From NCBI GenBank assembly GCA_002163975.1, contig CP019636.1, forward strand, positions 1,737,001 to 1,801,000: a stretch of 64,000 bases of DNA, in the 5' to 3' direction. This DNA comes from Nostocales cyanobacterium HT-58-2. Its GTDB lineage: Bacteria > Cyanobacteriota > Cyanobacteriia > Cyanobacteriales > Nostocaceae. Made by a program: the position numbers and the translations under genes. Below the pieces are notes generated by a model. That model was not told where the DNA came from. It did no database searches and was given only the letters and a program-made list of their open reading frames with translations. Shown one piece after another: positions 1-64,000 of the stretch; positions within the stretch are counted from its first letter, which is position 1, and the number at the start of each line of letters is the position of its first letter.

Positions 1-1313
1 TTTTAGAAGCAGATGGAGTGATTTGCGCTCGTCAAGGTTCTGGTTATTTTGTGAGCACTCAGCCTGTAGTCTCTGCCAACCTAGAATCAACATTTGCCCC
101 AGCGCAAGACGTGATAATTAAAGAGCCTGGAGGCACTTCTTTTTTCGATATGCATATGGCAAGAGTGCAAGCACAAGCGCAGCCTGGAATGATTGATATG
201 AGTTTTGGCTTTCCTCGTCCGCCAAAGAATTTAATGCAAATTTCCAAACGAGCGCTTAAGCAAGTAGATGTATTATCTCAATACGACTTGCCGCAAGGAC
301 AGTTAACACTACGCCGACAAATTGCTCAAATGTTGGTACATCAAGGATTGGATGTATCATCGGAGGATTTAATTATTACCAATGGTTCTGAACAAGCTCT
401 GTCCTTGGCAATGTATCATTTTGTGCAACCCGGAGATTGGGTGATTGTGGAAGCTCCCACATATTATGGTGCGATCGCCATCCTAGAGAACCTAGGAGCC
501 AAAATCATTGGTCTTCCTATGACAGCTGAGGGGATGAATCTGGAGTTGTTAGAGCAATACCTCAAGAGCCATCGCCCGAAATTAATCTACACTATCAGTA
601 CCTTACACAATCCTACTGGTTTGACGACCACTCAGGCACATCGCCAAAAATTGCTTGCCTTAGCTGAACAATACGAATGTCCTATTTTGGAAGATAACGC
701 CTATGAAGGATTGAATTTCGAGCCCGTACCAGCGCCAATTCTAGCTTTAGATAAACACGATTTGGTGACTTATGTCGGTACATTTACGAAAACTTTGATG
801 CCTGGGTTACGAGTGGGCTATATGGTGGTGACAGGCAAGCATTATCAAACCATTTTGGAGCGGAAATTAATTCATGACATTCATGTATCCACAGTTTCCC
901 AGGCAATAGTGAGTGAATACCTCGCATCAGGACATTACCGCCGTCACCTCAGTCGATTGCGAGCGGAAAATATTCAAAGCCGCAATATTATGGTGCAAGC
1001 CATGGAGCGTTATTTTCCTGCGGAAGCAAAGTGGACGGTTCCCAAAGGAGGATTGTTTCTTTGGGTGCAATTACCGCTCGATATCCCAATTCAAGCAATT
1101 ACAAAAGAAGCCTTATCGGAAAATGTGTTGATTTTCTGTGGTACAGCATTTTTCCCAGATAAACAGGGTTATCCAGCTATGCGACTGACTTTTGCTAACT
1201 CGCCAGAGGATATCGAGCAAGGAATTTCTATTTTGGGTCATTTGCTCAAAAAACATCTTTACAGAAGTTGTGAAAGGATACCCAAATATCAAACACTTGT
1301 TCACAGTGTTTAG
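1..1313 (+). CDS. MocR-type PLP-dependent regulator / aminotransferase, 5' truncated by window
   Basis: An open frame runs from the first complete codon (position 3) to the TAG at 1311-1313; the true start lies upstream of the window. The first visible residues (LEADGVICARQGSGYFVS) match the end of a GntR winged-helix domain. They are followed by a linker and a fold-type I aminotransferase domain with NPTG at about residue 195 and the PLP lysine in TFTKTLMPGLRVGY. GntR plus aminotransferase is the MocR/PdxR architecture, a transcription factor that uses PLP or an amino-acid adduct as effector. The family assignment is firm. Whether it regulates or transaminates, and its target genes, cannot be told because the neighbours upstream are not visible. 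Confidence 0.85.
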   Translation, partial: LEADGVICARQGSGYFVSTQPVVSANLESTFAPAQDVIIKEPGGTSFFDMHMARVQAQAQPGMIDMSFGFPRPPKNLMQISKRALKQVDVLSQYDLPQGQLTLRRQIAQMLVHQGLDVSSEDLIITNGSEQALSLAMYHFVQPGDWVIVEAPTYYGAIAILENLGAKIIGLPMTAEGMNLELLEQYLKSHRPKLIYTISTLHNPTGLTTTQAHRQKLLALAEQYECPILEDNAYEGLNFEPVPAPILALDKHDLVTYVGTFTKTLMPGLRVGYMVVTGKHYQTILERKLIHDIHVSTVSQAIVSEYLASGHYRRHLSRLRAENIQSRNIMVQAMERYFPAEAKWTVPKGGLFLWVQLPLDIPIQAITKEALSENVLIFCGTAFFPDKQGYPAMRLTFANSPEDIEQGISILGHLLKKHLYRSCERIPKYQTLVHSV

Positions 1314-1331
1314 GAGAGATCAGCCTACAGG

Positions 1332-2090
1332 CTAATCGCTTTCATGGGGAGTCTGAGCATTCTCCAACCAGGAAAGAAAAGTCGTGGCTACAATCGCCGC
1401 TTGGGTGCGATCGCGCAAATTCAGGCGAGTCAGAATGTGCGAGATATGGTTTCTGACTGTCCCTTCAGACAGGAAGAGTGCTTGGGCAATTTCTCGATTA
1501 CTAGAACCTGCAGCAATCATTTGTAGAACCTGCCGTTCTCTGGGTGTCAGTTCTGCAAATCCTGGTGGAGGTTCCTGGGGTTGATTTGGTTCTAAAGAGG
1601 GTGTGCTGGCAGCGATTTTTTCTAATATACCAGGACCAAATTGAGTGTAACCCTCATGGATGGAGCGGATGGCTTCCGCTAGTTCCTCCGATGGGGTATC
1701 TTTCAACAAATATCCCTTTGCGCCAAAGCGGATAGCTTCCGCCACGTACTTGGCATCATCAAAGGTGGTGAGGACTAAAATTTTGGTGCCTGGAAACTGT
1801 TGGCAGATTTGTTGGGTCGCAGTGACACCATCCATCACAGGCATTCTGATATCCATCAGAATAATATCCGGTGGCTGAGATTTTGTATGTAACGTTTTTA
1901 CTAAGACAGGTCGATATGAGATTCCACTGTCATTCCCATGGTGCGTTGAAATTCTTGGACAAGGCTGGTGATCGCTCAACATAGCAGACAATAGCCGGAG
2001 GTTGTCCGGCTTGTCATCGACGATGAGAATGTCTCCTTTGGATTGACCGGAATTCATGTTGAGTACGGGGAAATATGCAGTGTTAGTCAT
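1332..2090 (-). CDS. NarL/FixJ-type response regulator, probably a chimeric deletion product
   Basis: 252 residues. The C-terminal half is normal: the phospho-acceptor region DIILMDIRMPVMDG, the conserved lysine in GYLLKDT and a LuxR-type HTH (LTPRERQVLQMIAAG...). The N-terminal piece ILIVDDKPDNLRLL is typical of receivers in hybrid kinases, not of NarL proteins. Between them, about residues 43-68 have no receiver character. The same DNA (1901-1975) in the +1 frame of this strand reads as a histidine kinase fragment (LVQEFQRTMGMTVESHIDLS) and then a stop. The gene thus seems to be a fusion of two receiver pieces across kinase remnants. The receiver is unlikely to fold normally; the HTH could still bind DNA. 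A palindromic operator-like site lies just upstream. Confidence 0.7.
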   Translation of the reverse strand: MTNTAYFPVLNMNSGQSKGDILIVDDKPDNLRLLSAMLSDHQPCPRISTHHGNDSGISYRPVLVKTLHTKSQPPDIILMDIRMPVMDGVTATQQICQQFPGTKILVLTTFDDAKYVAEAIRFGAKGYLLKDTPSEELAEAIRSIHEGYTQFGPGILEKIAASTPSLEPNQPQEPPPGFAELTPRERQVLQMIAAGSSNREIAQALFLSEGTVRNHISHILTRLNLRDRTQAAIVATTFLSWLENAQTPHESD

Positions 2091-2156
2091 ACAGCAATCT
2101 TAAACTATTAGACTCCTGGTAAAAGGACTCGATCGCTCTAAGGTATCGTACAGAAA

Positions 2157-2209
2157 TATTTGCTCATATCGAAGAAATGTCATGTCTAAACCATGACATT
2201 TGTCATGAC
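2157..2209. promoter_or_regulatory. Palindromic operator-like site, copy 1
   Basis: Upstream of the NarL-type gene lies AAATGTCATG (2175-2184), a 7-nt spacer and CATGACATTT (2192-2201), a perfect 10-bp inverted repeat. It overlaps a second dyad, CATGAC-ATTT-GTCATG (2192-2207). Half-sites of this kind are typical of NarL/LuxR-family regulators. A second copy, including the preceding TATTTGCTCA, lies at 4306-4355. Autoregulation is an inference. Confidence 0.5.
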
Positions 2210-2308
2210 AGGAGAAGGGCTTCCTCCGTTCCCCGCAGGGGTGAAGGGAGGCATGAGAGCTTCGGTGATTTTGAATGTTTGAGTAGTGAGGTCACTTCCA
2301 ATCGGATA

Positions 2309-3355
2309 TCATTTGCTAAAAACAAAAGCAAATTTTCTAAGTATAAATCTTCTCTGATTGACTTGGCTTAATTTCCAAGCGTGCGCATCTACTACGAAAT
2401 GTCCCATTGTTAATCCTACCAATCCTCCTGCAAAAAAGTTTGTATACTCAGGCAAACGAGCAATGAGAAAACCTCCTAACCCTAAATACAGTAACAACAA
2501 GCAAAAAGGTTTGAGAAGAGATTTCCCTCCTGCTATAACTGCCATGAATACGATGTACTGAATACCATGAGCAGTTGCATAAGTAGAGAATGTAATCAGC
2601 GTATCTCCGGGAAAATAAGCGGGGACAAAAAAGAAGACTAGCAAAAAGAAGAATATCGATTTTGTGACCGTAAAATCAGTTCGCCTCATGCTGAAAGTAT
2701 AGACACTTAAAGCTAGAGCCATTAAGAAGACAAAATAACCTGCCCAATAAGAAAGGTTTATCAAGCCGTGCAAATAAGCTGGTGCAACTCCCATTCCAAG
2801 AATTTTTCCTGCCGAGAGGACGCCTATGAGTGTGCCTAAAGCAATAGACAATTTCTCTAGCTTATGAGTAGATTTCCCCTGAGCGTATGAAATAAAACTA
2901 TAAACACCTAGGTTCTGTTTACCGTAATGATAAGCTTGCCACACCCAGTAAACGAGTAACAAATAGGGTTTGATAAATTCGCTTGAAAAAGCAAAAACGC
3001 TTCCTGAAAACAAGAACAATGCTAGTGGGGCATAAATATATCTTGCTTTGTGACTCAGTATTACGCTCTCTCTGAATTCTTTTACGCTATAAAAACAAGC
3101 TGTTGCTGGAACGTGTGCTGCTGCCAAGAATAAAAAAACAGATTTAACAGCCTCGACTTGCGGGTAATGTTTTAGCTGATCCGCTATGCTCCTGAAGGGA
3201 GTTGCCCAAGGGGCGATCGCCCAAGAAGGAAAGCCGTAGATAATCGCCAAAAATGCGATCGGTATAACTGTGCCTAGTAATAGGCTTAATTGAAATATGC
3301 TTTTAGCGTTTCCTGAACGTGTCAAAAACCGTTGCAGATATTTGGTAGAGTCCAT
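2309..3355 (-). CDS. Polytopic membrane protein with conserved-looking histidine motifs, function unknown
   Basis: 348 residues with about eight to nine hydrophobic segments. Histidines sit in regularly spaced motifs at segment edges: HVPATACFYS, AYHYGKQNLGVYSF, ATAHGIQYIVF and MGHFVVDAHAWKL. Paired His/Tyr/Gln motifs within membrane helices suggest a metal- or haem-binding integral membrane enzyme, but I do not recognise the family with certainty. The gene is complete, with a strong set of aromatic and hydrophobic residues and no frameshift. It sits between two decayed genes and is transcribed in the same direction as the NarL-type gene 218 bp downstream. Confidence 0.75.
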   Translation of the reverse strand: MDSTKYLQRFLTRSGNAKSIFQLSLLLGTVIPIAFLAIIYGFPSWAIAPWATPFRSIADQLKHYPQVEAVKSVFLFLAAAHVPATACFYSVKEFRESVILSHKARYIYAPLALFLFSGSVFAFSSEFIKPYLLLVYWVWQAYHYGKQNLGVYSFISYAQGKSTHKLEKLSIALGTLIGVLSAGKILGMGVAPAYLHGLINLSYWAGYFVFLMALALSVYTFSMRRTDFTVTKSIFFFLLVFFFVPAYFPGDTLITFSTYATAHGIQYIVFMAVIAGGKSLLKPFCLLLLYLGLGGFLIARLPEYTNFFAGGLVGLTMGHFVVDAHAWKLSQVNQRRFILRKFAFVFSK

Positions 3356-3463
3356 CCTGTTGCCTTAACTACGTTTTTCTTTCAACGATGAACGATGCCC
3401 CCTGCGATACATAAAATACCTTGGTTTTTGACAGAAAATCAAAGAATTTGTGACACAAGCCCC

Positions 3464-3490
3464 AACTATCATGGTAGTCTGATGATAGTT
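3464..3490. repeat. Small inverted repeat upstream of the membrane protein
   Basis: AACTATCAT (3464-3472) and ATGATAGTT (3482-3490) form a 9-bp perfect inverted repeat with a 9-nt loop. It lies about 110 bp upstream of the membrane-protein start. It could be an operator or a weak terminator of the pseudogene on the same strand. No poly-T tract follows it on either strand. Confidence 0.35.
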
Positions 3491-3560
3491 AGGCACTTTC
3501 GCGTTACGTTAACTTGTTAGTTTTAAACTGTAACAAGCCTGTGACAGTCAACAGGCGCGT

Positions 3561-4265
3561 TTAGATCTTCTGTTGCAAAGTTGCAGAGATTAGTAACGCA
3601 AACGCACCAACAGCAGTATAGTGAGCCGCAAGATATTTCAATTGATCATCTGCTGTTCGTTGAAGAGCAGCGATCTGAATCGGTTGATCAACATTGACGT
3701 TCTCAGGAAGCATGAGAATCATACCTCCAGGAAGCGAAATCAGCTTGTGATGACCACTGCTGATATGATCAAAGAATATTTGAGTCTCCTCTTCAGGTGA
3801 AACGCTTAAATCAGGAGCCATGGAGAGTTTTTTCCCGATCCAATTCCCCGAAATTTTTGAGGGTTCTAAACTAGCTGATTTATCAAAGAAACGACCCAGA
3901 TGTTCTTGAATGTGTACAATTCGATTGAGCTGACCGTTTTCTCCATACACGATTGCAGCACTTGATCACCAATTGTGATCCCTAAAGAAGAGTTCAACTC
4001 CAAAGGGTTTCCTGGGGATGAATTTCTGTGAAATCTAAGCCGATGCACCTGCTCCAAAGGACAGCGTTCGCATCAAGGGTATGGCAGGATAAATAACTCC
4101 ATCAGGCTGATTACAGGTTTCTCGTTCGATTTGCCAGGTTTTCTCCTCAACATGACCATTTGTATCAAGATAGCGGTTGATATGAGTCAAATGAGTTTTG
4201 TTATCTTCGTTTGATGGCGATCGCTCTGCGCCATCGCCCTTAGTCACAATCTGACTCTGTTTTGG
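3561..4265 (-). pseudogene. Decayed gene with two in-frame nonsense codons (possibly DUF3598-like)
   Basis: One continuous minus-strand frame runs from about 4265 to the stop at 3561, broken only by TAG (4035-4037) and TGA (about 3968). The pieces read THINRYLDTNGHVEEKTW...MRTLSFGAGASA, stop, ISQKFIPRKPFGVELFFRDHNW, stop, SSAAIVYGENGQLNRIVHIQ and on to the C-terminus. The text is protein-like on both sides of each stop, so these are point nonsense mutations, not unrelated ORFs. The N-terminus is missing too. The overall look recalls cyanobacterial DUF3598 (lipocalin-like) proteins, but that assignment is tentative. Confidence 0.6.
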
Positions 4266-4790
4266 ACTTCATTCCAATTGATAGCTCTAAGTTGTCGAAA
4301 AGTTATATTTGCTCACATCGAATAAATGTCATAACAAGACCATTACATTTGTCACGAATCAATGCATTTAGTTGTGTGGCAAACCATGCCAAAAGCCAAT
4401 TTCTCTCTCACATGAGCCACGAGTTACGCACTCCTCTGAGCGTCATTTTGGGATTTACTCAACTCCTGAACCGCAGTTCTTCCCTTGAGCCAAAACAACA
4501 GGAATATCTCAACACCATCAGTCGCAGTGGTGAACACCTGCTTACCCTCATTAATGATATTTTGGAAATGTCCAAAATTGAGGCGGGCAGAATAATCCTC
4601 AACGAGCAGGATTTCAACTTACATCACCTGATTGCACCACGCGGCAATTTGTGTCAATGCAAAGTTGCTGCACCAGTTGATTTCGCAAATTCCCGAATCG
4701 CACGCTCCTGTTGCCAATGCACTCATTCAGTTAATTGATAACTTCCAGTTTGAAGACATTGTGACTTTAACTCAGCAAGAAAATCTGTAG
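4262..4790 (+). pseudogene. Remnant of a hybrid sensor histidine kinase
   Basis: From about 4385 the frame encodes a complete H-box (SQFLSHMSHELRTPLSVILG) and the second HisKA helix up to about 4640 (SKIEAGRIILNEQDFNLHHL). After that the frame loses sense. From 4641 a different frame reads the typical C-terminal tail of cyanobacterial hybrid kinases (LLHQLISQIP...IQLIDNFQFEDIVTLTQ) to a TAG at 4788-4790. The ATP-binding domain and any receiver have been deleted, leaving the two ends joined out of frame. The product cannot be an active kinase. Confidence 0.8.
4306..4355. promoter_or_regulatory. Palindromic operator-like site, copy 2
   Basis: TATTTGCTCACATCGAA then AAATGTCAT (4324-4332), a spacer, ATTACATTT (4342-4350) and GTCACGA. 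It matches copy 1 at 2157-2209 over about 50 bp with scattered substitutions, most of them outside the half-sites. It lies just upstream of the kinase remnant, which fits an operator once shared by a kinase/regulator pair. Confidence 0.45.
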
Positions 4791-4800
4791 TAGACCTATC

Positions 4801-4979
4801 TAAGTAGATTACGTTAGCCTTTGAGTAAAATTTGTAGGATGCGTTAGCCTTAGCGTAACGCATCAATTGCAAAATCCAGAATGGGTGACACATCAATTGC
4901 AAAAAGCCGCATGGGTGACGCTTCGCTAACCCATCCTACATTTCTATATTTTTAAGTAGATTACGTTAGCCTTTGAGTA
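4801..4979. repeat. Intergenic repeat block with 27-bp direct repeats
   Basis: A 27-bp sequence starting TAAGTAGATTACGTTAGCC occurs at 4801-4827 and again at 4953-4979. Between them are inverted pieces of the common cyanobacterial GCGTTAGC/GCTAACGC repeat family (GGATGCGTTAGCC ... GCTAACCCATCC). There is no coding potential in 4791-5104 apart from the promoter region of the next gene. Confidence 0.6.
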
Positions 4980-5104
4980 CAACATCAATTGCTCTGCAAT
5001 TAGGATCAAATCAGACAAAACGCCTCATGTTGCAGCAATAAACTGGGAAGTATAGGAGAAAGCAAAAACTTTCCCCAGACTGCTGTTCTTTAAGTATATA
5101 TGGT

Positions 5105-5617
5105 ATGAAAAGTCTGATTTCTCCTATATGGAAGCATCATTTGAAGCTACTGTTTATCGGGATAGCATTAAGCTCGAATATTTTTTTTACTGCTTCAAAT
5201 GATGTTTGGGCGCAATCAAAAAACCAGACGATTAGAGACCAGATACAGACGTTACAAAAATCTGATCAACGTTGGATTCAAATTAACCTTTCAAACCAAC
5301 GCTTAATAGCTTGGGAAGGTAGCACACCTGTCTATGCAGTTATTGTTTCTACAGGTAAGAAATCAACTCCAACTCGTACTGGTGTTTTTCAGATTCAATC
5401 CAAGTACAAGTCAGCTCGAATGCAGGGTACAGACTACGATATTCCCGACGTTCCATATACTATGTATTACAGTGGAAGCTATGCAATTCACGGCGCATAT
5501 TGGCATAGAAAATTTGGTACACCGATTAGCCACGGCTGTGTAAATGTAGCTCCCAAACATGCCAGGTGGCTATTTAACTGGGCATCAATAGGGACACCAG
5601 TGGTGGTGAATAAATGA
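5105..5617 (+). CDS. L,D-transpeptidase (YkuD domain), secreted
   Basis: 170 residues. An N-terminal hydrophobic signal sequence (LLFIGIALSSNIFFTAS, cleavage near VWAQ) is followed by a YkuD domain. The catalytic motif is visible as HGAYWHRKFGTPISHGCVNV: the upstream His, then SHGC with the nucleophilic cysteine. Enzymes of this family form 3-3 peptidoglycan cross-links or attach proteins to the wall in the periplasm. It is a minimal single-domain member with no LysM or peptidoglycan-binding domain. It appears monocistronic, with repeat DNA on both sides. Confidence 0.9.
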   Translation: MKSLISPIWKHHLKLLFIGIALSSNIFFTASNDVWAQSKNQTIRDQIQTLQKSDQRWIQINLSNQRLIAWEGSTPVYAVIVSTGKKSTPTRTGVFQIQSKYKSARMQGTDYDIPDVPYTMYYSGSYAIHGAYWHRKFGTPISHGCVNVAPKHARWLFNWASIGTPVVVNK

Positions 5618-5811
5618 AGTGAGGAGTTACAGCAGCAATTCCTGAGTCAGAAGTCAGAAGTAAAAGTTGCTCTATATCTGGCTCTTGACTTGAAAAGGTA
5701 TACTTCAATAAAAATGCAAACCGCTGTATAAGTGACTAAACAGGAAAAAGAAGAGAGAAAATAGAACAATTTCTTCTCTTTTGACTTCTGGCTCCTCACT
5801 ATTGAGCCTTA

Positions 5812-6155
5812 TTGACACTCACCGCCCTATAAGTGCGGTGATTCTTGGGCTGAACACTGCCTCCACCAAGTCAACTCAGTTTTGGTCTTACACGCTCATA
5901 TCTAGTCCGAAACATACCTCTCAATATGCCCCACTTATGCACTACTCCCCAAGCGTAGATTCGGGTATGCCCTACCCTATTTGATTTTTTTCGCGTCCTT
6001 GGAGTTTGGACTTATTTGTGCGCCATTGACTGTTAGGAATTTTGAGAGCACGGAGTAGGACGTTAAACCTGTTTCCTCATCGTTCTCACGGTCAGCAACC
6101 TATCCACATTGTCTCATAAAAGTCGCCCTAAAAGGGCGAGGTTTTAGACCCAAAT
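5812..6155 (-). mobile_element. IS200/IS605-type remnant with both ends and no intact gene
   Basis: One end is TTGACACTCACCGCCC followed by a hairpin (ACCGCCCTATAAGTGCGGT), the form seen at right ends of IS605-type TnpB elements, as at 11042 in this window. The other end, about 6115-6155, carries GTCGCCCTAAAAGGGCGA followed by GGTTTTAGACCC, a left-end-like hairpin. The 250 bp between have no intact ORF. It is best read as an internally deleted, non-autonomous element; exact borders are not certain. Confidence 0.5.
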
Positions 6156-6166
6156 TTCTGATAAGC

Positions 6167-6400
6167 CATGATTGAGTGTTCATGACTCGTGGGTGAGTTT
6201 TCACGACTCATGATTGAGGGTTAATGATTCGTGGGTGAGTTTTCACGACTCATGATTGAGGGTTAATGACTCGTAGGTGAGTTTTCACGACTCGTGATTG
6301 AGTGTTAATAACTCGTGGATGAGTCTTCACGACTCGTGATTGAGTGTTAATAACTCGTGGATGAGTCTTCACGACTCGTGATTGAGTCTTAACGACTCAT
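6167..6400. repeat. 42-bp tandem repeat with nested 21- and 7-bp periodicity
   Basis: About 5.5 copies of a 42-bp unit (TTAATGACTCGTGGGTGAGT + TTTCACGACTCATGATTGAG) stand head to tail. Each unit consists of two diverged 21-bp halves that share ACGACTCRTGRTTGAG, and the text can be divided into heptamers (GACTCGT, GGGTGAG, TTTTCAC). The array is degenerate between copies and has no separate spacer sequences. Confidence 0.85.
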
Positions 6401-6449
6401 AAGTAACGAAAAAGATGATCAAAGCACCTAACGCATCATGTTACATGGC

Positions 6450-6478
6450 GGTGCGTTACGGCTTTAGCCTAACGCACC
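6450..6478. repeat. Palindromic intergenic repeat (possible terminator)
   Basis: GGTGCGTTA-C-GGCT-TT-AGCC-TAACGCACC forms a 13-bp stem with one bulged base. It lies 9 bp downstream of the Hsp70-like gene stop and could end that transcript. Related GGTGCGTTA/TAACGCACC pairs occur at 14310-14340 and elsewhere in the window. Confidence 0.6.
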
Positions 6479-6486
6479 CTACGTCT

Positions 6487-8085
6487 TTAACTCAACTGCG
6501 CCACAAGTTGATTCTCCAACAGCGTTTCACTTGTCAACAAGTCCTCAACGGTAATTCGCAAAAAGCGTTGCTCATCTACTAGAAAGCGAACCTTGATGCG
6601 ATCGCTCCCTGGAAAACCTGGTGGTGTGAGTTGGGCAATTGATCTGGCGCCTTCTTTATCGTTGAGAGATTTGACGTTTGTTTGACCACTGGCGATACTA
6701 CGAGTGATTAGGCGATCGCCATCAAAATAAACTTCTGTACCGCCTGTGTCTGCTCCCAATTCGCCCATAATTAATTCAATGCTGGGCTGACTGTCTACAG
6801 AAGCGCCCAAAACGAGTTCCACTGGCTGACTCATCGGATAAGGTTGCCCAGCTCTAATGATAGGATGCCAGTTATGGCATTTGTTGCGGCGGTCCCAATA
6901 ACGGATACCATAGCTGTGGTAGAGAAAATCTTTCAGTTCCACGCCTTGAGCAAGCTGTAAAGCACCTTGAGCTATCGCTTCAAAAGGACGTTCACTCCGA
7001 ATTTTGTCTGCGTCAAAATACTGCTTCACCCATGTTTGTACTGCTGGAAGTTGCACAGTTCCACCAACAAGTAAAACAGCGTTAATATCTGAAACTTCTA
7101 TTCCCTGGCGTCGTGCTTGTTGCAAAAGGGAAGTCATCGACTCATCAAGTTGTTCAAAAAATGAGTGTTCTTTGAGGATATCTTCTAGAGTGTCACGGTT
7201 GAGTTCTAACTCATAACTTTCAAACGTCTCATCGTTGAAGTAAACTTCACTCGCTTGGGTTTGAGTTGAAAGCTGAATCTTGACTCTTTCTGCAAGTCGC
7301 GTTGTCAGGGGACTCACAACCAACCCTTGAGTTTTGGCAAAGTAATCAACTAACCAATTATCAATGTCAGTACCACCCAAATTTTGCCCAGCTTTCGCCA
7401 ACACGCGAGCGGTTTTTACCTTTTGTTTTGAGTCTTGGGCTAAAGACTTATTCCCCCACTTGAGAAGAAATCCTATGGGTTTTTGAGTGCTTTGCACAGT
7501 TTTATCCAGCCGCACGAGGGATAAATCCAACGTTCCGCCGCCAAAGTCAATCACCAAGAGAATTTCTTGATCTGCCATACCATAACCCAAAGCTGCTGCT
7601 GTCGGTTCATCCAGCATCCGTACTTGTTCAACGCTTAGGGATTGGCAAACTTTTCCTAACCAGTGGCGGTAAGCTTCAAAGCTGTCTACTGGTACAGTTA
7701 ACACCAGAGAGTCTATTCCCCCTTGTAGTGGTGCCAATTGCTCAATGACCTGAGAAAGGAACCATTCTCCGACTTGCTCAAAACTGATGAGTGTTCCATC
7801 AATTTCAGGTAAAAAACCTTGGATGTCTGCACCAATCCCGCGTTTGAAACTGCGGAAAAATCGCGGGTCATTTTTTAGGTCAAGACCGCGATCGCGCACT
7901 TGTTGACCTACCAAGACTTGTCCCTTTGAGGCATCTTCAACATAAACCAAGCTGGGAATGAGTGGGGGGTTGAGACTTTGTTGAATAGATAAAACAGGTA
8001 TGTTAAGGGTTTCTGGTTGTTGGGTAACAGGGTTCCAGCGAGCGATAACCGTGTTGCTTGTCCCAAAATCTATTGCTATTGCCAT
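6487..8085 (-). CDS. Hsp70-family ATPase-like protein (DnaK-type, lidless)
   Basis: 532 residues. The actin-like ATPase signatures are present: AIDFGTSNTVIARW at the N-terminus, VIDFGGGTLDLSLV near residue 180 and VLLVGGTVQLPAVQTW near residue 340. About 130 residues of beta-rich substrate-domain-like sequence follow (to RITVEDLLTSETLL). It is shorter than canonical DnaK (600-640) because the helical lid and C-terminal tail are missing. This shape is common in cyanobacterial accessory Hsp70 proteins of unknown clients. No DnaJ or GrpE gene is adjacent, and the gene appears monocistronic. Confidence 0.88.
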   Translation of the reverse strand: MAIAIDFGTSNTVIARWNPVTQQPETLNIPVLSIQQSLNPPLIPSLVYVEDASKGQVLVGQQVRDRGLDLKNDPRFFRSFKRGIGADIQGFLPEIDGTLISFEQVGEWFLSQVIEQLAPLQGGIDSLVLTVPVDSFEAYRHWLGKVCQSLSVEQVRMLDEPTAAALGYGMADQEILLVIDFGGGTLDLSLVRLDKTVQSTQKPIGFLLKWGNKSLAQDSKQKVKTARVLAKAGQNLGGTDIDNWLVDYFAKTQGLVVSPLTTRLAERVKIQLSTQTQASEVYFNDETFESYELELNRDTLEDILKEHSFFEQLDESMTSLLQQARRQGIEVSDINAVLLVGGTVQLPAVQTWVKQYFDADKIRSERPFEAIAQGALQLAQGVELKDFLYHSYGIRYWDRRNKCHNWHPIIRAGQPYPMSQPVELVLGASVDSQPSIELIMGELGADTGGTEVYFDGDRLITRSIASGQTNVKSLNDKEGARSIAQLTPPGFPGSDRIKVRFLVDEQRFLRITVEDLLTSETLLENQLVAQLS

Positions 8086-8284
8086 AATATTTTGATTATC
8101 TCACGTATCTCACGCTCAAGAACTTCCAAAAATAAATTATCTGGTAGTGGAGACGTGGTAATGCAGTGAGAGGAAGACGCACAGAGACAAAGACGCGGTG
8201 ACGCTAAAGAGAGAAGATCTGTTGTCCATTGACTCTTCTTCTCTGTGTCCCCGTGTCCCCGTGTCCTCTTCAAGGCTACTTAAC

Positions 8285-9184
8285 TTAGTTTAGTTGGCTG
8301 CTGTATGCACTATAGCCATAAGCCAAAGTTTCTTTCATAGCAGCTGAGGGCTTCAAACTTCTGTTTATCAATTTGGCAAGTGGTACCCGTATTCCTTTGA
8401 TTGTTTCTGGTAGAATTGCATACTCTTGTGTTGGTTCTACAGTATATTGTGGACACTTATGTTTCATGCCGGCAGTCGTTAACATTGATTCTATTTCATC
8501 TGCAGAATATTGCTTGAGATAAACTGCGTTCTGCTTTGGACTAAGTCTTCTGATAAAATTATGAATTTTATGGGAGGGACAGGATTTGTTATGGAAAGAA
8601 TGATTGAAAACGAACTTTCCACCTGGTTTGAGGACACGAGATATTTCTCCCATAAGATTTCTTATCTGTACTTCTGGTATATGCATGAAGACACAGTTAG
8701 AAATAACCAAGTCAATCGAATTATCTTCTATAGGTAGGAGTTCAGCCGAAGCACAAATAATGTAAAAATCTGCATTAGTGAAAAAATCATATTCTCGCTT
8801 ACACTTTAATAATCGCCGTAGTAAAGATTCCGAAATATCAATGCCGTAATATTTTTGGCATTTCAGATTCTTATCATTTGAAAGAAATAAAGGAATCCTA
8901 CCGTAACCACAGCCAATTTCAAGAATAGAATCTACAGATTTATTAACAGGAAATTTATTCCATGTTCCTCCGGGTCTTCCGGTTAAAACAGTATAATCTT
9001 GTTTAATTTGTGAGTTTTCTTCTGCTTGATCAATTTTTTGAGAACCATAGTAGGTCTCACCAATTTTGTCCCATCTTTGTTTTTGTTCAGTACTATTCAA
9101 ATATTCATAGTTTTTAGGAAAATAAATGCCATCTCGAAGTTGAAAGTCATTCAAACTGATTGTGCCGATTTTTGATTGGTTCAT
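8285..9184 (-). CDS. Class I SAM-dependent methyltransferase
   Basis: 299 residues. The SAM-binding motif I is VDSILEIGCGYGRIPLFLS at about residue 85, motif II YYGIDISESLLRRL follows, then SAELLPIEDNSIDLVISNCVF and the post-motif ISRVLKPGGKFVF. This is a Methyltransf_11-type fold. The substrate is unknown: the neighbours (Hsp70-like protein and a desaturase-like flavoprotein) do not point to one pathway. The gene is rather AT-rich compared with its neighbours. The 200 bp between it and the Hsp70-like gene hold GGACACGG-type repeats and no convincing gene. Confidence 0.85.
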   Translation of the reverse strand: MNQSKIGTISLNDFQLRDGIYFPKNYEYLNSTEQKQRWDKIGETYYGSQKIDQAEENSQIKQDYTVLTGRPGGTWNKFPVNKSVDSILEIGCGYGRIPLFLSNDKNLKCQKYYGIDISESLLRRLLKCKREYDFFTNADFYIICASAELLPIEDNSIDLVISNCVFMHIPEVQIRNLMGEISRVLKPGGKFVFNHSFHNKSCPSHKIHNFIRRLSPKQNAVYLKQYSADEIESMLTTAGMKHKCPQYTVEPTQEYAILPETIKGIRVPLAKLINRSLKPSAAMKETLAYGYSAYSSQLN

Positions 9185-9258
9185 TATGATGATTTCTCAT
9201 TAAATAATGAATATGTTATTGGTTATAACGTGAAATTCATATAACTCGCAAGTATTGT

Positions 9259-9376
9259 TATACCCAATAAAAAAATGTTTGCAACAGATAACCCCACCCA
9301 CCCTATTGGGCACCCTTCCCTTACCAAGGGGAGGAGTTCAACCGATGTGTTGCATTCTTTTTTCAAATTGGTATTA
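9259..9376 (-). repeat. MITE-like element, copy 1
   Basis: Reverse-complemented, this 118-bp stretch matches 26714-26842 almost end to end (AATACCAATTTGAAAAAAGA, then ACACATCGGTTGAAC, GGGTGGGGTTATCTG and GCAAACATTTTTTTATT). The termini are inverted repeats (TAATACCAA/TTGGTATTA type). It has no coding capacity. This copy has lost about 11 bp in the middle relative to the other. The rest of the gap 9185-9531 shows nothing but the promoter region of the next gene. Confidence 0.75.
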
Positions 9377-9531
9377 CTTAGGAAACTCATCTAAATAATT
9401 TGCACATCTAGATAAATTTTTCTCCCCAACAGCTTGAGTAAAGTCTTCATCTCTTAGTGGCTTCATGGTTAAATAGTATGTTCGCACCAAATATTTTAAA
9501 TTTGATGGTGGAATAAACACTGGAGGTTGGT

Positions 9532-11043
9532 ATGTCAGAGGTGTCACAAGGTAAGCGCGTAGTTGTTGTTGGTGCTGGTTGGGCTGGTTTAGGGGCAACC
9601 TACCACTTGGCAAAACAAGGGTATGATGTGACACTTCTAGAAGCAGGTTCCTATCCTGGTGGACTAGTTGCAGGTTGGAAAACAGCGACAGGACGTTCAG
9701 TAGAAGCGGGTATTCATGGTTTCTGGTATCCTTACAAAAATATTTTCTCTTTAATCAATGAACTGGGAATTAGTCCGTTTACAAGCTGGACTCGTTCATC
9801 GCAATATTCTCCAGCCGGGTTAGAAGTTGAATCACCAATTTTTCAGGAGTTACCGCAACTTCCCACGCCTCTAGGAACTTTCCTCTATACACAGTTTAAG
9901 CGTTTGCCGCTTGTCGATCGCCTTAGCGCCTTGCCTTTACTTTATAGCATTATTGATTTTGACAATTCCGATGAAGCTTGGCGGCGTTATGATTTTGTGA
10001 CTGCCCGTGAATTATTCAAGGATTTTGGCGTTTCTGCTAGGCTTTATAGTGAATCATTTGAACCCATGTTATTGGTGGGCTTGTTTGCTCCTGGGGAACA
10101 GTGTTCGGCAGCAGCAACTCTAGGGATGCTTTACTATTTTATTTTGGCGCATCAACCAGATTTTGATGTGGTTTGGTGTCGGGGAACAGTAGGAGAAAAA
10201 ATCTTTCGTCCTTGGGTAGAACGTATTGAAAAAGCCGGAGGCAAGGTATTAGCAAACCGCCGAGTGACTGACTTAATTGTTGATAGCGATAATCAGGCAA
10301 AAGGGGTTGTTTGCAATGATGAAGTCTTTGATGCTGATGCAGTGATTTTTGCTGTTGGTATCACTGGCATGAAAAAGATTTTATCAAGTAGTCTGAGTTT
10401 GCAAAGTCGTGCTGAATTTCGCAATGTGAGCAATTTGGGAGCAGTTGATGTTTTAGCAACTCGGTTATGGTTTGACCGTAAAATTCATATTAAGCGTCCT
10501 TCTAATGCTTGTTTTGGGTTTGATGCAACCACAGGTTGGACTTTTTTTGATTTGAATGCACTGCATGATGAGTACTCTAACGAACCAGGAACAGTTGTTG
10601 AAGCTGATTTTTATCATGCCAATCAGTTTCTTTCTTTAGAAAATGAAGAAATTGTGCCGATAGTTCAGCGTTATTTAGCAACTTGTGTGCCGGAATTTCG
10701 GGAAGCTAAGGTTATTGATAGCAGCGTCATTCGTCTACCACAGGCGGTGACTCACTTTGCGCCTGGAAGCTATCGTTATATGTTGCGAGCAAAAACGAGT
10801 TTTAAGAATGTCTTTATGAGTGGTGATTGGATTGTAAACCGCCACGGTTCATGGTCGCAAGAAAAGGCTTATGTCACAGGTTTAGAAGCAGCGAATTTAG
10901 CTATTTCCTATTTTGGAGAGGGGACTCCAGCCAAAATTCTACCTGTAGAAGCGGATGAGGCACATATTCAATTAGCAAGAACTCTTAACAAGAGTGCGCG
11001 TCAAATAGTCAAATCTATTTTGCCTGAATTTTGGTTACCTTGA
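9532..11043 (+). CDS. FAD-dependent amine-oxidase/carotenoid-desaturase-like oxidoreductase
   Basis: 503 residues. The N-terminal dinucleotide-binding fold VVVVGAGWAGLGATYHLA is followed by the flavin loop LLEAGSYPGGLVAGW, and a C-terminal FAD-contact region (NVFMSGDWIVNRHGSWSQEKAYVTGLEAA) closes the fold. The overall pattern matches the phytoene/zeta-carotene desaturase and amine oxidase superfamily. It is not close enough to CrtP, CrtQ or HpnE for me to name the substrate. A good ribosome site (TGGAGG) precedes the ATG. The TGA stop coincides with the right end of an inserted IS605-type element, so the last residues may differ from those of relatives. Confidence 0.85.
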   Translation: MSEVSQGKRVVVVGAGWAGLGATYHLAKQGYDVTLLEAGSYPGGLVAGWKTATGRSVEAGIHGFWYPYKNIFSLINELGISPFTSWTRSSQYSPAGLEVESPIFQELPQLPTPLGTFLYTQFKRLPLVDRLSALPLLYSIIDFDNSDEAWRRYDFVTARELFKDFGVSARLYSESFEPMLLVGLFAPGEQCSAAATLGMLYYFILAHQPDFDVVWCRGTVGEKIFRPWVERIEKAGGKVLANRRVTDLIVDSDNQAKGVVCNDEVFDADAVIFAVGITGMKKILSSSLSLQSRAEFRNVSNLGAVDVLATRLWFDRKIHIKRPSNACFGFDATTGWTFFDLNALHDEYSNEPGTVVEADFYHANQFLSLENEEIVPIVQRYLATCVPEFREAKVIDSSVIRLPQAVTHFAPGSYRYMLRAKTSFKNVFMSGDWIVNRHGSWSQEKAYVTGLEAANLAISYFGEGTPAKILPVEADEAHIQLARTLNKSARQIVKSILPEFWLP

Positions 11044-11070
11044 CACTCCCACACCTAGAAGGTGTGGGAT
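11042..11070 (-). mobile_element. Right end of IS605-type TnpB element
   Basis: TGACACTCCCACACC-TAGAA-GGTGTGGG is the terminal hairpin, 10 bp after the tnpB stop on the minus strand. In IS605-type elements this right end also forms the 3' end of the TnpB guide (omega) RNA. The first bases overlap the TGA stop of the upstream flavoprotein gene. Confidence 0.7.
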
Positions 11071-11079
11071 TATTGAAGA

Positions 11080-12552
11080 CTAAGCCAAGTCTCCAATATC
11101 CCATAAACTCAGTTGAGTTGGCGAGTTCCCAGGCACACCGCGTTTGCTATTTTTAGCACGATGTTGTTTCCTTTTAACCGTTGTTGATTCAACGGTGGGC
11201 GTTTCAAACAGTCTTAACTGTTTGGGTTTCGCAGAGTCCCTGCGTACCTTTTTAAGTTTCTTAATTGCTAACCCGTTTTGTTGTATTGCACGGGTTTTTA
11301 TGTTGCCTGTTGCTTGTTTGTCTGCGTGTGCTTCATGTCCGCATGATGTACAAACAAACTTCTCTCCAAAGCGAGACAAGGCATCAACGACACTGCATTT
11401 AGATCAAGTACGGCTCGTATTTTTTGGGTCTACCTTGAAAAAACTTTTTCCCGACTTTGCAGCCGCGTACTGAATTTTTTCTATCAAAGTTCCCCATGAA
11501 GCATCAGAGATGGAACGATTCAAACCGCGTTTAGCAGATTGACCATTTTTGAGAAATCGACCATGTTTAACATCATCAGGCTTGGGTTTACACTTTGCCT
11601 TCATTCCTTTGATATTCAAGTCTTCTACGCTAATAGCATCAGCCTTGCTGACTATCTTGTTGGCAACAAACCATTGATAAGCACTACGTTTATCGGCGTG
11701 TTTTTTGTGGAGCCGAGCAAGTTTTTGTGCCTGTTTCTTGCGATTAGCGCTACCAATATTTTTCCTGGATAAGCGTCGCTGCCTGATTTTTAAAGTACGC
11801 TTCCCCTTTTTGGAGGTACTAGGGCGGGGATTGTCAAAGTCGGAACCATCTGAGCAATGAACAAGCTTTGTTAATCCCATGTCCAATCCCACAACAGTAT
11901 TAACCTCTCCTGGGGCTGGGAAATCAGGAACTGAGTCATCTTTAATTAATATACTCGCGTACCACCCATCTGCTTTCTTACGTAGCGTTACAGTACGAAT
12001 CTGGAATCCTTGCGGGATAGGACGAGAATTATAAAAACGCATCCACCCTATTGATGGCAGGTATATCTTATTCCCATCGAGTTTAACGTCACCTGGCTTG
12101 TATTGGAAAGAACGGAAGTTAGACCTGTTCTTAAATGAAGGAAAGCCACGACCATGTCTAAAAAAGCCTTCCATTGCCGTGTCAAGACGCTTTACCAGCA
12201 TCTGCAATACGTTTGAGTGGATTGCTTTATACCAAGGTCTAGCTTGCTTCATTTCTGCCAAATAGGCATCTTGCATTAAAGAGCAAGAGCGCTTTTTGAT
12301 TACTCCGTTTTTGTCTGGATTTTTCCAAGGATTGTGTAAATTTGAGTTCTTATTCAACGAGCAAGTTAACGGGTATCGCTCAGTTTTTGTTCTGATATCG
12401 CAATACTCACCCATGATAAAGGTTTGATAATAGCCGTCAATGCGGTCAGCCAGAAACCAATTGAACAAACTACGCTGCATATCTAACCACGAATCCATGA
12501 CTTTTGATTGACTTGGCTTAGGGCGCAACTTGTATTGGTAGCTAACCTGCAT
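11080..12552 (-). pseudogene. tnpB: TnpB (IS605 OrfB, RuvC nuclease) with one in-frame TGA
   Basis: One reading frame covers the whole gene (about 490 codons) and is broken by a single TGA at 11404-11406. The RuvC catalytic regions survive: GLDMGLTKLVHCSDGS, ISVEDLNIKGM and, after the stop, HADKQATGNIKTRA. The stop replaces the first cysteine of the zinc-ribbon: the text is NTSRT, stop, SKCSVVDALSRF...FVCTSCGHEA, where a CSKC motif is expected. The truncated 382-residue product lacks the zinc ribbon and the last catalytic aspartate. As TnpB is an RNA-guided nuclease, loss of these should inactivate it unless the TGA is read through. A divergent small gene (12608) probably belongs to the same element. 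Confidence 0.85.
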
Positions 12553-12607
12553 ATTGACTCATCTCTCTTTATCGACCTATAATTAGCTTAGTGTACCTAG
12601 CTAAAGA

Positions 12608-12799
12608 ATGTCAACACCAAGACCTAAAAAGAAAGCAATGAGGAACGAGCCTTTGTTTTATGATGAAGCAAAGGTTAGAAAAGCAATTTGGCTAACTCCT
12701 TCTACTTGGGATACTTTAAAACAAGTAGCCGAATCTGAGGGGGTCAGTGTTAGCGAATTAGTTGAAAGATGGGGTCGAGGTCTAGCACGAAGAAAATGA
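12608..12799 (+). CDS. Small ribbon-helix-helix-like protein linked to the TnpB element
   Basis: 63 residues, divergent from tnpB with 55 bp between the starts. The basic N-terminus (MSTPRPKKKA) is followed by KAIWLTPSTWDTLKQVAESE and VSVSELVERWGRG: a beta strand, then two helices, as in CopG/Arc DNA-binding proteins. Small proteins of this type can repress transposase promoters, and the position fits that role, but this is inference. The stop codon lies inside the left arm of an 18-bp inverted repeat. Confidence 0.65.
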   Translation: MSTPRPKKKAMRNEPLFYDEAKVRKAIWLTPSTWDTLKQVAESEGVSVSELVERWGRGLARRK

Positions 12800-12868
12800 A
12801 CCAGCCTTACTAGAACGGGTACTCGTCTTGGAACACTAATTAACGAAACAAAGGCTGGTTCATTTTCT
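12791..12868. repeat. 18-bp perfect inverted repeat across the small gene's stop codon
   Basis: AGAAAATGAACCAGCCTT (12791-12808) and AAGGCTGGTTCATTTTCT (12851-12868) pair perfectly around a 42-nt loop. The left arm includes the TGA of the ribbon-helix-helix gene. The stem may serve as terminator or protect a transcript end. DNA from 12869 to 13030 carries IS605-type hairpin debris (CTCCCACGCC, then CCCACATACTCGTGGG) but no gene. Confidence 0.7.
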
Positions 12869-13030
12869 AGGGGACAAATGCGTGGACGGCACTTAAAAAT
12901 GCCTGCGGCTTCCTCCCACGCCTAAAGGACGTATGTGGGTTTCTCAGTCACCCACATACTCGTGGGCTTCCGCCTTTAACTACTGTGAATTGAGAAACCC
13001 GGTTTCTCGGAAAATCGGGTTCTTGAAATT

Positions 13031-13885
13031 TCACCACAAACTGAGTTGATTCGGGGGATTATCAAGAATATTCCAAGGAAGGGGAGGAACGGCTACACCA
13101 CTCTGTTCCAATAACTTTTGGAAGTGACGTGCTGTACTAGGCGATCGCTCTTCTACAGGACAGTGAACAAAGAAATAAATCTGCGTTCCCTGCTGCAACC
13201 ACTGCTTAATTTGAGTCACCCACTCTTCCATAAAAGGCTGATTGACTGGTAAGTTGGGATGGGAAATAAATCGAATCAGACTAAAAGGCGCACTCACGCT
13301 AAATTGCACAGGGACTTTCGGTTTGCGACGTTCAGATTGTATCTGTGGATCATCGTCTCCACTGTAGATAGGACGCGAGTCTAGCAGTACCCTTCCTACA
13401 CCAAGCTTTGTTAAAAGTGCTGTCAACTCACTCGCATAAGGTTCTGTAAACCAGTCAAGATGCCGAACTTCTAACGCTAAACGAACACCAGTTTGCTGCA
13501 ATGCTTCCAGAAATATGGTGAGATCATCAATCAGTGTCGGTGCATAACTGGGGGGTAACTGAGCAAAAACAGGTCCAAGACGTTTACCCAAAGGATGCAT
13601 CCCTTCCAAAAATTTTAAAGCATCAGGGATGTGCGGTTGCAGATGTCCGTCGTGAGTCACATCTCGCGGTAATTTCAGACAAAATTCAAAACCTTCGGGT
13701 GTCTGTGTTGCCCAACGGGTGACAGTTTCCTGATTAGGCACAGCGTAAAAGGTTGTGTTGCCTTCAACAGTGGTGAAGCGTCGGCTGTAGAGTTGTAAAA
13801 ATTCACCCTGACGAGTGCCTTGAGGGTAAAGTTCGCCGACCCAACCCTTATATGACCAAACAGCGCAACCGATGAAAAAGTTCAC
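13031..13885 (-). CDS. DUF72 (YecE-family) protein
   Basis: 284 residues. It starts FFIGCAVWSYKGWVGELYP, has TVEGNTTFYAVP at about residue 40 and FEFCLKLPRDVTHD near residue 68, and ends with IYFFVHCPVEERSPSTA. These are landmarks of DUF72 proteins, which fold as TIM barrels. The family has no established biochemical role. The gene is full length and has no evident operon partner. The 215 bp upstream show no other gene. Confidence 0.9.
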   Translation of the reverse strand: MNFFIGCAVWSYKGWVGELYPQGTRQGEFLQLYSRRFTTVEGNTTFYAVPNQETVTRWATQTPEGFEFCLKLPRDVTHDGHLQPHIPDALKFLEGMHPLGKRLGPVFAQLPPSYAPTLIDDLTIFLEALQQTGVRLALEVRHLDWFTEPYASELTALLTKLGVGRVLLDSRPIYSGDDDPQIQSERRKPKVPVQFSVSAPFSLIRFISHPNLPVNQPFMEEWVTQIKQWLQQGTQIYFFVHCPVEERSPSTARHFQKLLEQSGVAVPPLPWNILDNPPNQLSLW

Positions 13886-14100
13886 AAGTTATCAAAGAAT
13901 AAGAAAGATGAAAATTGTAGAGCATTTTGTAACTTATACTTATTATACTCTTCTCGGATACTTTCGTAGAGTAAAATCATCGTATTAAAAACAGTATATT
14001 CTGCTACTTTTACACCAAAAGAGAGAACTCAAAATTATTACAATTTGTAAAAATGTAAACAAAGCAAAAGAACCCTCAAGCCTTTCTTCCCAAGGATACC

Positions 14101-14286
14101 GTGTCTAACAACAGTAGAAACGATAGAAAATTTATCAGCACAGACCTTTGGAGAGGTATAGACCTCCAAACTGTTAAACACAGAATAGAGCAAATTACCG
14201 CTAAGCTTGAGGCTGTTCTGCGCAAACACGACCCTGAAGTTAAGAGCGATCGCTCATTTCACCAGAGGCAAGACGAGAAAGATTAA
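14101..14286 (+). CDS. Small hypothetical protein
   Basis: 61 residues from a GTG preceded by AAGGA at suitable spacing. The middle (GIDLQTVKHRIEQITAKLEAVLRKH) should form one amphipathic helix, perhaps a short coiled coil, and the ends are polar. I do not recognise a family. The antisense ORF over the same DNA is a less likely protein. Real coding is plausible but not certain. Confidence 0.4.
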   Translation: MSNNSRNDRKFISTDLWRGIDLQTVKHRIEQITAKLEAVLRKHDPEVKSDRSFHQRQDEKD

Positions 14287-14365
14287 CATGATAATGCACA
14301 TCTACAATGGGTGCGTTATGAACAAGTCCTAACGCACCCTGCTTCATGGATGTACAACACCCGCT

Positions 14366-16006
14366 CTATTTCAACTGAAACTCATCAAACTTAATAACTT
14401 CCGAATCCGGCTTGCGTGTATCAAAACGATAGCTGCTGACTGTTCCAGTTCCCGTGTCAAAGATGGTAAAAGCAGTGATATCATTACTTGCAATATAAGG
14501 CATCGGTTTACCATCTTCACTTAACAATGGAGCTATTGTTGGTACCACAGGTTCTAAACCATAAGGGTCGCCAAGTTCAGCATAATCCTCTTTATAGCCA
14601 ACAGGTACTTCTCGCTTGTTCTCACCCGAAGCTGCACCGTATGAGTTACCAACATTAGATGTTTCTAAAAAGTGCATTCCCGAGGGACTACAAAAACGGT
14701 TCCATAGATGAGAATGCCCATAAAATACTAACTGCACACCAGCGGCTTCAAGTAAAGGCACAATATCGCGGATGAGGTAATCTGCATCTTTTGGGTACTC
14801 GTAACGGATTGCCTTGACGTTGCCATCCGCATCGCGTTCAATGATCTGCATAGGATCTGTATATGCCGGAACTATGTTACCACCCAAGGTGTGGGGTGGA
14901 TGATGCAACATCACCACTTTGTACTTTGCTTGCCGAAACTCAGGGCTGTTGAGTTGTTGGACTAACCAATTATATTGTATGCTGCCTTTAGCAATTGGCT
15001 CATAAATGTGTTGCCCGTAACCCCAATTTTCTGGAGTGTTCAAATCTTTGTCCCGTTCTCGGTATCTGCCTCTTGCCTCTGCATCTAAGTTGGGCGATCG
15101 CCACATATTTGTCGCATACAGTACGATTAGACGTACGTCACCAAAGCTGACTGCGTAGTAAGTTTCTCTACCTTCCTGACTTTGCGGTAAGGTAAAAATC
15201 TCTTCGTAGGTATCGGTATTAAAAGAATTATCTTTTAAAAATTCCTGCCCATACAATTTGAGAGCAGCGGCACGGGGAATGGTAGCATCAAATTCATCAT
15301 TGATGCTCTGATGACCACGGCGTCCCATAATCTCATGGTTGCCAATGCAAGTAAACATTGGGGCATATTGGATGATTTCGCCGCCTTTGTAGATTGTCTT
15401 GATCCCATTGTTGCCCATTTCATAATGAGCACGACCTTGCAAACAGGGAAAAAAAGCACCGCCACGATTATCATCAAACCATTCTGAAGCGCGATCGGGA
15501 ATGTTAACCAAATCACCAGCAAACCAAACTGCATCGACTCTTCCGACTGTTTCCACCACTTTTTGCAAATTTGCTGCAACCATTGGCTTAATTTGATGGT
15601 CAGAGGTCAGTAGGATTTTTAGTGGTGTCCCTGGACTCGGTTGCGGTGCAAGGGTAAAAACATTGCTGTTAACGCTTTCGCCATCTTCTCGCACACTGAT
15701 CACACGGTAACAAACTCGTGTGTCAGGAGTTAAATCAGTAATTTCAGCCTCGTGTCGCCAAATATCACGCTGGACAGGATGTTGATAAAGCTGTCCGTCT
15801 TGGGTTTGATTTGCTACTCGTGAATTCTGATCCTCGCGTGTGCGCCTGAGTTGAGTCGTTGTGGCAATAGCAGTTTGCGTTAGATTCTTACCGTAGGCAA
15901 CGATGTGTCCATAACCAGCAAACTCAGTCAACCACACAACTCGTATTGAAGTTTCTGTTGGTAGTTGCAGAAACGGGTCACTCAGCAACTGGGGTGGTAA
16001 TGTCAT
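14366..16006 (-). CDS. Calcineurin-like metallophosphoesterase with N-terminal purple-acid-phosphatase-type domain
   Basis: 546 residues. Residues 1-125 look like the beta-sandwich that precedes the catalytic domain in purple acid phosphatases (ITDLTPDTRVCYRVISV). The metal-binding motifs of the phosphoesterase follow: ILLTSDHQ, AVWFAGDLVN, TCIGNHEIMG, VVMLHHPPHT and VFYGHSHLWNR. No signal peptide is visible, so export is uncertain. The substrate is a phosphomono- or diester of unknown identity. It is a single gene, ending 20 bp past a GGTGCGTTA-type repeat. Confidence 0.88.
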   Translation of the reverse strand: MTLPPQLLSDPFLQLPTETSIRVVWLTEFAGYGHIVAYGKNLTQTAIATTTQLRRTREDQNSRVANQTQDGQLYQHPVQRDIWRHEAEITDLTPDTRVCYRVISVREDGESVNSNVFTLAPQPSPGTPLKILLTSDHQIKPMVAANLQKVVETVGRVDAVWFAGDLVNIPDRASEWFDDNRGGAFFPCLQGRAHYEMGNNGIKTIYKGGEIIQYAPMFTCIGNHEIMGRRGHQSINDEFDATIPRAAALKLYGQEFLKDNSFNTDTYEEIFTLPQSQEGRETYYAVSFGDVRLIVLYATNMWRSPNLDAEARGRYRERDKDLNTPENWGYGQHIYEPIAKGSIQYNWLVQQLNSPEFRQAKYKVVMLHHPPHTLGGNIVPAYTDPMQIIERDADGNVKAIRYEYPKDADYLIRDIVPLLEAAGVQLVFYGHSHLWNRFCSPSGMHFLETSNVGNSYGAASGENKREVPVGYKEDYAELGDPYGLEPVVPTIAPLLSEDGKPMPYIASNDITAFTIFDTGTGTVSSYRFDTRKPDSEVIKFDEFQLK

Positions 16007-16553
16007 ATACTTGCTCTAATAAACACACGTTTATCAGGTTATGTCATCTGGATGAAACTTAGGGTTAAGTATTGAGTTTACAATCAAGCTTGCTTAAATT
16101 CCTAACCTTCATACAGATTTTAGGTAAAGCGCTCAAACGCAACAAAACTGCTGTTGATTCTTGTTATATCTCAATAATCTGTGACTCGATAGAAAAAAAA
16201 ATCAAATTCATCACAAGATTATTCATTGAAATTGGGTTGAAGAATTTCGTAACCTTTTCGTTAACTCTTGTGCAATCATTTCTTGTTTCTTGTTTTTTAA
16301 TCAAACATGAACAATTCTATTTATTTTATACCTCACCTTTAACTTGTTTTGAGTACAAACGTCTGTTGCTTATTTCTTGTAAATAAAGCATATCAACAAA
16401 CATTAAATTGTTCGAGGAAAAGTTTGGTCAATTGCTGTGTTAATGATAACACAATGATGAAAATAGAAAATTACTATTTTAACTCTTGCTTACTTTCTTT
16501 CAGTAAGAGTTGTAAAAAAATCAATTTATCATGGCTAAAAGTTCATTTTTACA
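16007..16553. other. 547-bp AT-rich intergenic region
   Basis: Short open frames exist here, but their translations are low-complexity, rich in Phe/Leu/Ser, and show no motif or convincing ribosome site. The region separates two divergent genes and must contain both promoters. I see no repeat or structured RNA signal. Confidence 0.5.
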
Positions 16554-18650
16554 ATGCCTAGAAAATCATTTTTACGTCCTAAAAGAACACTGGTGAGCCA
16601 ATGGCTACAAATTAGTGTGATTGCTAGTTTAGTGGGAATACTGCTCTTAATTTTGGAGAGTGGTTCTGGTTTCGGAGTTATATCATCAACGTCTATGTTA
16701 AATTCAAAAGCTCAACCAAAGTTCATTAATTCTTTACCATCCCCTGAAAAAATAGATGCTACAAAGGGCGGAAATTTTACTGTAGAAATGAGAGAAACCG
16801 AGCAATGGCTTGGATTATATTCTGGACCCGGTGCAGACGGAGAGTATGGCACAAGTGATGATGAGATCTTAAACACAACCATTTGGGGATATGGCTTAGA
16901 AGGTCAAAATGTGACCTACCCTGGTCCCACATTCATTGCGCAAAAGGACGTGCCAATTGAAGTTGATTGGGAAAACGAGCTACCTCAAGACGGACACTTG
17001 CTGCCGGTAGACACTGAAATGCACCAGTACGATGAGCACGATGAACACCATGGACTTGTTCAGAAAGCTCTTGAACAAGGGCTAGTGCCCACAGTAGTAC
17101 ATTTGCATGGGGGTCACACCGAGACAACGAGCGATGGGATACCAGATGCCTGGTTTACACAAAATTATTCCCTAACAGGACCCGACTGGGTTAAGAAAAC
17201 CTATACTTACGACAACGACCAGGAGGCAGCAACGCTTTGGTATCACGACCACACTCATAGACTCACCAGTTTAAGTGTTTACGCAGGTCTTACTGGGTAT
17301 TACTTACTGCGAGATGACAACGAAAATAATCTCATCAATAATAATGTCCTACCCAGTGGTGACTACGAAAGAGAGATTCTTATTCAGGACAAACAATTTA
17401 CTACCGATGGTCAACTGTTTTATCCAGAAGACACCAATACAAATCCTCCAGGAGTCCCAAACCGAACAGGAGCCTATGGCGATGTCATCTTAGTCAATGG
17501 GATAGCATGGCCCAAGCTGGAGGTTGAACCAAGAAAGTATCGCTTGCGCTTGTTGAATGGTTCAGATTCACGCTTTTACAAATTGGACTTACAAGACTCA
17601 TATGAAAAGCTTTATCTAGTCGGCACTGAGCACGGCTTATTGGAAAATCCAGTTGCCTTAGACTACTTGGTTCTGGCTCCTGCTGAACGCGCAGATGTGA
17701 TTGTTGACTTTACTAACGATGCTGGAAAAGAGTTCATCCTGAGAAACTATGGACCAGGAGCCGATCCAGGTACAACAGGTCAAATTATGAAATTCACTGT
17801 CAATCAACCGCTTTCTGATGTTCCAAACGCCACGGTTGACACAGACCAGAGTGATGGACTAACAACACAGTTACGACCTGACAAAATCACACTTCCTGAG
17901 CAAACTGGACCTACTCGGCAATTAGCTCTTTTTCAAATAAGAGAGGCAAACAACAATGAGCTTTTTCTACTTGGTACTTTGAAAGATGGTTCATTAACAT
18001 ACCATGACCCAGTGACTGAAACACCACTAGTAGGCACAACCGAAGTCTGGGAAATCTACAACCCTACCCAGTACGCACACTCTGTCCACCTACACTTGGT
18101 TGCCTTCCAGGTTCTCAATCGGCAGAAGTTCAGTGGTAATTTAGTGACTGAAGCAGAACCAATGGAAGGTGAGACTAAGCAGTTTCTACGAAATGTTACC
18201 CTCCTCGACAATCCCAAGGACCCGGAACCCTACGAGAAAGGTAAGAAGGACACCGTAATCGTCAACCCTAACGAAGTTGTCCGCATCATTGCTACATTTG
18301 ACAGACCAGGGGAGTATGTTTGGCACTGCCACATCTTAACCCATGAAGACCACGATATGATGCGTCCAATTCAAGTGGTGACAAGTCCTGAAGATCAGGT
18401 TCCGGATGAGCTTTTGGCAGGCGGTCTTGTTGGAGAACACAGTGATGGAGATAGCTTGCATGCAAGAAGTTCTTCTCTGGCTCCTGATGTCACTGCTGAT
18501 TCCATGACATTGGGAACACAAACAGATTTCCTGGGCAATACCAACACCATTTTGGAACCATTTCAACAACCCATTTTTGGAGCCAGTACCAACCTGATAA
18601 ATACAAGCTTTTCAAACACTGGTATGACTGAGGGTTCTCCTTTCATGTGA
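16554..18650 (+). CDS. Multicopper oxidase
   Basis: 698 residues. An N-terminal membrane segment (QISVIASLVGILLLILESGSG) suggests export or anchoring. All four copper-binding motifs are present: VVHLHGGH (about 182), LWYHDHTH (about 228), YAHSVHLHLV (about 507) and VWHCHILTHEDHDMM (about 588), giving one type-1 copper and the trinuclear centre. The three-cupredoxin arrangement is that of laccase/CotA/bilirubin-oxidase-like enzymes, which oxidise phenols, metal ions or bilins with O2. After the last copper motif there is a Ser/Thr-rich tail of about 100 residues with no recognised domain. It appears to be a single gene with no copper-homeostasis partners next to it. Confidence 0.92.
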   Translation: MPRKSFLRPKRTLVSQWLQISVIASLVGILLLILESGSGFGVISSTSMLNSKAQPKFINSLPSPEKIDATKGGNFTVEMRETEQWLGLYSGPGADGEYGTSDDEILNTTIWGYGLEGQNVTYPGPTFIAQKDVPIEVDWENELPQDGHLLPVDTEMHQYDEHDEHHGLVQKALEQGLVPTVVHLHGGHTETTSDGIPDAWFTQNYSLTGPDWVKKTYTYDNDQEAATLWYHDHTHRLTSLSVYAGLTGYYLLRDDNENNLINNNVLPSGDYEREILIQDKQFTTDGQLFYPEDTNTNPPGVPNRTGAYGDVILVNGIAWPKLEVEPRKYRLRLLNGSDSRFYKLDLQDSYEKLYLVGTEHGLLENPVALDYLVLAPAERADVIVDFTNDAGKEFILRNYGPGADPGTTGQIMKFTVNQPLSDVPNATVDTDQSDGLTTQLRPDKITLPEQTGPTRQLALFQIREANNNELFLLGTLKDGSLTYHDPVTETPLVGTTEVWEIYNPTQYAHSVHLHLVAFQVLNRQKFSGNLVTEAEPMEGETKQFLRNVTLLDNPKDPEPYEKGKKDTVIVNPNEVVRIIATFDRPGEYVWHCHILTHEDHDMMRPIQVVTSPEDQVPDELLAGGLVGEHSDGDSLHARSSSLAPDVTADSMTLGTQTDFLGNTNTILEPFQQPIFGASTNLINTSFSNTGMTEGSPFM

Positions 18651-18758
18651 CATTCATGTGACATGATTGGGTAATAATCATAGTGTGATGTTAGGAAAAC
18701 TTAAAAAGCATTGAGATTCCTCGAAATAACTGAAACCCTTACTAGATAAGCTCCTATT

Positions 18759-18789
18759 TCAATCGGAGCGGCGGGATTTGAACCCACGA
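18759..18789 (-). repeat. tRNA-Pro 3'-end fragment (att-like repeat, copy 1)
   Basis: This 31-bp stretch equals 19935-19965, the 3' part of the tRNA-Pro gene with 4 bp of flank, except for one T/C change in the T-loop. The rest of the tRNA is absent here. It is a direct repeat of a tRNA 3' end, the usual form of an attachment-site duplication. Confidence 0.7.
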
Positions 18790-18812
18790 TTCATAGGAAA
18801 GCTGAATTGCTC

Positions 18813-18849
18813 GGCAGAGGGTGCAGTGTTTAATTGCAACCCTTCTGCC
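18813..18849. repeat. Hairpin next to the tRNA fragment
   Basis: GGCAGA-GGGTGCA ... TGCAACCC-TTCTGCC can form a stem of about 13 bp with two bulges. It stands 24 bp from the tRNA fragment and within the tRNA-bounded segment. Its role is unknown. Confidence 0.4.
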
Positions 18850-18944
18850 ATCAGGAAAGAAATAGACAACAACTTTATCTAGGGTAAGAGTACTTGCGTA
18901 CTAAAAGCCTTTCAATCGAGGGTCATTAGATTGTTTTACAGTGG

Positions 18945-19220
18945 TTACTTGACTGAGACTGGGTTGTATATTGCTTTTAATGTGTTGAATAATTCTGTAG
19001 CATCTCCCAAGGTCGGGATGTCGTGGTATAAGAACGCCCCTGCAGGTGAGCGCAAGTAAATTGCAAATTTTTCAGTGCCTGAGAATATAAAATATTCATG
19101 CTTTTGTTCGACAAAGATGAGACATGGCTGTGAGTCATAACCGTTTTGTTCTAGCCAATCTTCGTGACAGTCATCAACGGTGATTTCTTGAGTTGTAGAA
19201 GAATACTGGATTAAAAACAT
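18945..19220 (-). CDS. Small conserved-looking hypothetical protein
   Basis: 91 residues, a balanced globular composition with alternating hydrophobic residues (EYFIFSGTEKFAIYLRSP) and an acidic N-terminus. I do not recognise the family. It has a plausible ATG and no overlapping better frame. It lies inside the segment bounded by the tRNA-Pro repeats and runs in the same direction as the next small gene. Confidence 0.6.
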   Translation of the reverse strand: MFLIQYSSTTQEITVDDCHEDWLEQNGYDSQPCLIFVEQKHEYFIFSGTEKFAIYLRSPAGAFLYHDIPTLGDATELFNTLKAIYNPVSVK

Positions 19221-19323
19221 TTCTCTCCACCACAGATCAGATTCAAATTAACTCAGTTAGCCTGTAGTATCAGGAGTCGTTCATGTACTGAAATTACAAA
19301 ACTAAAGGAAATCTTTAGTTTTC

Positions 19324-19563
19324 TTAAGTGGCGCGGTGATCACTCCAGCCCTTTGTGGCTGATTTGAGTTTCTGGGCTTTGAGCTTCAATTTTTCCGGAT
19401 CTTCCCTTTGCTGACTGCACACCTTTGGTATTGACCACTTACCAATACAGAATCCAATCCAACATGGGTCACAAATGCCTAATTTAATTGCTCTAGGGTC
19501 AGTTGGTCGAGACGGTTGACTACAGCGTAGACAATAATGTGATTTCATATCTTGTGATTTCAT
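19324..19563 (-). CDS. Small zinc-ribbon-like protein
   Basis: 79 residues with two CxxC pairs (HYCLRCSQP at 9-17 and GICDPCWIGF at 29-38) that could bind one zinc ion, followed by a basic helical tail (EKLKLKAQKLKSATKGW). The start may be the second ATG (residue 6, MKSHYC), since the five residues before it repeat its sequence. No function can be given. It also lies within the tRNA-bounded segment. Confidence 0.55.
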   Translation of the reverse strand: MKSQDMKSHYCLRCSQPSRPTDPRAIKLGICDPCWIGFCIGKWSIPKVCSQQREDPEKLKLKAQKLKSATKGWSDHRAT

Positions 19564-19698
19564 AACTCTGATGGAATGTTGCCGTTACCGTCTTTTTTAT
19601 TTTAGTTTGAGTTGGTAGTTATCTGATAGCTATATGATGGTTATATGATAGACAAATTTAAGATACTTTCTGCTGATGCAACGATATCAGCGGATAAC

Positions 19699-19747
19699 GT
19701 GAACTACCCACACCTATCTGAGTACAGATAAGGTGTGGGTAGTTCAC
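19699..19747. repeat. Very stable 49-nt hairpin
   Basis: GTGAACTACCCACACC pairs with GGTGTGGGTAGTTCAC, and inside that TATCTG pairs with CAGATA around a four-base loop AGTA, with one bulged A. That is 22 bp of stem. The CCCACACCT/AGGTGTGGG core is the same as in the right-end hairpin of the TnpB element at 11047-11067. The rest of 19564-19938 shows only the tRNA upstream region. Confidence 0.75.
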
Positions 19748-19938
19748 TAGAAGACAGCCTTAATGTTGATGGCAAGATTACAAAGATTAAAACAGAAAGC
19801 CCATCGGCGTGTCTTTATATACTCCCGACGTGTTGTTAACTTTTGTTTTCCAATAACTACTAAACGTTACTCTCGTGCTACACTTAAAAACTCTACCTAG
19901 AATTGGCAGTTTTTCGTTGGTGTGCTTTTCTCTATCAA

Positions 19939-20012
19939 TCGGAGCGGCGGGATTCGAACCCACGACCTCCACTACCCCAAAGTGGCGCGCTACCAAGCTG
20001 CGCTACGCCCCG
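19939..20012 (-). tRNA. tRNA-Pro (GGG)
   Basis: Read on the minus strand the 74 nt fold as a standard cloverleaf. The acceptor stem is CGGGGCG/CGCTCCG with one G-U pair, the D-stem GCGC/GCGC, the anticodon stem CCACT/AGTGG with loop TTGGGGT (anticodon GGG), the variable loop AGGTC, and the T-arm GTGGG-TTCGAAT-CCCGC. The discriminator base is A and CCA is not encoded. Its 3' end is duplicated at 18759-18789. Confidence 0.95.
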
Positions 20013-20064
20013 TAGTCAACTTTCCAATTATAACCTGGGGGCTTCTAGTTATCAAGGTCTAAAT

Positions 20065-20430
20065 CTAAAAAACTTTGAGCATCTCACAGGCTTGCAACAA
20101 ACCAGAAACAGCGGAATCATCCCATTTGCCTTCTGCACAACGCCCTGTTTTCAGGATAAAGCGCAGACTATAGGCATGAGGATAACCTTCCACTTCTATC
20201 CACATGAAATCGCTTTCAGCTTCACAGGCAATTTTTTCCTCATCCATCAATTCAGTTGCAATTTGCCTCATGGTTTCTGCCAGTTGCGTCAAGAGCCGAC
20301 AAAAATCATTCAACTCAGCTTCTGTTAACTCGATCGCCCAATCATCTGTCCCCACTAAACCTTTAAATTCTGGTGCTGCTGGGTTCCAACCGATGCGCCA
20401 ACCAAGTCCACTTTTGATAACACGTTCCAT
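20065..20430 (-). CDS. DUF1818 protein
   Basis: 121 residues from the ATG at 20430 (MERVIKSGLGWRIGWNP). A longer frame exists upstream but its first 21 residues translate a repeated AACTCAAAACTCACAACTC sequence, so I prefer the internal start. The pattern GWRIGWNP...FKGLVGTDDWAIELTEAE and FMWIEVEGYPHAYSLRF is characteristic of this small cyanobacterial family of unknown function. It follows rpoZ and another cyanobacterial gene on the same strand, probably as one operon. Confidence 0.85.
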   Translation of the reverse strand: MERVIKSGLGWRIGWNPAAPEFKGLVGTDDWAIELTEAELNDFCRLLTQLAETMRQIATELMDEEKIACEAESDFMWIEVEGYPHAYSLRFILKTGRCAEGKWDDSAVSGLLQACEMLKVF

Positions 20431-20499
20431 AAATGAGTTTTGAGTTTTTAGTTGTGAGTTTTGAGCTTGAAGTTTCTTTAACTCATAACTCACAACTCA

Positions 20500-21036
20500 T
20501 TACTTGAGGAGTTGTGCGCCTCCTTGTTTGGGAACTTCTCTTCTCGTTGGAGTGCTTTCCTCTGACTGGGATGAAGTGTTACCAGAGGCTGGTGGGGTAC
20601 TTTGCGCTTGAGGACTGAAAACGTTTACCAAAGCTTGCACCAATGCATCCCGCTGACGACGATTTAGGCGTGCAATAGCAGCGCGATCGCCATCAAAAGG
20701 ATTTTTCCGCAGAGTATCATTTCCCGGATAAGTGGTTTCATACATCACTTCGTTAACACCCAGGTAATCAGCAAAAGTCAGTTTCCAATCCAGTCGATAG
20801 TTTGGTGCACGTCCCTTGAGATAGGAATGATACCGTATCATACGACTGACCAAGGTGCTATTTTCAGCAACCTTGCCACTTTCCTTACCAATGTACTGAT
20901 TTTCTCGGGGTAAGTCGGGCAATTGTTGATAAACTTGCTGCCAAGCATCGCCGGAACTTACTCTTTGAGCGTAAGCAAGTTGGAAAGAACTCAAAACAAG
21001 TACACTAACCAGTGTTACCCCAACTCCCTTGATCAC
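20500..21036 (-). CDS. Exported hypothetical protein, rpoZ neighbour
   Basis: I take the GTG at 21036 as start, giving about 178 residues that open with a signal-like helix (GVGVTLVSVLVLSSFQLAYAQ). A longer frame from 21129 would add 31 residues translated from a GGGACACGGGGACACGG repeat. The mature part is conserved in style (DAWQQVYQQLPDLPRENQYI, SRMIRYHSYLKGR, RLDWKLTFADYLG) and ends in a Ser/Thr/Pro-rich tail. No function is known to me. It lies between rpoZ and the DUF1818 gene. Confidence 0.7.
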   Translation of the reverse strand: MIKGVGVTLVSVLVLSSFQLAYAQRVSSGDAWQQVYQQLPDLPRENQYIGKESGKVAENSTLVSRMIRYHSYLKGRAPNYRLDWKLTFADYLGVNEVMYETTYPGNDTLRKNPFDGDRAAIARLNRRQRDALVQALVNVFSPQAQSTPPASGNTSSQSEESTPTRREVPKQGGAQLLK

Positions 21037-21115
21037 GTTCTGGAACAAGAAATAAGGAGAGAAGCGGAATTCTCCGTGTCCCCGTGTCCCATGATTTTTT
21101 CCAGCCTGCATCACT

Positions 21116-21352
21116 TTAGACTTCGCCAATAATTTCTGGTTGAGTCAGTTCATCAGACATTTCGATAATTGCCCTCAGTACTGGCTTCATCATTGCATCA
21201 TCTGCACTGTCAAAGTCTTCATAACGCCGACGCTTAGCGCGATTTGCCACTTGAACTGTAATGCGGTATCGATTTGAGGCTGCACTAATCAGATCCTCAG
21301 CACGGTGCATAATTTGCGATTGAGTCGTCTCGAACTTAGAACGCTTTAGCAT
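21116..21352 (-). CDS. rpoZ: RNA polymerase omega subunit
   Basis: 78 residues from the ATG at 21352 ([11 protein letters not shown]); a longer frame to 21490 is not needed. The motif [20 protein letters not shown] followed by [11 protein letters not shown] is that of cyanobacterial omega, which helps assemble and stabilise RNA polymerase and supports sigma-factor recruitment. It appears to head a three-gene minus-strand cluster with the two following genes. Confidence 0.93.
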
Positions 21353-21512
21353 AATCACTGGTAAGAGTGAAGTCATTCTCTTCAGTTTAGCAGCACTTAC
21401 ATATTTACTGCTGGAGTGTTGAGTTAGGAGCAACCTCTCTATTGATAGAGGTTGAGAGATTTTTACCGCTCTATAAGTATTTTGTAACATTACCCGAATA
21501 AAACATCATCTC

Positions 21513-21932
21513 ATGCCAAACCTTGTTGAAACTGCTGCTAACGCTGGAAATTTCAACACACTTGTGAAGGCTATTGAGGCTGCCCAACTGGTAGAAACTC
21601 TCAAAAATCCTGGTCCATATACAGTTTTTGCACCCACAGATGAGGCATTTGCCAAGCTATCACAAGGAACTTTAGATTCATTGCTGCAAGACATCCCCAC
21701 ATTGAAGAAGATTTTGATGTATCACGTAGCCTACGGAGATGTCAGGTCTGACGATTTGATCCAAATTGACCATGCAGAAACGCTAGAGGGATCAATCGTA
21801 GCAATTGATTCTGCTGACGGCAAGGTAAAAGTGAATGATGCCAATGTCCTCAAAACTGACATTCTTACCGACAATGGTGTTATCCATATAATTAATGCAG
21901 TGTTAATGCCTGCACTGGTTGCTGGAAAGTAG
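21513..21932 (+). CDS. Fasciclin (FAS1) domain protein
   Basis: 139 residues, a single FAS1 domain with both landmarks: H1-like GPYTVFAPTDEAFAKL and the H2-like ADGKVKVNDANVLKTDILTDNGVIHIINAVLMP. There is no signal peptide, unlike many family members, so it may be cytoplasmic or released without one. FAS1 domains mediate adhesion in many organisms, but the role in cyanobacteria is unclear. It is transcribed divergently from rpoZ. Confidence 0.92.
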   Translation: MPNLVETAANAGNFNTLVKAIEAAQLVETLKNPGPYTVFAPTDEAFAKLSQGTLDSLLQDIPTLKKILMYHVAYGDVRSDDLIQIDHAETLEGSIVAIDSADGKVKVNDANVLKTDILTDNGVIHIINAVLMPALVAGK

Positions 21933-21979
21933 AGGCGCAAAGACTTTGCGCCCCCGCAGGAGTGGGAGAAGTGAGTTGC

Positions 21980-23443
21980 TTACCCTACTCCTAGAATGCA
22001 GCCAGTGCGTGGGGGAATACTTAAAGTCAGCTGCTTAGATTCTCCCTCGACACTCCACTCCACCTCTGTAGCGCCGTATAAAAGCTTGTTTGGTTGAGTG
22101 TTGAGACTTGCTGTATCAATATTTGCTTTTGCTGATGCAGTACCAGCATTCACTGCAATAATCAATTCTTCAGTTCCTAAAATTCGCGCAAAAATGTAAA
22201 CTGCTCCTTGAGCATATAAAACTTTGTACTCACCCGTACGCAAACATGGGTGAGCGTGGCGTATAGCAATTAAGTCGCGGTGAGTCTGGAGAATCTCCCT
22301 GTTCCAACTCGCTTCTAGTGGAAAACCACGACGAGAATCTGGATCTATGGCTCCTGGCAAACCAACTTCATCGCCATAATAGATACTGGGGGCACCAGGA
22401 AACGTGAGTAGCAGTAAAGTTGCTAACTTTACACTTGCTTGATCTCCGCCTGCAATAGTCAGCAATCTTGCTGTATCGTGACTTGCAAGCAAATTTAACT
22501 GAGTCAGCTGAATTTCCCAAGGGTAAAGTTGCAGCAATTCTTGCATTTTTTCAGCATACTCAGCAGCAAATAATGGGGGATAGGGTTTATAGTCGCGGCT
22601 TTGTACTTGTTCCATCACCACGCGATCGCCTGCACTAAAAGCGATGGTTGGTCCTGCAAACAGATAATTCATCACTGCGTCGAATTGAGTTCCATCCAAC
22701 CACTGTCGGGAATCTCCCCAAACTTCACCCACAATATAAGCTTCGGGATTAATAGCTTTGACTCGCTGACGGAATTCTTGCCAAAAACCAGGAGTTTTCA
22801 CTTCAAAAGGCACATCTAAGCGCCAACCGTCGATGCCGAATTTAATCCAATATTCGGCAATTTCCATGATATATTCCCGCACTTCTGGGTTATCGTGGTT
22901 AAAGACTGGAAGCGCTCGATTTCCAGCCCACCCTTCATAATTGGCGGGAAACTCACCGTTATAAGGAGAAACAGGCCAATCATAAATCTTAAACCAATCT
23001 ACCCAAGGTGAATGCGGACCGTTTTCCAATACGTCGTGGAAAAAGAAAAAGCCCCGACTGGAATGGTTAAACACCCCATCGAGAACAACTTTGATATTGC
23101 GTTGATGAGCTGCATCTAGCAATTCTTTAAAAGCTGGATTACCTCCCAGCATCGGATCAACCTGATAATAATCATGCGTATGGTAGCGGTGATTGCTAGC
23201 CGATTGAAAGATAGGCGTAAAGTAAATGGCAGTAATTCCTAGATCTTGTATATAGTCTAACTGCTCTAGAATGCCCCACAAATCTCCTCCCTTGTAACCT
23301 TGGAGTGTTGGCATTGCTTCCCAGTCTTCCCAACGAGCATTCCGTAAAATACGTTTGCGAGGTTGTTTGCTTCTAGCAAACCGATCTGGAAAGATTTGGT
23401 AGAATACAGCGTGTTTAACCCAGTCTGGTGTATGAATTTGCAT
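21980..23443 (-). CDS. GH13 alpha-amylase-family hydrolase (cyclomaltodextrinase/neopullulanase type)
   Basis: About 487 residues from the ATG at 23443 (MQIHTPDWVKHAVFYQIFPD). The four GH13 conserved regions are visible: DGVFNHS, GWRLDVPFE with the nucleophile Asp, YIVGEVWGD with the acid/base Glu, and LLASHDTARLL. The opening VFYQIFPDRFARS is typical of cyclomaltodextrinase, neopullulanase and maltogenic amylases. No N-terminal CBM34 or signal peptide is seen, so it is probably an intracellular maltodextrin hydrolase in glycogen turnover. It converges with the FAS1 gene. Confidence 0.92.
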   Translation of the reverse strand: MQIHTPDWVKHAVFYQIFPDRFARSKQPRKRILRNARWEDWEAMPTLQGYKGGDLWGILEQLDYIQDLGITAIYFTPIFQSASNHRYHTHDYYQVDPMLGGNPAFKELLDAAHQRNIKVVLDGVFNHSSRGFFFFHDVLENGPHSPWVDWFKIYDWPVSPYNGEFPANYEGWAGNRALPVFNHDNPEVREYIMEIAEYWIKFGIDGWRLDVPFEVKTPGFWQEFRQRVKAINPEAYIVGEVWGDSRQWLDGTQFDAVMNYLFAGPTIAFSAGDRVVMEQVQSRDYKPYPPLFAAEYAEKMQELLQLYPWEIQLTQLNLLASHDTARLLTIAGGDQASVKLATLLLLTFPGAPSIYYGDEVGLPGAIDPDSRRGFPLEASWNREILQTHRDLIAIRHAHPCLRTGEYKVLYAQGAVYIFARILGTEELIIAVNAGTASAKANIDTASLNTQPNKLLYGATEVEWSVEGESKQLTLSIPPRTGCILGVG

Positions 23444-23770
23444 GAATGGCTCTTTATCTCTCCATCGCAATCGTTGCAGATATCAGGCTATTTGTGACTC
23501 ACACTTGTGGTAGAAAAAGTACTACTTATGACTCTCGCTTCTTTGAGAATTCAAAACAGTACAGGAGTAGTGACATTGGGAAGCCATCACAGCCGTTGTG
23601 ATTGCTTCACACCGCGATCGCTGCATTTGCAATGACACACCCTACAAGATTTAAAATTTTGCTTGACAAACTCAGGCTACATCATTTCACTGAAGTTTAG
23701 GTATTTGATTGTAAACTTCTGCATTTTCTTCAAGAGCTTGGCGTATATCGTATTAACCTGCTTCACCATA
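23444..23770. other. Intergenic region without a recognisable gene
   Basis: The stretch separates two minus-strand genes. It has an HIP1-like site (GCGATCGC at about 23614) and several short frames with no supporting signal. I see no structured element. Confidence 0.5.
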
Positions 23771-24091
23771 TTAGTGTGGAGAAACAAGCCTAAGTCCTAT
23801 CACACCTACGATAATCAAGCCGATGCAAGTGAGGCGGCGCACCTCAATAGGTTCTTGAAATAAAACCATACCCAATAAAACTGTACCAACGGCTCCTATA
23901 CCTGTCCAAATAGTGTAGGCAGTACCAACTGGTAGCGTACGGAGGGCGGTAGACAAAAAGGCAAAACTAGCTATCATGAGGGTTATCGTGGCAATACTGG
24001 GACCAAGCCTAGTAAATCCTTGTGCATACTTCAAACTAATTGCCCATCCTATTTCAAATAAACCAGCAATCAGAAGATAAATCCATGCCAT
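23771..24091 (-). CDS. Small multidrug resistance (SMR) transporter, Gdx/SugE type
   Basis: 106 residues with four hydrophobic helices. The essential membrane glutamate is in [16 protein letters not shown] (Glu13), and [18 protein letters not shown] is the signature of the SugE/Gdx branch, whose members export guanidinium with proton antiport. A strong ribosome site (GAGGAGGG) precedes the ATG. I looked for a guanidine riboswitch in the 200 bp upstream and could not recognise one. Confidence 0.9.
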
Positions 24092-24443
24092 AAGCCCCTC
24101 CTCAGTGCGTTGTCATACTTGGAACTGTCACTTTTTCTAGCTCCGGGATTTTCTCAAATTTGACAAAAGTTTTAACCAAAACTGCGTCTGGTGAAACAGT
24201 ATTTCATGCCTCAGCTTAGGTAAAATCATCTATTATCTTAAGTTGCTTGAGGTAAACTGACTCACGTCACCACTTGACCGTTCCCAAAAGCGGCTCAGTT
24301 GGTGCCTAGCCATACAAATGCTTATGTTAAATTAACTACTGGAATCACGAACTTTTTAGATAACAAAAGTTGCTAAACTAACTTGAGCAATTGCCCTTGC
24401 ATAAATTAACGTAGGTATGCAATACTGCGCCGCAGGAATGCAA
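24092..24443. other. Divergent intergenic region
   Basis: It lies between the SMR gene and the WD40 gene and must hold both promoters. No repeat, tRNA or structured RNA was recognised. Confidence 0.4.
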
Positions 24444-26204
24444 ATGGATTGGATTAGCTTACTCAAAGCTCAACAAGCTGATTTCCTTCAACGAGTCAAA
24501 AAACCTAAGACTTCTCCTCTATCTTTGCTGGAAAGTCAAGTCAAAGGCTGTCACAGTGAGATTATGGCATTTTGGGGCGAACCATTGGCAAAACTGCTGG
24601 GTATGGCTCGTCAACAAGCAGAAATTGTTGCCAAAAATCCCCCGCCTATACCGCCTGAATATCCTGAACCTCCAGACTGGACGATCCCCTTTCCAACATA
24701 CTTCCAGCAGCAAGCGGAAGATTATATTTTGCGAGAGCAAATTGTTAACCGAGTGATAGGCGATCGCCTGGGCAAACAGGTGAAAAAAGTGCCACAAGAT
24801 ATCTTGAACAACATGGTTCTTGATGATGAGGGAAATTTACGTAACGAAAGCAAATTTTCATACTTGCTAGCAACTAACCCCAAAGTCAGTCTTCAAGTTT
24901 GTGCTGCTGATGGAGAAAGTTTTAACAGTATCAAGAAAGACAAAGTAAGATGGTCCATAACACAAGAGGATTTAAAAAATCATCAAATATTAATTTTTCT
25001 ATGTTTGTTTTATCCATTTACTGGTCAAAGAGGTTACGAAAAACAAGCAATAATGACAGGTTTTTTACCTACAAATCAACTTGAATTTCATGAACCAAAA
25101 CTGTATGTTACTCCAAGTGAGTTATTATATGCAGGAGGATTGAGTTGGTACTTACAATCACTAGGTGCCAAAAAAGAGACATCGCGAGTCTTGAATGAGA
25201 TTGTCATCACAGAGACAACTCAGACTCTGGCACCAGAGCATCCGCTTAAAACAATAGTAGGTGATTGGGAATGCTGGCAGACCTTAAAAGGGCATTCTAG
25301 GGGAATTAATTGCTTAGCTTTCAGTCAGAGGGGTAATAACGGCAACGCTTCTCCTCTTGTCGCAAGTGGTAGTCGAGGGGAGACAAAGCTATGGGATTTG
25401 ACCAAGGGTGAGTTAATTGGGACATTATCAGAGCATCCGTGGATCTTATCTGGACTGGTTGATGAAGTGAATTCATTGGCTTTCAGTCCAGACGGGCAAA
25501 CTTTAGTCAGTGCTGGTGCAGACTCCACAGTAAAGCTTTGGCATGTAGGAGCACAAGACTTAATTGATATTCTGCATAAGCATAATGGCATGGTGCGTTG
25601 CGTTGCGTTTACCCCAGATGGACGAATGTTAGCAACCGGCGGAGATGACAGAACAATTATGTTTTGGGACTTGATGCAGCGTCAGGTTTCTACTGCCCTA
25701 TCTCTAGATGATACCGCTGCTCATTCACTGGCTTTGAGTGCAGATGGGCAAATTTTAGTCACAGGAAGTTACCGCAAAATCAAAGTCTGGCATATCCCGC
25801 GACAGAGAGCTATGATAACTTTCGAGCCAGAATTGCTGCACTCGTTAACTGGTCATTCTCATATTGTTCGTGCCTTGGCTGTTAGTATAGATGGAAAAAT
25901 TTTAGTCAGTGGGAGTCGGGATAAAACGATTAAAATTTGGCAATTGGAAAATGGGGAATTACTCCACACACTTAATGGACATAGAGATGGAGTGTACGCC
26001 ATTGCATTGAGTCCCGATGGACAAATTATTGCCAGTGGTAGTGCAGATAAAACGATTAAGTTGTGGCATATAGAAACGGGAGAACTGCTTGGTACGTTTA
26101 CAGGTCATGCTCACACGGTCACAGCATTGGCTTTTACTGCTTCGGGGGAACTTTTGGTAAGTGGGAGTTTGGATAAGACGATTAAAATTTGGCAGCGGAG
26201 TTAA
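24444..26204 (+). CDS. WD40-repeat protein with cyanobacterial N-terminal domain
   Basis: About 586 residues from the ATG at 24444, which has AGGA six bases upstream; two in-frame ATGs lie 6 and 27 bases earlier. Residues 1-280 form a predicted mainly helical domain of unknown function (MDWISLLKAQQADFLQ...). The C-terminal half carries seven WD40 units ending ETKLWD, TVKLWH, TIMFWD, KIKVWH, TIKIWQ, TIKLWH and TIKIWQ, enough for a closed seven-blade propeller. Such proteins are interaction scaffolds; no partner is apparent next to it. Confidence 0.88.
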   Translation: MDWISLLKAQQADFLQRVKKPKTSPLSLLESQVKGCHSEIMAFWGEPLAKLLGMARQQAEIVAKNPPPIPPEYPEPPDWTIPFPTYFQQQAEDYILREQIVNRVIGDRLGKQVKKVPQDILNNMVLDDEGNLRNESKFSYLLATNPKVSLQVCAADGESFNSIKKDKVRWSITQEDLKNHQILIFLCLFYPFTGQRGYEKQAIMTGFLPTNQLEFHEPKLYVTPSELLYAGGLSWYLQSLGAKKETSRVLNEIVITETTQTLAPEHPLKTIVGDWECWQTLKGHSRGINCLAFSQRGNNGNASPLVASGSRGETKLWDLTKGELIGTLSEHPWILSGLVDEVNSLAFSPDGQTLVSAGADSTVKLWHVGAQDLIDILHKHNGMVRCVAFTPDGRMLATGGDDRTIMFWDLMQRQVSTALSLDDTAAHSLALSADGQILVTGSYRKIKVWHIPRQRAMITFEPELLHSLTGHSHIVRALAVSIDGKILVSGSRDKTIKIWQLENGELLHTLNGHRDGVYAIALSPDGQIIASGSADKTIKLWHIETGELLGTFTGHAHTVTALAFTASGELLVSGSLDKTIKIWQRS

Positions 26205-26372
26205 GCAAATAACCGCTGTGCATAAGTTCATTTCTCTCTCTTCTATTCAGAATCAGAAGAGAAGAAACACAAAGAAGCTAAATCTTTAGCTCAACTTAAT
26301 AGGTGGATTTCTTCTCACCTATTAAATAGAAATCTCTTGTCAGTACACTCTCATTAACCTTGATTATCTACT

Positions 26373-26597
26373 ATGAGACTCAACAAAAATCAACTTGATT
26401 TATTTGGCACTATCTTAGGAGTTGTTGCAGGTATTTCCACGGTCCTCACTACTCAAGGAGTGATTAATGGAAAACTTGGCGGTAGCATCAGTGGCATTGC
26501 TACTGTTTTACTAGGGGTTGTTGTCCAAAGACCGGCGGATGCAGAGCCAACAACCAAACAAGTAGAAGAGGAAGAAGTCAAACAAACAGGGATTTAA
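26373..26597 (+). CDS. Small membrane protein
   Basis: 74 residues. After a polar start the segment LFGTILGVVAGISTVLTTQGVI and a second hydrophobic stretch (ISGIATVLLGVVVQ) flank a short GKLGGS turn, then an acidic tail (EEEEVK). It looks like a hairpin membrane protein. I do not recognise a family or function. It follows the WD40 gene by 170 bp on the same strand. Confidence 0.6.
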   Translation: MRLNKNQLDLFGTILGVVAGISTVLTTQGVINGKLGGSISGIATVLLGVVVQRPADAEPTTKQVEEEEVKQTGI

Positions 26598-26713
26598 CGA
26601 ACCTTATGATTATCTATCACTACGTTTATTAATAAATAAATGATTTCAGCTACCAATAGTCAATTTAGAAGTGACGATTGAACGATTTTTGATTGATGAG
26701 TTTAAGGGAATAC

Positions 26714-26842
26714 TAATACCAATTTGAAAAAAGAATGCAACACATCGGTTGAACCCCTCCCCAACCCTCCCCTTACCAAGGAGAGGGTGCCCGATAGGGC
26801 GGGTGGGGTTATCTGTCGCAAACATTTTTTTATTTGGTATTA
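26714..26842 (+). repeat. MITE-like element, copy 2
   Basis: 129 bp bounded by TAATACCAA and TTGGTATTA. It matches the reverse complement of 9259-9376 along its length, with 11 extra bases in the CCCCTCCCC/CCTCCCC part. There is no ORF. The rest of 26598-26960 has no gene. Confidence 0.75.
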
Positions 26843-26960
26843 CTTCGTAGCGGTAGCGCGGTACTCACGGAGAGAAGCAAGCTACGCCTAGCGGACGCAC
26901 CTGTAAGGACAGATGGAACAACCATCTGTACTATAGTTATCTGTTCATTGAGTCGTTCAC

Positions 26961-27473
26961 TTACTGAATGGTAAATCCTTGGGGTATTATTGCGTGTTCC
27001 AAATCAGCCCCAGTAAGATTTGCCCCTACGATATTCGCGTTTGTTAGATTAGCCTTCTCTAAGTCTGCATCAAATAGGTTTGCACCCTCTAAATTTGCTC
27101 CTGTTATATTTGTCTTGCCCAAATCTGCACCTTGTAGGTTTGCACCTTGTAGGTTTGCACCTTGTAAGTTAGCTCTCTCTAAGTCAGCACCAAGCAAGTT
27201 CGCATTCTCTAAGTTTGCAGCTTGCAGATTTGCATCTTTGAGTGTAGCTCCCATGAGGTTACACCCCACGCATTCTTTGGTGTCTAGTAATCGTCTAACG
27301 TTGGCTGCTACAGATGTTATTGGAACTGGTGTAGATTGCGGCGTCGTTATCAATGGTGTTTGTGATTGAGCGCTAGCGCTAGGCTGGTCAAGCAGAGAAA
27401 ATACTACTACAAGTACTAGACATACCGCAGTTATGAGCCTGTTAGTTAACTTTTTTGAATTTGATTGATTCAT
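26961..27473 (-). CDS. Secreted pentapeptide-repeat protein
   Basis: 170 residues from the ATG at 27473 (MNQSNSKKLTNRL). The frame extends to 27530, but the internal ATG sits directly before a signal peptide (LITAVCLVLVVVFSLLDQ, cleavage near ASAQ). From about residue 75 there are some 17 units of A(N/D)LxX (ANLENANLLGADLERANLQ), which would form a right-handed quadrilateral beta-helix. A CVGCNL motif opens the repeat domain, as in other cyanobacterial members. The function of these exported proteins is not known. Confidence 0.88.
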   Translation of the reverse strand: MNQSNSKKLTNRLITAVCLVLVVVFSLLDQPSASAQSQTPLITTPQSTPVPITSVAANVRRLLDTKECVGCNLMGATLKDANLQAANLENANLLGADLERANLQGANLQGANLQGADLGKTNITGANLEGANLFDADLEKANLTNANIVGANLTGADLEHAIIPQGFTIQ

Positions 27474-27721
27474 TTTAAATTCAGAGGCTTTGCTTTTATT
27501 TAAGCCACAACTAAACTTCCTAATGTTCACTTTAGATAAGTCGATTGCTCAAATCAAACATTATTTTTATTCAAATTTATAAATTCAAGTTATAAGATTA
27601 AGGTATTTATAGTATTACGTGTAAATCTTCTCTTAAAAAGAGTTCTGGGTAGGATAAAGAAAGAGATAAAAATAATTCATCACTCATAGCTGAAAATTCA
27701 CAACTTCAGGGCTCGAAACTG

Positions 27722-29293
27722 ATGCAGGACAGGCAAAAACAAATTTCACAAGTGGTCGTCACCACACAGCAGATGCGCGATATCGAAGAACGCATCTTTG
27801 CAGCGGGAATGCCTGTAGCTGCTTTGATGGAGAAAGTAGCAGGACTGATTGCCCGTCGCGTTCAAAGAGGATGGGGAGAAAGGGAGAGAGGAAGCCGGGT
27901 TGGCATTCTCGTTGGTCCCGGTCACAATGGCGGTGATGCTTTAGTTGTTGCCCGTGAGTTGTACTTTCACAGGCTAGAAGTCTTAATATATTGTCCTTTT
28001 TCTAAACTCAAGGAATTAACTTCGCAGCACTTGCAGTATGCTAAGAGTCTGGGCATACCGTGTTATGAGACAATTGAGCCCCTGCAAGATTGTGATTTGT
28101 TGGTTGATGGGTTGTTTGGATTTGGCTTAGAAAGAACGCTCACAGATCCGATAGCTACCGCCATCAATCAGCTTAATGAATGGAAGAAACTAGTTATTAG
28201 TATTGATTTGCCTTCAGGGTTACACACAGATACGGGCGAGGTGTTAGGAACTGCGGTGTGTGCAACGCACACCCTATGCTTGGGTTTATGGAAGCTTGGT
28301 TTATTGCAAGACCAAGGTCTTGACTATGTCGGCAAAGCTGAGTTAATAGATTTTGATATTCCCTTGGCTGATATACAAGCTGTCTTGGGTGATTCACCAA
28401 GCATTAAACGGATCACAAAAACAACTGCACTCTCGACTTTGCCTCTACCTCGTCCGCCAGTTACCCACAAATACAAGGAAGGACATTTATTACTGATTTG
28501 TGGTTCGCGTCGATATTCGGGAGGGGCAATATTAACCGGGTTGGGAGCAAGGGCAAGTGGTGTAGGTATGCTCTCAATTGCTGTGCCAGAATCTCTCAAG
28601 CCAATCATGGTAGCACAGTTGCCTGAAGCCCTGATTATTGGGTGCCCAGAAACAGAATCTGGGGCGATCGCCCAACTGCAACTCCCACCAAAAACTGATA
28701 TCAATTCATTTGATGTGATCGCCTGCGGTCCCGGTTTAACACGAGATGCACGCCCAATCTTACAGGAAGTATTAGATAGCACTAATACTTTGGTTCTCGA
28801 TGCTGATGGTTTGAATATTCTCGCTGAAATGGGAACCATTTTAACGTTACAAAAGCGACAATATCCTACCGTACTTACACCCCATACTGGTGAGTTCAAG
28901 CGCTTGTTTCCTGATGTTTCTGATGCAAACAAAGATAGAGTGCAAGCGGTGCAGGAAGCGGTGGTGCAAAGTGGGGCAGTGGTGTTATTGAAGGGAGCAA
29001 GAACTGCGATCGCTAACTCTCAAGGTCAGGTCTGGATAAATCCCGAAAGTACTCCTGCTTTGGCGCGTGGTGGGAGTGGTGATGTATTAACTGGGCTTAT
29101 GGGTGGATTATTGGCGCAAGCTTCTTCTAAAAAGATTTCTGTAGAGGAAATTGTGGCAACGGCTGCTTGGTGGCATGCTCAAGCAGGGATTTTAGCAGCA
29201 CAAGAGCGGACAGAGTTGGGGGTAGACGCTCATACCCTGACAAATTACCTCATAGCTGTTTTAGCATCAAGCTTGACAAGATTCACAGATTAA
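27722..29293 (+). CDS. nnr: Bifunctional NAD(P)HX epimerase / ADP-dependent dehydratase
   Basis: 523 residues, two fused enzymes that repair hydrated NAD(P)H. The N-terminal YjeF_N epimerase (about 1-230) has VGILVGPGHNGGDALVVAREL. The C-terminal ribokinase-like YjeF_C dehydratase (about 240-515) has LLICGSRRYSGGAILTG, DADGLNILAE, TPHTGEFKRL and the signature GGSGDVLTGLMGGLL. Length and order match the family. A terminator-like hairpin follows at 29312-29337. Confidence 0.95.
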   Translation: MQDRQKQISQVVVTTQQMRDIEERIFAAGMPVAALMEKVAGLIARRVQRGWGERERGSRVGILVGPGHNGGDALVVARELYFHRLEVLIYCPFSKLKELTSQHLQYAKSLGIPCYETIEPLQDCDLLVDGLFGFGLERTLTDPIATAINQLNEWKKLVISIDLPSGLHTDTGEVLGTAVCATHTLCLGLWKLGLLQDQGLDYVGKAELIDFDIPLADIQAVLGDSPSIKRITKTTALSTLPLPRPPVTHKYKEGHLLLICGSRRYSGGAILTGLGARASGVGMLSIAVPESLKPIMVAQLPEALIIGCPETESGAIAQLQLPPKTDINSFDVIACGPGLTRDARPILQEVLDSTNTLVLDADGLNILAEMGTILTLQKRQYPTVLTPHTGEFKRLFPDVSDANKDRVQAVQEAVVQSGAVVLLKGARTAIANSQGQVWINPESTPALARGGSGDVLTGLMGGLLAQASSKKISVEEIVATAAWWHAQAGILAAQERTELGVDAHTLTNYLIAVLASSLTRFTD

Positions 29294-29311
29294 ACCCCTT
29301 GCACGAATGCA

Positions 29312-29337
29312 AAACCTGCCCTCATGAGGGGGGGTTT
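29312..29337 (+). terminator. Probable terminator of nnr
   Basis: AAACC-TG-CCCTCATGAGGG-GG-GGTTT can form a compact stem 19 bp after the nnr stop. The T-tract is short (TTTCTCC), so efficiency is uncertain. Confidence 0.5.
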
Positions 29338-29406
29338 CTCCCCGTTGTAGCAACTGCCGTCCCCCAACCCCTTCTTCTCCCAATTTTGGGAGAGGGATCT
29401 AGGGTG

Positions 29407-29522
29407 TAATACCGTTTCACCTTAAGATTGATACAGATGGCAAGCTTCGGGAGCAGGGGAAGCAGAGGAAGCAGGGGGAGCAAGAAAAGTGATTTGTATC
29501 AAGAATTTCGTGAAATGGTGTA
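29407..29522. repeat. Small element with ~31-bp imperfect terminal inverted repeats
   Basis: The left end TAATACCGTTTCACCTTAAG (continuing ATTGATACAGAT) is the imperfect inverse of the right end, which finishes TTCGTGAAATGGTGTA. The core is GGGAGCAGGGGAAGCAGAGG-type simple repeat. There is no ORF. It has the form of a MITE and lies between nnr and the synthetase cluster. Confidence 0.55.
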
Positions 29523-29569
29523 AAGCTTTGCTCTCCAAAGAAGAGTGGGCACAGACTTATGCAAGAAGT

Positions 29570-32398
29570 CTAATGCTTCACTGGAACCTTCATGGTGTAC
29601 GCTTTGTCTAGGCAAAGCTTCAATTTCTCTGCCAGCACCTGTACATGGGGTTCATCGAGAAGTGTAAGGTGAGAGCCAGGAACATAATGCACATCTATTC
29701 CTCCAGCGACTAACTCGCCCCAACCAAATAGCGGATCGTACTGCATACCGACAGCTGTATCCCGATTTTTATCCTCAGTCCGCAAAAGTGTCATTTGACC
29801 AGGATATACCTGGAAGGCATATTGCCTTTGAGCTTGGTCATTAGCATCTATAATTTCTAAGTGCTGGTCACCATCAGGTAACTGCTCCGACTTTTCCAAC
29901 AAACGCTTATATTTCTCTCTAATTTGGTATATTCCCCACTCACGCCAACCCCCTAGCTTTTGCTTAAGATAGACAGGTCCTTGTTGTAAAAAATTATTGA
30001 TATGCTCGAAAATTCGGATCAGGAAGGGGGCTCGCTTTTCAGTTCCAGGACGACTGGTATCAAGCATAACTAGAAGACCTATTTTCTCCCCTTGAGAGTA
30101 GAGTTGCTGAGCTATCTCGAAAGCAGCTATACCACCAAAGGAGTATCCTCCAATGAAATAAGGACCATAAGGTTGAATGGACTGGATTTCTCTAATATAA
30201 TGGGCTGCCATCTCTTCAAGCTGGGTGAATGGCGGTCGTTCTCCATCTAGTCCTTGTGGTTGTAGTCCATAAACTGGTTGGTCGGGTCCCATATGCAGTG
30301 CCAAGGCACGATAACATAAAATTTCCCCACCAAGGGGGTGTACAAAGAATAAAGGTGGTCGGGAACCATTGGGTTGAATTTTTACCAGGGATGACCAAAG
30401 AGCTTCTGATTTTTCCTGTCTTTGAGCTGCTGATAAGTCATCGACCAAAGCAAGATCGGATTTTAACCCCTGCTCATCAAGTGCTAGCACTTCTTGTTCG
30501 CGGAGCGTTTCGGCAAGAGCTTCCACTGTACCTGATTGGAGGAGCGTGGCTAGGGGAAGTTTTTTGCCAAACTTCTTCTCTATTTGAGCAAATAAGCTTA
30601 CGGCTAGCAAGGAATGCCCTCCCAAGTCAAAGAAGTTGTCCCTCACGCCAATCGGTTGAATGCCTAAAACTGCTTCCCAAATCTGCGAGATCTGTTGTTC
30701 TGCATCATTGCGAGGGGCAACAAATGTTGCTTCCAGCTCTTGCTTGTTTGCTTCAGGTGCAGGAAGGGCAAGGCGGTTTAGCTTGCCATTGGGTGTTAAA
30801 GGCAGGGTATCCAAAAATACAAAGGCACTAGGCAGCATATAATCGGGAACCTTATCCTGCAAATAGCGCCGCAGTTCGCTGGGAGTGGGTGCTGGCTCCC
30901 GACTGGGAACAATATAGGCAACCAGACGTTTGTCTCCCGGTATGTCCTCACGGGCAACCACTACAGCTTCTTTGACAGAATCATGATTCAGAAGCGCCAT
31001 CTCGATTTCACTGACTTCGATTCTGAAGCCTCTAATTTTCACCTGAAAGTCTTTTCGTCCCAGGTGTATCAGGCAGCCATCTGGCTCCATGCGTCCCAGA
31101 TCCCCCGTGCGATAAATTCGTTGACTTCCGCATAGTGGATCAGGCTGAAATGCTGTTTTTGTCAGTTCAGGCTTTTGCCAATAGCCTAAAGCTACGTATT
31201 CACTCTTGACGGCAATTTCACCAATAGAACCGCACTCAACTTCAACGCCTGCTTCATCAAGCAGCAGAATCTCTATACCTTCCACTGGGTAGCCAATCGG
31301 TACGGTACTGGTGTCGATCTGGGTGTTTTTGTCAACAATGAACTGCCGGACAGTTCCGGTTTCAGTGGCTCCCAGACCAACATACATGGCACAGTTTGAG
31401 GAGAAATATTTTTTGTAGAGATCTACATCTCTCCGTAAAACAGGTTCACCGCCAAATATGAGGACGCGAAGTTTGGGAAACTGCTGTTCTTCTGTAAGGA
31501 TGCCAACGAACTGTCGGAAGAGAGTCGCAACTGAATGGTAAATAGTGATTTCTTCTTGAATGAGCCAGTTGACTAAACTATTCAATCCCTCCTCTTTGAC
31601 GTTCAAAGGGTAGAGGGATGCACCATTAAGTAAGGCATTAGTGATGCCTCTCATTGCCCCCATAAAACCACAGGAATACAGAAGGGTTGAGCGGTCATTC
31701 GGGCTGATACACAAAGCGTTGGTATTATTCATACAATTATGCAGCACGTTGCGATGATTCTGCATAACTCCCTTTGGCTTCCCGGTTGAACCACTGGTAT
31801 AAATTATGTAAGCAATAGTATCAGGAGATACTTTTAAATCTAAATTATCTGTGGGAAGACTGAAATCAATATCATCAAGGTTCAATATTGGGCATTGCTC
31901 CTGAGCTAACTCACGGGCTAAAGCTAGATTTTTATTGTTGGTAACAATTAGAACTGCCTGTGAATCCTCAAGAATGTATGCAAGCCTGGTTTGGGGAGTT
32001 GAAGGGTCCATCGGTACATAGATTTTTCCTGTTTTCAAGACCCCAAACATGGCGGTAATAAAACTGGCACCTTCTAGCAACAGTGCGATAGCCCCTGTGG
32101 GGCGGTCGCTCTGCGCCATCGCTTCCTTTCCTTCTCCTCGCTGTGATAGGTGTGATACGATAGATCGTGCTAGACGATTAGCTTTTGTATTGAGCTGGTC
32201 ATATGTAAGTGTTTCGGTCTTGCTTTTAATCGCAATTGAGTTTGGATACCTATGAACTTGTTGTTCAAAACGACTTGCGATTGATTGCTCAATATCTTCT
32301 TTTTTGAATTCAATGAAGCCGTTGGGTGGGCTAATAAAACCGCTGGGAACAGGCTGCTTTTGTAGAAGCTCACAGGTGTGTCTGGAAGGATTGTTCAT
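29570..32398 (-). CDS. NRPS-like synthetase, A-PCP-TE
   Basis: 942 residues, no condensation domain. Adenylation domain about 35-545 (YIIYTSGSTGKPKGVMQNHR at ~201, YRTGDLGRMEPDG, NGKLNRLALP); carrier protein with DNFFDLGGHSLLAV at ~593; type I thioesterase at ~680-940 with GYSFGG at ~751. The substrate region reads LLYSCGFMGAMRGITNALLN, so the aspartate that binds an alpha-amino group in ordinary A domains (FDxSxW motif) is absent. The A-T-TE shape is that of stand-alone enzymes that activate one acid and release or dimerise it. An intergenic-type repeat is inserted in frame near residue 95. It is the third gene of the cluster. Confidence 0.9.
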   Translation of the reverse strand: MNNPSRHTCELLQKQPVPSGFISPPNGFIEFKKEDIEQSIASRFEQQVHRYPNSIAIKSKTETLTYDQLNTKANRLARSIVSHLSQRGEGKEAMAQSDRPTGAIALLLEGASFITAMFGVLKTGKIYVPMDPSTPQTRLAYILEDSQAVLIVTNNKNLALARELAQEQCPILNLDDIDFSLPTDNLDLKVSPDTIAYIIYTSGSTGKPKGVMQNHRNVLHNCMNNTNALCISPNDRSTLLYSCGFMGAMRGITNALLNGASLYPLNVKEEGLNSLVNWLIQEEITIYHSVATLFRQFVGILTEEQQFPKLRVLIFGGEPVLRRDVDLYKKYFSSNCAMYVGLGATETGTVRQFIVDKNTQIDTSTVPIGYPVEGIEILLLDEAGVEVECGSIGEIAVKSEYVALGYWQKPELTKTAFQPDPLCGSQRIYRTGDLGRMEPDGCLIHLGRKDFQVKIRGFRIEVSEIEMALLNHDSVKEAVVVAREDIPGDKRLVAYIVPSREPAPTPSELRRYLQDKVPDYMLPSAFVFLDTLPLTPNGKLNRLALPAPEANKQELEATFVAPRNDAEQQISQIWEAVLGIQPIGVRDNFFDLGGHSLLAVSLFAQIEKKFGKKLPLATLLQSGTVEALAETLREQEVLALDEQGLKSDLALVDDLSAAQRQEKSEALWSSLVKIQPNGSRPPLFFVHPLGGEILCYRALALHMGPDQPVYGLQPQGLDGERPPFTQLEEMAAHYIREIQSIQPYGPYFIGGYSFGGIAAFEIAQQLYSQGEKIGLLVMLDTSRPGTEKRAPFLIRIFEHINNFLQQGPVYLKQKLGGWREWGIYQIREKYKRLLEKSEQLPDGDQHLEIIDANDQAQRQYAFQVYPGQMTLLRTEDKNRDTAVGMQYDPLFGWGELVAGGIDVHYVPGSHLTLLDEPHVQVLAEKLKLCLDKAYTMKVPVKH
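32085..32122. repeat. Palindromic repeat inside the A-PCP-TE coding sequence
   Basis: GCGATAGCCCC-TGTG-GGGCGGTCGC plus TCTGCGCCATCGC is a dispersed cyanobacterial repeat; its right half recurs at about 4217-4236 in the decayed gene. Here it is translated as part of the adenylation domain (KEAMAQSDRPTGAIAL) without breaking the frame. Confidence 0.6.
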
Positions 32399-32926
32399 TG
32401 ATATCCTAAAAATTGTGAGTGATTGTGTTAGCTAGTTCTGCAAGTGTGGGAGTTTAAAGAAAAAAGCGAAAAGATAACCTCAGTTGTATATGTGCAAGCA
32501 CTCGCTTGAGGTTTAAGCCGAGAGAATAAAATATCCTCTCCACTGCAAGAATTGATTTTGGATGCACGCTGGTTTATCTTGAAATCTCAGATTATGCTTG
32601 ACTATGCTGCCACAGTAATTCTAGATACCTTAAATTTGGCTCTAGTTCACAAAGATAGATACACTCTGTGTCTTCTCTCTACCATGTCTTACTTATGAGT
32701 AGGTGTTTTTCTTGTATCTAAAAGAACAGATTTTCCCTGATTTTCTAAATATATAATCTTAAAACTTTTAAGTAAAATTGTCGCTACAAAGTAGCAAGTT
32801 TTTATACAATCTTTATCTTTTCTTTCATACGAAAGCATGAGAGAAAGACACGGAGAGGGAAGTGCCCTTTTGAGTACCCTTCCTTCTCGCCGTGTCTTCT
32901 TCGCTTGTAGATGTAGTAGGTTCTAA
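32399..32926. other. Intergenic region between synthetases 2 and 3
   Basis: 528 bp. It holds a long inverted repeat (AAGACACGG/CCGTGTCTT, 32845-32900) just past the ligase-KR-ACP-TE stop, the shared hairpin element at 32774-32816, and at 32399-32540 a stretch duplicated at 38109-38250. No gene is seen. Confidence 0.6.
32774..32816 (-). promoter_or_regulatory. Shared synthetase-upstream hairpin element, copy 1
   Basis: GCTAC-AAA-GTAGC (32783-32795) with flanking A/T pairs, next to ATACAATCTTTAT (32804-32816). The same arrangement with different stem bases is found at 38454-38490 and 43486-43526. On the minus strand the stem is followed by a short T-run. It may terminate the preceding gene, or act in the leader of the next. 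Confidence 0.5.
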
Positions 32927-35900
32927 TTACAATGGCAATGATACTTGAGTTGTTGTATGCGCCTTCTCCAAGCAAAGCTTCAATTTCTCTGCAAGCACCT
33001 GTACCTCAGGTTCATCGAGGATGGAAAGATGAGAGCCAGGAAGATGATAGACATCTATTCCTCCAGTTACTAAATCACCCCAACCAAAGAGCGGATCGTA
33101 TATGTCGCCTACAGCGTCAGTCCGAGTTTTATCGTCAGTCCGCAAGAGAGTCATGCAACCAGGATAAGCTTGGAAAGTATACTCACGCAGAGCTTGGTCA
33201 TTAGCGCCTAGAACGTCTAAATGCTTGTCACCCTCAGGTAAGTGCTCCGACTTTTCCAACAAACGCTTGTATTTGTCTCGGATATGGTAAGTGCCCCACT
33301 CACGCCAGCCTACAAGCTTTCGTTGCAGGTAGGCAGGTCCTTGTTGTATGAGATTATTTATATGCAGGAAAAATCTTAGCACAAAGGGCAATCGCTTCTC
33401 ACTACCCGGACGATTGGTATCAATCATAGCTAGAATACTCACTTCCTCACCTTGAGAGTGAAGTTGCTGTGCCATTTCGTAGGCAACTATACCCCCAAAA
33501 GAGTACCCTGCCAAATAATATGGACCTTTGGGTTGAACACTTTGGATTGCTTTAATGTAAAGCGCTGCCATGTCTTCCACGCGAGTTAATAAAGGCTGTT
33601 CACCATCTAGTCCTACTGGTTGTAGCCCATAAACTGGTTGTTCTGGTCCGAGATGTACAGCCAAAGGACGGTAACATAGGATTTCTCCACCAAGAGGATG
33701 GATACAGAACAAAGGTGGCTTAGAACCTTTGGGTTGAATTTCTACCAGAGAAGACCAAATAGTTGTTGATGTGTCTTGAGTCTTTTCTGATAGCACCTGA
33801 TTGCTAACGAATAACTCTTTTTCTTGGGAGATCTTCTTCGCAAGAGCTTCCACAGTACCTGATGGAAAGAGGGAGGCGAGAGGAAGCTTGATGCTGAATG
33901 TCTGCTCAATGTCTGAAAACAGTCGCACAGCTAGTAGCGAAGTTCCTCCCAACTCAAAAAAGTTGTCGTAGATCCCGACTTGCGGCAGATTCAACACTTG
34001 TTGCCAAATACTGGTAAGTTGTTGTTCTAACTCAGTTCTGGGGGCAACATACTCAGTAATCGTCTGTTGTCCTGTAACTGCCAGCCGCTTACAGTCAATT
34101 TTACCTGTGTCTGTTAGCGGTATTTCTTGAACCTGGAGGAAACCACAGGAACTTCGCGTTCCAAAGCGATCGCACACTTCTAGTTTTTGCAACTTGGCAA
34201 CCGAAACCTGGTCAGTGTGCGCAGTGAAATATGCAGATAATTTCTGGACACGATGGGATTTGGTCTGCATATGGCGTCGGACATGAGGGTTGGTTCCATT
34301 TAATCCGACAATCAGATGCGCTGGCTTATGGTGCAAGCTAGCAAGGAAGGAATTCAATCCCTGCTCTTTCGACATGACTTCACGACCTTGAGCAAGACGT
34401 GAATCCCGATATTCATAACCACGGCTGATACCTGTTCCGCCCCATGTACTTGAACCAAAGCAATAACTTTGCAACCCACTGTTGTATCTCTGGTAATGCC
34501 AAAAGCCGTCAAGGAAACTATTAGCGGCGGCATAGGCACCCACATTAAACACTCCAAAAAAACTGATGACTGAAGAAAAGCTGATAAAGACACTGTTTGG
34601 CTGGTTCTTAAGGAGTTGATGCAGTACCCAGGTTCCCAATACTTTGGGACGAAGTGTTGTCGCTAAACTATTTTGCGTTTCCTCAATCACCAAACGCTCT
34701 TGACCAATCCCTGCTAGATGGACTACCCCATCCAACTCGCATTGCCAGTGGGACTTAGCTTGAGCAACGACTTGTTGCAACTGAGTCAAATCACAAATAT
34801 CAACGGCTTGGTAAAGAACTTCTCCTCCAAGCTCCTCTAAGGACAAGTAAGCTTTGATACGTGTGGATACAGCATCCCCTTGCTTTAGGTGCTCTTCCCA
34901 TGTACTTCTTTCTGGCAGAGGAGTCCTGCCTAGCAACAATAGTCGAGCTTGGTAGTGTTGCAGCAGATATCGAGCAATCTCTATGCCAATTTCACCCAGA
35001 CCACCGCTGAGTAAATACATCCCGCCGTGCTTGAAGGGTAATTCCTGCTTTTGCTCCTGCCGGATGTCAACTTTCTCTAAACGGGGGACTAAACGTTGCC
35101 CGTCACGGTAGGCGACCTCTCGTTCCCTCTGAATGATTTGAAGTTCTCGCAGAACATAAGCAGCATTGGCGTCGCCCTGTTCTGCAGATAAATCAATATG
35201 GCGACAGTCTAACCAGGGCATTTCCTGAGGAATTGTTTTAATCAAGCCAAGTAACGGTGTTTTCTCGTAAGCAATCTCGTCTTCTGGCTTTGTGGGCTGT
35301 GTGTAGCTGGAAATCACAGACAACCGTACGTTTGTCTTTGAACCTTGGATTTTTGAGAGTGCTTGGACTAAGAACAGCAGACTGTAGACTCCACATTCTT
35401 GTGCCTGCTCCAGCGCCTCCAGGCTGGAAACTTCTCCCTCATACTCACCATAAGTCCACAGATGCAGAATCTGATCGATTTGAAGATTTGCTTGTTTTAG
35501 AGACTCAAAGAGCTGCTGATAATGCTCAGGATTCTTAGGATCGATGGAATAAGAGTTGTCACTGAGTTGAGCAAAGTCTGATCCGACCTCGACAGTCACG
35601 CACGGCGCATTGCTCTGACCCAATTGCGCACATAGGCGCAGACCTAATCCCAAGTGATCGTGGAACACCAGAGACTGACTCATTTTTGGTTGAGTGGTGA
35701 TGGTGACCGCTTCTTTCCGACGCCAAATCTTTTTGTAGAACCAGTCTGGAAGCGTGTTGGCATTGCCAGTGAGGATGTCAATCTGTTTGACAATTGCGTT
35801 AAATTCACCTGCTTCAAAGCGCTTTTTCAGTTGCGATCGCTGGATCTTCCCAATTGCAGTTTTAGGTATAGCTTTCTTCTCAACAGGAATGAGATAAGCC

Positions 35901-37987
35901 GGATTCACTCTTATCTCGCGAACAACGTTCCCCCGGATTTCCTTGAGCAATTCTGCTAATTGGTTGTCATCAGTCAAGGGAGTATGGAAAAAAATGACTA
36001 ATTGGTCAGTATCGCCTTCGGGATCTCGGACTGCACAGGCAGCAGTATAAGAAACTTCCACCCCATCAACTGCCTCGACGACCGCTTCGATTTCATGACT
36101 GTAGTGATTCAGACCGTTGATGATGATGACATCTTTCTGCCGACCAGTGATAGTGAGACGCCCTTGATGGAGAAACCCCAAATCTCCTGTCTTCAACCAT
36201 CCATCCTCGGTAAACGCCTCTTGGTTGAGTTCAGGATTTTGATAGTACCCATAGGTAATCATCGGTCCAGAAATCTGCAACTGACCAATTGTATCCTCTT
36301 GTACCACTTCCCCTTGGGTATTGACAATACGCATTTTAAAACCGGGGATGGGCGCGCCTACTTCCACAAAAGGATAGTCATCCGATGGTAAATTCAACAA
36401 ATACCGATGTGAGAATGTCACGCCTGCACAAGTCTCGGTCATACCCCAAGCTGAATGCATAGCTTCAGGAGATAGTCCGTGAGGCGCAAGCAACTCTAAA
36501 AACCTTTTTGCTGTCTTAGGCACAATCGCTTCAGCCACCGACAACAGAGATTTCACTGTAGATAAATTCCAACTGCGTTGCTGAATGGCTTCTGCCTGAG
36601 CGTTAACTAATCCTAGGGCGAAATTAGGTGCCCAAGCGAATGTGACTCGATATTGCTCAATCCAATCCAACCACCTCAGTGGATTTTCTAACACAGCTTC
36701 TGCAGGAACGTGGATCTGTTGGGAACCAACATAGATGTCGCGAATAGAACAGCGAACAAGGCTACCTACGTGATCTAAGTTCAACCAATTCAATGAAACA
36801 TCTTCACGCCTGAAACCGTTCATCTGAGCGCTTGCAGACACATTGCTCAAGATGTTACGGTGGCTGAGCATCACACCTTTAGGAATGCCCGTGCTGCCAG
36901 AAGTCAGAATTAATACAGCCAAATCATCAGGCTGACTGATATGCCAGTTTTGGTCAGGTTTACATAAGCATAAATGCTCAATCGTTTCGACTTTAAAGTT
37001 TTCCAGACCCAAAAGGTTAGACAAGGAACGCACACCAGGAGCCAATTCTGCATTCGTTAGGATGAGGGGTTGCTCCAATATCTGCCAAGCATTGTGTAGC
37101 TTTTGAACAGTCGTGTTGACTGATTCATAAGTTGGAGCAGTCGATATTGGTACAGGGACAAAACCTCCTAAGATACAGCCCCAGAAAGCAGGGATGAAAT
37201 CCCAATTTTGGTTTAGCTGGAAAATCACTTTATCTTGAGGTTTCAAACCCAGCTTGCGTAGTCCTGCTAGAATTCGCTCCGCTTCCTTCAATAAATCCCC
37301 ATAGGACTGTACAATCTCAGAACCATCAGCCTGGAGGTAAACAATTCCTTTTTCTGGTACCTGAAGCACTGTGCGTTGTAGAGCTGCTGCCAGAGTGCTC
37401 GGATGATCTGCTTCCTCCAGCAGTGGCTCACCATAACTCATAGCTAACGCCTTCGATTCCTGCTGTTGTTGTAGTACCGCAACAGTGTTAACTAAAGAAG
37501 TGGGCAGGAATTCTGCAAGCAATTTTTCTTGATTGACATTCTCTGTTACACCCTTACCTTTGTGGTCAGGGAGCAGATCTGATAGATGTAGAGGAAGAAG
37601 TTTCTCTTTATACTCTTGAACTATGACTGCCGCCTGCTCGACTTCTGGCACAGATCGCAGTTCCTCTTGCCATCGCTGCACTAAGTTTGAGTCGATCGCT
37701 TCCAAATCAAATAAAGCTTGTTCATCCACCAAACCTTGGTCAGTCAAGGGCAGGGCAGACACCGGGACGTAGGCGCTTGGAACTATAGCAGCAGGCAACA
37801 CGGCTTGTAAGTGGGATTGTAGCTGCTCTAACGAAAATGTTCCTGCTGAGACTATATAAGCAACTAGCTCTCGTTTAGAAGATTCCGCTTCCCGGACTAG
37901 CACGACACAGTCATCAATCAGCGGATAGTCCAGTAGAACTGATTCCACGATTTGCTTATCTGTGATATTATTGATAGTTACTTCCAT
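32927..37987 (-). CDS. Acyl-AMP-ligase / ketoreductase / carrier protein / thioesterase megasynthase
   Basis: 1686 residues from the ATG at 37987, which has AGGAGG ten bases upstream (a longer frame to 38083 lacks this). The order is: a lone adenylation C-terminal subdomain (~10-100); an adenylate-forming ligase (~200-770; VLILTSGSTGIPKGVMLSHR at ~366, GWLKTGDLGF); a ketoreductase (~980-1200; LLSGGLGEIGIEIARYLL, SFSSVISFFG, VGAYAAANSFLD); an acyl carrier protein (DNFFELGGTSLLAV, ~1347); and a thioesterase (GYSFGG, ~1495). Ligase-KR-ACP recalls the loading module of aeruginosin synthetase, where a keto acid is activated and reduced to a hydroxy acid. There is no ketosynthase. This role is inferred. 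Confidence 0.88.
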   Translation of the reverse strand: MEVTINNITDKQIVESVLLDYPLIDDCVVLVREAESSKRELVAYIVSAGTFSLEQLQSHLQAVLPAAIVPSAYVPVSALPLTDQGLVDEQALFDLEAIDSNLVQRWQEELRSVPEVEQAAVIVQEYKEKLLPLHLSDLLPDHKGKGVTENVNQEKLLAEFLPTSLVNTVAVLQQQQESKALAMSYGEPLLEEADHPSTLAAALQRTVLQVPEKGIVYLQADGSEIVQSYGDLLKEAERILAGLRKLGLKPQDKVIFQLNQNWDFIPAFWGCILGGFVPVPISTAPTYESVNTTVQKLHNAWQILEQPLILTNAELAPGVRSLSNLLGLENFKVETIEHLCLCKPDQNWHISQPDDLAVLILTSGSTGIPKGVMLSHRNILSNVSASAQMNGFRREDVSLNWLNLDHVGSLVRCSIRDIYVGSQQIHVPAEAVLENPLRWLDWIEQYRVTFAWAPNFALGLVNAQAEAIQQRSWNLSTVKSLLSVAEAIVPKTAKRFLELLAPHGLSPEAMHSAWGMTETCAGVTFSHRYLLNLPSDDYPFVEVGAPIPGFKMRIVNTQGEVVQEDTIGQLQISGPMITYGYYQNPELNQEAFTEDGWLKTGDLGFLHQGRLTITGRQKDVIIINGLNHYSHEIEAVVEAVDGVEVSYTAACAVRDPEGDTDQLVIFFHTPLTDDNQLAELLKEIRGNVVREIRVNPAYLIPVEKKAIPKTAIGKIQRSQLKKRFEAGEFNAIVKQIDILTGNANTLPDWFYKKIWRRKEAVTITTQPKMSQSLVFHDHLGLGLRLCAQLGQSNAPCVTVEVGSDFAQLSDNSYSIDPKNPEHYQQLFESLKQANLQIDQILHLWTYGEYEGEVSSLEALEQAQECGVYSLLFLVQALSKIQGSKTNVRLSVISSYTQPTKPEDEIAYEKTPLLGLIKTIPQEMPWLDCRHIDLSAEQGDANAAYVLRELQIIQREREVAYRDGQRLVPRLEKVDIRQEQKQELPFKHGGMYLLSGGLGEIGIEIARYLLQHYQARLLLLGRTPLPERSTWEEHLKQGDAVSTRIKAYLSLEELGGEVLYQAVDICDLTQLQQVVAQAKSHWQCELDGVVHLAGIGQERLVIEETQNSLATTLRPKVLGTWVLHQLLKNQPNSVFISFSSVISFFGVFNVGAYAAANSFLDGFWHYQRYNSGLQSYCFGSSTWGGTGISRGYEYRDSRLAQGREVMSKEQGLNSFLASLHHKPAHLIVGLNGTNPHVRRHMQTKSHRVQKLSAYFTAHTDQVSVAKLQKLEVCDRFGTRSSCGFLQVQEIPLTDTGKIDCKRLAVTGQQTITEYVAPRTELEQQLTSIWQQVLNLPQVGIYDNFFELGGTSLLAVRLFSDIEQTFSIKLPLASLFPSGTVEALAKKISQEKELFVSNQVLSEKTQDTSTTIWSSLVEIQPKGSKPPLFCIHPLGGEILCYRPLAVHLGPEQPVYGLQPVGLDGEQPLLTRVEDMAALYIKAIQSVQPKGPYYLAGYSFGGIVAYEMAQQLHSQGEEVSILAMIDTNRPGSEKRLPFVLRFFLHINNLIQQGPAYLQRKLVGWREWGTYHIRDKYKRLLEKSEHLPEGDKHLDVLGANDQALREYTFQAYPGCMTLLRTDDKTRTDAVGDIYDPLFGWGDLVTGGIDVYHLPGSHLSILDEPEVQVLAEKLKLCLEKAHTTTQVSLPL

Positions 37988-38000
37988 AGCGATCGCCCTC

Positions 38001-38108
38001 CTAATCTTGTTTTGTGAATTCGATGAAGCCGTTGGACAGACTAGTGGAACAATTGTCAACAAGATGCTTTTGTGGAAGAGCACAGGTGTGTCTGGAAGGA
38101 TTGTTCAT
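38001..38108 (-). CDS. 35-residue leader ORF, copy of the A-PCP-TE N-terminus
   Basis: ATG at 38108, TAG at 38001-38003. The sequence opens MNNPSRHTCALPQKH and ends NGFIEFTKQD, matching the N-terminus of the 942-residue synthetase (MNNPSRHTCELLQKQ ... NGFIEFKKED). The stop overlaps the AGGAGG ribosome site of the next gene, whose ATG starts 13 bases later, so translation could be coupled. It is either a real leader peptide or the trace of a duplicated segment. Confidence 0.45.
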   Translation of the reverse strand: MNNPSRHTCALPQKHLVDNCSTSLSNGFIEFTKQD

Positions 38109-38535
38109 TGATATCCTAAAAATTCTGAGTGATTGTGTTAGCTAGTTCTGCAAGCGTCAGAGTTTGAAGAAAAAAGCCAAAAGACTACCCCACTCGTATG
38201 TGTATTTACACTCGCTTGAGGTTTCAGCCAGGAGAGTAAAATGTGCAAGAAGTGATTTTTAACACTCACGGACCTTATCCCAAGACCTCAAATTGTAGCT
38301 GACTACACTCCTACAGTGATTTCAGATCCTTTAGAATTTGGTTTAGTTTAGAAATGTAGATACACTTTAAGTCTTCTTTCATGATTTACCTTATTGCAAG
38401 GTACTTTTTATTTAGTTAATGTCCTAAGTAATCTTAAGACTTATTAAGTAAAAAAACTGCTAGAACTTAGCAGTTTCATAAAATCTTTATTTAGTCTTTA
38501 AGAGAAAATGTTTTAACTGTTCCTTAATGGCACTT
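38109..38535. other. Intergenic region between synthetases 1 and 2
   Basis: About 430 bp. From 38109 to about 38250 it is a near copy of 32399-32540 (TGATATCCTAAAAATT, then GTGATTGTGTTAGCTAGTTC). It contains the hairpin element at 38454-38490. No gene apart from the leader ORF. Confidence 0.6.
38454..38490 (-). promoter_or_regulatory. Shared synthetase-upstream hairpin element, copy 2
   Basis: AAACTGCTA-GAACT-TAGCAGTTT (9-bp perfect stem, 38454-38476) next to ATAAAATCTTTAT (38478-38490). On the minus strand the stem is followed by TTTT, so it can also work as an intrinsic terminator of the C-A-PCP-TE gene, which ends 60 bp upstream of it. Confidence 0.6.
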
Positions 38536-41500
38536 TCAAGCGGAGATTTGAGCAGCACAAGAACCTGTATCATGGAATACGAGGTTAAATTCATATGCTT
38601 TCTCCAGGCAAAGCTTCAATTTTTCTGCCAACGTTTGTACATCAGGTTCTTCAAGCAGGGAAAGGTGAGAGCCAGGAATATAATGCACATCTATTCCTCC
38701 AGTGGCTAGCTCATCCCAACCAAATAGGGGATCGTACTGCATACCTACAGCAGTATCCCGATTTTTATCGTCAGTCCGTAAAAGAGTCATTTGACCAGGA
38801 TATGTTTGGAAATTATACTGGCGAAGAGCTTGATCATTAGCGCCTATAATGTCTAAGTGCTCGTCACTTTCAGGTAACTGCTCCGAATTTTCCAACAAAC
38901 GCTTGTATTTCTCTCGGATTTGGTATGTGCCCCACTCACGCCAACCTACAAGCTTTTTCTGTAGGTAAAAAGGTCCCTCTTGTAAGAAATTATTGATATG
39001 CTCGAAAACTCTCATAAACCAGGGTGATCGCTTCTCTGAACCTGGGCGACAAGTATCAAGCATAACTAGAAGACCCAGTTTCTCACCTTGAGAGTGAAGT
39101 TGCTGTGCCATCTCAAACGCAACCGTACCTCCAAAAGAGTAACCGCAGATAAAGTAAGGACCATTGGGTTGAATTGTCTGGATTTCTCGAATGTAGTGAG
39201 TTGCCATATCTTCAACGCGAGTTAAGGGAGGTTGTTTTCCATCTAGTCCTAGTGGTTGTAGCCCATAAACTGGTTGGTCTGATCCAAGATGCCGTGCCAA
39301 AGGACGGTAACACAAGATTTCTCCACCAAGAGGATGTATACAAAACAAAGGTGGCTTAGAACCTTTGGGTTGAATTTTTACCAAGGATGACCAAGGATTT
39401 GTTGAGGTGTCCTCACCTGCATCTATCAAAACATAATGACCAACAGCTTTTTCCTCTCCACTGCGCAGCATCATAGCAAGAGTTTCTACTGTACCTGACT
39501 GGAAAAGGCTGGCCAAAGGAAGTTTTTTGCCGAATTTTTGCTCAATTTGTGCAAATAAGTGTACGGCTAGTAAGGAATGTCCCCCAATATCAAAGAAGTT
39601 ATCGTGTATGCTCACGGGGTGGACGTGTAAAACGTCTTCCCAAATCTGCGCTAACTGGCGTTCTAACTCATCACGAGGAGGTACAAAGTTTGCCTCCGGC
39701 TCTGGCTTTGCAAGTTCAGGTGCTGGAAGAGCGCTACGGTTAACTTTGCCGCTGGGAGTGAGGGGCAAGCTTTCCAACAATACGAAAGCGAATGGCACCA
39801 TGTACTCAGGCAGCTTTTCTTTAAGGAAGTGACGCAAATCACTGACTATGGGTGCTGGCTCTTGATTAGGAACAACGTAGGCTACCAAACGTTTTTCGCC
39901 CCTGACGGCTTCACGAGCAACGACTACAGTTTGAAGTACCGCTGGGTGTTGGTTTAATACAGCCTCTATCTCTCCCAATTCAATGCGGAAGCCCCGTATT
40001 TTGACTTGGTAATCACTGCGTCCGATGAACTCAATACTACCATCACTTAAGAACCGAGCTAAGTCCCCAGTTTTGTAAAGCCGTGCCCCTTCTTTTTGGG
40101 TAAAAGGGTCGGGAATGAATTTCTCATCTGTTAATTCTGGGCGGTTGAGGTAACCTCGGGCTAGTCCCAAACCACCAATGTGCAGTTCCCCTGGCATACC
40201 AACGGGGACTGGTTGCATGTGAGAATCAAGCAGATAAATTTGCGTGTTTGCGATCGCGCGACCAAGAGGAACAATTTTTACCCGTTCATCCTGTTGTGCT
40301 GGAATCGGATAGGTTGCAACAATTCCACAGGTTTCTGTTTGACCAAACATATTGATTAATTGTGCCTGATGCTGGAAGCCAAACCTCCACTGAGTGGGAA
40401 TATCAGAGAGTAATGGTTCGCTTGCAGAGACAATCAAGCGCAATTTGTTGTCTAATAAAGCTTGTCTTGTTTGAGGCTCTAGGCTATCTAGCGTATGAAT
40501 GCAGTTGCGCCAATAAGAGGGAACGATGTCAATCACCGTGACATCGTATTGTTTCATTCCTGCAAACAGTGCTCTGGGGTCTGTTCTCTCTTGGGAAGTC
40601 GCAATTTTAACAGTAGCACCTTGAGCCAGTGGCACCATGAATTGTCTAACGGAAGATGAGAAAGCAATCGATGCTGTATGCAAATACACATCTTCTGTTG
40701 TAATACCTAGTGCTTGCCCCATTGCTTGGGCGTAATGACACAAGTTAGCGTGTGTGACTTGAACCCCTTTGGGTTTTCCAGTTGAGCCAGAGGTATAAAT
40801 CACATAGGCTAAGTTGGCAGTTGTTGCAGTCTGGTTTAAGTTTGCTTGTGAGTGTTGAGCAATTGATTGGCGATCGCCATCAAAACAAACAACTTGCGCT
40901 GTATGTTCAGGTAATTCTGTTTTCAAAGACTCTTGGGTCAATAACACCAGAGGTTGAGAATTGTGCAACATGAACGCCAAGCGCTCTTTAGGATACGTTG
41001 GATCTAGAGGCACGTAAGCTCCACCCGCTTTGAGAATCCCTAAAAGTCCTACGACCATCTCAAGGGAACGTTCTACAAAAATGCTCACTAGGACTTCTGG
41101 ACCAACCCCCAAGGTCCTCAAGTAGTGTGCTATTTGATTAGCACGACTATTCAACTCTCGGTAGGTGAGTTGTTGGTCTGCAAACATCACAGCCACAGCA
41201 TCCGGGGTTCGCTCCACGAGTTGTTCAAATAACTCATGAATACACTTATCCTGGGGATAGTCTGCGTGAGTCTGGTTCCACTCAACAAGTAACTGGTGAC
41301 GCTCGCCTGCTGTTAACAATGGCAATTCGTTAATATGTTGCTCTGGGTTAGTAACAATTCCCTCCAATAATGTCTGGAAATGTCCACTCATGCGGCTGAT
41401 TGTAGCTGCATCAAACAGATCAGTGTTGTATTTCCACTCTCCCTGTAGTCCTTGTTCTGTTTCCGTGATTGACAGTGTTAAATCAAACCTGGAGGTAACG

Positions 41501-42753
41501 TTATCCAAGTTGAAGGGTGTTAAGGTCAGTCCTGGCAACTCCAATGTTTGTCTGGGTGTATTCTCCATGACAAACATCACCTGGAACAAAGGGTGATACG
41601 AGAGCGATCGCTCTGGTTGCATTTCTTCAATCAGCTTGTCAATGGGCAAATCCTGGTAGGCATATGCGGACATTGCAACTGATCGCACCCTTTGCAAGAG
41701 TTCTCGAAAGCTAGGATTGCCTGACAGATTGGTGCGTAGTATTAGTGTGTTGACAAAATATCCAATGAGACTTTCTAGCTCTGGCAAATTTCGACCTGCG
41801 ATCACAGAACCGACGAGGATGTCAACTTGATTGGTATAGCGATACAGCAGGAGTTGAAAAGTTGCCAACAATGTCATGAACAGTGTGACACCTTCTTGAT
41901 CTGACAGTGCACGAAGTGCTGAAGATAGACTCTGGGGTAATATGAAGGATTGCTGTGCACCACGATAAGTCTGAATTGGTGGTCGTGGTCGATCTGCGGG
42001 CAACTCTAGTACTGGGTTTGCACCCACGAGTTGCTGTTTCCAATAGTTAAGTTGATTGTCTAGCACTTGACCAGAGAGCCATTGACGTTGCCAAACAGCA
42101 AAATCAGCATACTGGATGGGCTGTTGTGGCAGAGGATTGGGCTTTGTATTTAAGAATGCTTTGTAAAGGTTGACTAATTGTTCAAACAAAATGCTCATAG
42201 AAGAGCGATCGGCGGCGATGTGGTGCATGACCAATAGCAGGATGTGCTCTTGTGATGATAGCTCCAGCAAACAGGCGCGTAGCATCAAATCAGATATTAA
42301 GTTGAAGGGGCGTTGTGCCTCATTTTGTAGCAGCTGTTGTATTTGGGTGTTGCGCTCAGTTTGGGGACAATCCTTGAGATGAATCACTTCCAATTCCACT
42401 GACTGAGACTGATGAATCACCTGTAGCGGGTTGCCATCCTGTGTTGTGTAGTTAGTTCGTAGAACTTCATGGTGAGCGACAATGGCATTTAAAGACTGTT
42501 GCAGCACCGCTACATTCAAGTCGCCTTGCAACTTCCAAGCCTTAACGATGTGATAGGCTGAATCATTGGTTTCCATTTGTGCCAGAAACCACAATCGTTG
42601 CTGGGCAAAAGATAAAGGAGCGGGTTCATAGTCAGTTCTTTTAGGAATGGTCTGCTGCCTTTTGACATCAGCACTTTTGTTTTTAAGCTCTAGCTTCAGT
42701 GGAACCCTGTTAGCTGGTGAGAGAGCGACAATCTTTTTGCTGATATCATCCAT
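38536..42753 (-). CDS. NRPS, C-A-PCP-TE
   Basis: 1405 residues. Condensation domain ~45-480 (PLSFAQQRLWFLAQ; active site MHHIAADRSS with both His and the Asp, but Arg in place of the usual Gly after Asp). Adenylation domain ~490-1005 (AYVIYTSGSTGKPKGVQVTH ~654, LYKTGDLARF, SGKVNRSALP). Carrier DNFFDIGGHSLLAV ~1056. Thioesterase with GYSFGG ~1204. In the A domain the FDxSxW motif reads AFSSSVRQF, so the amino-group-binding Asp is Ser. It is first in the cluster on the minus strand. A condensation domain next to a TE lets it join an upstream acyl chain to its own monomer and release it. The substrate is unknown. Confidence 0.92.
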   Translation of the reverse strand: MDDISKKIVALSPANRVPLKLELKNKSADVKRQQTIPKRTDYEPAPLSFAQQRLWFLAQMETNDSAYHIVKAWKLQGDLNVAVLQQSLNAIVAHHEVLRTNYTTQDGNPLQVIHQSQSVELEVIHLKDCPQTERNTQIQQLLQNEAQRPFNLISDLMLRACLLELSSQEHILLLVMHHIAADRSSMSILFEQLVNLYKAFLNTKPNPLPQQPIQYADFAVWQRQWLSGQVLDNQLNYWKQQLVGANPVLELPADRPRPPIQTYRGAQQSFILPQSLSSALRALSDQEGVTLFMTLLATFQLLLYRYTNQVDILVGSVIAGRNLPELESLIGYFVNTLILRTNLSGNPSFRELLQRVRSVAMSAYAYQDLPIDKLIEEMQPERSLSYHPLFQVMFVMENTPRQTLELPGLTLTPFNLDNVTSRFDLTLSITETEQGLQGEWKYNTDLFDAATISRMSGHFQTLLEGIVTNPEQHINELPLLTAGERHQLLVEWNQTHADYPQDKCIHELFEQLVERTPDAVAVMFADQQLTYRELNSRANQIAHYLRTLGVGPEVLVSIFVERSLEMVVGLLGILKAGGAYVPLDPTYPKERLAFMLHNSQPLVLLTQESLKTELPEHTAQVVCFDGDRQSIAQHSQANLNQTATTANLAYVIYTSGSTGKPKGVQVTHANLCHYAQAMGQALGITTEDVYLHTASIAFSSSVRQFMVPLAQGATVKIATSQERTDPRALFAGMKQYDVTVIDIVPSYWRNCIHTLDSLEPQTRQALLDNKLRLIVSASEPLLSDIPTQWRFGFQHQAQLINMFGQTETCGIVATYPIPAQQDERVKIVPLGRAIANTQIYLLDSHMQPVPVGMPGELHIGGLGLARGYLNRPELTDEKFIPDPFTQKEGARLYKTGDLARFLSDGSIEFIGRSDYQVKIRGFRIELGEIEAVLNQHPAVLQTVVVAREAVRGEKRLVAYVVPNQEPAPIVSDLRHFLKEKLPEYMVPFAFVLLESLPLTPSGKVNRSALPAPELAKPEPEANFVPPRDELERQLAQIWEDVLHVHPVSIHDNFFDIGGHSLLAVHLFAQIEQKFGKKLPLASLFQSGTVETLAMMLRSGEEKAVGHYVLIDAGEDTSTNPWSSLVKIQPKGSKPPLFCIHPLGGEILCYRPLARHLGSDQPVYGLQPLGLDGKQPPLTRVEDMATHYIREIQTIQPNGPYFICGYSFGGTVAFEMAQQLHSQGEKLGLLVMLDTCRPGSEKRSPWFMRVFEHINNFLQEGPFYLQKKLVGWREWGTYQIREKYKRLLENSEQLPESDEHLDIIGANDQALRQYNFQTYPGQMTLLRTDDKNRDTAVGMQYDPLFGWDELATGGIDVHYIPGSHLSLLEEPDVQTLAEKLKLCLEKAYEFNLVFHDTGSCAAQISA

Positions 42754-43775
42754 ATTTCGTAACCCTCATTGCTATTACTTAATTAATGGACATGAACAGA
42801 AGTCATCCGTCTATGAGATTTTTCTCATCTTTCATCCTTCAGAAATACTACTAATGAAACTTATCCTTTCTTCCAGTGAAAAGAGAAGTTTTTCCTCTTT
42901 TTATGACTACATGGAAGATTTTGCCAAAAGATTAGCATTATGGCTTAGCTAAATCTAAGTTTTCAATTTTTCCCATTTTTTACTAAATTCTATCTACTGG
43001 CTGTCTCAGAAATGAGATCTATCACTCGAATGCAAATAGAGCATTTGAATAAAGTTTTAGAAGTTGTCATACAAGCCATATTTTCTGTTTGACTACAGTG
43101 TTCGTTTTAGCTATTTCGGAAAGAATTCTAAAAAAGTCAAAACAATCTCATCATCTTTTTGAGTTTATCAGTAGAAACTTGAGTTGAGAATTTAGAGGCA
43201 AAAATACATTGAAATCAGTAGTTAGGCAAAATTAAAGTTACGAATGGAGGCAGGAAACTCTTAACAGAAAACGGACAACAGCACAGAGAATGTGTAATTA
43301 ATTTTGTTTAGATACTTACCTAGAAACGAAAACGTGCAGTTTACCTTTTATTTTTGACAGTAAAGAACATCAATGGTATACTTTTAAACAATGGTCAAAA
43401 ATTTTTACATGGTATTTTTGCTCGTTACGATTCAGAAATATAATCTTGACAGCTTATAAATAAATTATTTTATGATTGATGAAATAAAAGTGCTGCTATG
43501 CTCAAGCACTTTTATAAAATCTTTATCGGCTCTTTAAAGAAAATTTATTAACTGTACTTATATATTTATCCTTAATTAAGTCAGAGCAATATTAAATCAC
43601 AAATTCAAATTAAAATAGACCAAAAATTAGATAACTTTTCATAATTTTAAGGAAAACTTAGAGTTACGTACTGTTTAACTTTGGATACCCTCACTGATAA
43701 TCACTGATAAATTTGTGTCTTCAGTATTGATGCACCTGATGATTTTTTGTTTCTTAAATAAGTTTAATTATCCAG
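42754..43775. other. 1-kb AT-rich region upstream of the synthetase cluster
   Basis: Both strands hold only short frames without motif or ribosome site. It must contain the promoter of the cluster. The only structured element I see is the hairpin at 43486-43526, about 740 bp upstream of the first start. Confidence 0.5.
43486..43526 (-). promoter_or_regulatory. Shared synthetase-upstream hairpin element, copy 3
   Basis: AAAAGTGCT (43486-43494), a 10-nt loop and AGCACTTTT (43505-43513), next to ATAAAATCTTTAT (43514-43526). The downstream 13-mer is identical to that of copy 2, while the stem bases differ. Confidence 0.55.
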
Positions 43776-44456
43776 TCATGCTGGAGCAAAAGCTTCTGGC
43801 GGAATTGGTACAGGTTGGGGGGTTGCCAAGCAAGTTCCCTGTCTGTACCAAATGCCCTCAATCTCGAAAGCCTCAAATTCGGTTGTTAGGATTGCCCAAG
43901 TTTGCTCGTTGAGTCCGCCTGAGTAAGTCCAAGTAAATCGGCTTTCATTGCGTAGTCGTTGTTCTAGTTGTAATAAATCTTCAGGTAGCCAAAATCGGCT
44001 CATCGTCCTCTGAGTAGCAATTTCAGGAGAGGTTTGTAACATCTCAGACATTGGCTTATTCACAATGATTTGCTTGTGATTATCCTGTCTGACAATACTA
44101 ACCGGACGTTCATTTTCAGCAGCAGCAACCATTCGGCGCAATAACTCTACTGGTAAGTGCAACTGACTGCAAAAGACTTCACCTCCTACAGGCAAGAAGG
44201 GTTTGGTAGTTTCGGCGGATACATTTGGTTTCTGAGATGCCATCCATTCGTAAAACTCGATGGGTTGCTTGCAGCGTTTCCACTCTATTCGCACTTTTCC
44301 CTTGATTTTTGCTGCCGTTTCGCTCAAAGCATACCCATAACTTTGAGCTAGGTGGATAGCATCTTGTTTGGTTGGGGCAAGAATAGCAACCCCTTCGTGG
44401 GACAGTTTACAGTTCCAGCCTGCTTGGTTTAAAAGTTTAAGAACACTCACACTCAT
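43776..44456 (-). CDS. PAS-like protein, paralog B
   Basis: 226 residues and about 75% identical by eye to the protein at 44906. An N-terminal part (VLKLLNQAGWNCKLSHEGVA) is followed by a Lys/Arg-rich segment (AKIKGKVRIEWKRCKQPIEF). The C-terminal part, IIVNKPMSEMLQTSPE ... FWLPEDLLQLEQRLRNES ... LTTEFEAFEIEGIWYR, has the rhythm of a PAS fold as in cyanobacterial sensor proteins. No output domain is present. It lies 1 kb upstream of the synthetases on the same strand and may have a regulatory role; that is inference. Confidence 0.65.
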   Translation of the reverse strand: MSVSVLKLLNQAGWNCKLSHEGVAILAPTKQDAIHLAQSYGYALSETAAKIKGKVRIEWKRCKQPIEFYEWMASQKPNVSAETTKPFLPVGGEVFCSQLHLPVELLRRMVAAAENERPVSIVRQDNHKQIIVNKPMSEMLQTSPEIATQRTMSRFWLPEDLLQLEQRLRNESRFTWTYSGGLNEQTWAILTTEFEAFEIEGIWYRQGTCLATPQPVPIPPEAFAPA

Positions 44457-44905
44457 CTGTTTTTACACTTTCACAATAGTGATGTAAGCATGAACAGTTT
44501 GCTGCTAAATCATGAATAAGCTGTTGCGCATATAACTTGCACCCTTTTCGTTGTGACTGTCATGAGTCTTTAGTCGTTTGCCTTTTATCATTCCAAGCAA
44601 ATACGGGCAGGTTTGGAAACCTGCCCCCGGATGACTGAAGAATAAAGGACGACCCTGATAAGAGGATATGCAATTGAAATACGTGACAGCTTATACTCCT
44701 ACTGTTGCAACCAAAATATAGTAAACAAAAGTGAGGAAATTATGTGATTTAGTAGCATATTTTGAGGCGTAGTGTTAAAAAATCTTTACAAGATGGTTAT
44801 GAGTTCACAAAGGGTGAGTGTTCTTAGGAGTGCACCCCGAAACAATTTATACCCTCCAAGAATTTTTCATTGCTTGAAGTTTCTGAAAGTGGTAGATTTC
44901 TACAT
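44457..44905. other. Region between the two paralogs
   Basis: 449 bp with a perfect palindrome GGGCAGGTTT-GG-AAACCTGCCC at 44605-44626, a dispersed repeat type. No gene is evident; the small frames are unsupported. Confidence 0.5.
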
Positions 44906-45616
44906 CTATACTGGAGCAAAAGCTCCTGGCGGAATTGGCACAGGTTGGGGGGTTGCCAAGCAGGTTCCCTGTCTGTACCAAATCCCCTCAACCTCGAAAG
45001 CCTCAAATTCAGTTGTCAGGATTGCCCAAGTTTGCTCGTTGAGTCTACCACAGTAAGTCCAAGTGAATCGGATCTCGTTGCGTAGTCGTCGTTCCAGTTC
45101 TGCTAAATCTCCAGGTAACCAAAATTGAGTCATGACCCTTTGTGTCACAATTTCAGGAGATGTCTGTAACATATCAGACATTAGCTTGTTAACAATGATT
45201 TGCTTGTGGTTATCTTGTCTGACGATACTGACTGGACGCGGATTTTCAGCAGCTGCAACCATTCGGCACAGTAATTCTATTGGTAAATGCAATTGACTGC
45301 AAAAGACTGCATTGCCCACTGGTAAGAGGTGATGGTTCAGAGCGCCCACCCGACAAGGACTATCGCCAGTTTCGGTAGGTGCAGAAGCTTCCTCAGATAT
45401 CATCCACCCGTAAAACTCGATGGGTTGCTTGCAGCCTCTCCATTGTATCCGCACCTTACCCTTGATTTTGACTGCAGTTTCAGTTAAAGCAGACCCGTAG
45501 CTTTGAGCAAAGAGGGTGGCGTCTTGCTTTGTGGGGGCAAGGATAGAAACCCCCTCGTGAGACAGTTTATAGTTCCAGCCCGGTTGGTTCAGGAATCTAA
45601 GTACATTCGCACTCAT
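44906..45616 (-). CDS. PAS-like protein, paralog A
   Basis: 236 residues, the tandem paralog of the preceding protein, with 10 extra residues in the middle linker (GDSPCRVGALN). It has the same N-terminal motif (NVLRFLNQPGWNYKLSHEGV), basic segment and PAS-like C-terminus. It overlaps the ribbon-helix-helix gene upstream by 20 bp in another frame, so the two are probably translated together. The family is not one I can name. Confidence 0.65.
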   Translation of the reverse strand: MSANVLRFLNQPGWNYKLSHEGVSILAPTKQDATLFAQSYGSALTETAVKIKGKVRIQWRGCKQPIEFYGWMISEEASAPTETGDSPCRVGALNHHLLPVGNAVFCSQLHLPIELLCRMVAAAENPRPVSIVRQDNHKQIIVNKLMSDMLQTSPEIVTQRVMTQFWLPGDLAELERRLRNEIRFTWTYCGRLNEQTWAILTTEFEAFEVEGIWYRQGTCLATPQPVPIPPGAFAPV

Positions 45617-46022
45617 CTTTCACACCATTGGACTCGTTATGTAAGCAAATAAAAGTTTGTTGCCAAATCATTTTTTGTTCTTGCTCAGGGATACCCAAGG
45701 TAGAAGTAATGATGGCGAAATCCCCTGGTGTGGGTAGCACTTCCCCTCTAGCAAGTGCTTGCAAGTTTTTTACACCAGAGTATTTGAGTTTTGTCATATT
45801 GGCTTGAACCAATTCGGCAATTGTTCTTGGCGGGCTTGGTTGTTCAGGTTGTGAGGAGTCACCAGCTGTTCTTTTAGCTAGCCACTCCCGGAGCATTTCT
45901 TCTAGTGCGTCGCTTTGGGATACACCCTCACGAGCGCAGATACTTTTGAACTCCCGTGCCAACTCCACCGGAACATAGCCGCTAACCTGCTTGTAATCAG
46001 CAGAACGCCTTTTGTCGGTCAT
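45597..46022 (-). CDS. Ribbon-helix-helix-type DNA-binding protein
   Basis: 141 residues. YKQVSGYVPVELAREFKSIC and SQSDALEEMLREWLAKR form a strand plus two helices as in Arc/CopG repressors. After a Pro/Gln-rich linker, residues 75-125 (IAELVQANMTKLKYSGVKNL, ARGEVLPTPGDFAIITSTLG) look like a second helical domain, perhaps a Cro-type HTH. It overlaps the PAS-like gene downstream and is the most likely transcription factor of this small operon. Confidence 0.65.
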   Translation of the reverse strand: MTDKRRSADYKQVSGYVPVELAREFKSICAREGVSQSDALEEMLREWLAKRTAGDSSQPEQPSPPRTIAELVQANMTKLKYSGVKNLQALARGEVLPTPGDFAIITSTLGIPEQEQKMIWQQTFICLHNESNGVKDECECT

Positions 46023-46089
46023 TTTGTTGAGTGTTCATAATCATGTTTGTCTTTATTTTCTCTCAAGGACACTTAAATAAATCAAGAAT

Positions 46090-46121
46090 CCCACGGCTTT
46101 AGCGTTAGCAAAGCCGTGGTT
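46090..46121. repeat. IS605-end-like hairpin
   Basis: AATCCCACGGCTTTAGCG followed by TTAGCAAAGCCGTGG gives a CCACGGCTTT/AAAGCCGTGG stem of 10 bp. The preceding TCAAGAATCCCAC is the usual form at right ends of IS605-type elements. No transposase is near, so this is a relic or a terminator for the operon on either side. Confidence 0.5.
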
Positions 46122-46273
46122 ATGTTAACCTGCCATAACTTGTTTCGCAACTTCTTAAAAATTATTTGGTTTCTTCGGCTTGCGACTAGAAAAGTCACCT
46201 AGCAAACCCATAAGGATAGGAAGCAGTGATATTACGTAGAACTCTTCTGCATTTTGTGTTTTGACGATTCAAT

Positions 46274-46948
46274 TTAGCTGCTACGAGTGTACTTCTGTAA
46301 ATTTGCCGGAATCTTTGCTGGTACAGTCCAGAAGTAAACTGTTCTACCGTCTACTTGCTCAACTTTCTCAGGTTTCCAATCGCCCATGTCAAAAGCGTGC
46401 GATACAATACGGGTACCTGGTTTGAGTTTCAATAGCTGTGGAATCAACTTGACATTGAGTTCGGGTAATAAGTAGAGAGTTACGACTGTTGCATCGCTAA
46501 AGTTACTCTTGAACAAGTCTTGTTGCAGAAACTGCACTTGACCTGTGACACCCGCTTTTTTGGCGTTTTCGTTTGCCTCTTTGATGCGTTCTGGGTCAAT
46601 ATCTATACCAACAGCTTTCTTGACTTTATACTTTTGTACTGCAGCAATGGGAATCCGTCCATCACCACTGCCAAGGTCATATAGAGTATCTTTTGAGGTG
46701 ACATTGGCGATTTTTAACATTCTATCAACGACTTCTGGAGGTGTTGGTACATACACAACATCAGGTGTTCGTTCCGCAGGTTGGGGTGTGGAAGTGGGAC
46801 TAGACCGCTGCTGTACTTCTACAATGGAAGGCGATGCTTCATCCTGTACTTGGGAACTCACTTGCTCTTGCTGAGTGCAACCAGCCAACATCAGGCTACC
46901 TACACTCACTGTTGTAAACAAAACCTTGAACATTGCCTGTAATTTCAT
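46274..46948 (-). CDS. Lipoprotein with SAM-dependent methyltransferase domain
   Basis: 224 residues from the ATG at 46948, preceded by GGAGAG at good spacing. A signal peptide with lipobox (VGSLMLAGC) precedes a low-complexity linker. From about residue 70 (VYVPTPPEVVDRMLKIANV) there is a class I methyltransferase: DTLYDLGSGDGRIPIAA, AVGIDIDPERIKEANENAKK, and DLFKSNFSDATVVTLYLLPE. A methyltransferase on a lipoprotein is uncommon because SAM is cytoplasmic; either the anchor faces the cytosol side or another ligand is bound. It follows the permease gene by 18 bp, so the two form an operon. Confidence 0.8.
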   Translation of the reverse strand: MKLQAMFKVLFTTVSVGSLMLAGCTQQEQVSSQVQDEASPSIVEVQQRSSPTSTPQPAERTPDVVYVPTPPEVVDRMLKIANVTSKDTLYDLGSGDGRIPIAAVQKYKVKKAVGIDIDPERIKEANENAKKAGVTGQVQFLQQDLFKSNFSDATVVTLYLLPELNVKLIPQLLKLKPGTRIVSHAFDMGDWKPEKVEQVDGRTVYFWTVPAKIPANLQKYTRSS

Positions 46949-46966
46949 GACATCTCTCTCCATGAA

Positions 46967-48298
46967 TTAAGGATTTGTGGAGGTGGTTCGTTGACGATTG
47001 AGGAGAAGTAAAGGAATACCTGTTAAAAGAACAATGACTCCAGTGATACCTCCAATACCTGCATAAGTTAGACTGGAGTAAAGCAGGTACCCACAAATTG
47101 CACAAAATAGCAATGGTGTCCACGGGTAAAGAGGTACACGGAAAGGACGGGGCACATTTGGCTCTCGAGAGCGCAACACTAGTAATGCTACTCCAGATAG
47201 TAGAAAAAAGAACCAAAACACTGGAGCAGTATAGTCAACCATTGTTTCAAAGCCTTTGCGGGTTACAGCACCGAGTACCACCAATGCAAAGGAAATTGCT
47301 CCCTGAACCAATAAGGCATTCGTTGGAGTTCCAGTACTCTCTTGCCAGTGTCCTAGGAATGAGAATTTCCGAAAGTCTCGCCCTAAAGCGTAGTTAGTAC
47401 GGGCACCAGTAAAAATAGTGGCGTTGACTGCACCAAGGGCTGAAACCGCAATTAAGAAGCTCACAAATCTTGCTCCGTTTTCTCCAACAGCGCGACGCAT
47501 CAAATCAGCTGTTGGTGCTTCTGACGAAGCCAAACTTGCAAGTCCCAAGCCATGAATGAATGCCAGGTTGATCAACAGAAAAATCACTGTGATGATGGCA
47601 ATGCTTGCTAATAATGCACGTACCATGTTGCGTTTGCCATCCCGTACTTCTGCTGAAATATAGGCAGCTTCATTCCAGCCGCCATAGGTTAGCAAGACAA
47701 AAATCATTGCCTGTCCAAATGCAGCATTTTGAGTAGCTGTCGTTGATGTCTCTGGCGGTGCTTGTGCAGCAAAGACCAGACTTATAATCATGATCAACAG
47801 TAAACCCACGACTTTTGCGATCGTAAGCCAGTTCTGAACCCACTTCCCTTGCTGCACGCCCAGAATGTTCAAACCTGTCAAGCAAATGACGACACCTGTC
47901 GCGTAAATGGCTGAAGAGTATTGCCCGATAGGCAGCAACTGAGAAGCATAATCCCCGAAAACGAAGGCTGGTAAGGCGATGGAACCAGTTTGAATGACAC
48001 TCATCCGCGCCCAAGCAAACAAGAAGGCAGGGCTTTTGCCAAAAGCACGCATAAGGTAATGATAAGTCCCTCCAGCATCGGGATAGGCGGTGGTCAACTC
48101 TGCATAGCATAGAGCCCCAACCAAGGACATCACTCCACCTAGCAACCATGCCAGCAGTGCAACACCTGCATTTTGTGTGTTTGCTGCTACGAAAGCTGGC
48201 GTCTTAAAAATGCCTACGCCGACTACCATACCTACAATTAGGGCAACTGCGTCCATTATTGAAAGGGTAGGCTTCGGCACTGTTACTTTTGTTGCCAT
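46967..48298 (-). CDS. APC-family amino acid permease
   Basis: 443 residues from the ATG at 48298, with AGGTGA eight bases upstream. About 12 hydrophobic helices. The family signature VGMVVGVGIFKTPAFVA in helix 1 and the helix-6 region VLLTYGGWNEAAYISAEVR are clear. This is a cation- or amino-acid-coupled secondary transporter of the APC superfamily; the substrate cannot be deduced. It is cotranscribed with the lipoprotein methyltransferase. Confidence 0.9.
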   Translation of the reverse strand: MATKVTVPKPTLSIMDAVALIVGMVVGVGIFKTPAFVAANTQNAGVALLAWLLGGVMSLVGALCYAELTTAYPDAGGTYHYLMRAFGKSPAFLFAWARMSVIQTGSIALPAFVFGDYASQLLPIGQYSSAIYATGVVICLTGLNILGVQQGKWVQNWLTIAKVVGLLLIMIISLVFAAQAPPETSTTATQNAAFGQAMIFVLLTYGGWNEAAYISAEVRDGKRNMVRALLASIAIITVIFLLINLAFIHGLGLASLASSEAPTADLMRRAVGENGARFVSFLIAVSALGAVNATIFTGARTNYALGRDFRKFSFLGHWQESTGTPTNALLVQGAISFALVVLGAVTRKGFETMVDYTAPVFWFFFLLSGVALLVLRSREPNVPRPFRVPLYPWTPLLFCAICGYLLYSSLTYAGIGGITGVIVLLTGIPLLLLNRQRTTSTNP

Positions 48299-48648
48299 AT
48301 AGTAGATCACCTGGAAATTGTAGTCATCAGCCAGGAGGAAACAACCTTAAAGCTTAAGCTGCTGTGGAAACACTTTAATCTGCACTAGGTATACTTCAGC
48401 TTCCTAGATATCTGTTGAGAAGAAATTTTGTATACACAGATTTTATATCTTGTCAATGCCATAAATCTGTCCTTCTTGAAAGAATGTTAATTGCTTAGGG
48501 CTCTATTAAGTGTGGTTAAGCCATATGAACCAATAGTGAAGGTTTTCTGAAAAAAAATTTATATATTTTTTATACTTTGGAGTCAAAATGAATTTCTCAA
48601 GGGAAAACTGGGTTTTTTGGAGAAATCCGGTTTCCAACGCAGCACATT
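48299..48648. other. Intergenic region
   Basis: 350 bp, AT-rich, containing the permease promoter. Short hydrophobic frames on the minus strand have no start signal. No other element was recognised. Confidence 0.4.
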
Positions 48649-49239
48649 CTACGCTTTGGCAAAATTGGCTTTTACAAAGCCTAAAAACCTGCGATAGTTT
48701 GCCCGCACAACTTTCCATTGCATCAAAATATGTATGAGAATAAACGCCAAAAATGTATAGGCGAACCAAAAATGAGAGCTTCTTGCTATACCGACAATTG
48801 CAGAATTTTGCGGGAATATGTCTGGTACAAGAATCCCAAAGAATTTTACGTTATTGCTTCTATAAGAGTTAGATAGGAAGAAGCCAGTGACAGGAACCGC
48901 CCACATGAAGATATAAAGGCTAGTATGTAGAGCAAATGTTTTCCACCACTCCTTGGTCAACTTGGGCGGACGTTTTGTGTACTTGCTCCACCACACACGC
49001 AGCAGCGTCAATATCCGCCAAGTCAGTAAAGCTACCGTCACAATTGCAATAGATTTATGAAACTCATAGACTGGATCTCGAAAAAATAGCTCATCAGGTA
49101 GCCGAGCCATCGATGAACCACTGACAAACAGTATCAAATAACAGCTTGCCATGATCCAGTGTATGGACATCAGTTGCTTGAAGGCAGAATTGATTCTGGG
49201 TTTAGCGTTGCTCTTTTTGACTGGTTGTAGCGTACTCAT
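48649..49239 (-). CDS. Cytochrome b561-type membrane protein
   Basis: 196 residues, four helices. Histidines placed as haem ligands are in LMSIHWIMASC (28), YEFHKSIAIV (60), RSSHFWFAY (about 155) and ILIHILMQWK (about 168). The pattern matches the bacterial CybB/cytochrome b561 domain, which passes electrons across the membrane, for example between quinones and a periplasmic partner. No partner gene is adjacent. Confidence 0.85.
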   Translation of the reverse strand: MSTLQPVKKSNAKPRINSAFKQLMSIHWIMASCYLILFVSGSSMARLPDELFFRDPVYEFHKSIAIVTVALLTWRILTLLRVWWSKYTKRPPKLTKEWWKTFALHTSLYIFMWAVPVTGFFLSNSYRSNNVKFFGILVPDIFPQNSAIVGIARSSHFWFAYTFLAFILIHILMQWKVVRANYRRFLGFVKANFAKA

Positions 49240-49368
49240 AAATCAAATTTCAATGCCTTGACAGCTTACGTTACATTTCTTAGTGTCTGTAAGCTTTATG
49301 AATCGACAGTGAAAGTTTGATGAAAAATTTTTTATATTATTTTTATATTAGGGCTCTTGACTAATTGG

Positions 49369-50478
49369 TTAATCCTCATCATTTACTAAATTCTCAATGG
49401 ATTTCTCTGTTGGTGGCTCGCCAGAAACAATCACGTACTCAGTTTGGTTGTGAGAATTATTCCCCCATCGATCCAAAACATCTTTAATTAAGACTTCTTG
49501 CACCCAAATCTTAGCCACCACTGTCAGGGGTAGTGCAAGAAACAAGCCCAAGAAACCAAAGAATGTCACAAAAAATAACTGAGAGATTAAGATGAAAGCT
49601 GGTAGTAGAGACACTTGATGCGCCATAACAATTGGCGTGATGAAGTTGCTTTCAGTCTGCTGAATGATAAAGTAGAGAATTAAGACAGCAACAGCTTTCC
49701 AGGGAGCATCTAAAAGGGCGATCGCCATTGCTGGTATCACGCTCAGTGTTGGACCTAGATTAGGAATCAAGTTCAAAAATCCCGCTAACACTCCCAAAGC
49801 CAGTGCTGAACGTACACGCAAAATTGACAAGCCAATCACGCTCATCAGTCCCACGACACTCATAGCAATGAAAGCGCCTGTGATCCATCCCTCCAATGAC
49901 ACCTCACATTTATCCAAAATGCCATCCACTCGCCGTCGATAAAATGAGGGAAACAGCCGCACAAATACCTTGCGGTATGCTAAGGGGTCCACTAAGAACA
50001 TCCCTGTCAACACTAGCACCAGTAAAGTCTTGAGGACAACTTCCAAGGAACCAGAGACCAATGCCAAGGAGCTTCCTACTGCACGATTGATAAAAGGTTG
50101 TGCTTGTTGAATCAAGCTATTTAAGTCGGGTACATAGGGAGTCAGCTGAGTAGGAATGCGGTTTCTTAGGTAGTCCAACCAAGTATTCAATCGATTTAAT
50201 CCTTGAGGAACCTGTTTTGTGAGTGCTTGAAACTCAACGGCAAAAGGTGGTACAACCAGCAGGAAAAAACCCACAATCAAGGCTATGAAGATAGCCACTG
50301 ACAACAAAACCGCGACGCCACGCTTCATTCCTGAGCGCTGGAACCTACGAGCCAGTCGATTTAAGGTAGTCGCCAAGACAACTGCAGCAAACATCAGCAA
50401 CAGGACTTCCCGAATCTGCCACAGAATGTACAAAGAAAGAACTATGGCGATTAAGCCAATCCATTGACCTAAATTCAC
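49369..50478 (-). CDS. AI-2E family transporter
   Basis: 369 residues with eight predicted helices. The family pattern is seen in LNRLARRFQRSGMKRGVAVLL, GFLNLIPNLGPTLSVIPA and QQTESNFITPIVMAHQVSL. Members export signalling molecules or ions (TqsA, YdiK, Na+/H+ antiporters), so the name should not be read as evidence for autoinducer-2. Polar C-terminal tail. Next to a small membrane-protein gene on the same strand. Confidence 0.9.
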   Translation of the reverse strand: MNLGQWIGLIAIVLSLYILWQIREVLLLMFAAVVLATTLNRLARRFQRSGMKRGVAVLLSVAIFIALIVGFFLLVVPPFAVEFQALTKQVPQGLNRLNTWLDYLRNRIPTQLTPYVPDLNSLIQQAQPFINRAVGSSLALVSGSLEVVLKTLLVLVLTGMFLVDPLAYRKVFVRLFPSFYRRRVDGILDKCEVSLEGWITGAFIAMSVVGLMSVIGLSILRVRSALALGVLAGFLNLIPNLGPTLSVIPAMAIALLDAPWKAVAVLILYFIIQQTESNFITPIVMAHQVSLLPAFILISQLFFVTFFGFLGLFLALPLTVVAKIWVQEVLIKDVLDRWGNNSHNQTEYVIVSGEPPTEKSIENLVNDED

Positions 50479-50567
50479 TACCTAACTCCTGGCTGTAGAA
50501 TAACTTCTATTCTTCTTGATGCATGTAGGCTAGATGATTCTAGCAGTTCCCGCCTAGATGTTTTCTG

Positions 50568-50756
50568 TTAATTTTGCTGTCGCTGGAAGCGCCATAACAA
50601 AATACCCATCATAAGAACGGTTGGCAAAAAAACCATAATAAGGGCGTTAGTTGCTGTCGCTGGAATATATAGACTGGGAAAAACATACTTAATCAAGACG
50701 GAGAGTCCAGCCGACAGAATAAACACTTTTAAAACAAATCCAAATTGATTTTGCAT
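50568..50756 (-). CDS. Small two-helix membrane protein
   Basis: 62 residues: GFVLKVFILSAGLSVLIKYV and ALIMVFLPTVLMMGILLW are membrane helices joined by a short proline-containing loop, and the protein ends with a basic tail (WRFQRQQN). No family recognised. It precedes the AI-2E gene on the same strand by 89 bp. Confidence 0.6.
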   Translation of the reverse strand: MQNQFGFVLKVFILSAGLSVLIKYVFPSLYIPATATNALIMVFLPTVLMMGILLWRFQRQQN

Positions 50757-51031
50757 AACAAGTACGGCAATTCACATTTATTTGGGGGGGTAGATACGAA
50801 CTAAAAAGATATGTCTCAGTCTTTAAAATAAATTCAAGCAGAGCAATAGACAACACTCTGCTTCTACAACAGCGCCATGATTTACTTGCCAGTGTCGCTG
50901 CTGCTCTTCCTGGTGTTATTACTGCTACTACCTTTTCTAACGCTATTATCACGTAGACCTAGGATTGAAAAAATTCTTTCTAAGAATTCTTTTGGAATTT
51001 TGAATTTGTAAAGTGGAAGGTACATCAAAGA

Positions 51032-52972
51032 ATGCCAGTTGAGACTAATAATAATAAACGTCAAATCAAACCGCCTAAAATACGTCAGTTTGGCGGAAGC
51101 TTACTCATTCTGTTGACTCTTCTTTTTCTCCTAAACTTGATTGTTCCCAGCTTTTTGGGTCCTAAAGTGCAGCAAGTTCCCTATAGCGATTTTATTGCTC
51201 AGGTACAAGCAGGGAAAGTGGATCGGGCAATTGTGGGTGGCGATCGCATTGAGTACTCTGTGAAAACTCAGACTCCAGATGGTCAACCTGCCGAACAAGT
51301 CTTGACAACGACACCGATCGCTATTGATCTAGATTTACCCAAGATTCTTCGAGACAATAATGTAGAGTTTGCCGCACCACCACCAAACCAAAATGGTTGG
51401 CTTAGCACTCTTTTAAGCTGGGTCATACCACCATTAATTTTCTTTGGTATTTGGGGCTTTTTACTCAATCGGGGTGGCGGTGGTCCTGCTGCACTGACTG
51501 TAGGTAAAAGTAAAGCTCGCATCTACTCCGAAGGCAGCACTGGTGTAAAATTTAGTGATGTTGCTGGCGTAGATGAAGCCAAAGCCGAACTCGAAGAAAT
51601 CGTAGATTTTCTCAAGAGTGCTGATAAATACACCCGTTTGGGAGCGAAAATTCCCAAAGGAGTGTTGGTCGTAGGACCTCCAGGAACAGGGAAAACACTC
51701 CTGGCAAAAGCCATTGCTGGGGAAGCGAGTGTCCCCTTCTTCAGCATCTCTGGTTCAGAATTTATCGAACTGTTTGTTGGTGTAGGTGCAGCACGAGTCC
51801 GCGACTTGTTTGAGCAAGCAAAACAGCAAGCTCCCTGTATCGTCTTTATTGATGAGTTAGACGCATTAGGTAAGTCTCGTGGTGGTGCGGGTCCTATCAT
51901 GGGTGGTAATGATGAACGGGAACAAACCCTCAACCAGTTACTCACTGAAATGGACGGCTTTGATGCCAACACAGGTGTGATTATCATCGCCGCCACCAAC
52001 CGTCCGGAAGTTCTTGACCCCGCATTACGCCGTCCTGGTCGCTTTGACCGTCAAGTGGTTGTGGATCGTCCTGACAAAATTGGTCGTGAAGCGATTCTCA
52101 AAGTTCATGCCAGAAATGTCAGATTGGCTGATGATGTTGACTTGGGAACCATTGCTACAAGAACACCTGGGTTTGCTGGGGCAGATTTAGCCAATTTGGT
52201 CAACGAAGCTGCACTGCTTGCTGCACGTCAAAATCAGCAAGCAGTGACGATGGCAGATTTCAACGAAGCCATTGAGCGCGTTGTTGCTGGTTTGGAAAAA
52301 CGCTCTCGGGTTCTCAATGAAACTGAGAAAAAGACAGTTGCTTATCACGAAGTTGGTCACGCCATTATCGGTGCTTTGATGCCAGGAGCTGGTAAAGTCG
52401 AGAAAATTTCTGTTGTCCCTCGTGGTGTTGGGGCTTTGGGTTACACAATTCAAATGCCTGAAGAAGACCGCTTCTTAATGATAGAAGACGAAATTCGCGG
52501 TCGCATTGCCACCCTGTTAGGTGGACGTTCCGCAGAAGAAATCGTCTTTGGTAAAGTGTCTACAGGTGCTAGTGACGATATTCAAAAAGCGACTGACCTT
52601 GCAGAACGCTATGTTACTCTATATGGAATGAGCGATGAATTGGGTCCTGTTGCCTTTGAAAAAATTCAACAGCAGTTTCTTGAAGGTTACACAAATCCTC
52701 GCCGTCCAGTCAGCCCCAAAGTGGCAGAAGAAATTGACCGTGAGGTGAAGCAAATCGTGGATAGTGCCCACCATATTGCTTTGAGTATTCTGCAAGAAAA
52801 CCGCGACTTACTTGAACAGACCGCACAGGAACTGTTGCAGAAGGAAATTCTTGAAGGCGCACAACTGCGAGAACATCTCAACCAAGCGAAAGCACCAGAT
52901 GAACTCAATGAATGGTTGCGGACGGGTAAGTTATCTCAAGATAAGCCTTTGATGCAAAGTTTGCTCGTCTAA
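51032..52972 (+). CDS. ftsH: ATP-dependent zinc metalloprotease FtsH
   Basis: 646 residues. Membrane helices near 20-40 and 130-150 flank a periplasmic/lumenal domain. The AAA module shows Walker [17 protein letters not shown], Walker [13 protein letters not shown] and the SRH region ([11 protein letters not shown]). The protease site is [19 protein letters not shown] with the HExxH zinc motif. In cyanobacteria FtsH paralogs degrade damaged photosystem II and other membrane proteins; I cannot say which paralog this is. A HIP1-containing terminator follows at 52998-53033. Confidence 0.96.
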
Positions 52973-52997
52973 GAATTTTGGATTGAAGCCGTAATTG

Positions 52998-53033
52998 AAA
53001 AGCGATCGCACTTTTAGGTAGGCGATCGCTTTT
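52998..53033. terminator. Bidirectional terminator built from HIP1 sites
   Basis: AAAAGCGATCGC and GCGATCGCTTTT pair over 12 bp around a 12-nt loop, with further T residues after it. It stands between the convergent ftsH and LysR genes and can terminate both. Confidence 0.75.
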
Positions 53034-53039
53034 TTTATC

Positions 53040-53960
53040 TCAAAGATTGCTGCATATTTCAATAAGACGCGATCGCAACCATTCTTGCGCAGGATGACGA
53101 TGATTTCGCTCGTGCCACATCATCTTTAAGATGGATGGTGCGATTTCAATCGGTAGCGGAGCAAGATGAAGTTGCTCAACTAGTCCGCTCATTTCAACGA
53201 TTCTAGTTGGAAGAATTGCTATGAAATCGGAGTTAGCAACTATTCGAGGAGCGATCGCAAACTGATTCACCGTGAGCGCAATTCGGCGTTGCAATCCACG
53301 CTCTTGCAAAATGGGATCAATCAGTCCAGTTGATTCGCCAGTCAGGGTTACGAGTAGATGTTTGGCTTGCACGTAACGTTCCAAGGTCAATTTCTTGCCT
53401 GCAAGAGGATGATCGCGGCGCATCACACAAATAAAAGGTGAAGTCAGCAGTGTATGGGATCTCAACCGTGCGCTTGGATGGGGAAACACACCAACTGCAA
53501 CATCAATTTCTGCCTGCTCTAAAAGTATTGGAGCATTGATGTGAGTATTTGGGATAATTCGCACATCGATGTCAGGAGCAGATTCTTCCAGAACAGCAAT
53601 CAATTTAGGCAATATCAGATTTGCTGTGAGGTCATTCATCGCAATGGTAAATGCAATAGTCGCGGTTGCTGGGTCAAATTGGCTCGGCTCAAGAGTCCGA
53701 CGAATTTGAGTCAATGCATCTCGAATCGGCTGCCAGATTTCCATTGCTTTCGGGGTTGGGCTAACTCCGCTTGGCACTTTGACAAACAGTTCGTCGTTAA
53801 GCAGGTGACGCAGGCGCTTGAGTGCGTTACTGACTGCGGGTTGAGTCATGTGCAAGCGATCAGCCGCACGAGTGACGTTGAGTTCTGTCATCACAGCATC
53901 AAAGACGGTCAAAAGATTGAGGTCGAGTTGTTCATAATTCATTTCTGTGATGACTGTCAT
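53040..53960 (-). CDS. LysR-family transcriptional regulator
   Basis: 306 residues (a start at residue 7, MNYEQLDLN, is equally plausible). The N-terminal HTH is LDLNLLTVFDAVMTELNVTR followed by TQPAVSNALKRLRHLLNDEL, and a substrate-binding domain fills the rest. LysR regulators usually control the divergent neighbour, here an SDR gene 75 bp away. The effector is unknown. Confidence 0.92.
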   Translation of the reverse strand: MTVITEMNYEQLDLNLLTVFDAVMTELNVTRAADRLHMTQPAVSNALKRLRHLLNDELFVKVPSGVSPTPKAMEIWQPIRDALTQIRRTLEPSQFDPATATIAFTIAMNDLTANLILPKLIAVLEESAPDIDVRIIPNTHINAPILLEQAEIDVAVGVFPHPSARLRSHTLLTSPFICVMRRDHPLAGKKLTLERYVQAKHLLVTLTGESTGLIDPILQERGLQRRIALTVNQFAIAPRIVANSDFIAILPTRIVEMSGLVEQLHLAPLPIEIAPSILKMMWHERNHRHPAQEWLRSRLIEICSNL

Positions 53961-54035
53961 GCTGATTATTAATTAGACAATATAATATCGCGCTCGTATC
54001 CTCAAGATAGAAGCGATAAAGAGGGGAGTTTGATC

Positions 54036-54764
54036 ATGCAACTCAAAGACCAGAGCATTGTAATTATTGGCGGTAGTTCTGGAATTGGTTTGGCTACTGC
54101 TAAACTTGCTAAAGAATATGGAGCTAATGTAACTATTGCTGCGCGGACACCAGAAAAGCTGCAAAAAGCAGCCGAAGTGCTAGGGAATGTTCGGACTATT
54201 GTCGCAGACATATCCCATGAAGCACAGGTTAAGCAGATATTTCAGGAGTTGGATCAGGTCAATCATCTTTTTGTAGCAGCAGGTAGCCTCTCAACAGGCA
54301 GGACTGAAACAGATGGAAAAATTGCTAGCACTCCCTTAGAGGAACTGAAACATCCAATTACAGAAAGAGTTTTTGGAGCAATCTATGCTATTCGTCATGC
54401 CCTTCCTAAAATGTCAGAAGGCTCTATCACGCTGATGTCTGGTTTGTTTTCCACACGACCAATACCAGGTGTTTCAGTCATTGCAGCGGCTGTTGCGGGG
54501 ATTGAAGCAATGGCAAGAACTCTGGCTTTAGAACTTTCACCCATTCGCGTTAATACAGTCTCCCCTGGATATATTGATACTCCTCTGCTGCAAGCCGCAT
54601 TTGGTGATCAATATGAACAGGTGATACAGGCACAGGCTGCAACACTTCCTACAAAAAAAATTGGTACGGCTGAGGAAACCGCAAGAGCGATTCTGTTTCT
54701 AATGACCAACGGCTTCATGAATGGAGAAGTCTTGCACATTGATGGTGGTGGACGATTTATCTAG
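54036..54764 (+). CDS. Short-chain dehydrogenase/reductase
   Basis: 242 residues from the ATG at 54036 (GGGGAG upstream). The NAD(P) motif is IGGSSGIGLATAKLA, followed by AARTPEKLQKAAEVLG. The catalytic Ser is in SITLMSGLFSTRP, but the YxxxK motif is not in its usual form: the stretch PGVSVIAAAVAGIEAMARTL has Ala where Tyr is expected and no Lys. This pattern occurs in SDR homologs with unusual or lost activity. It is divergent from the LysR gene, which probably regulates it. Confidence 0.85.
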   Translation: MQLKDQSIVIIGGSSGIGLATAKLAKEYGANVTIAARTPEKLQKAAEVLGNVRTIVADISHEAQVKQIFQELDQVNHLFVAAGSLSTGRTETDGKIASTPLEELKHPITERVFGAIYAIRHALPKMSEGSITLMSGLFSTRPIPGVSVIAAAVAGIEAMARTLALELSPIRVNTVSPGYIDTPLLQAAFGDQYEQVIQAQAATLPTKKIGTAEETARAILFLMTNGFMNGEVLHIDGGGRFI

Positions 54765-54825
54765 GAGGTATTGAGAATATAACACCTTGCTGCATCAGAA
54801 ATTTTGGAATGCTGTGGATTCGAGT

Positions 54826-55386
54826 TCAACAAATAGTCAACCAGCTAAAAATTTGTTCAACCGTCAGTTCCAATTCGATACCATTAGGGATTGGCAACTG
54901 AGCTGAACCTTGATAAACTTCCACTCGCTGACCAGGAAACACTGCCAGAACACTTTCTTCTTCAGGGTCTAATAACCACCCTAGCTCAGCGCCACATCGC
55001 GAGCAATGCAATAAGTTAGCAAGAACTTTTGTTTGTCTTTGGTCTGGTGAAAGAATTTCAATTGCCCAGTCAGGATAAGTTTCAAATCGATTAGCAATCC
55101 TGCCCGATGCAGTCAGTGGAATTCTTTCCCATCTAAAGACAGCAACATCAGGGACAATAGATTGACCTCCAAAGGTGCAACGCAGTTCTGGAAAAGCGAT
55201 GGCAATTTTTTTTGTTTCGGTCACTTGGTTGATCACCTCGCAAAGTTTAGCTTGTATTCGGCTATGTTCACCTTGAGGCATTGGCTTCTGAATAATTTCT
55301 CCATTAATAAATTCTGATGCTGGCTTAGTTTCTGGAAGTTTTAGGAAATCTTCTAAGGTTAGCTTAGATTTACTAGCTATAGTCAT
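54826..55386 (-). CDS. Uma2-family (DUF820) putative endonuclease
   Basis: 186 residues. LTLEDFLKLPETKPASEFIN, IVPDVAVFRWERIP and YPDWAIEILSPDQRQTKV are the hallmarks of the family, whose PD-(D/E)XK-like core residues (E, D and E in FINGE, PDVAV and AIEIL) are present. The family is highly expanded in cyanobacteria and its role is not established. The two cysteines in HCSRCGAELGWL are unusual for the family. Confidence 0.88.
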   Translation of the reverse strand: MTIASKSKLTLEDFLKLPETKPASEFINGEIIQKPMPQGEHSRIQAKLCEVINQVTETKKIAIAFPELRCTFGGQSIVPDVAVFRWERIPLTASGRIANRFETYPDWAIEILSPDQRQTKVLANLLHCSRCGAELGWLLDPEEESVLAVFPGQRVEVYQGSAQLPIPNGIELELTVEQIFSWLTIC

Positions 55387-55617
55387 AAGTCAATTTTCCT
55401 TTTTTTATTCAATTATAAATAAACTCTTCAATGCGTTCTATTAACGTGCGCCTCCCTTGGAGACTCACGTTAATAACTTACCTCTCATTCGCTTTCAGGG
55501 ATGCGATTTTGCTAACCTGTATGACCTTCGTAGTCAAAGTTTCAGTTATGCCAAAGACGGAAGTACTAATTAGCCAGTTGATCTAACTCTCGAAGAAAAA
55601 AAGCTGGAACCTTGACT

Positions 55618-56442
55618 TTATTTTCCGTAGTAAACTCTGGCATTACCAAATCCTCTATCTCGCAAACGGTCGTTCCACTCTTCTGCCTGCCAACGCTTGA
55701 CAAAAGGTCCAACTGCCACATGAGGTCCTCGCGGCTCATCTCTGGGAATAACGTATGCATTCCGTCCTACATAACGTCTGATTGCATTACTGTAGTAGGA
55801 TAATTCTTCTAGTTTGGTAGGAATCACTACATAGTAAGAACTAGACCTATCTCTGTTATAATCACCTCGGTCAGAATCATAGGGCACTTCCCTTCTGTTT
55901 TGTCCCCTATAAACAACTCGGTTATTGTAAACAACTGCGGTACGTACACCATCAAAATCCAGTTGTCTGGCTAGGTTTCGCGCTCCGTTTTCTGTCCTAA
56001 AGGCTCCTATCTGAATCACAGAACGTCCTCGAAACTGCTGTCTAAAAGCCCCTGGTGAAAGGCGACGTACTTGTTGAAGTGATCTGTAGTCACTATTACT
56101 AACATAGACTTTGTAGGGAGCATAGTCTTGGTTATAACGATATGGCTGTGCTTGGAAATCGAAAACACGTTGAGAAGATGTATTTACCTCACGAGTTGTG
56201 TAACCTTCAGGGTTTGAGGGCAAGGATGGTAATGGCTCGTTCATTATTGAAGGCATTATTGAAGGTGCTGGCGGGACCCCGTCATACACAGATGGTCGTC
56301 GCTGCGCTATGAAAACTCCATTGTTATTAGTTTGGTTATTAGTTTGAGCTTGTGCTAAGTTGGGTTGGGACATAAAAGCAAACCAGCCTCCTAAAAGTAA
56401 ACGCAAAATGAAGGATAGTCGGCTGAATTTGGTAAATGTCAT
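55618..56442 (-). CDS. Secreted SPOR-like protein
   Basis: 274 residues from the ATG at 56442, which has AGG five bases upstream. Signal peptide LSFILRLLLGGWFAFMSQ. Around residues 130-180 (GRSVIQIGAFRTENGARNLA, RQLDFDGVRTAVVY) and again near the C-terminus (HVAVGPFVKRWQAEEWNDRL) there are SPOR-like half repeats. SPOR domains bind denuded peptidoglycan at division sites; this protein has the pattern but with arginine-rich, diverged sequence. The middle is rich in Arg, Asp and Tyr. Confidence 0.75.
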   Translation of the reverse strand: MTFTKFSRLSFILRLLLGGWFAFMSQPNLAQAQTNNQTNNNGVFIAQRRPSVYDGVPPAPSIMPSIMNEPLPSLPSNPEGYTTREVNTSSQRVFDFQAQPYRYNQDYAPYKVYVSNSDYRSLQQVRRLSPGAFRQQFRGRSVIQIGAFRTENGARNLARQLDFDGVRTAVVYNNRVVYRGQNRREVPYDSDRGDYNRDRSSSYYVVIPTKLEELSYYSNAIRRYVGRNAYVIPRDEPRGPHVAVGPFVKRWQAEEWNDRLRDRGFGNARVYYGK

Positions 56443-56816
56443 AACCTGTTTTGGGATTGCGTTGAGCATAATTATTAGCACCAAGAATTTTAGATAGTTT
56501 TTTTAGCAAAAAATAATCAAGTCATGAAATCCAAAATCTAAAGTATCTTGATTTGTGTAGCAAAATCACACAATATTTGCCAGTTATTCACTCTATACTT
56601 AAAAAGCAACTTGGGTGCTTGCAAACAGCATCAAAGCCAGGTACTTAAGTTATCTTGGTGTGGCAACGCAAAAAGTGGGCGAGCAACTGCCAAATTTGGT
56701 ACCCTTGAAATACTGCTCACCGGAGGCATAGGCTGGGTAAAATCCCTATAAAACCGACTAGGGTGCAAAGCTGTACTCATCGGGAGCCGTCACAAGCAAG
56801 CACAAAGTTTACGTAT
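56443..56816. other. Region upstream of mnmA with possible structured RNA
   Basis: Beyond 56600 the base composition rises in G+C. A stem GGCGAGCA (56678-56685)/TGCTCACC (56714-56721), with one mismatch, frames CCAAATTTGG. I recognise no known RNA family. No gene is seen. Confidence 0.3.
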
Positions 56817-57872
56817 ATGAACAAAGTCGTAGTTGGTCTTTCTGGTGGCGTTGATAGTTCCACCGCAGCAGCTATTTTGCATCATCAAGGCTATGAAGTT
56901 ATTGGTTTAACCCTTTGGCTAATGAAAGGGAAAGGTCAGTGCTGCTCTGAAGGAATGATTGACGCGGCTTATATCTGCGAACAGCTGGGTATTCCCCATC
57001 ATATTGTTGATATTCGAGACGTTTTTCAGACCAATATTGTTGATTACCTAGTCACCGGCTACAGTGCTGGGATCACGCCTCTGCCTTGCTCGCAGTGCAA
57101 TAAAACTGTGAAATTTGGTCCTATGTTGCAGTACGCTCGCGAAAATCTAGGATGCGATCGCATTGCCACTGGTCATTATGCCCGTATTCAGTTCGATGAA
57201 GCAACTGGTCGTTACCAATTGCTGCGAGCAGTTGACCGCAACAAAGACCAATCATACTTTTTGTATGATTTATCACAAATTTTACTAGCAGGGAGCGTAT
57301 TTCCACTAGGGGAACGACACAAAACTGAAACTCGCCGTCTCGCTGATGAATACGGACTGAAAACAGCAGATAAACCAGAAAGCCAAGATTTGTGCTTGGT
57401 GGAAAGTAACGGCTCAATGCGAGCGTTTCTCGATAAATATCTCGCGCCGAAAAAAGGGGATATCGTTGATACCGCAGGCAAAGTCTTAGGACAACATGAT
57501 GGTGTCCATCATTACACAATTGGGCAGCGTAAGGGGATAGGCATCGCCGCTGCTGAACCACTGTATGTGATTGCGTTGGACGCTGTGAACAACAGGGTGA
57601 TTGTGGGCGATCGCACCAAAGCAACCCAGCCAGAATGCACTGTAGAACGGGTCAACTGGGTATCTATTGCCGAACCATCAACCCCGATTCGCGCCCAAGT
57701 GCAAGTTCGCTACCGTTCAAGCCCTGTACCAGTCATGGTCATTCCCTTAGAAAACTCCCGCGTCCGCATCGTGTTTGATGAACCTCAGTTTAGTATCACC
57801 CCTGGACAAGCTGCTGTGTGGTATGACGGGGACAAGGTCTTGGGTGGTGGGATCATTGAGCAATTTAGCTAG
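56817..57872 (+). CDS. mnmA: tRNA-specific 2-thiouridylase MnmA
   Basis: 351 residues from the ATG at 56817 ([20 protein letters not shown]); a longer frame from 56763 lacks a family-like N-terminus. The PP-loop motif SGGVDSS is intact. The two cysteines used in sulfur transfer are in [13 protein letters not shown] (near residue 99) and [13 protein letters not shown] (near residue 197). It makes s2U34 in tRNAs for Lys, Glu and Gln. Confidence 0.96.
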
Positions 57873-57882
57873 TCAGCTAGTT

Positions 57883-59301
57883 TTAAACTGGAATTTTAAT
57901 GATGAACTCAGTCCCTTGTGCAACAGTAGAGTTGCAGTGCAATTGACCACCGTGTTTTTCAACCACGATGTGATAGCTGATGAATAGTCCCAATCCAGTT
58001 CCTTTAGCAACAGGTTTAGTGCTGAAGAAAGGCTGGAATATACACTGCTTGACTGGCTCTATCATCCCAGGTCCGTTGTCTGCAATGCGAATGACCACGT
58101 GAGTAAAAGGAGGTGGTATCTCAGTCTCGATTCGGATTTGGAAACTGGGGAATTTATCTTTGGGGATCTCCTCTTGTTGTGTCTTAGCCCATGATTTCCT
58201 ATTTTGTATTTCCTCATCAAGGGCATCAATTGCATTACTGAGGATGTTTATGAAAACCTGTTGTATTTGCTCAGCATAGCACTCCACCAGAGTTAGACTT
58301 TTGTATTCTTTAACGATGGTAATGCTTTCACCGTCCGTGAACTGTTTCAGACGATTCTCTAAAAGTAGCAAAGCACTATCGATACTTTGATTGATGTCAA
58401 CTACTTTTTTCTCAGATTCATCAAGGTAGGAGAAGTTTTGCAACGAACGGACAATCTGCCGGATATGCTGAGATTCACTCTTTATAGAGGTTAGCAGCTT
58501 GGGGATCTCAGCACTAAAAGAATGCACTTCAATTTGATTGAGCGCAGTTTGAATTTCTGCTGCTGGCTCAGGATAATATTTTTGGTACAGATTAATGAGT
58601 TGAAGTAGCTCTTGAATATAGCGTTTGGTATGAATAAGGTTACCAGCAATGAAGGTCACGGGTTTATTAATTTGCTGGACGATACCAGTCACGAATTGTC
58701 CCAAGGAGGCGACTTTTTGATTCTTTTCTTGCTCTAGTAATTGGTCATACTTGTGCTGAAGGTCAAGTAAGTCTGTACTGGCTATTTTGGATTTTTCTTC
58801 TGCCCGTTGTAGCTCACTCAGTGTCAAAACATGAATTTGGGAGTAGGCTAGGAGTAATGCTTGGAAATCAACTAACCGATGCTTTCTTGCAGCAGTTTCC
58901 ACTAAAATCGGCTCATAGAGAAATTCAGGCGATCGCTGTAATGCCAATTGGGTTGCTTCTACAATGCCTGTTTTCTCATCAAGTGCCAATACCACTTGCG
59001 GTAGCATTTTGTAGAGTATTTCGATAGGTCGCAGAGAATAGAGTTCCAAACTATAACTCTGGCTCATTTTCTCATAAAACCTGCGTCGTGAAATGACCCC
59101 AACGTATAGCCCATTACTGGTCAAAATAATTCCTGGCAGCAGAGGCTTCTCCTCAAACCATTTGATCAAGTTACTTGCTGGAAGAGATATATCAGTGTTA
59201 ACATCCCAAAGTAGTAGCTCCTGCAAAGTTGACTCTAATCCCAGCTTTGTGTCATTCGCATTCGTAAAGACTTGATTGGTTATAACGCACGTATTCACCA
59301 T
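57883..59301 (-). CDS. Sensor histidine kinase homolog lacking the phospho-accepting His
   Basis: 472 residues. Residues 1-150 resemble two CBS-type units (LLPGIILTSNGLYVGVISRR); a helix precedes the dimerisation region, which reads KVASLGQFVTGIVQQINKPV. In relatives this motif is GVAHEINNPV; here the His codon is CAG (Gln), so it cannot autophosphorylate in the usual way. The ATP-binding domain is complete: NILSNAIDALD, RIADNGPGMI, IFQPFFSTKP and GTGLGLFISYHIV. It may bind ATP or inhibit or scaffold another kinase. It converges with mnmA with a gap of only 10 bp. Confidence 0.85.
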   Translation of the reverse strand: MVNTCVITNQVFTNANDTKLGLESTLQELLLWDVNTDISLPASNLIKWFEEKPLLPGIILTSNGLYVGVISRRRFYEKMSQSYSLELYSLRPIEILYKMLPQVVLALDEKTGIVEATQLALQRSPEFLYEPILVETAARKHRLVDFQALLLAYSQIHVLTLSELQRAEEKSKIASTDLLDLQHKYDQLLEQEKNQKVASLGQFVTGIVQQINKPVTFIAGNLIHTKRYIQELLQLINLYQKYYPEPAAEIQTALNQIEVHSFSAEIPKLLTSIKSESQHIRQIVRSLQNFSYLDESEKKVVDINQSIDSALLLLENRLKQFTDGESITIVKEYKSLTLVECYAEQIQQVFINILSNAIDALDEEIQNRKSWAKTQQEEIPKDKFPSFQIRIETEIPPPFTHVVIRIADNGPGMIEPVKQCIFQPFFSTKPVAKGTGLGLFISYHIVVEKHGGQLHCNSTVAQGTEFIIKIPV

Positions 59302-59955
59302 GTTCTCAATCCTTTACTCTTCAAGCAATGTTTCTGGTAGCACTCCGCACACTGATAGTCATTAGTACAAGTATTAATGTTCAACTCAGACTGGATAAAA
59401 AGTTTATCTAGTAATATGTATCTAGTAAGATATTGAACGTAATTCTTAATTTCCAGAGTGACAGAAGAGTTTCATATTCTTTGCACTGATGTAGCGTAAT
59501 TATAGCAGCCCTCGTTTGATAGGTAAAACACTTAAGAGGATTGTTTAGACGAGGCAGTGTGCCCTTGGAGGTTCTCTATGTTGGAGCAACAACCGTTCAA
59601 AAAGTCCAGAGTCAGTAGCTTTTCTAATTGCGATTACCACTGCATTGTGGTTGTGACAGCCAGGCATATTATTAACTTCCTCGTTAGTCACTACTTTGGA
59701 GCTTACCAATAGAACTCTTGCACGAATATTTTGTGTAGGGGAATTAGAGAGTAAAGCAGCGCAACAAATCTCAGAAGATGCGTTACGGACTTCGTCCTAA
59801 CACATCCTACAAATTTTTTATAGCATTTATGCAAGAGGTCTAATATCAAGCTTGTGCACCAATTTCAAAAACTTCTCTTAAAATCAGCGAAACGTAAAGT
59901 GATAAGTTAATACATAGCTTAAAAAAAAATGTAGTTATCGTAAAAAAGGACTACC
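59302..59955. other. 654-bp divergent intergenic region
   Basis: It lies between the kinase homolog and sat. A dispersed GATGCGTTACGG...CCTAACACATCC repeat is at about 59776-59812. I see no gene in it. Confidence 0.5.
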
Positions 59956-61143
59956 TTGAGTTATCATCTAGACGGCATAACCCCTCACGGTGGGCAACTA
60001 GTGAATCGCATCGCTACACCTGAGCAAAAACAAATATTTCTCTCAAAAGCTGACTTTTTACCGCGAGTGCAACTTGATCAAAGAGCGGTATCAGATTTGC
60101 AAATGATTGCGATTGGTGGTTTTAGTCCTCTAACTGGTTTTATGAACCAAGAGGATTATAACAGTGTTGTCACAGAAATGCGACTCGCTAACGGTACTGT
60201 TTGGTCAATTCCTGTGACACTCTCAGTAAATGAAGAAGTCGCCGCCCCCTTGAAAGAAGGTGGATTGATCCGCTTGGATGATCCTGCTGGTCAGTATATC
60301 GGGGTATTAGAACTTACAGAAAAATATCACTACGACAAGATCCGTGAAGCTATTCATGTGTATCGAACCAATGATTCAAACCATCCTGGTGTAAAGGTAC
60401 TCTACAATCAAGGTTCTGTACATCTAGCAGGTGACGTGTGGTTATTAGAACGCGAGCCTCATCCTCTGTTTCCAAAATACCAAGTTGACCCGGTCGAGTC
60501 TCGGCAGCTGTTTAAGGAAATGGGCTGGAAAACAATTGTTGGATTCCAAACTCGCAACCCCATCCACCGCGCTCATGAATATATCCAAAAATGCGCCCTA
60601 GAAATTGTGGACGGTCTCTTTTTGCACCCATTGGTTGGAGCAACGAAAGAAGATGACATCCCCGCAGATGTGCGAATGCGCTGTTATGAAATTTTGATGG
60701 AGAAATACTACCCACATAACCGCGTTCTTTTAGCAATTAATCCCTCGGCTATGCGTTATGCTGGCCCTAGGGAAGCAATTTTCCACGCCTTAATTCGCAA
60801 GAATTACGGTTGTACTCACTTTATCGTCGGTCGGGATCATGCTGGAGTCGGGAATTACTACGGCACGTATGATGCTCAGCATATTTTTGATGAGTTTAAG
60901 CCTGAAGAAGTAGGCATTGTGCCGATGAAGTTTGAACATGCCTTTTACTGCACGCGTACCCAGCAAATGGCGACAAGTAAAACAAGCCCTAGTCGTCCGG
61001 AAGAGCGTATTCATCTTTCAGGAACAAAGGTGCGGGAAATGCTGCGCCGTGGTGAGTTACCTCCACCAGAATTTTCTCGTCGAGAGGTGGCGGCAGAATT
61101 GGCACGAGCAATGCAAATACCAATCGATACTTACCATATTTAA
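59956..61143 (+). CDS. sat: ATP sulfurylase
   Basis: 395 residues. The start is a TTG at 59956 with AAGGA seven bases upstream; the next ATG would remove conserved sequence ([18 protein letters not shown]). Active-site motifs [17 protein letters not shown] and [13 protein letters not shown] are intact, and the length fits the homo-oligomeric Sat family. It catalyses sulfate plus ATP to adenosine-5'-phosphosulfate, the first step of assimilatory sulfate reduction. No other cys gene lies in the window. Confidence 0.95.
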
Positions 61144-61243
61144 AGCACAGTCCAAGCAGATAATTAAGTATAAAAGGTTACTTTACACTACAGACCTCAG
61201 CCCTATAAGCTATAGCTGATGGACTGAGGGCTGATAGCTAACT

Positions 61244-63442
61244 ATGAAGCGGCGTACGTTTTTACAAAGGTTTGGCTCTACACTCACGGTATTGGGTGCA
61301 GTTGGGACTGAGTGGTTGACCTTAGGAAGTCGCTACTACGAAGCTTTAGCACAACCCATACCACGTAAATTGGCTCTACTAGTGGGCATCAATCAGTACC
61401 CCCAGTGTCCAACTCTGACTGGTTGTTTAACTGATGTGGAACTGCAACGGGAACTTTTGATTCACCGCTTTGGTTTCCAACCCTCAGATATTATCTCGTT
61501 AACTGATGAAAAAGCGACGAGGGAATCTATCGAGACGGCGTTTTTCGAGCATCTGGTTAAGCAAGCTAGACTAGATGATGTGGTTGTATTCCACTACAGT
61601 GGCTATGGCAGTCGGGTGAAATTGGATATGCCAGAAACAGAGCAAAATGCTCTCGTTACGGTCACTGGAAAAGAAAACCCACAAAACAAGAAATCTGTCA
61701 ATTATTTGTTAGAAGAAACACTGCTGCTGATGTTGCGATCGCTAGCGACAAACCATACAACAGCAGTTTTGGATACGAGTTACTATACTCGCTCCAACAC
61801 CCTGCCCACAGGTTTACGAATTCGCGCCTGCCCAGGACCAGAGCAAGCTATCCTCTTGGCAGAAGAACTAGAGTTGCGTAAACAGCGACAGGAGAACGTC
61901 TCCACTGAACAACCAGTTATTGTCCTGTCAGCAACCTCTGATCCCAAGCAATCGGCAAGGGAGGAGCAGTTGTCTGGTTTTAGTGCGGGATTATTTACCC
62001 ACGCCTTGACGCAGTATCTGTGGCAAGCGACACCAGCAACGACAATTCAAGTGTCTCTTTCTCATGTGGCAAGTTCAATCCAGCAGTCAGGCAGCCAGAA
62101 ACAGCAGCCAGCGTTGTTGTTACTAGACAAAAAAAATCAGCTTTCTCGAACACTCATTGCAGATATTTTGCTCCCAAACATCACCTCTGGCGCAGAGGGA
62201 GTTGTGACAGGAATCGAAGACGATGGAAAAACTGTCCTACTGTGGTTGGGGGGAGTCCCTGCACAAGTCATAGAATACTACGGAGTCAATTCACGCTTCA
62301 CCCTGGTGACAAAAGAAAGGTTGAATACACAGCTGGTTTTGCGATCGCGTGCTGGGTTAACAGCAAAAGCGCAAATTTCCAGTGTTGAGGGGATGGCTTC
62401 CCCACAAGTCGGGCAACTCGTTCAGGAAGCTGTGCGGGTTGTTCCGAGGAACATAGGTTTAACGGTTGCTCTTGCAGGACTGGAAAGAATTGAGCGAGTC
62501 GATGCTACAAGTGCCTTTGCAACAGTCCCTCATGTATCAAGCGTCGTTGCAGGAGAACAAAGCGCAGACTATGTGTTTGGGAAACTACCAGAAGCCAAGA
62601 ATAAAGATTTAGCAGCGACTAACCCTACAGTGGTGTCTCTCAGCCGCTATGGTTTATTTTCTCTTGGTAGTGAATTAATTCCCAGCACCAATGGAGAAGC
62701 AGGAGAAGCAGTCAAAGTCGCTGCACAGCGGTTAGCGCCAAAACTACAAACCTTGCTGGCAGCAAAATTGTGGCGACTCACAGAAAATGCCGGATCTTCC
62801 CGCCTAGGTCTTAAAGCCACATTGGAGAGCATTGGCACTTTAACGCCTCGGGCGCTGATACAACGAGAAACACTGCGAACCCAAAGTACCGAAACCTCAA
62901 GCAAGAAGTCATTCAATCCGGAACTAGGTAGCATTCCCACTGTGGCTATTGGAAGTAAGATACAGTATCGCGTGGAAAATCTGAGCGACCGCCCTGTTTA
63001 TCTGATGCTGCTGGGATTAAATAGCAGTAGGACTGCGATCGCTCTGTTTTCCTGGTACACAAATACTGAACCAGACACATCAGAAGTCAAACCAGTACTC
63101 CAAAATATGGTCATTTCCCCAGGACAGACTTTGACAATACCACAAACGACTGCTGGTTTTGAATGGGTAGTGCAAGGACCAACGTCCTTAAGTGAAACCC
63201 AACTCATCTTTAGTACTGCACCTTTTACCTTATCTCTGGCTGCTTTAGAAGCTGCCAAGCATCCCAAAGCAGAACAACAGCGCATTCAGCCATTGATAAA
63301 GCCTTTAGAAGTCGCACAAGCTGTTCTGCAAGATTTGCATAATGCCAGTGCAGTCAGCGATATGAACGGCACAGCAGCTGACTCATATGTGTTGGATGTG
63401 AATCATTGGGCAAGTCTTAGTTTTGTCTATCAAGTGGTATGA
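61244..63442 (+). CDS. Caspase-family (orthocaspase) homolog with altered catalytic dyad
   Basis: 732 residues. A twin-arginine-type signal (KRRTFLQRFGSTLTVLG) suggests Tat export. Residues ~40-270 form a p20-like caspase domain: ALLVGINQYPQCPTLTGCLT, VVFHYSGYGSRV and TTAVLDTSYYTRS. In active orthocaspases the two positions are HYSGHG and D-C-C; here they are Tyr and Ser, so this is a YS-type member of the kind described from cyanobacteria. The remaining 460 residues, including an Ig-like C-terminal region (YRVENLSDRPVYLMLLGLNS), are unassigned. It follows sat by 100 bp. Proteolytic activity is doubtful. Confidence 0.88.
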   Translation: MKRRTFLQRFGSTLTVLGAVGTEWLTLGSRYYEALAQPIPRKLALLVGINQYPQCPTLTGCLTDVELQRELLIHRFGFQPSDIISLTDEKATRESIETAFFEHLVKQARLDDVVVFHYSGYGSRVKLDMPETEQNALVTVTGKENPQNKKSVNYLLEETLLLMLRSLATNHTTAVLDTSYYTRSNTLPTGLRIRACPGPEQAILLAEELELRKQRQENVSTEQPVIVLSATSDPKQSAREEQLSGFSAGLFTHALTQYLWQATPATTIQVSLSHVASSIQQSGSQKQQPALLLLDKKNQLSRTLIADILLPNITSGAEGVVTGIEDDGKTVLLWLGGVPAQVIEYYGVNSRFTLVTKERLNTQLVLRSRAGLTAKAQISSVEGMASPQVGQLVQEAVRVVPRNIGLTVALAGLERIERVDATSAFATVPHVSSVVAGEQSADYVFGKLPEAKNKDLAATNPTVVSLSRYGLFSLGSELIPSTNGEAGEAVKVAAQRLAPKLQTLLAAKLWRLTENAGSSRLGLKATLESIGTLTPRALIQRETLRTQSTETSSKKSFNPELGSIPTVAIGSKIQYRVENLSDRPVYLMLLGLNSSRTAIALFSWYTNTEPDTSEVKPVLQNMVISPGQTLTIPQTTAGFEWVVQGPTSLSETQLIFSTAPFTLSLAALEAAKHPKAEQQRIQPLIKPLEVAQAVLQDLHNASAVSDMNGTAADSYVLDVNHWASLSFVYQVV

Positions 63443-63488
63443 GAAATATGCAGTGTTAAGCTGTTGCACGTAGATATTGTACTGCTTT

Positions 63489-63527
63489 GAAAAATAGCTT
63501 GCGAGGTTTCTTCGTAGGCTATTTTTC
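63489..63527 (+). terminator. Probable terminator of the caspase-family gene
   Basis: GAAAAATAGC (63489-63498) and GCTATTTTTC (63518-63527) form a 10-bp stem with additional GCGA/TTCG pairing inside, 47 bp after the stop. Confidence 0.6.
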
Positions 63528-63717
63528 ACTTTTGTTGTTTGTAGTAGCGCTTAAGCGCAATGACGAACCTTCTTTCATCTGTAGCCAGATTTTCGGAAAA
63601 TTGTATAAACTTTTCTTGTTTCTGAAAAATCTTGAAGAATTTCGTTACTTAAGGTGATAAAATTAAGCCTTTTTGGGTATGACTGATTTGCAGAAGGTCA
63701 AGTTACAATGGGGTCAG

Positions 63718-63915
63718 TAAAAAGTGCCGCTCTTGCGTTAAGCAATAGGCGTAATCGAACCGCGCCAGGTACCCGCGCGGCTTGTTGATGGGTTGGCTCT
63801 ACCGCGCCTTGTAATCTGGATTAGATAGGCACACGATGACACCCTCCAGCCTGTATACCTTCTGTACTTTAGGGTCCGAGCGATTAGGCGCAATAAGGTG
63901 TTGCTTTGTTAAGCC
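63718..63915 (+). other. GC-rich structured-looking leader, possible ncRNA
   Basis: About 200 bp with markedly higher G+C than the surroundings. CTTGCGTTAA near its start is partly complementary to TTAGGCGCAATAAG near its end, and CCGCGCC/GGTACC and GCGCGGC segments can pair inside. It could be a small RNA (a 6S-like RNA is one option) or a long 5' UTR of the next gene. I cannot assign a family. Confidence 0.3.
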
Positions 63916-63949
63916 ATCCTTTTCTGTAGCATATGCACTAAGTAACTTT

Positions 63950-64000
63950 ATGCACGAAATAGAAAAATCATCAATGGCTGATGAGAAACTTCAACGCGAT
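63950..64000 (+). CDS. Start of a gene cut by the window end
   Basis: An ATG at 63950, and an in-frame ATG at 63974 (MADEKLQRD), open a frame that continues to the last base. Only 9 to 17 residues are visible, so no product can be named. The second ATG is the more likely start. Confidence 0.4.
   Translation, partial: MHEIEKSSMADEKLQRD

Follow-up and report, generated by a model that had tools for sequence, protein, structure and literature searches.

Three synthetase genes, each ending in its own thioesterase (TE), lie one after the other on a single strand of a cyanobacterial genome. Do they form one assembly line, or do they encode three enzymes that each release a product of their own? 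We addressed this question in the window, the whole 64,000-nucleotide stretch of DNA analyzed, where the three genes are called A, B, and C in their order of reading (Table 1). An earlier note, made from the sequence alone, had described them as C-A-PCP-TE, ligase-KR-ACP-TE, and A-PCP-TE proteins on one strand, with neither a ketosynthase nor a second condensation (C) domain, and both the open reading frames and Pfam agree. Pfam detected Condensation, AMP-binding, PP-binding, and Thioesterase domains in gene A; AMP-binding, KR N-terminal subdomain, KR, PP-binding, and Thioesterase in gene B; and AMP-binding, PP-binding, and Thioesterase in gene C, all above the Pfam cut-offs. Neither a ketosynthase nor a further C domain was detected by Pfam in the three genes. 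The window genome itself (7.9 Mb) holds 53 A-domain matches and, for the thioesterase family, 15 matches, of which two are weak.

Table 1. Features of the synthetase genes and their surroundings (positions in the window)
Feature	Position	Strand	Length	Residues or remarks	Source
nnrDE, NAD(P)H-hydrate epimerase/dehydratase	27722..29293	+		convergent neighbor; locus marker	
Gene C, A-T-TE synthetase	29570..32398	-	942 aa		Pfam, ORF list
Gene C, TE	29627-30355	-			
Gene C, T	30503-30697	-			
Gene C, A	30782-32269	-		code MGRAIGGTVK; A5 LGATE	
Upstream region and start of gene C	32294..32679	-		partner of the gene B copy	
Gene B, keto-acid A-KR-T-TE	32927..38083	-	up to 1718 aa		Pfam, ORF list
Gene B, TE	33011-33718	-			
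Gene B, T	33836-34024	-			
Gene B, KR region	34442-35632	-			
Gene B, A	35795-37363	-		pocket HVGSLVRC; A5 WGMTE	
Gene B, N-terminal Asub piece	37733-37948	-			
Copied upstream/leader	38004..38380	-		before and at the start of gene B	
Hairpin, then T run	38453..38477	-		terminator-like; directly 3' of gene A	
Gene A, C-A-T-TE synthetase	38536..42753	-	1405 aa		Pfam, ORF list
Gene A, TE	38620-39354	-			
Gene A, T	39475-39657	-			
Gene A, A	39745-41229	-		code SSRPVAMGIK; A5 motif FGQTE	
Gene A, C	41287-42621	-			
Copy of the post-A hairpin region	43461..43555	-	96 nt	73% identity; upstream of gene A	

The window genes have kept the TE Ser/Asp/His and the T-domain Ser, as well as the KR motifs (GGLGEIG, Ser, and Tyr/Asn) and the C-domain HHxxxD. 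Their T-TE ends are homologous, with protein identities of 66% between A and B and 60% between B and C, and A and C are 51% identical over A-T-TE. At the DNA level, the T-TE stretches share 73-78% identity. Judged by these alignments, the three TEs are a single TE lineage in three copies.

The best solved relative of gene B is StsA (6ulw; E 1.4e-247 over residues 146-1416, in two stretches), followed by McyG. The alignment with StsA begins upstream of the A core, at residue 146, and the N terminus of gene B carries a fragment of an A-domain C-terminal subdomain (residues 46-117). Homology to this solved keto-acid module covers the A, KR, and T portions, and gene B has a hydrophobic residue in place of Asp235 and a residue other than proline in the GPTE motif (HVGS and WGMTE). 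By homology, gene B is a putative α-keto-acid-selecting A-KR-T module of the StsA/AerA type. This match replaced a FAAL reading of the gene and upheld the likeness to the aeruginosin loading module that the earlier note had drawn for the ligase-KR-ACP gene. The A-KR-ACP layout is that of the aeruginosin loading protein AerA, as given in the available text of PMC10143770, and it also fits the relatives of gene B of ∼1,400 residues that end ahead of the TE and are common within this family of genomes. Gene B shares the keto-acid A, KR, and T domains and the loss of the amine-binding Asp and the GPTE Pro with StsA/cereulide-type modules and AerA, but unlike them it has a terminal TE of its own and no C domain downstream. 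The gene B protein has no C domain after these parts, and in all 11 of the B loci opened the protein that comes next is not a C-domain protein.

The pockets of all three A domains depart from the amino-acid pattern. Asp235 is replaced by Ser in A, Val in B, and Met in C, and the GPTE Pro by Gln, Met, and Ala, respectively. Genes A and C have ordinary A domains by sequence match despite these changes; neither has the Asp235 and GPTE Pro of a conventional amino-acid NRPS module, and gene C combines an A-T-TE layout with the lack of Asp235. In layout, gene A resembles the C-A-T-TE modules AB3403, EntF, and SrfA-C, from which it differs in an A domain without either residue. Background A domains of the window genome had Asp235 in 29/29, the GPTE Pro in 27/29, and Arg239 in 0/29 cases; these were the best 30 of the 53 A-domain matches, gene A set aside, picked by score to an amino-acid A-domain model, so that the sample is biased toward canonical residues. 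In the keto-acid A domain of StsA, I306 and M415 replace Asp235 and the GPTE Pro, according to the available part of PMC11253843. Because A, B, and C have lost both residues as StsA has, they probably load acids without an α-amine, and all three synthetases are apparently made for acids other than amino acids. These data are in agreement with the keto- or hydroxy-acid substrates suggested in the earlier note.

Each pocket also carries an arginine at or beside the third code position (FSSSVRQ in A, FMGAMRG in C, and HVGSLVRC in B), the one in gene B falling one column later in N-anchored numbering and aligning with those of A and C only when the helix end is the anchor. Within the gene B family, this arginine occurs in 12/12 relatives that share this kind of T-TE, counting the fusion described below, and in 0/18 other members, and it is absent from StsA and McyG, from which gene B differs in this respect. 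Two of the 18 members without Arg (L030 and L033, the same genes as in L124 and L125) have more distant TEs (36-38%). One further B-type gene (L234, genome G021) has a distant TE (38-40%) yet carries the arginine, and another (L235, genome G085), with the TE on the next open reading frame, does not. The Arg-bearing members seem to form one clade, which probably points to a single origin. The orthologues of gene C can be divided into an Arg class (six genomes) and a Leu class (11 genomes), and co-occurrence with A or B was seen in 5/6 of the former and 0/11 of the latter (Fisher p 0.001, the classes having been set post hoc). A module beyond the background sample (L116, code DVRPFALLAK) has Asp235 together with Arg239.

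The pocket Arg is most simply read as a sign of a common substrate whose side group is charged or forms hydrogen bonds. On a bolder view, three distantly related cores would have converged on the same non-amino acid by way of this arginine and would make a new class of one-enzyme keto/hydroxy-acid metabolites. We regard this as a tentative idea, more doubtful than probable. A keto or hydroxy dicarboxylic acid, e.g. a relative of 2-oxoglutarate, would be an example of such a substrate.

We surveyed 217 genomes of the family, the window genome included, scoring two to four candidates per genome, which makes all counts lower bounds. Gene B was full-length in at least 12 genomes, was divided between two contigs in G082, and formed part of a fusion in G022; two of the full-length copies (G063 and G179) have a stop codon within the aligned stretch, yet their open reading frames are 1662 and 1663 aa long. 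The B-type gene L234 is truncated by a contig end. Orthologues of gene A were found in at least seven of the 217 genomes, spanning five genera, and those of gene C in at least 17. A and B occur together in G000 and G192, and in G021 too if L234 counts. For gene A, no relatives above 60% identity outside the family were listed in a search of 291 genomes of the order (at least 29 of them belonging to the family) with two candidates scored in each. Among the matches listed, named relatives of the gene C A domain reach at most 54% identity and the six best are cyanobacterial; 13 of the 78 listed loci were opened.

In the loci opened, the other two genes were not alongside B in 10/11, A in 5/6, and C in 11/13 cases, some contigs ending nearby. 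The dN/dS ratio over whole genes was 0.14-0.27 in 9/9 pairs, and genes A-C are under purifying selection. In the window, the intergenic gaps are 452 and 528 bp. Stand-alone orthologues in relatives, the dN/dS values, and these gaps indicate that A, B, and C are probably not one assembly line. Since each gene occurs elsewhere without the other two, three separately released products, one of the options considered earlier, is the better reading. The longer line that the earlier note had allowed for does exist in a relative, where B and A are fused with a single TE (L113), the only place where a colinear line with one terminal TE was seen; the window genes have three TEs instead.

The spacers carry traces of duplication. 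The leader at gene B is 76% identical over 388 nt to the upstream and start region of gene C, and it keeps an in-frame relic of the first codons of gene C (MNNPSRHTC...). The listed GTG start of gene B sits inside this copied gene C leader, and the real start is probably the ATG at 37987. In relatives, L108 and L110 carry relic C leaders (67-70% identity) ahead of A, and L100 carries a relic B start ahead of C. The hairpin that follows gene A is weak evidence for a terminator (z -2.2), and hairpin-T-run matches were not enriched in the region relative to shuffles (18 found; mean 14.2, sd 4.3). The copy of this hairpin region upstream of gene A is a possible relic of a vanished fourth unit.

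Could the three genes nevertheless act as one line in trans, with B handing an α-hydroxyacyl thioester to the C domain of A and the additional TEs being proofreading or redundant? The fusion in G022 joins B and then A cores, with C and T-TE domains homologous to those of gene A, and it shows that cores of the two kinds can follow one another as modules of one protein, which speaks against full autonomy. In genus g8, the leaders of A and B are nearly identical in sequence. Two genomes with gene A, G021 and G085, have no gene B at the A locus and hold B-type keto-acid modules elsewhere, the one in G085 (L235) being an A-KR protein with the TE on a protein of its own after it. The reading that A-only genomes lack keto-acid modules was dropped in view of these two, whose modules have a TE within (L234) or adjoining (L235). 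The window order of A, then B, then C does not suit such a transfer, however, and every gene has its own TE with an intact triad. Gene A was not seen in 12/14 genomes with B (one of the 12 being the fusion genome G022), and the strongest listed gene B matches in G084 and G086 are T-TE stretches, two candidates having been scored per genome. The copied leaders and long gaps, too, suggest separate units. We therefore consider a line in trans unlikely and keep to separate release by three enzymes.

How the three genes came to share their ends was revealed by the synteny in relatives, a comparison proposed earlier as a check: the genes are mosaics, in which cores have been exchanged on a common leader and T-TE. 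A homologue of nnrDE adjoins the synthetase gene or genes in 7/47 loci compared. Four of these have A only (L108-L111), one has B only (L094), one has B and C (L092), and one has the B-A fusion with one TE (L113). The nnrDE homologue was not found at the remaining A, B, and C loci compared, whose contigs end or which are located elsewhere. The clearest pair is L111 (A type) and L094 (B type), from two species of one genus. Their DNA is 94% identical upstream and 87-92% identical through promoter and leader to codon ∼31; over the core there is no DNA match (∼3.0 versus ∼4.0 kb), and identity then returns in the T-TE (88%) and in nnrDE (92%). The core proteins share a distant A-domain match (23%) and a short subdomain match (31%). 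L094 has extra DNA of ∼2.1 kb upstream and 4.3 kb downstream.

Gene A of L111 starts with MHDISNKTAVLSTAKKELPDNITDKQIVEAA, nearly as the fusion and B do, and continues with PLSFAQQRLWF of the C domain. Its protein has a B-type leader, including NITDKQIVEAA, with the C domain directly after it, and the gene is best read as a B-A fusion that shed its B core. L113 differs from L111 by an additional unmatched stretch of 0.7 kb within the A core, the codes being DILPLGMIWK and SSRPVAMGIK, respectively; the second A domain of the L113 fusion has Asp235 and Pro and is of the amino-acid type. A second locus tells the same story, with flanks 79-95% identical between L100 (A and C) and L089 (B). Here, the upstream region of gene A in L100 matches that of B at 75%, and the T-TE of this gene shares 88.7% identity with the local B type. 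By DNA matching, one exchange breakpoint follows codon ∼31 and the other falls within the T domain, shortly before the GGHS motif. On this evidence, the locus looks like a release chassis, consisting of leader and T-TE, that receives loading cores by recombination.

The scar in L111 and the relic leaders upstream of A (L108/L110) and of C (L100) could also be taken as signs of decay, the A-only and B-only forms being deletion products of an ancestral two-module gene. This is contradicted by the purifying selection in 9/9 pairs; moreover, the motifs of the window genes are intact and gene A orthologues span five genera. We regard decay as highly improbable.

Phylogeny supports the mosaic picture. 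In a T-TE tree of 41 rows, one group unites the A, B, and fused genes of g8 (92/92, under the star of the tool), and the A of G076 groups with the B of G078 and G063 (100/100). One T-TE clade per type was rejected for A (AU p 7e-35) and B (6e-6) and weakly for C (p 0.03), and the T-TE trees depart from enzyme type. A structural model of the gene C TE (mean pLDDT 84.9) had AB3403 as its best PDB match (rmsd 7.0, TM 0.68) and gave generic type I TE matches only. The depside or furanone-like product and the TEs as ligases or dimerizing domains, both raised in the earlier note, are therefore speculative. Since the TE would have to accept whatever KR-containing, C-containing, and plain cores deliver, a highly specific cyclization is disfavored relative to simple hydrolysis or transfer to a small nucleophile common to all.

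This bears on the possibility that C, and perhaps A, are aryl-α-keto-acid enzymes like the A-T-TE quinone and furanone synthetases, in which the TE would join two arylpyruvates by a C-C bond. Such enzymes dimerize aromatic keto acids, as stated in the available text of PMC10316625. Gene C has the tri-domain layout of AtrA, CorA, RalA, and EchA and likewise has no Asp235; unlike these enzymes, it has Arg239 in the pocket, and its T-TE is related to T-TEs from NRPS lines that this family of genomes contains. The pocket Arg is no obvious aryl signature, and the exchange of T-TEs between KR- and C-containing cores argues for a plainer TE reaction. We judge an aryl-keto-acid chemistry to be quite unlikely, more so than a line in trans.

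The explanation that best ties together the observed architecture, homologies, synteny, mosaic breakpoints, purifying selection, and pocket residues, and one that we hold with moderate confidence, is that of three autonomous one-module synthetases for carboxylic acids other than α-amino acids, sitting on a core-exchanging chassis. We infer the substrates, TE chemistry, independence in vivo, and product as follows. Each synthetase would select and load a small carboxylic acid and release it via its own TE. Gene B would adenylate an α-keto acid with ATP and load it onto its own T domain; by homology to StsA and AerA, its KR would use NADPH to give the α-hydroxyacyl thioester, and the TE would free the hydroxyacyl product. 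Gene C would load a keto- or hydroxy-type acid, which its TE may release or self-condense, and gene A would do the same, with a front C domain that could attach an acyl donor through an ester or amide bond. Promoter, leader, and T-TE would stay constant as parts of the chassis, and the core (C-A, ketoA-KR, or A) would be exchanged, stacked, or deleted by recombination.

The domain families are already known. Mixing of cyanobacterial NRPS clusters is documented in the accessible portion of PMC12184294, and the accessible portion of PMC8097286 describes mainly Acore exchange in cyanobacterial NRPS with the Asub-T interface retained. The mosaics found here resemble those swaps in arising by recombination, and an Acore-sized swap separates L113 and L111; they differ from the exchange described in that portion of PMC8097286 in that whole cores of different types are swapped between leader and T-TE. 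In a limited search of open-licence literature, we met neither a stand-alone keto-acid A-KR-T-TE nor, at one fixed locus, the replacement of a whole core flanked by leader and T-TE with one of another type; both look new. A question in NRPS engineering is at which points a catalytic core can be severed and attached to a foreign T-TE. Evolution has apparently made such joins at two loci, between close relatives, and the breakpoints can be located to within a few codons. One-gene synthetases of this kind could be overlooked or misread as broken assembly lines, and the three expressible proteins offer directly testable substrates.

Finally, we looked at the surroundings. Ten neighbors taken from A, B, and C loci comprise an adenosine deaminase, a kinase, a GDPD, a TPR protein, a 2OG-Fe dioxygenase, an ABC ATPase, a DNA ligase, a glycosyltransferase, an IS605-type transposase, and one protein without a family, and no tailoring partner common to the A, B, and C loci was seen among them by Pfam. 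A MysE-like (mycosporine) A-T-TE was considered and set aside, no other gene of that pathway being recognized in six neighboring window proteins. A gene of 750-761 aa comes after B in four genomes that belong to a single genus (L096-L099).

A separate NRPS line (L117, L114-L118) carries a sister T-TE. The start of the A-domain code in its first module varies by genome, reading DLT, DVW, DVR, or DPR, and in genome G021 this module bears the SSR code of gene A, the C-A-T-TE synthetase. These code differences represent putative further A-core exchange between loci. A possible agent of rearrangement at the second locus, where cores appear to have been exchanged between similar flanks, is the IS605-type OrfB transposase encoded there in L100.

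Accessory features located in the window and in relatives' loci
Feature	Location	Strand	Basis	Position
Methyltransferase	window 46274-46963	-		adjoins amino-acid permease
2OG-Fe dioxygenase (PF10014)	L101 4644-5312	+	Pfam	before Leu-class gene C
TPR protein	L101 7031-8299	+	Pfam	before Leu-class gene C
IS605-type OrfB transposase	L100 6678-7901	-	Pfam	between genes C and A, second locus

Four loci with a gene C orthologue that has Leu in the A-domain pocket share neighbours. Homologues of the L101 dioxygenase (78-83%) and TPR protein (69-72%) also lie ahead of the gene in L105, L121, and L122, and the pair may constitute a partner pathway of Leu-class gene C. The window methyltransferase scored 151 bits against an archaeal protein-lysine methyltransferase model, below the cut-off of 200, and none of the 47 loci in the comparison carries a homologue of it.

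Keto-acid A-KR modules, the type found in gene B, also occur with other release arrangements. The TE of the module in L234 (G021) is only 38-40% like those of the gene A/B/C locus, and in L235 (G085) the A-KR is followed by a separate protein of 368 aa with a TE at its end. Directly after gene B itself, four genomes of genus g45 (L096-L099) encode an ORF of 750-761 aa. A Pfam search of the L096 copy found no family; its residues 219-293 gave a weak PDB match to the circadian clock protein KaiB (E 0.0005).

N-terminal A domains in three other genomes (L126 in UBA11372, L131 in Moorena bouillonii, and L151 in Rokuibacteriota) likewise lack the amine-binding Asp235 and have Arg at the same place.
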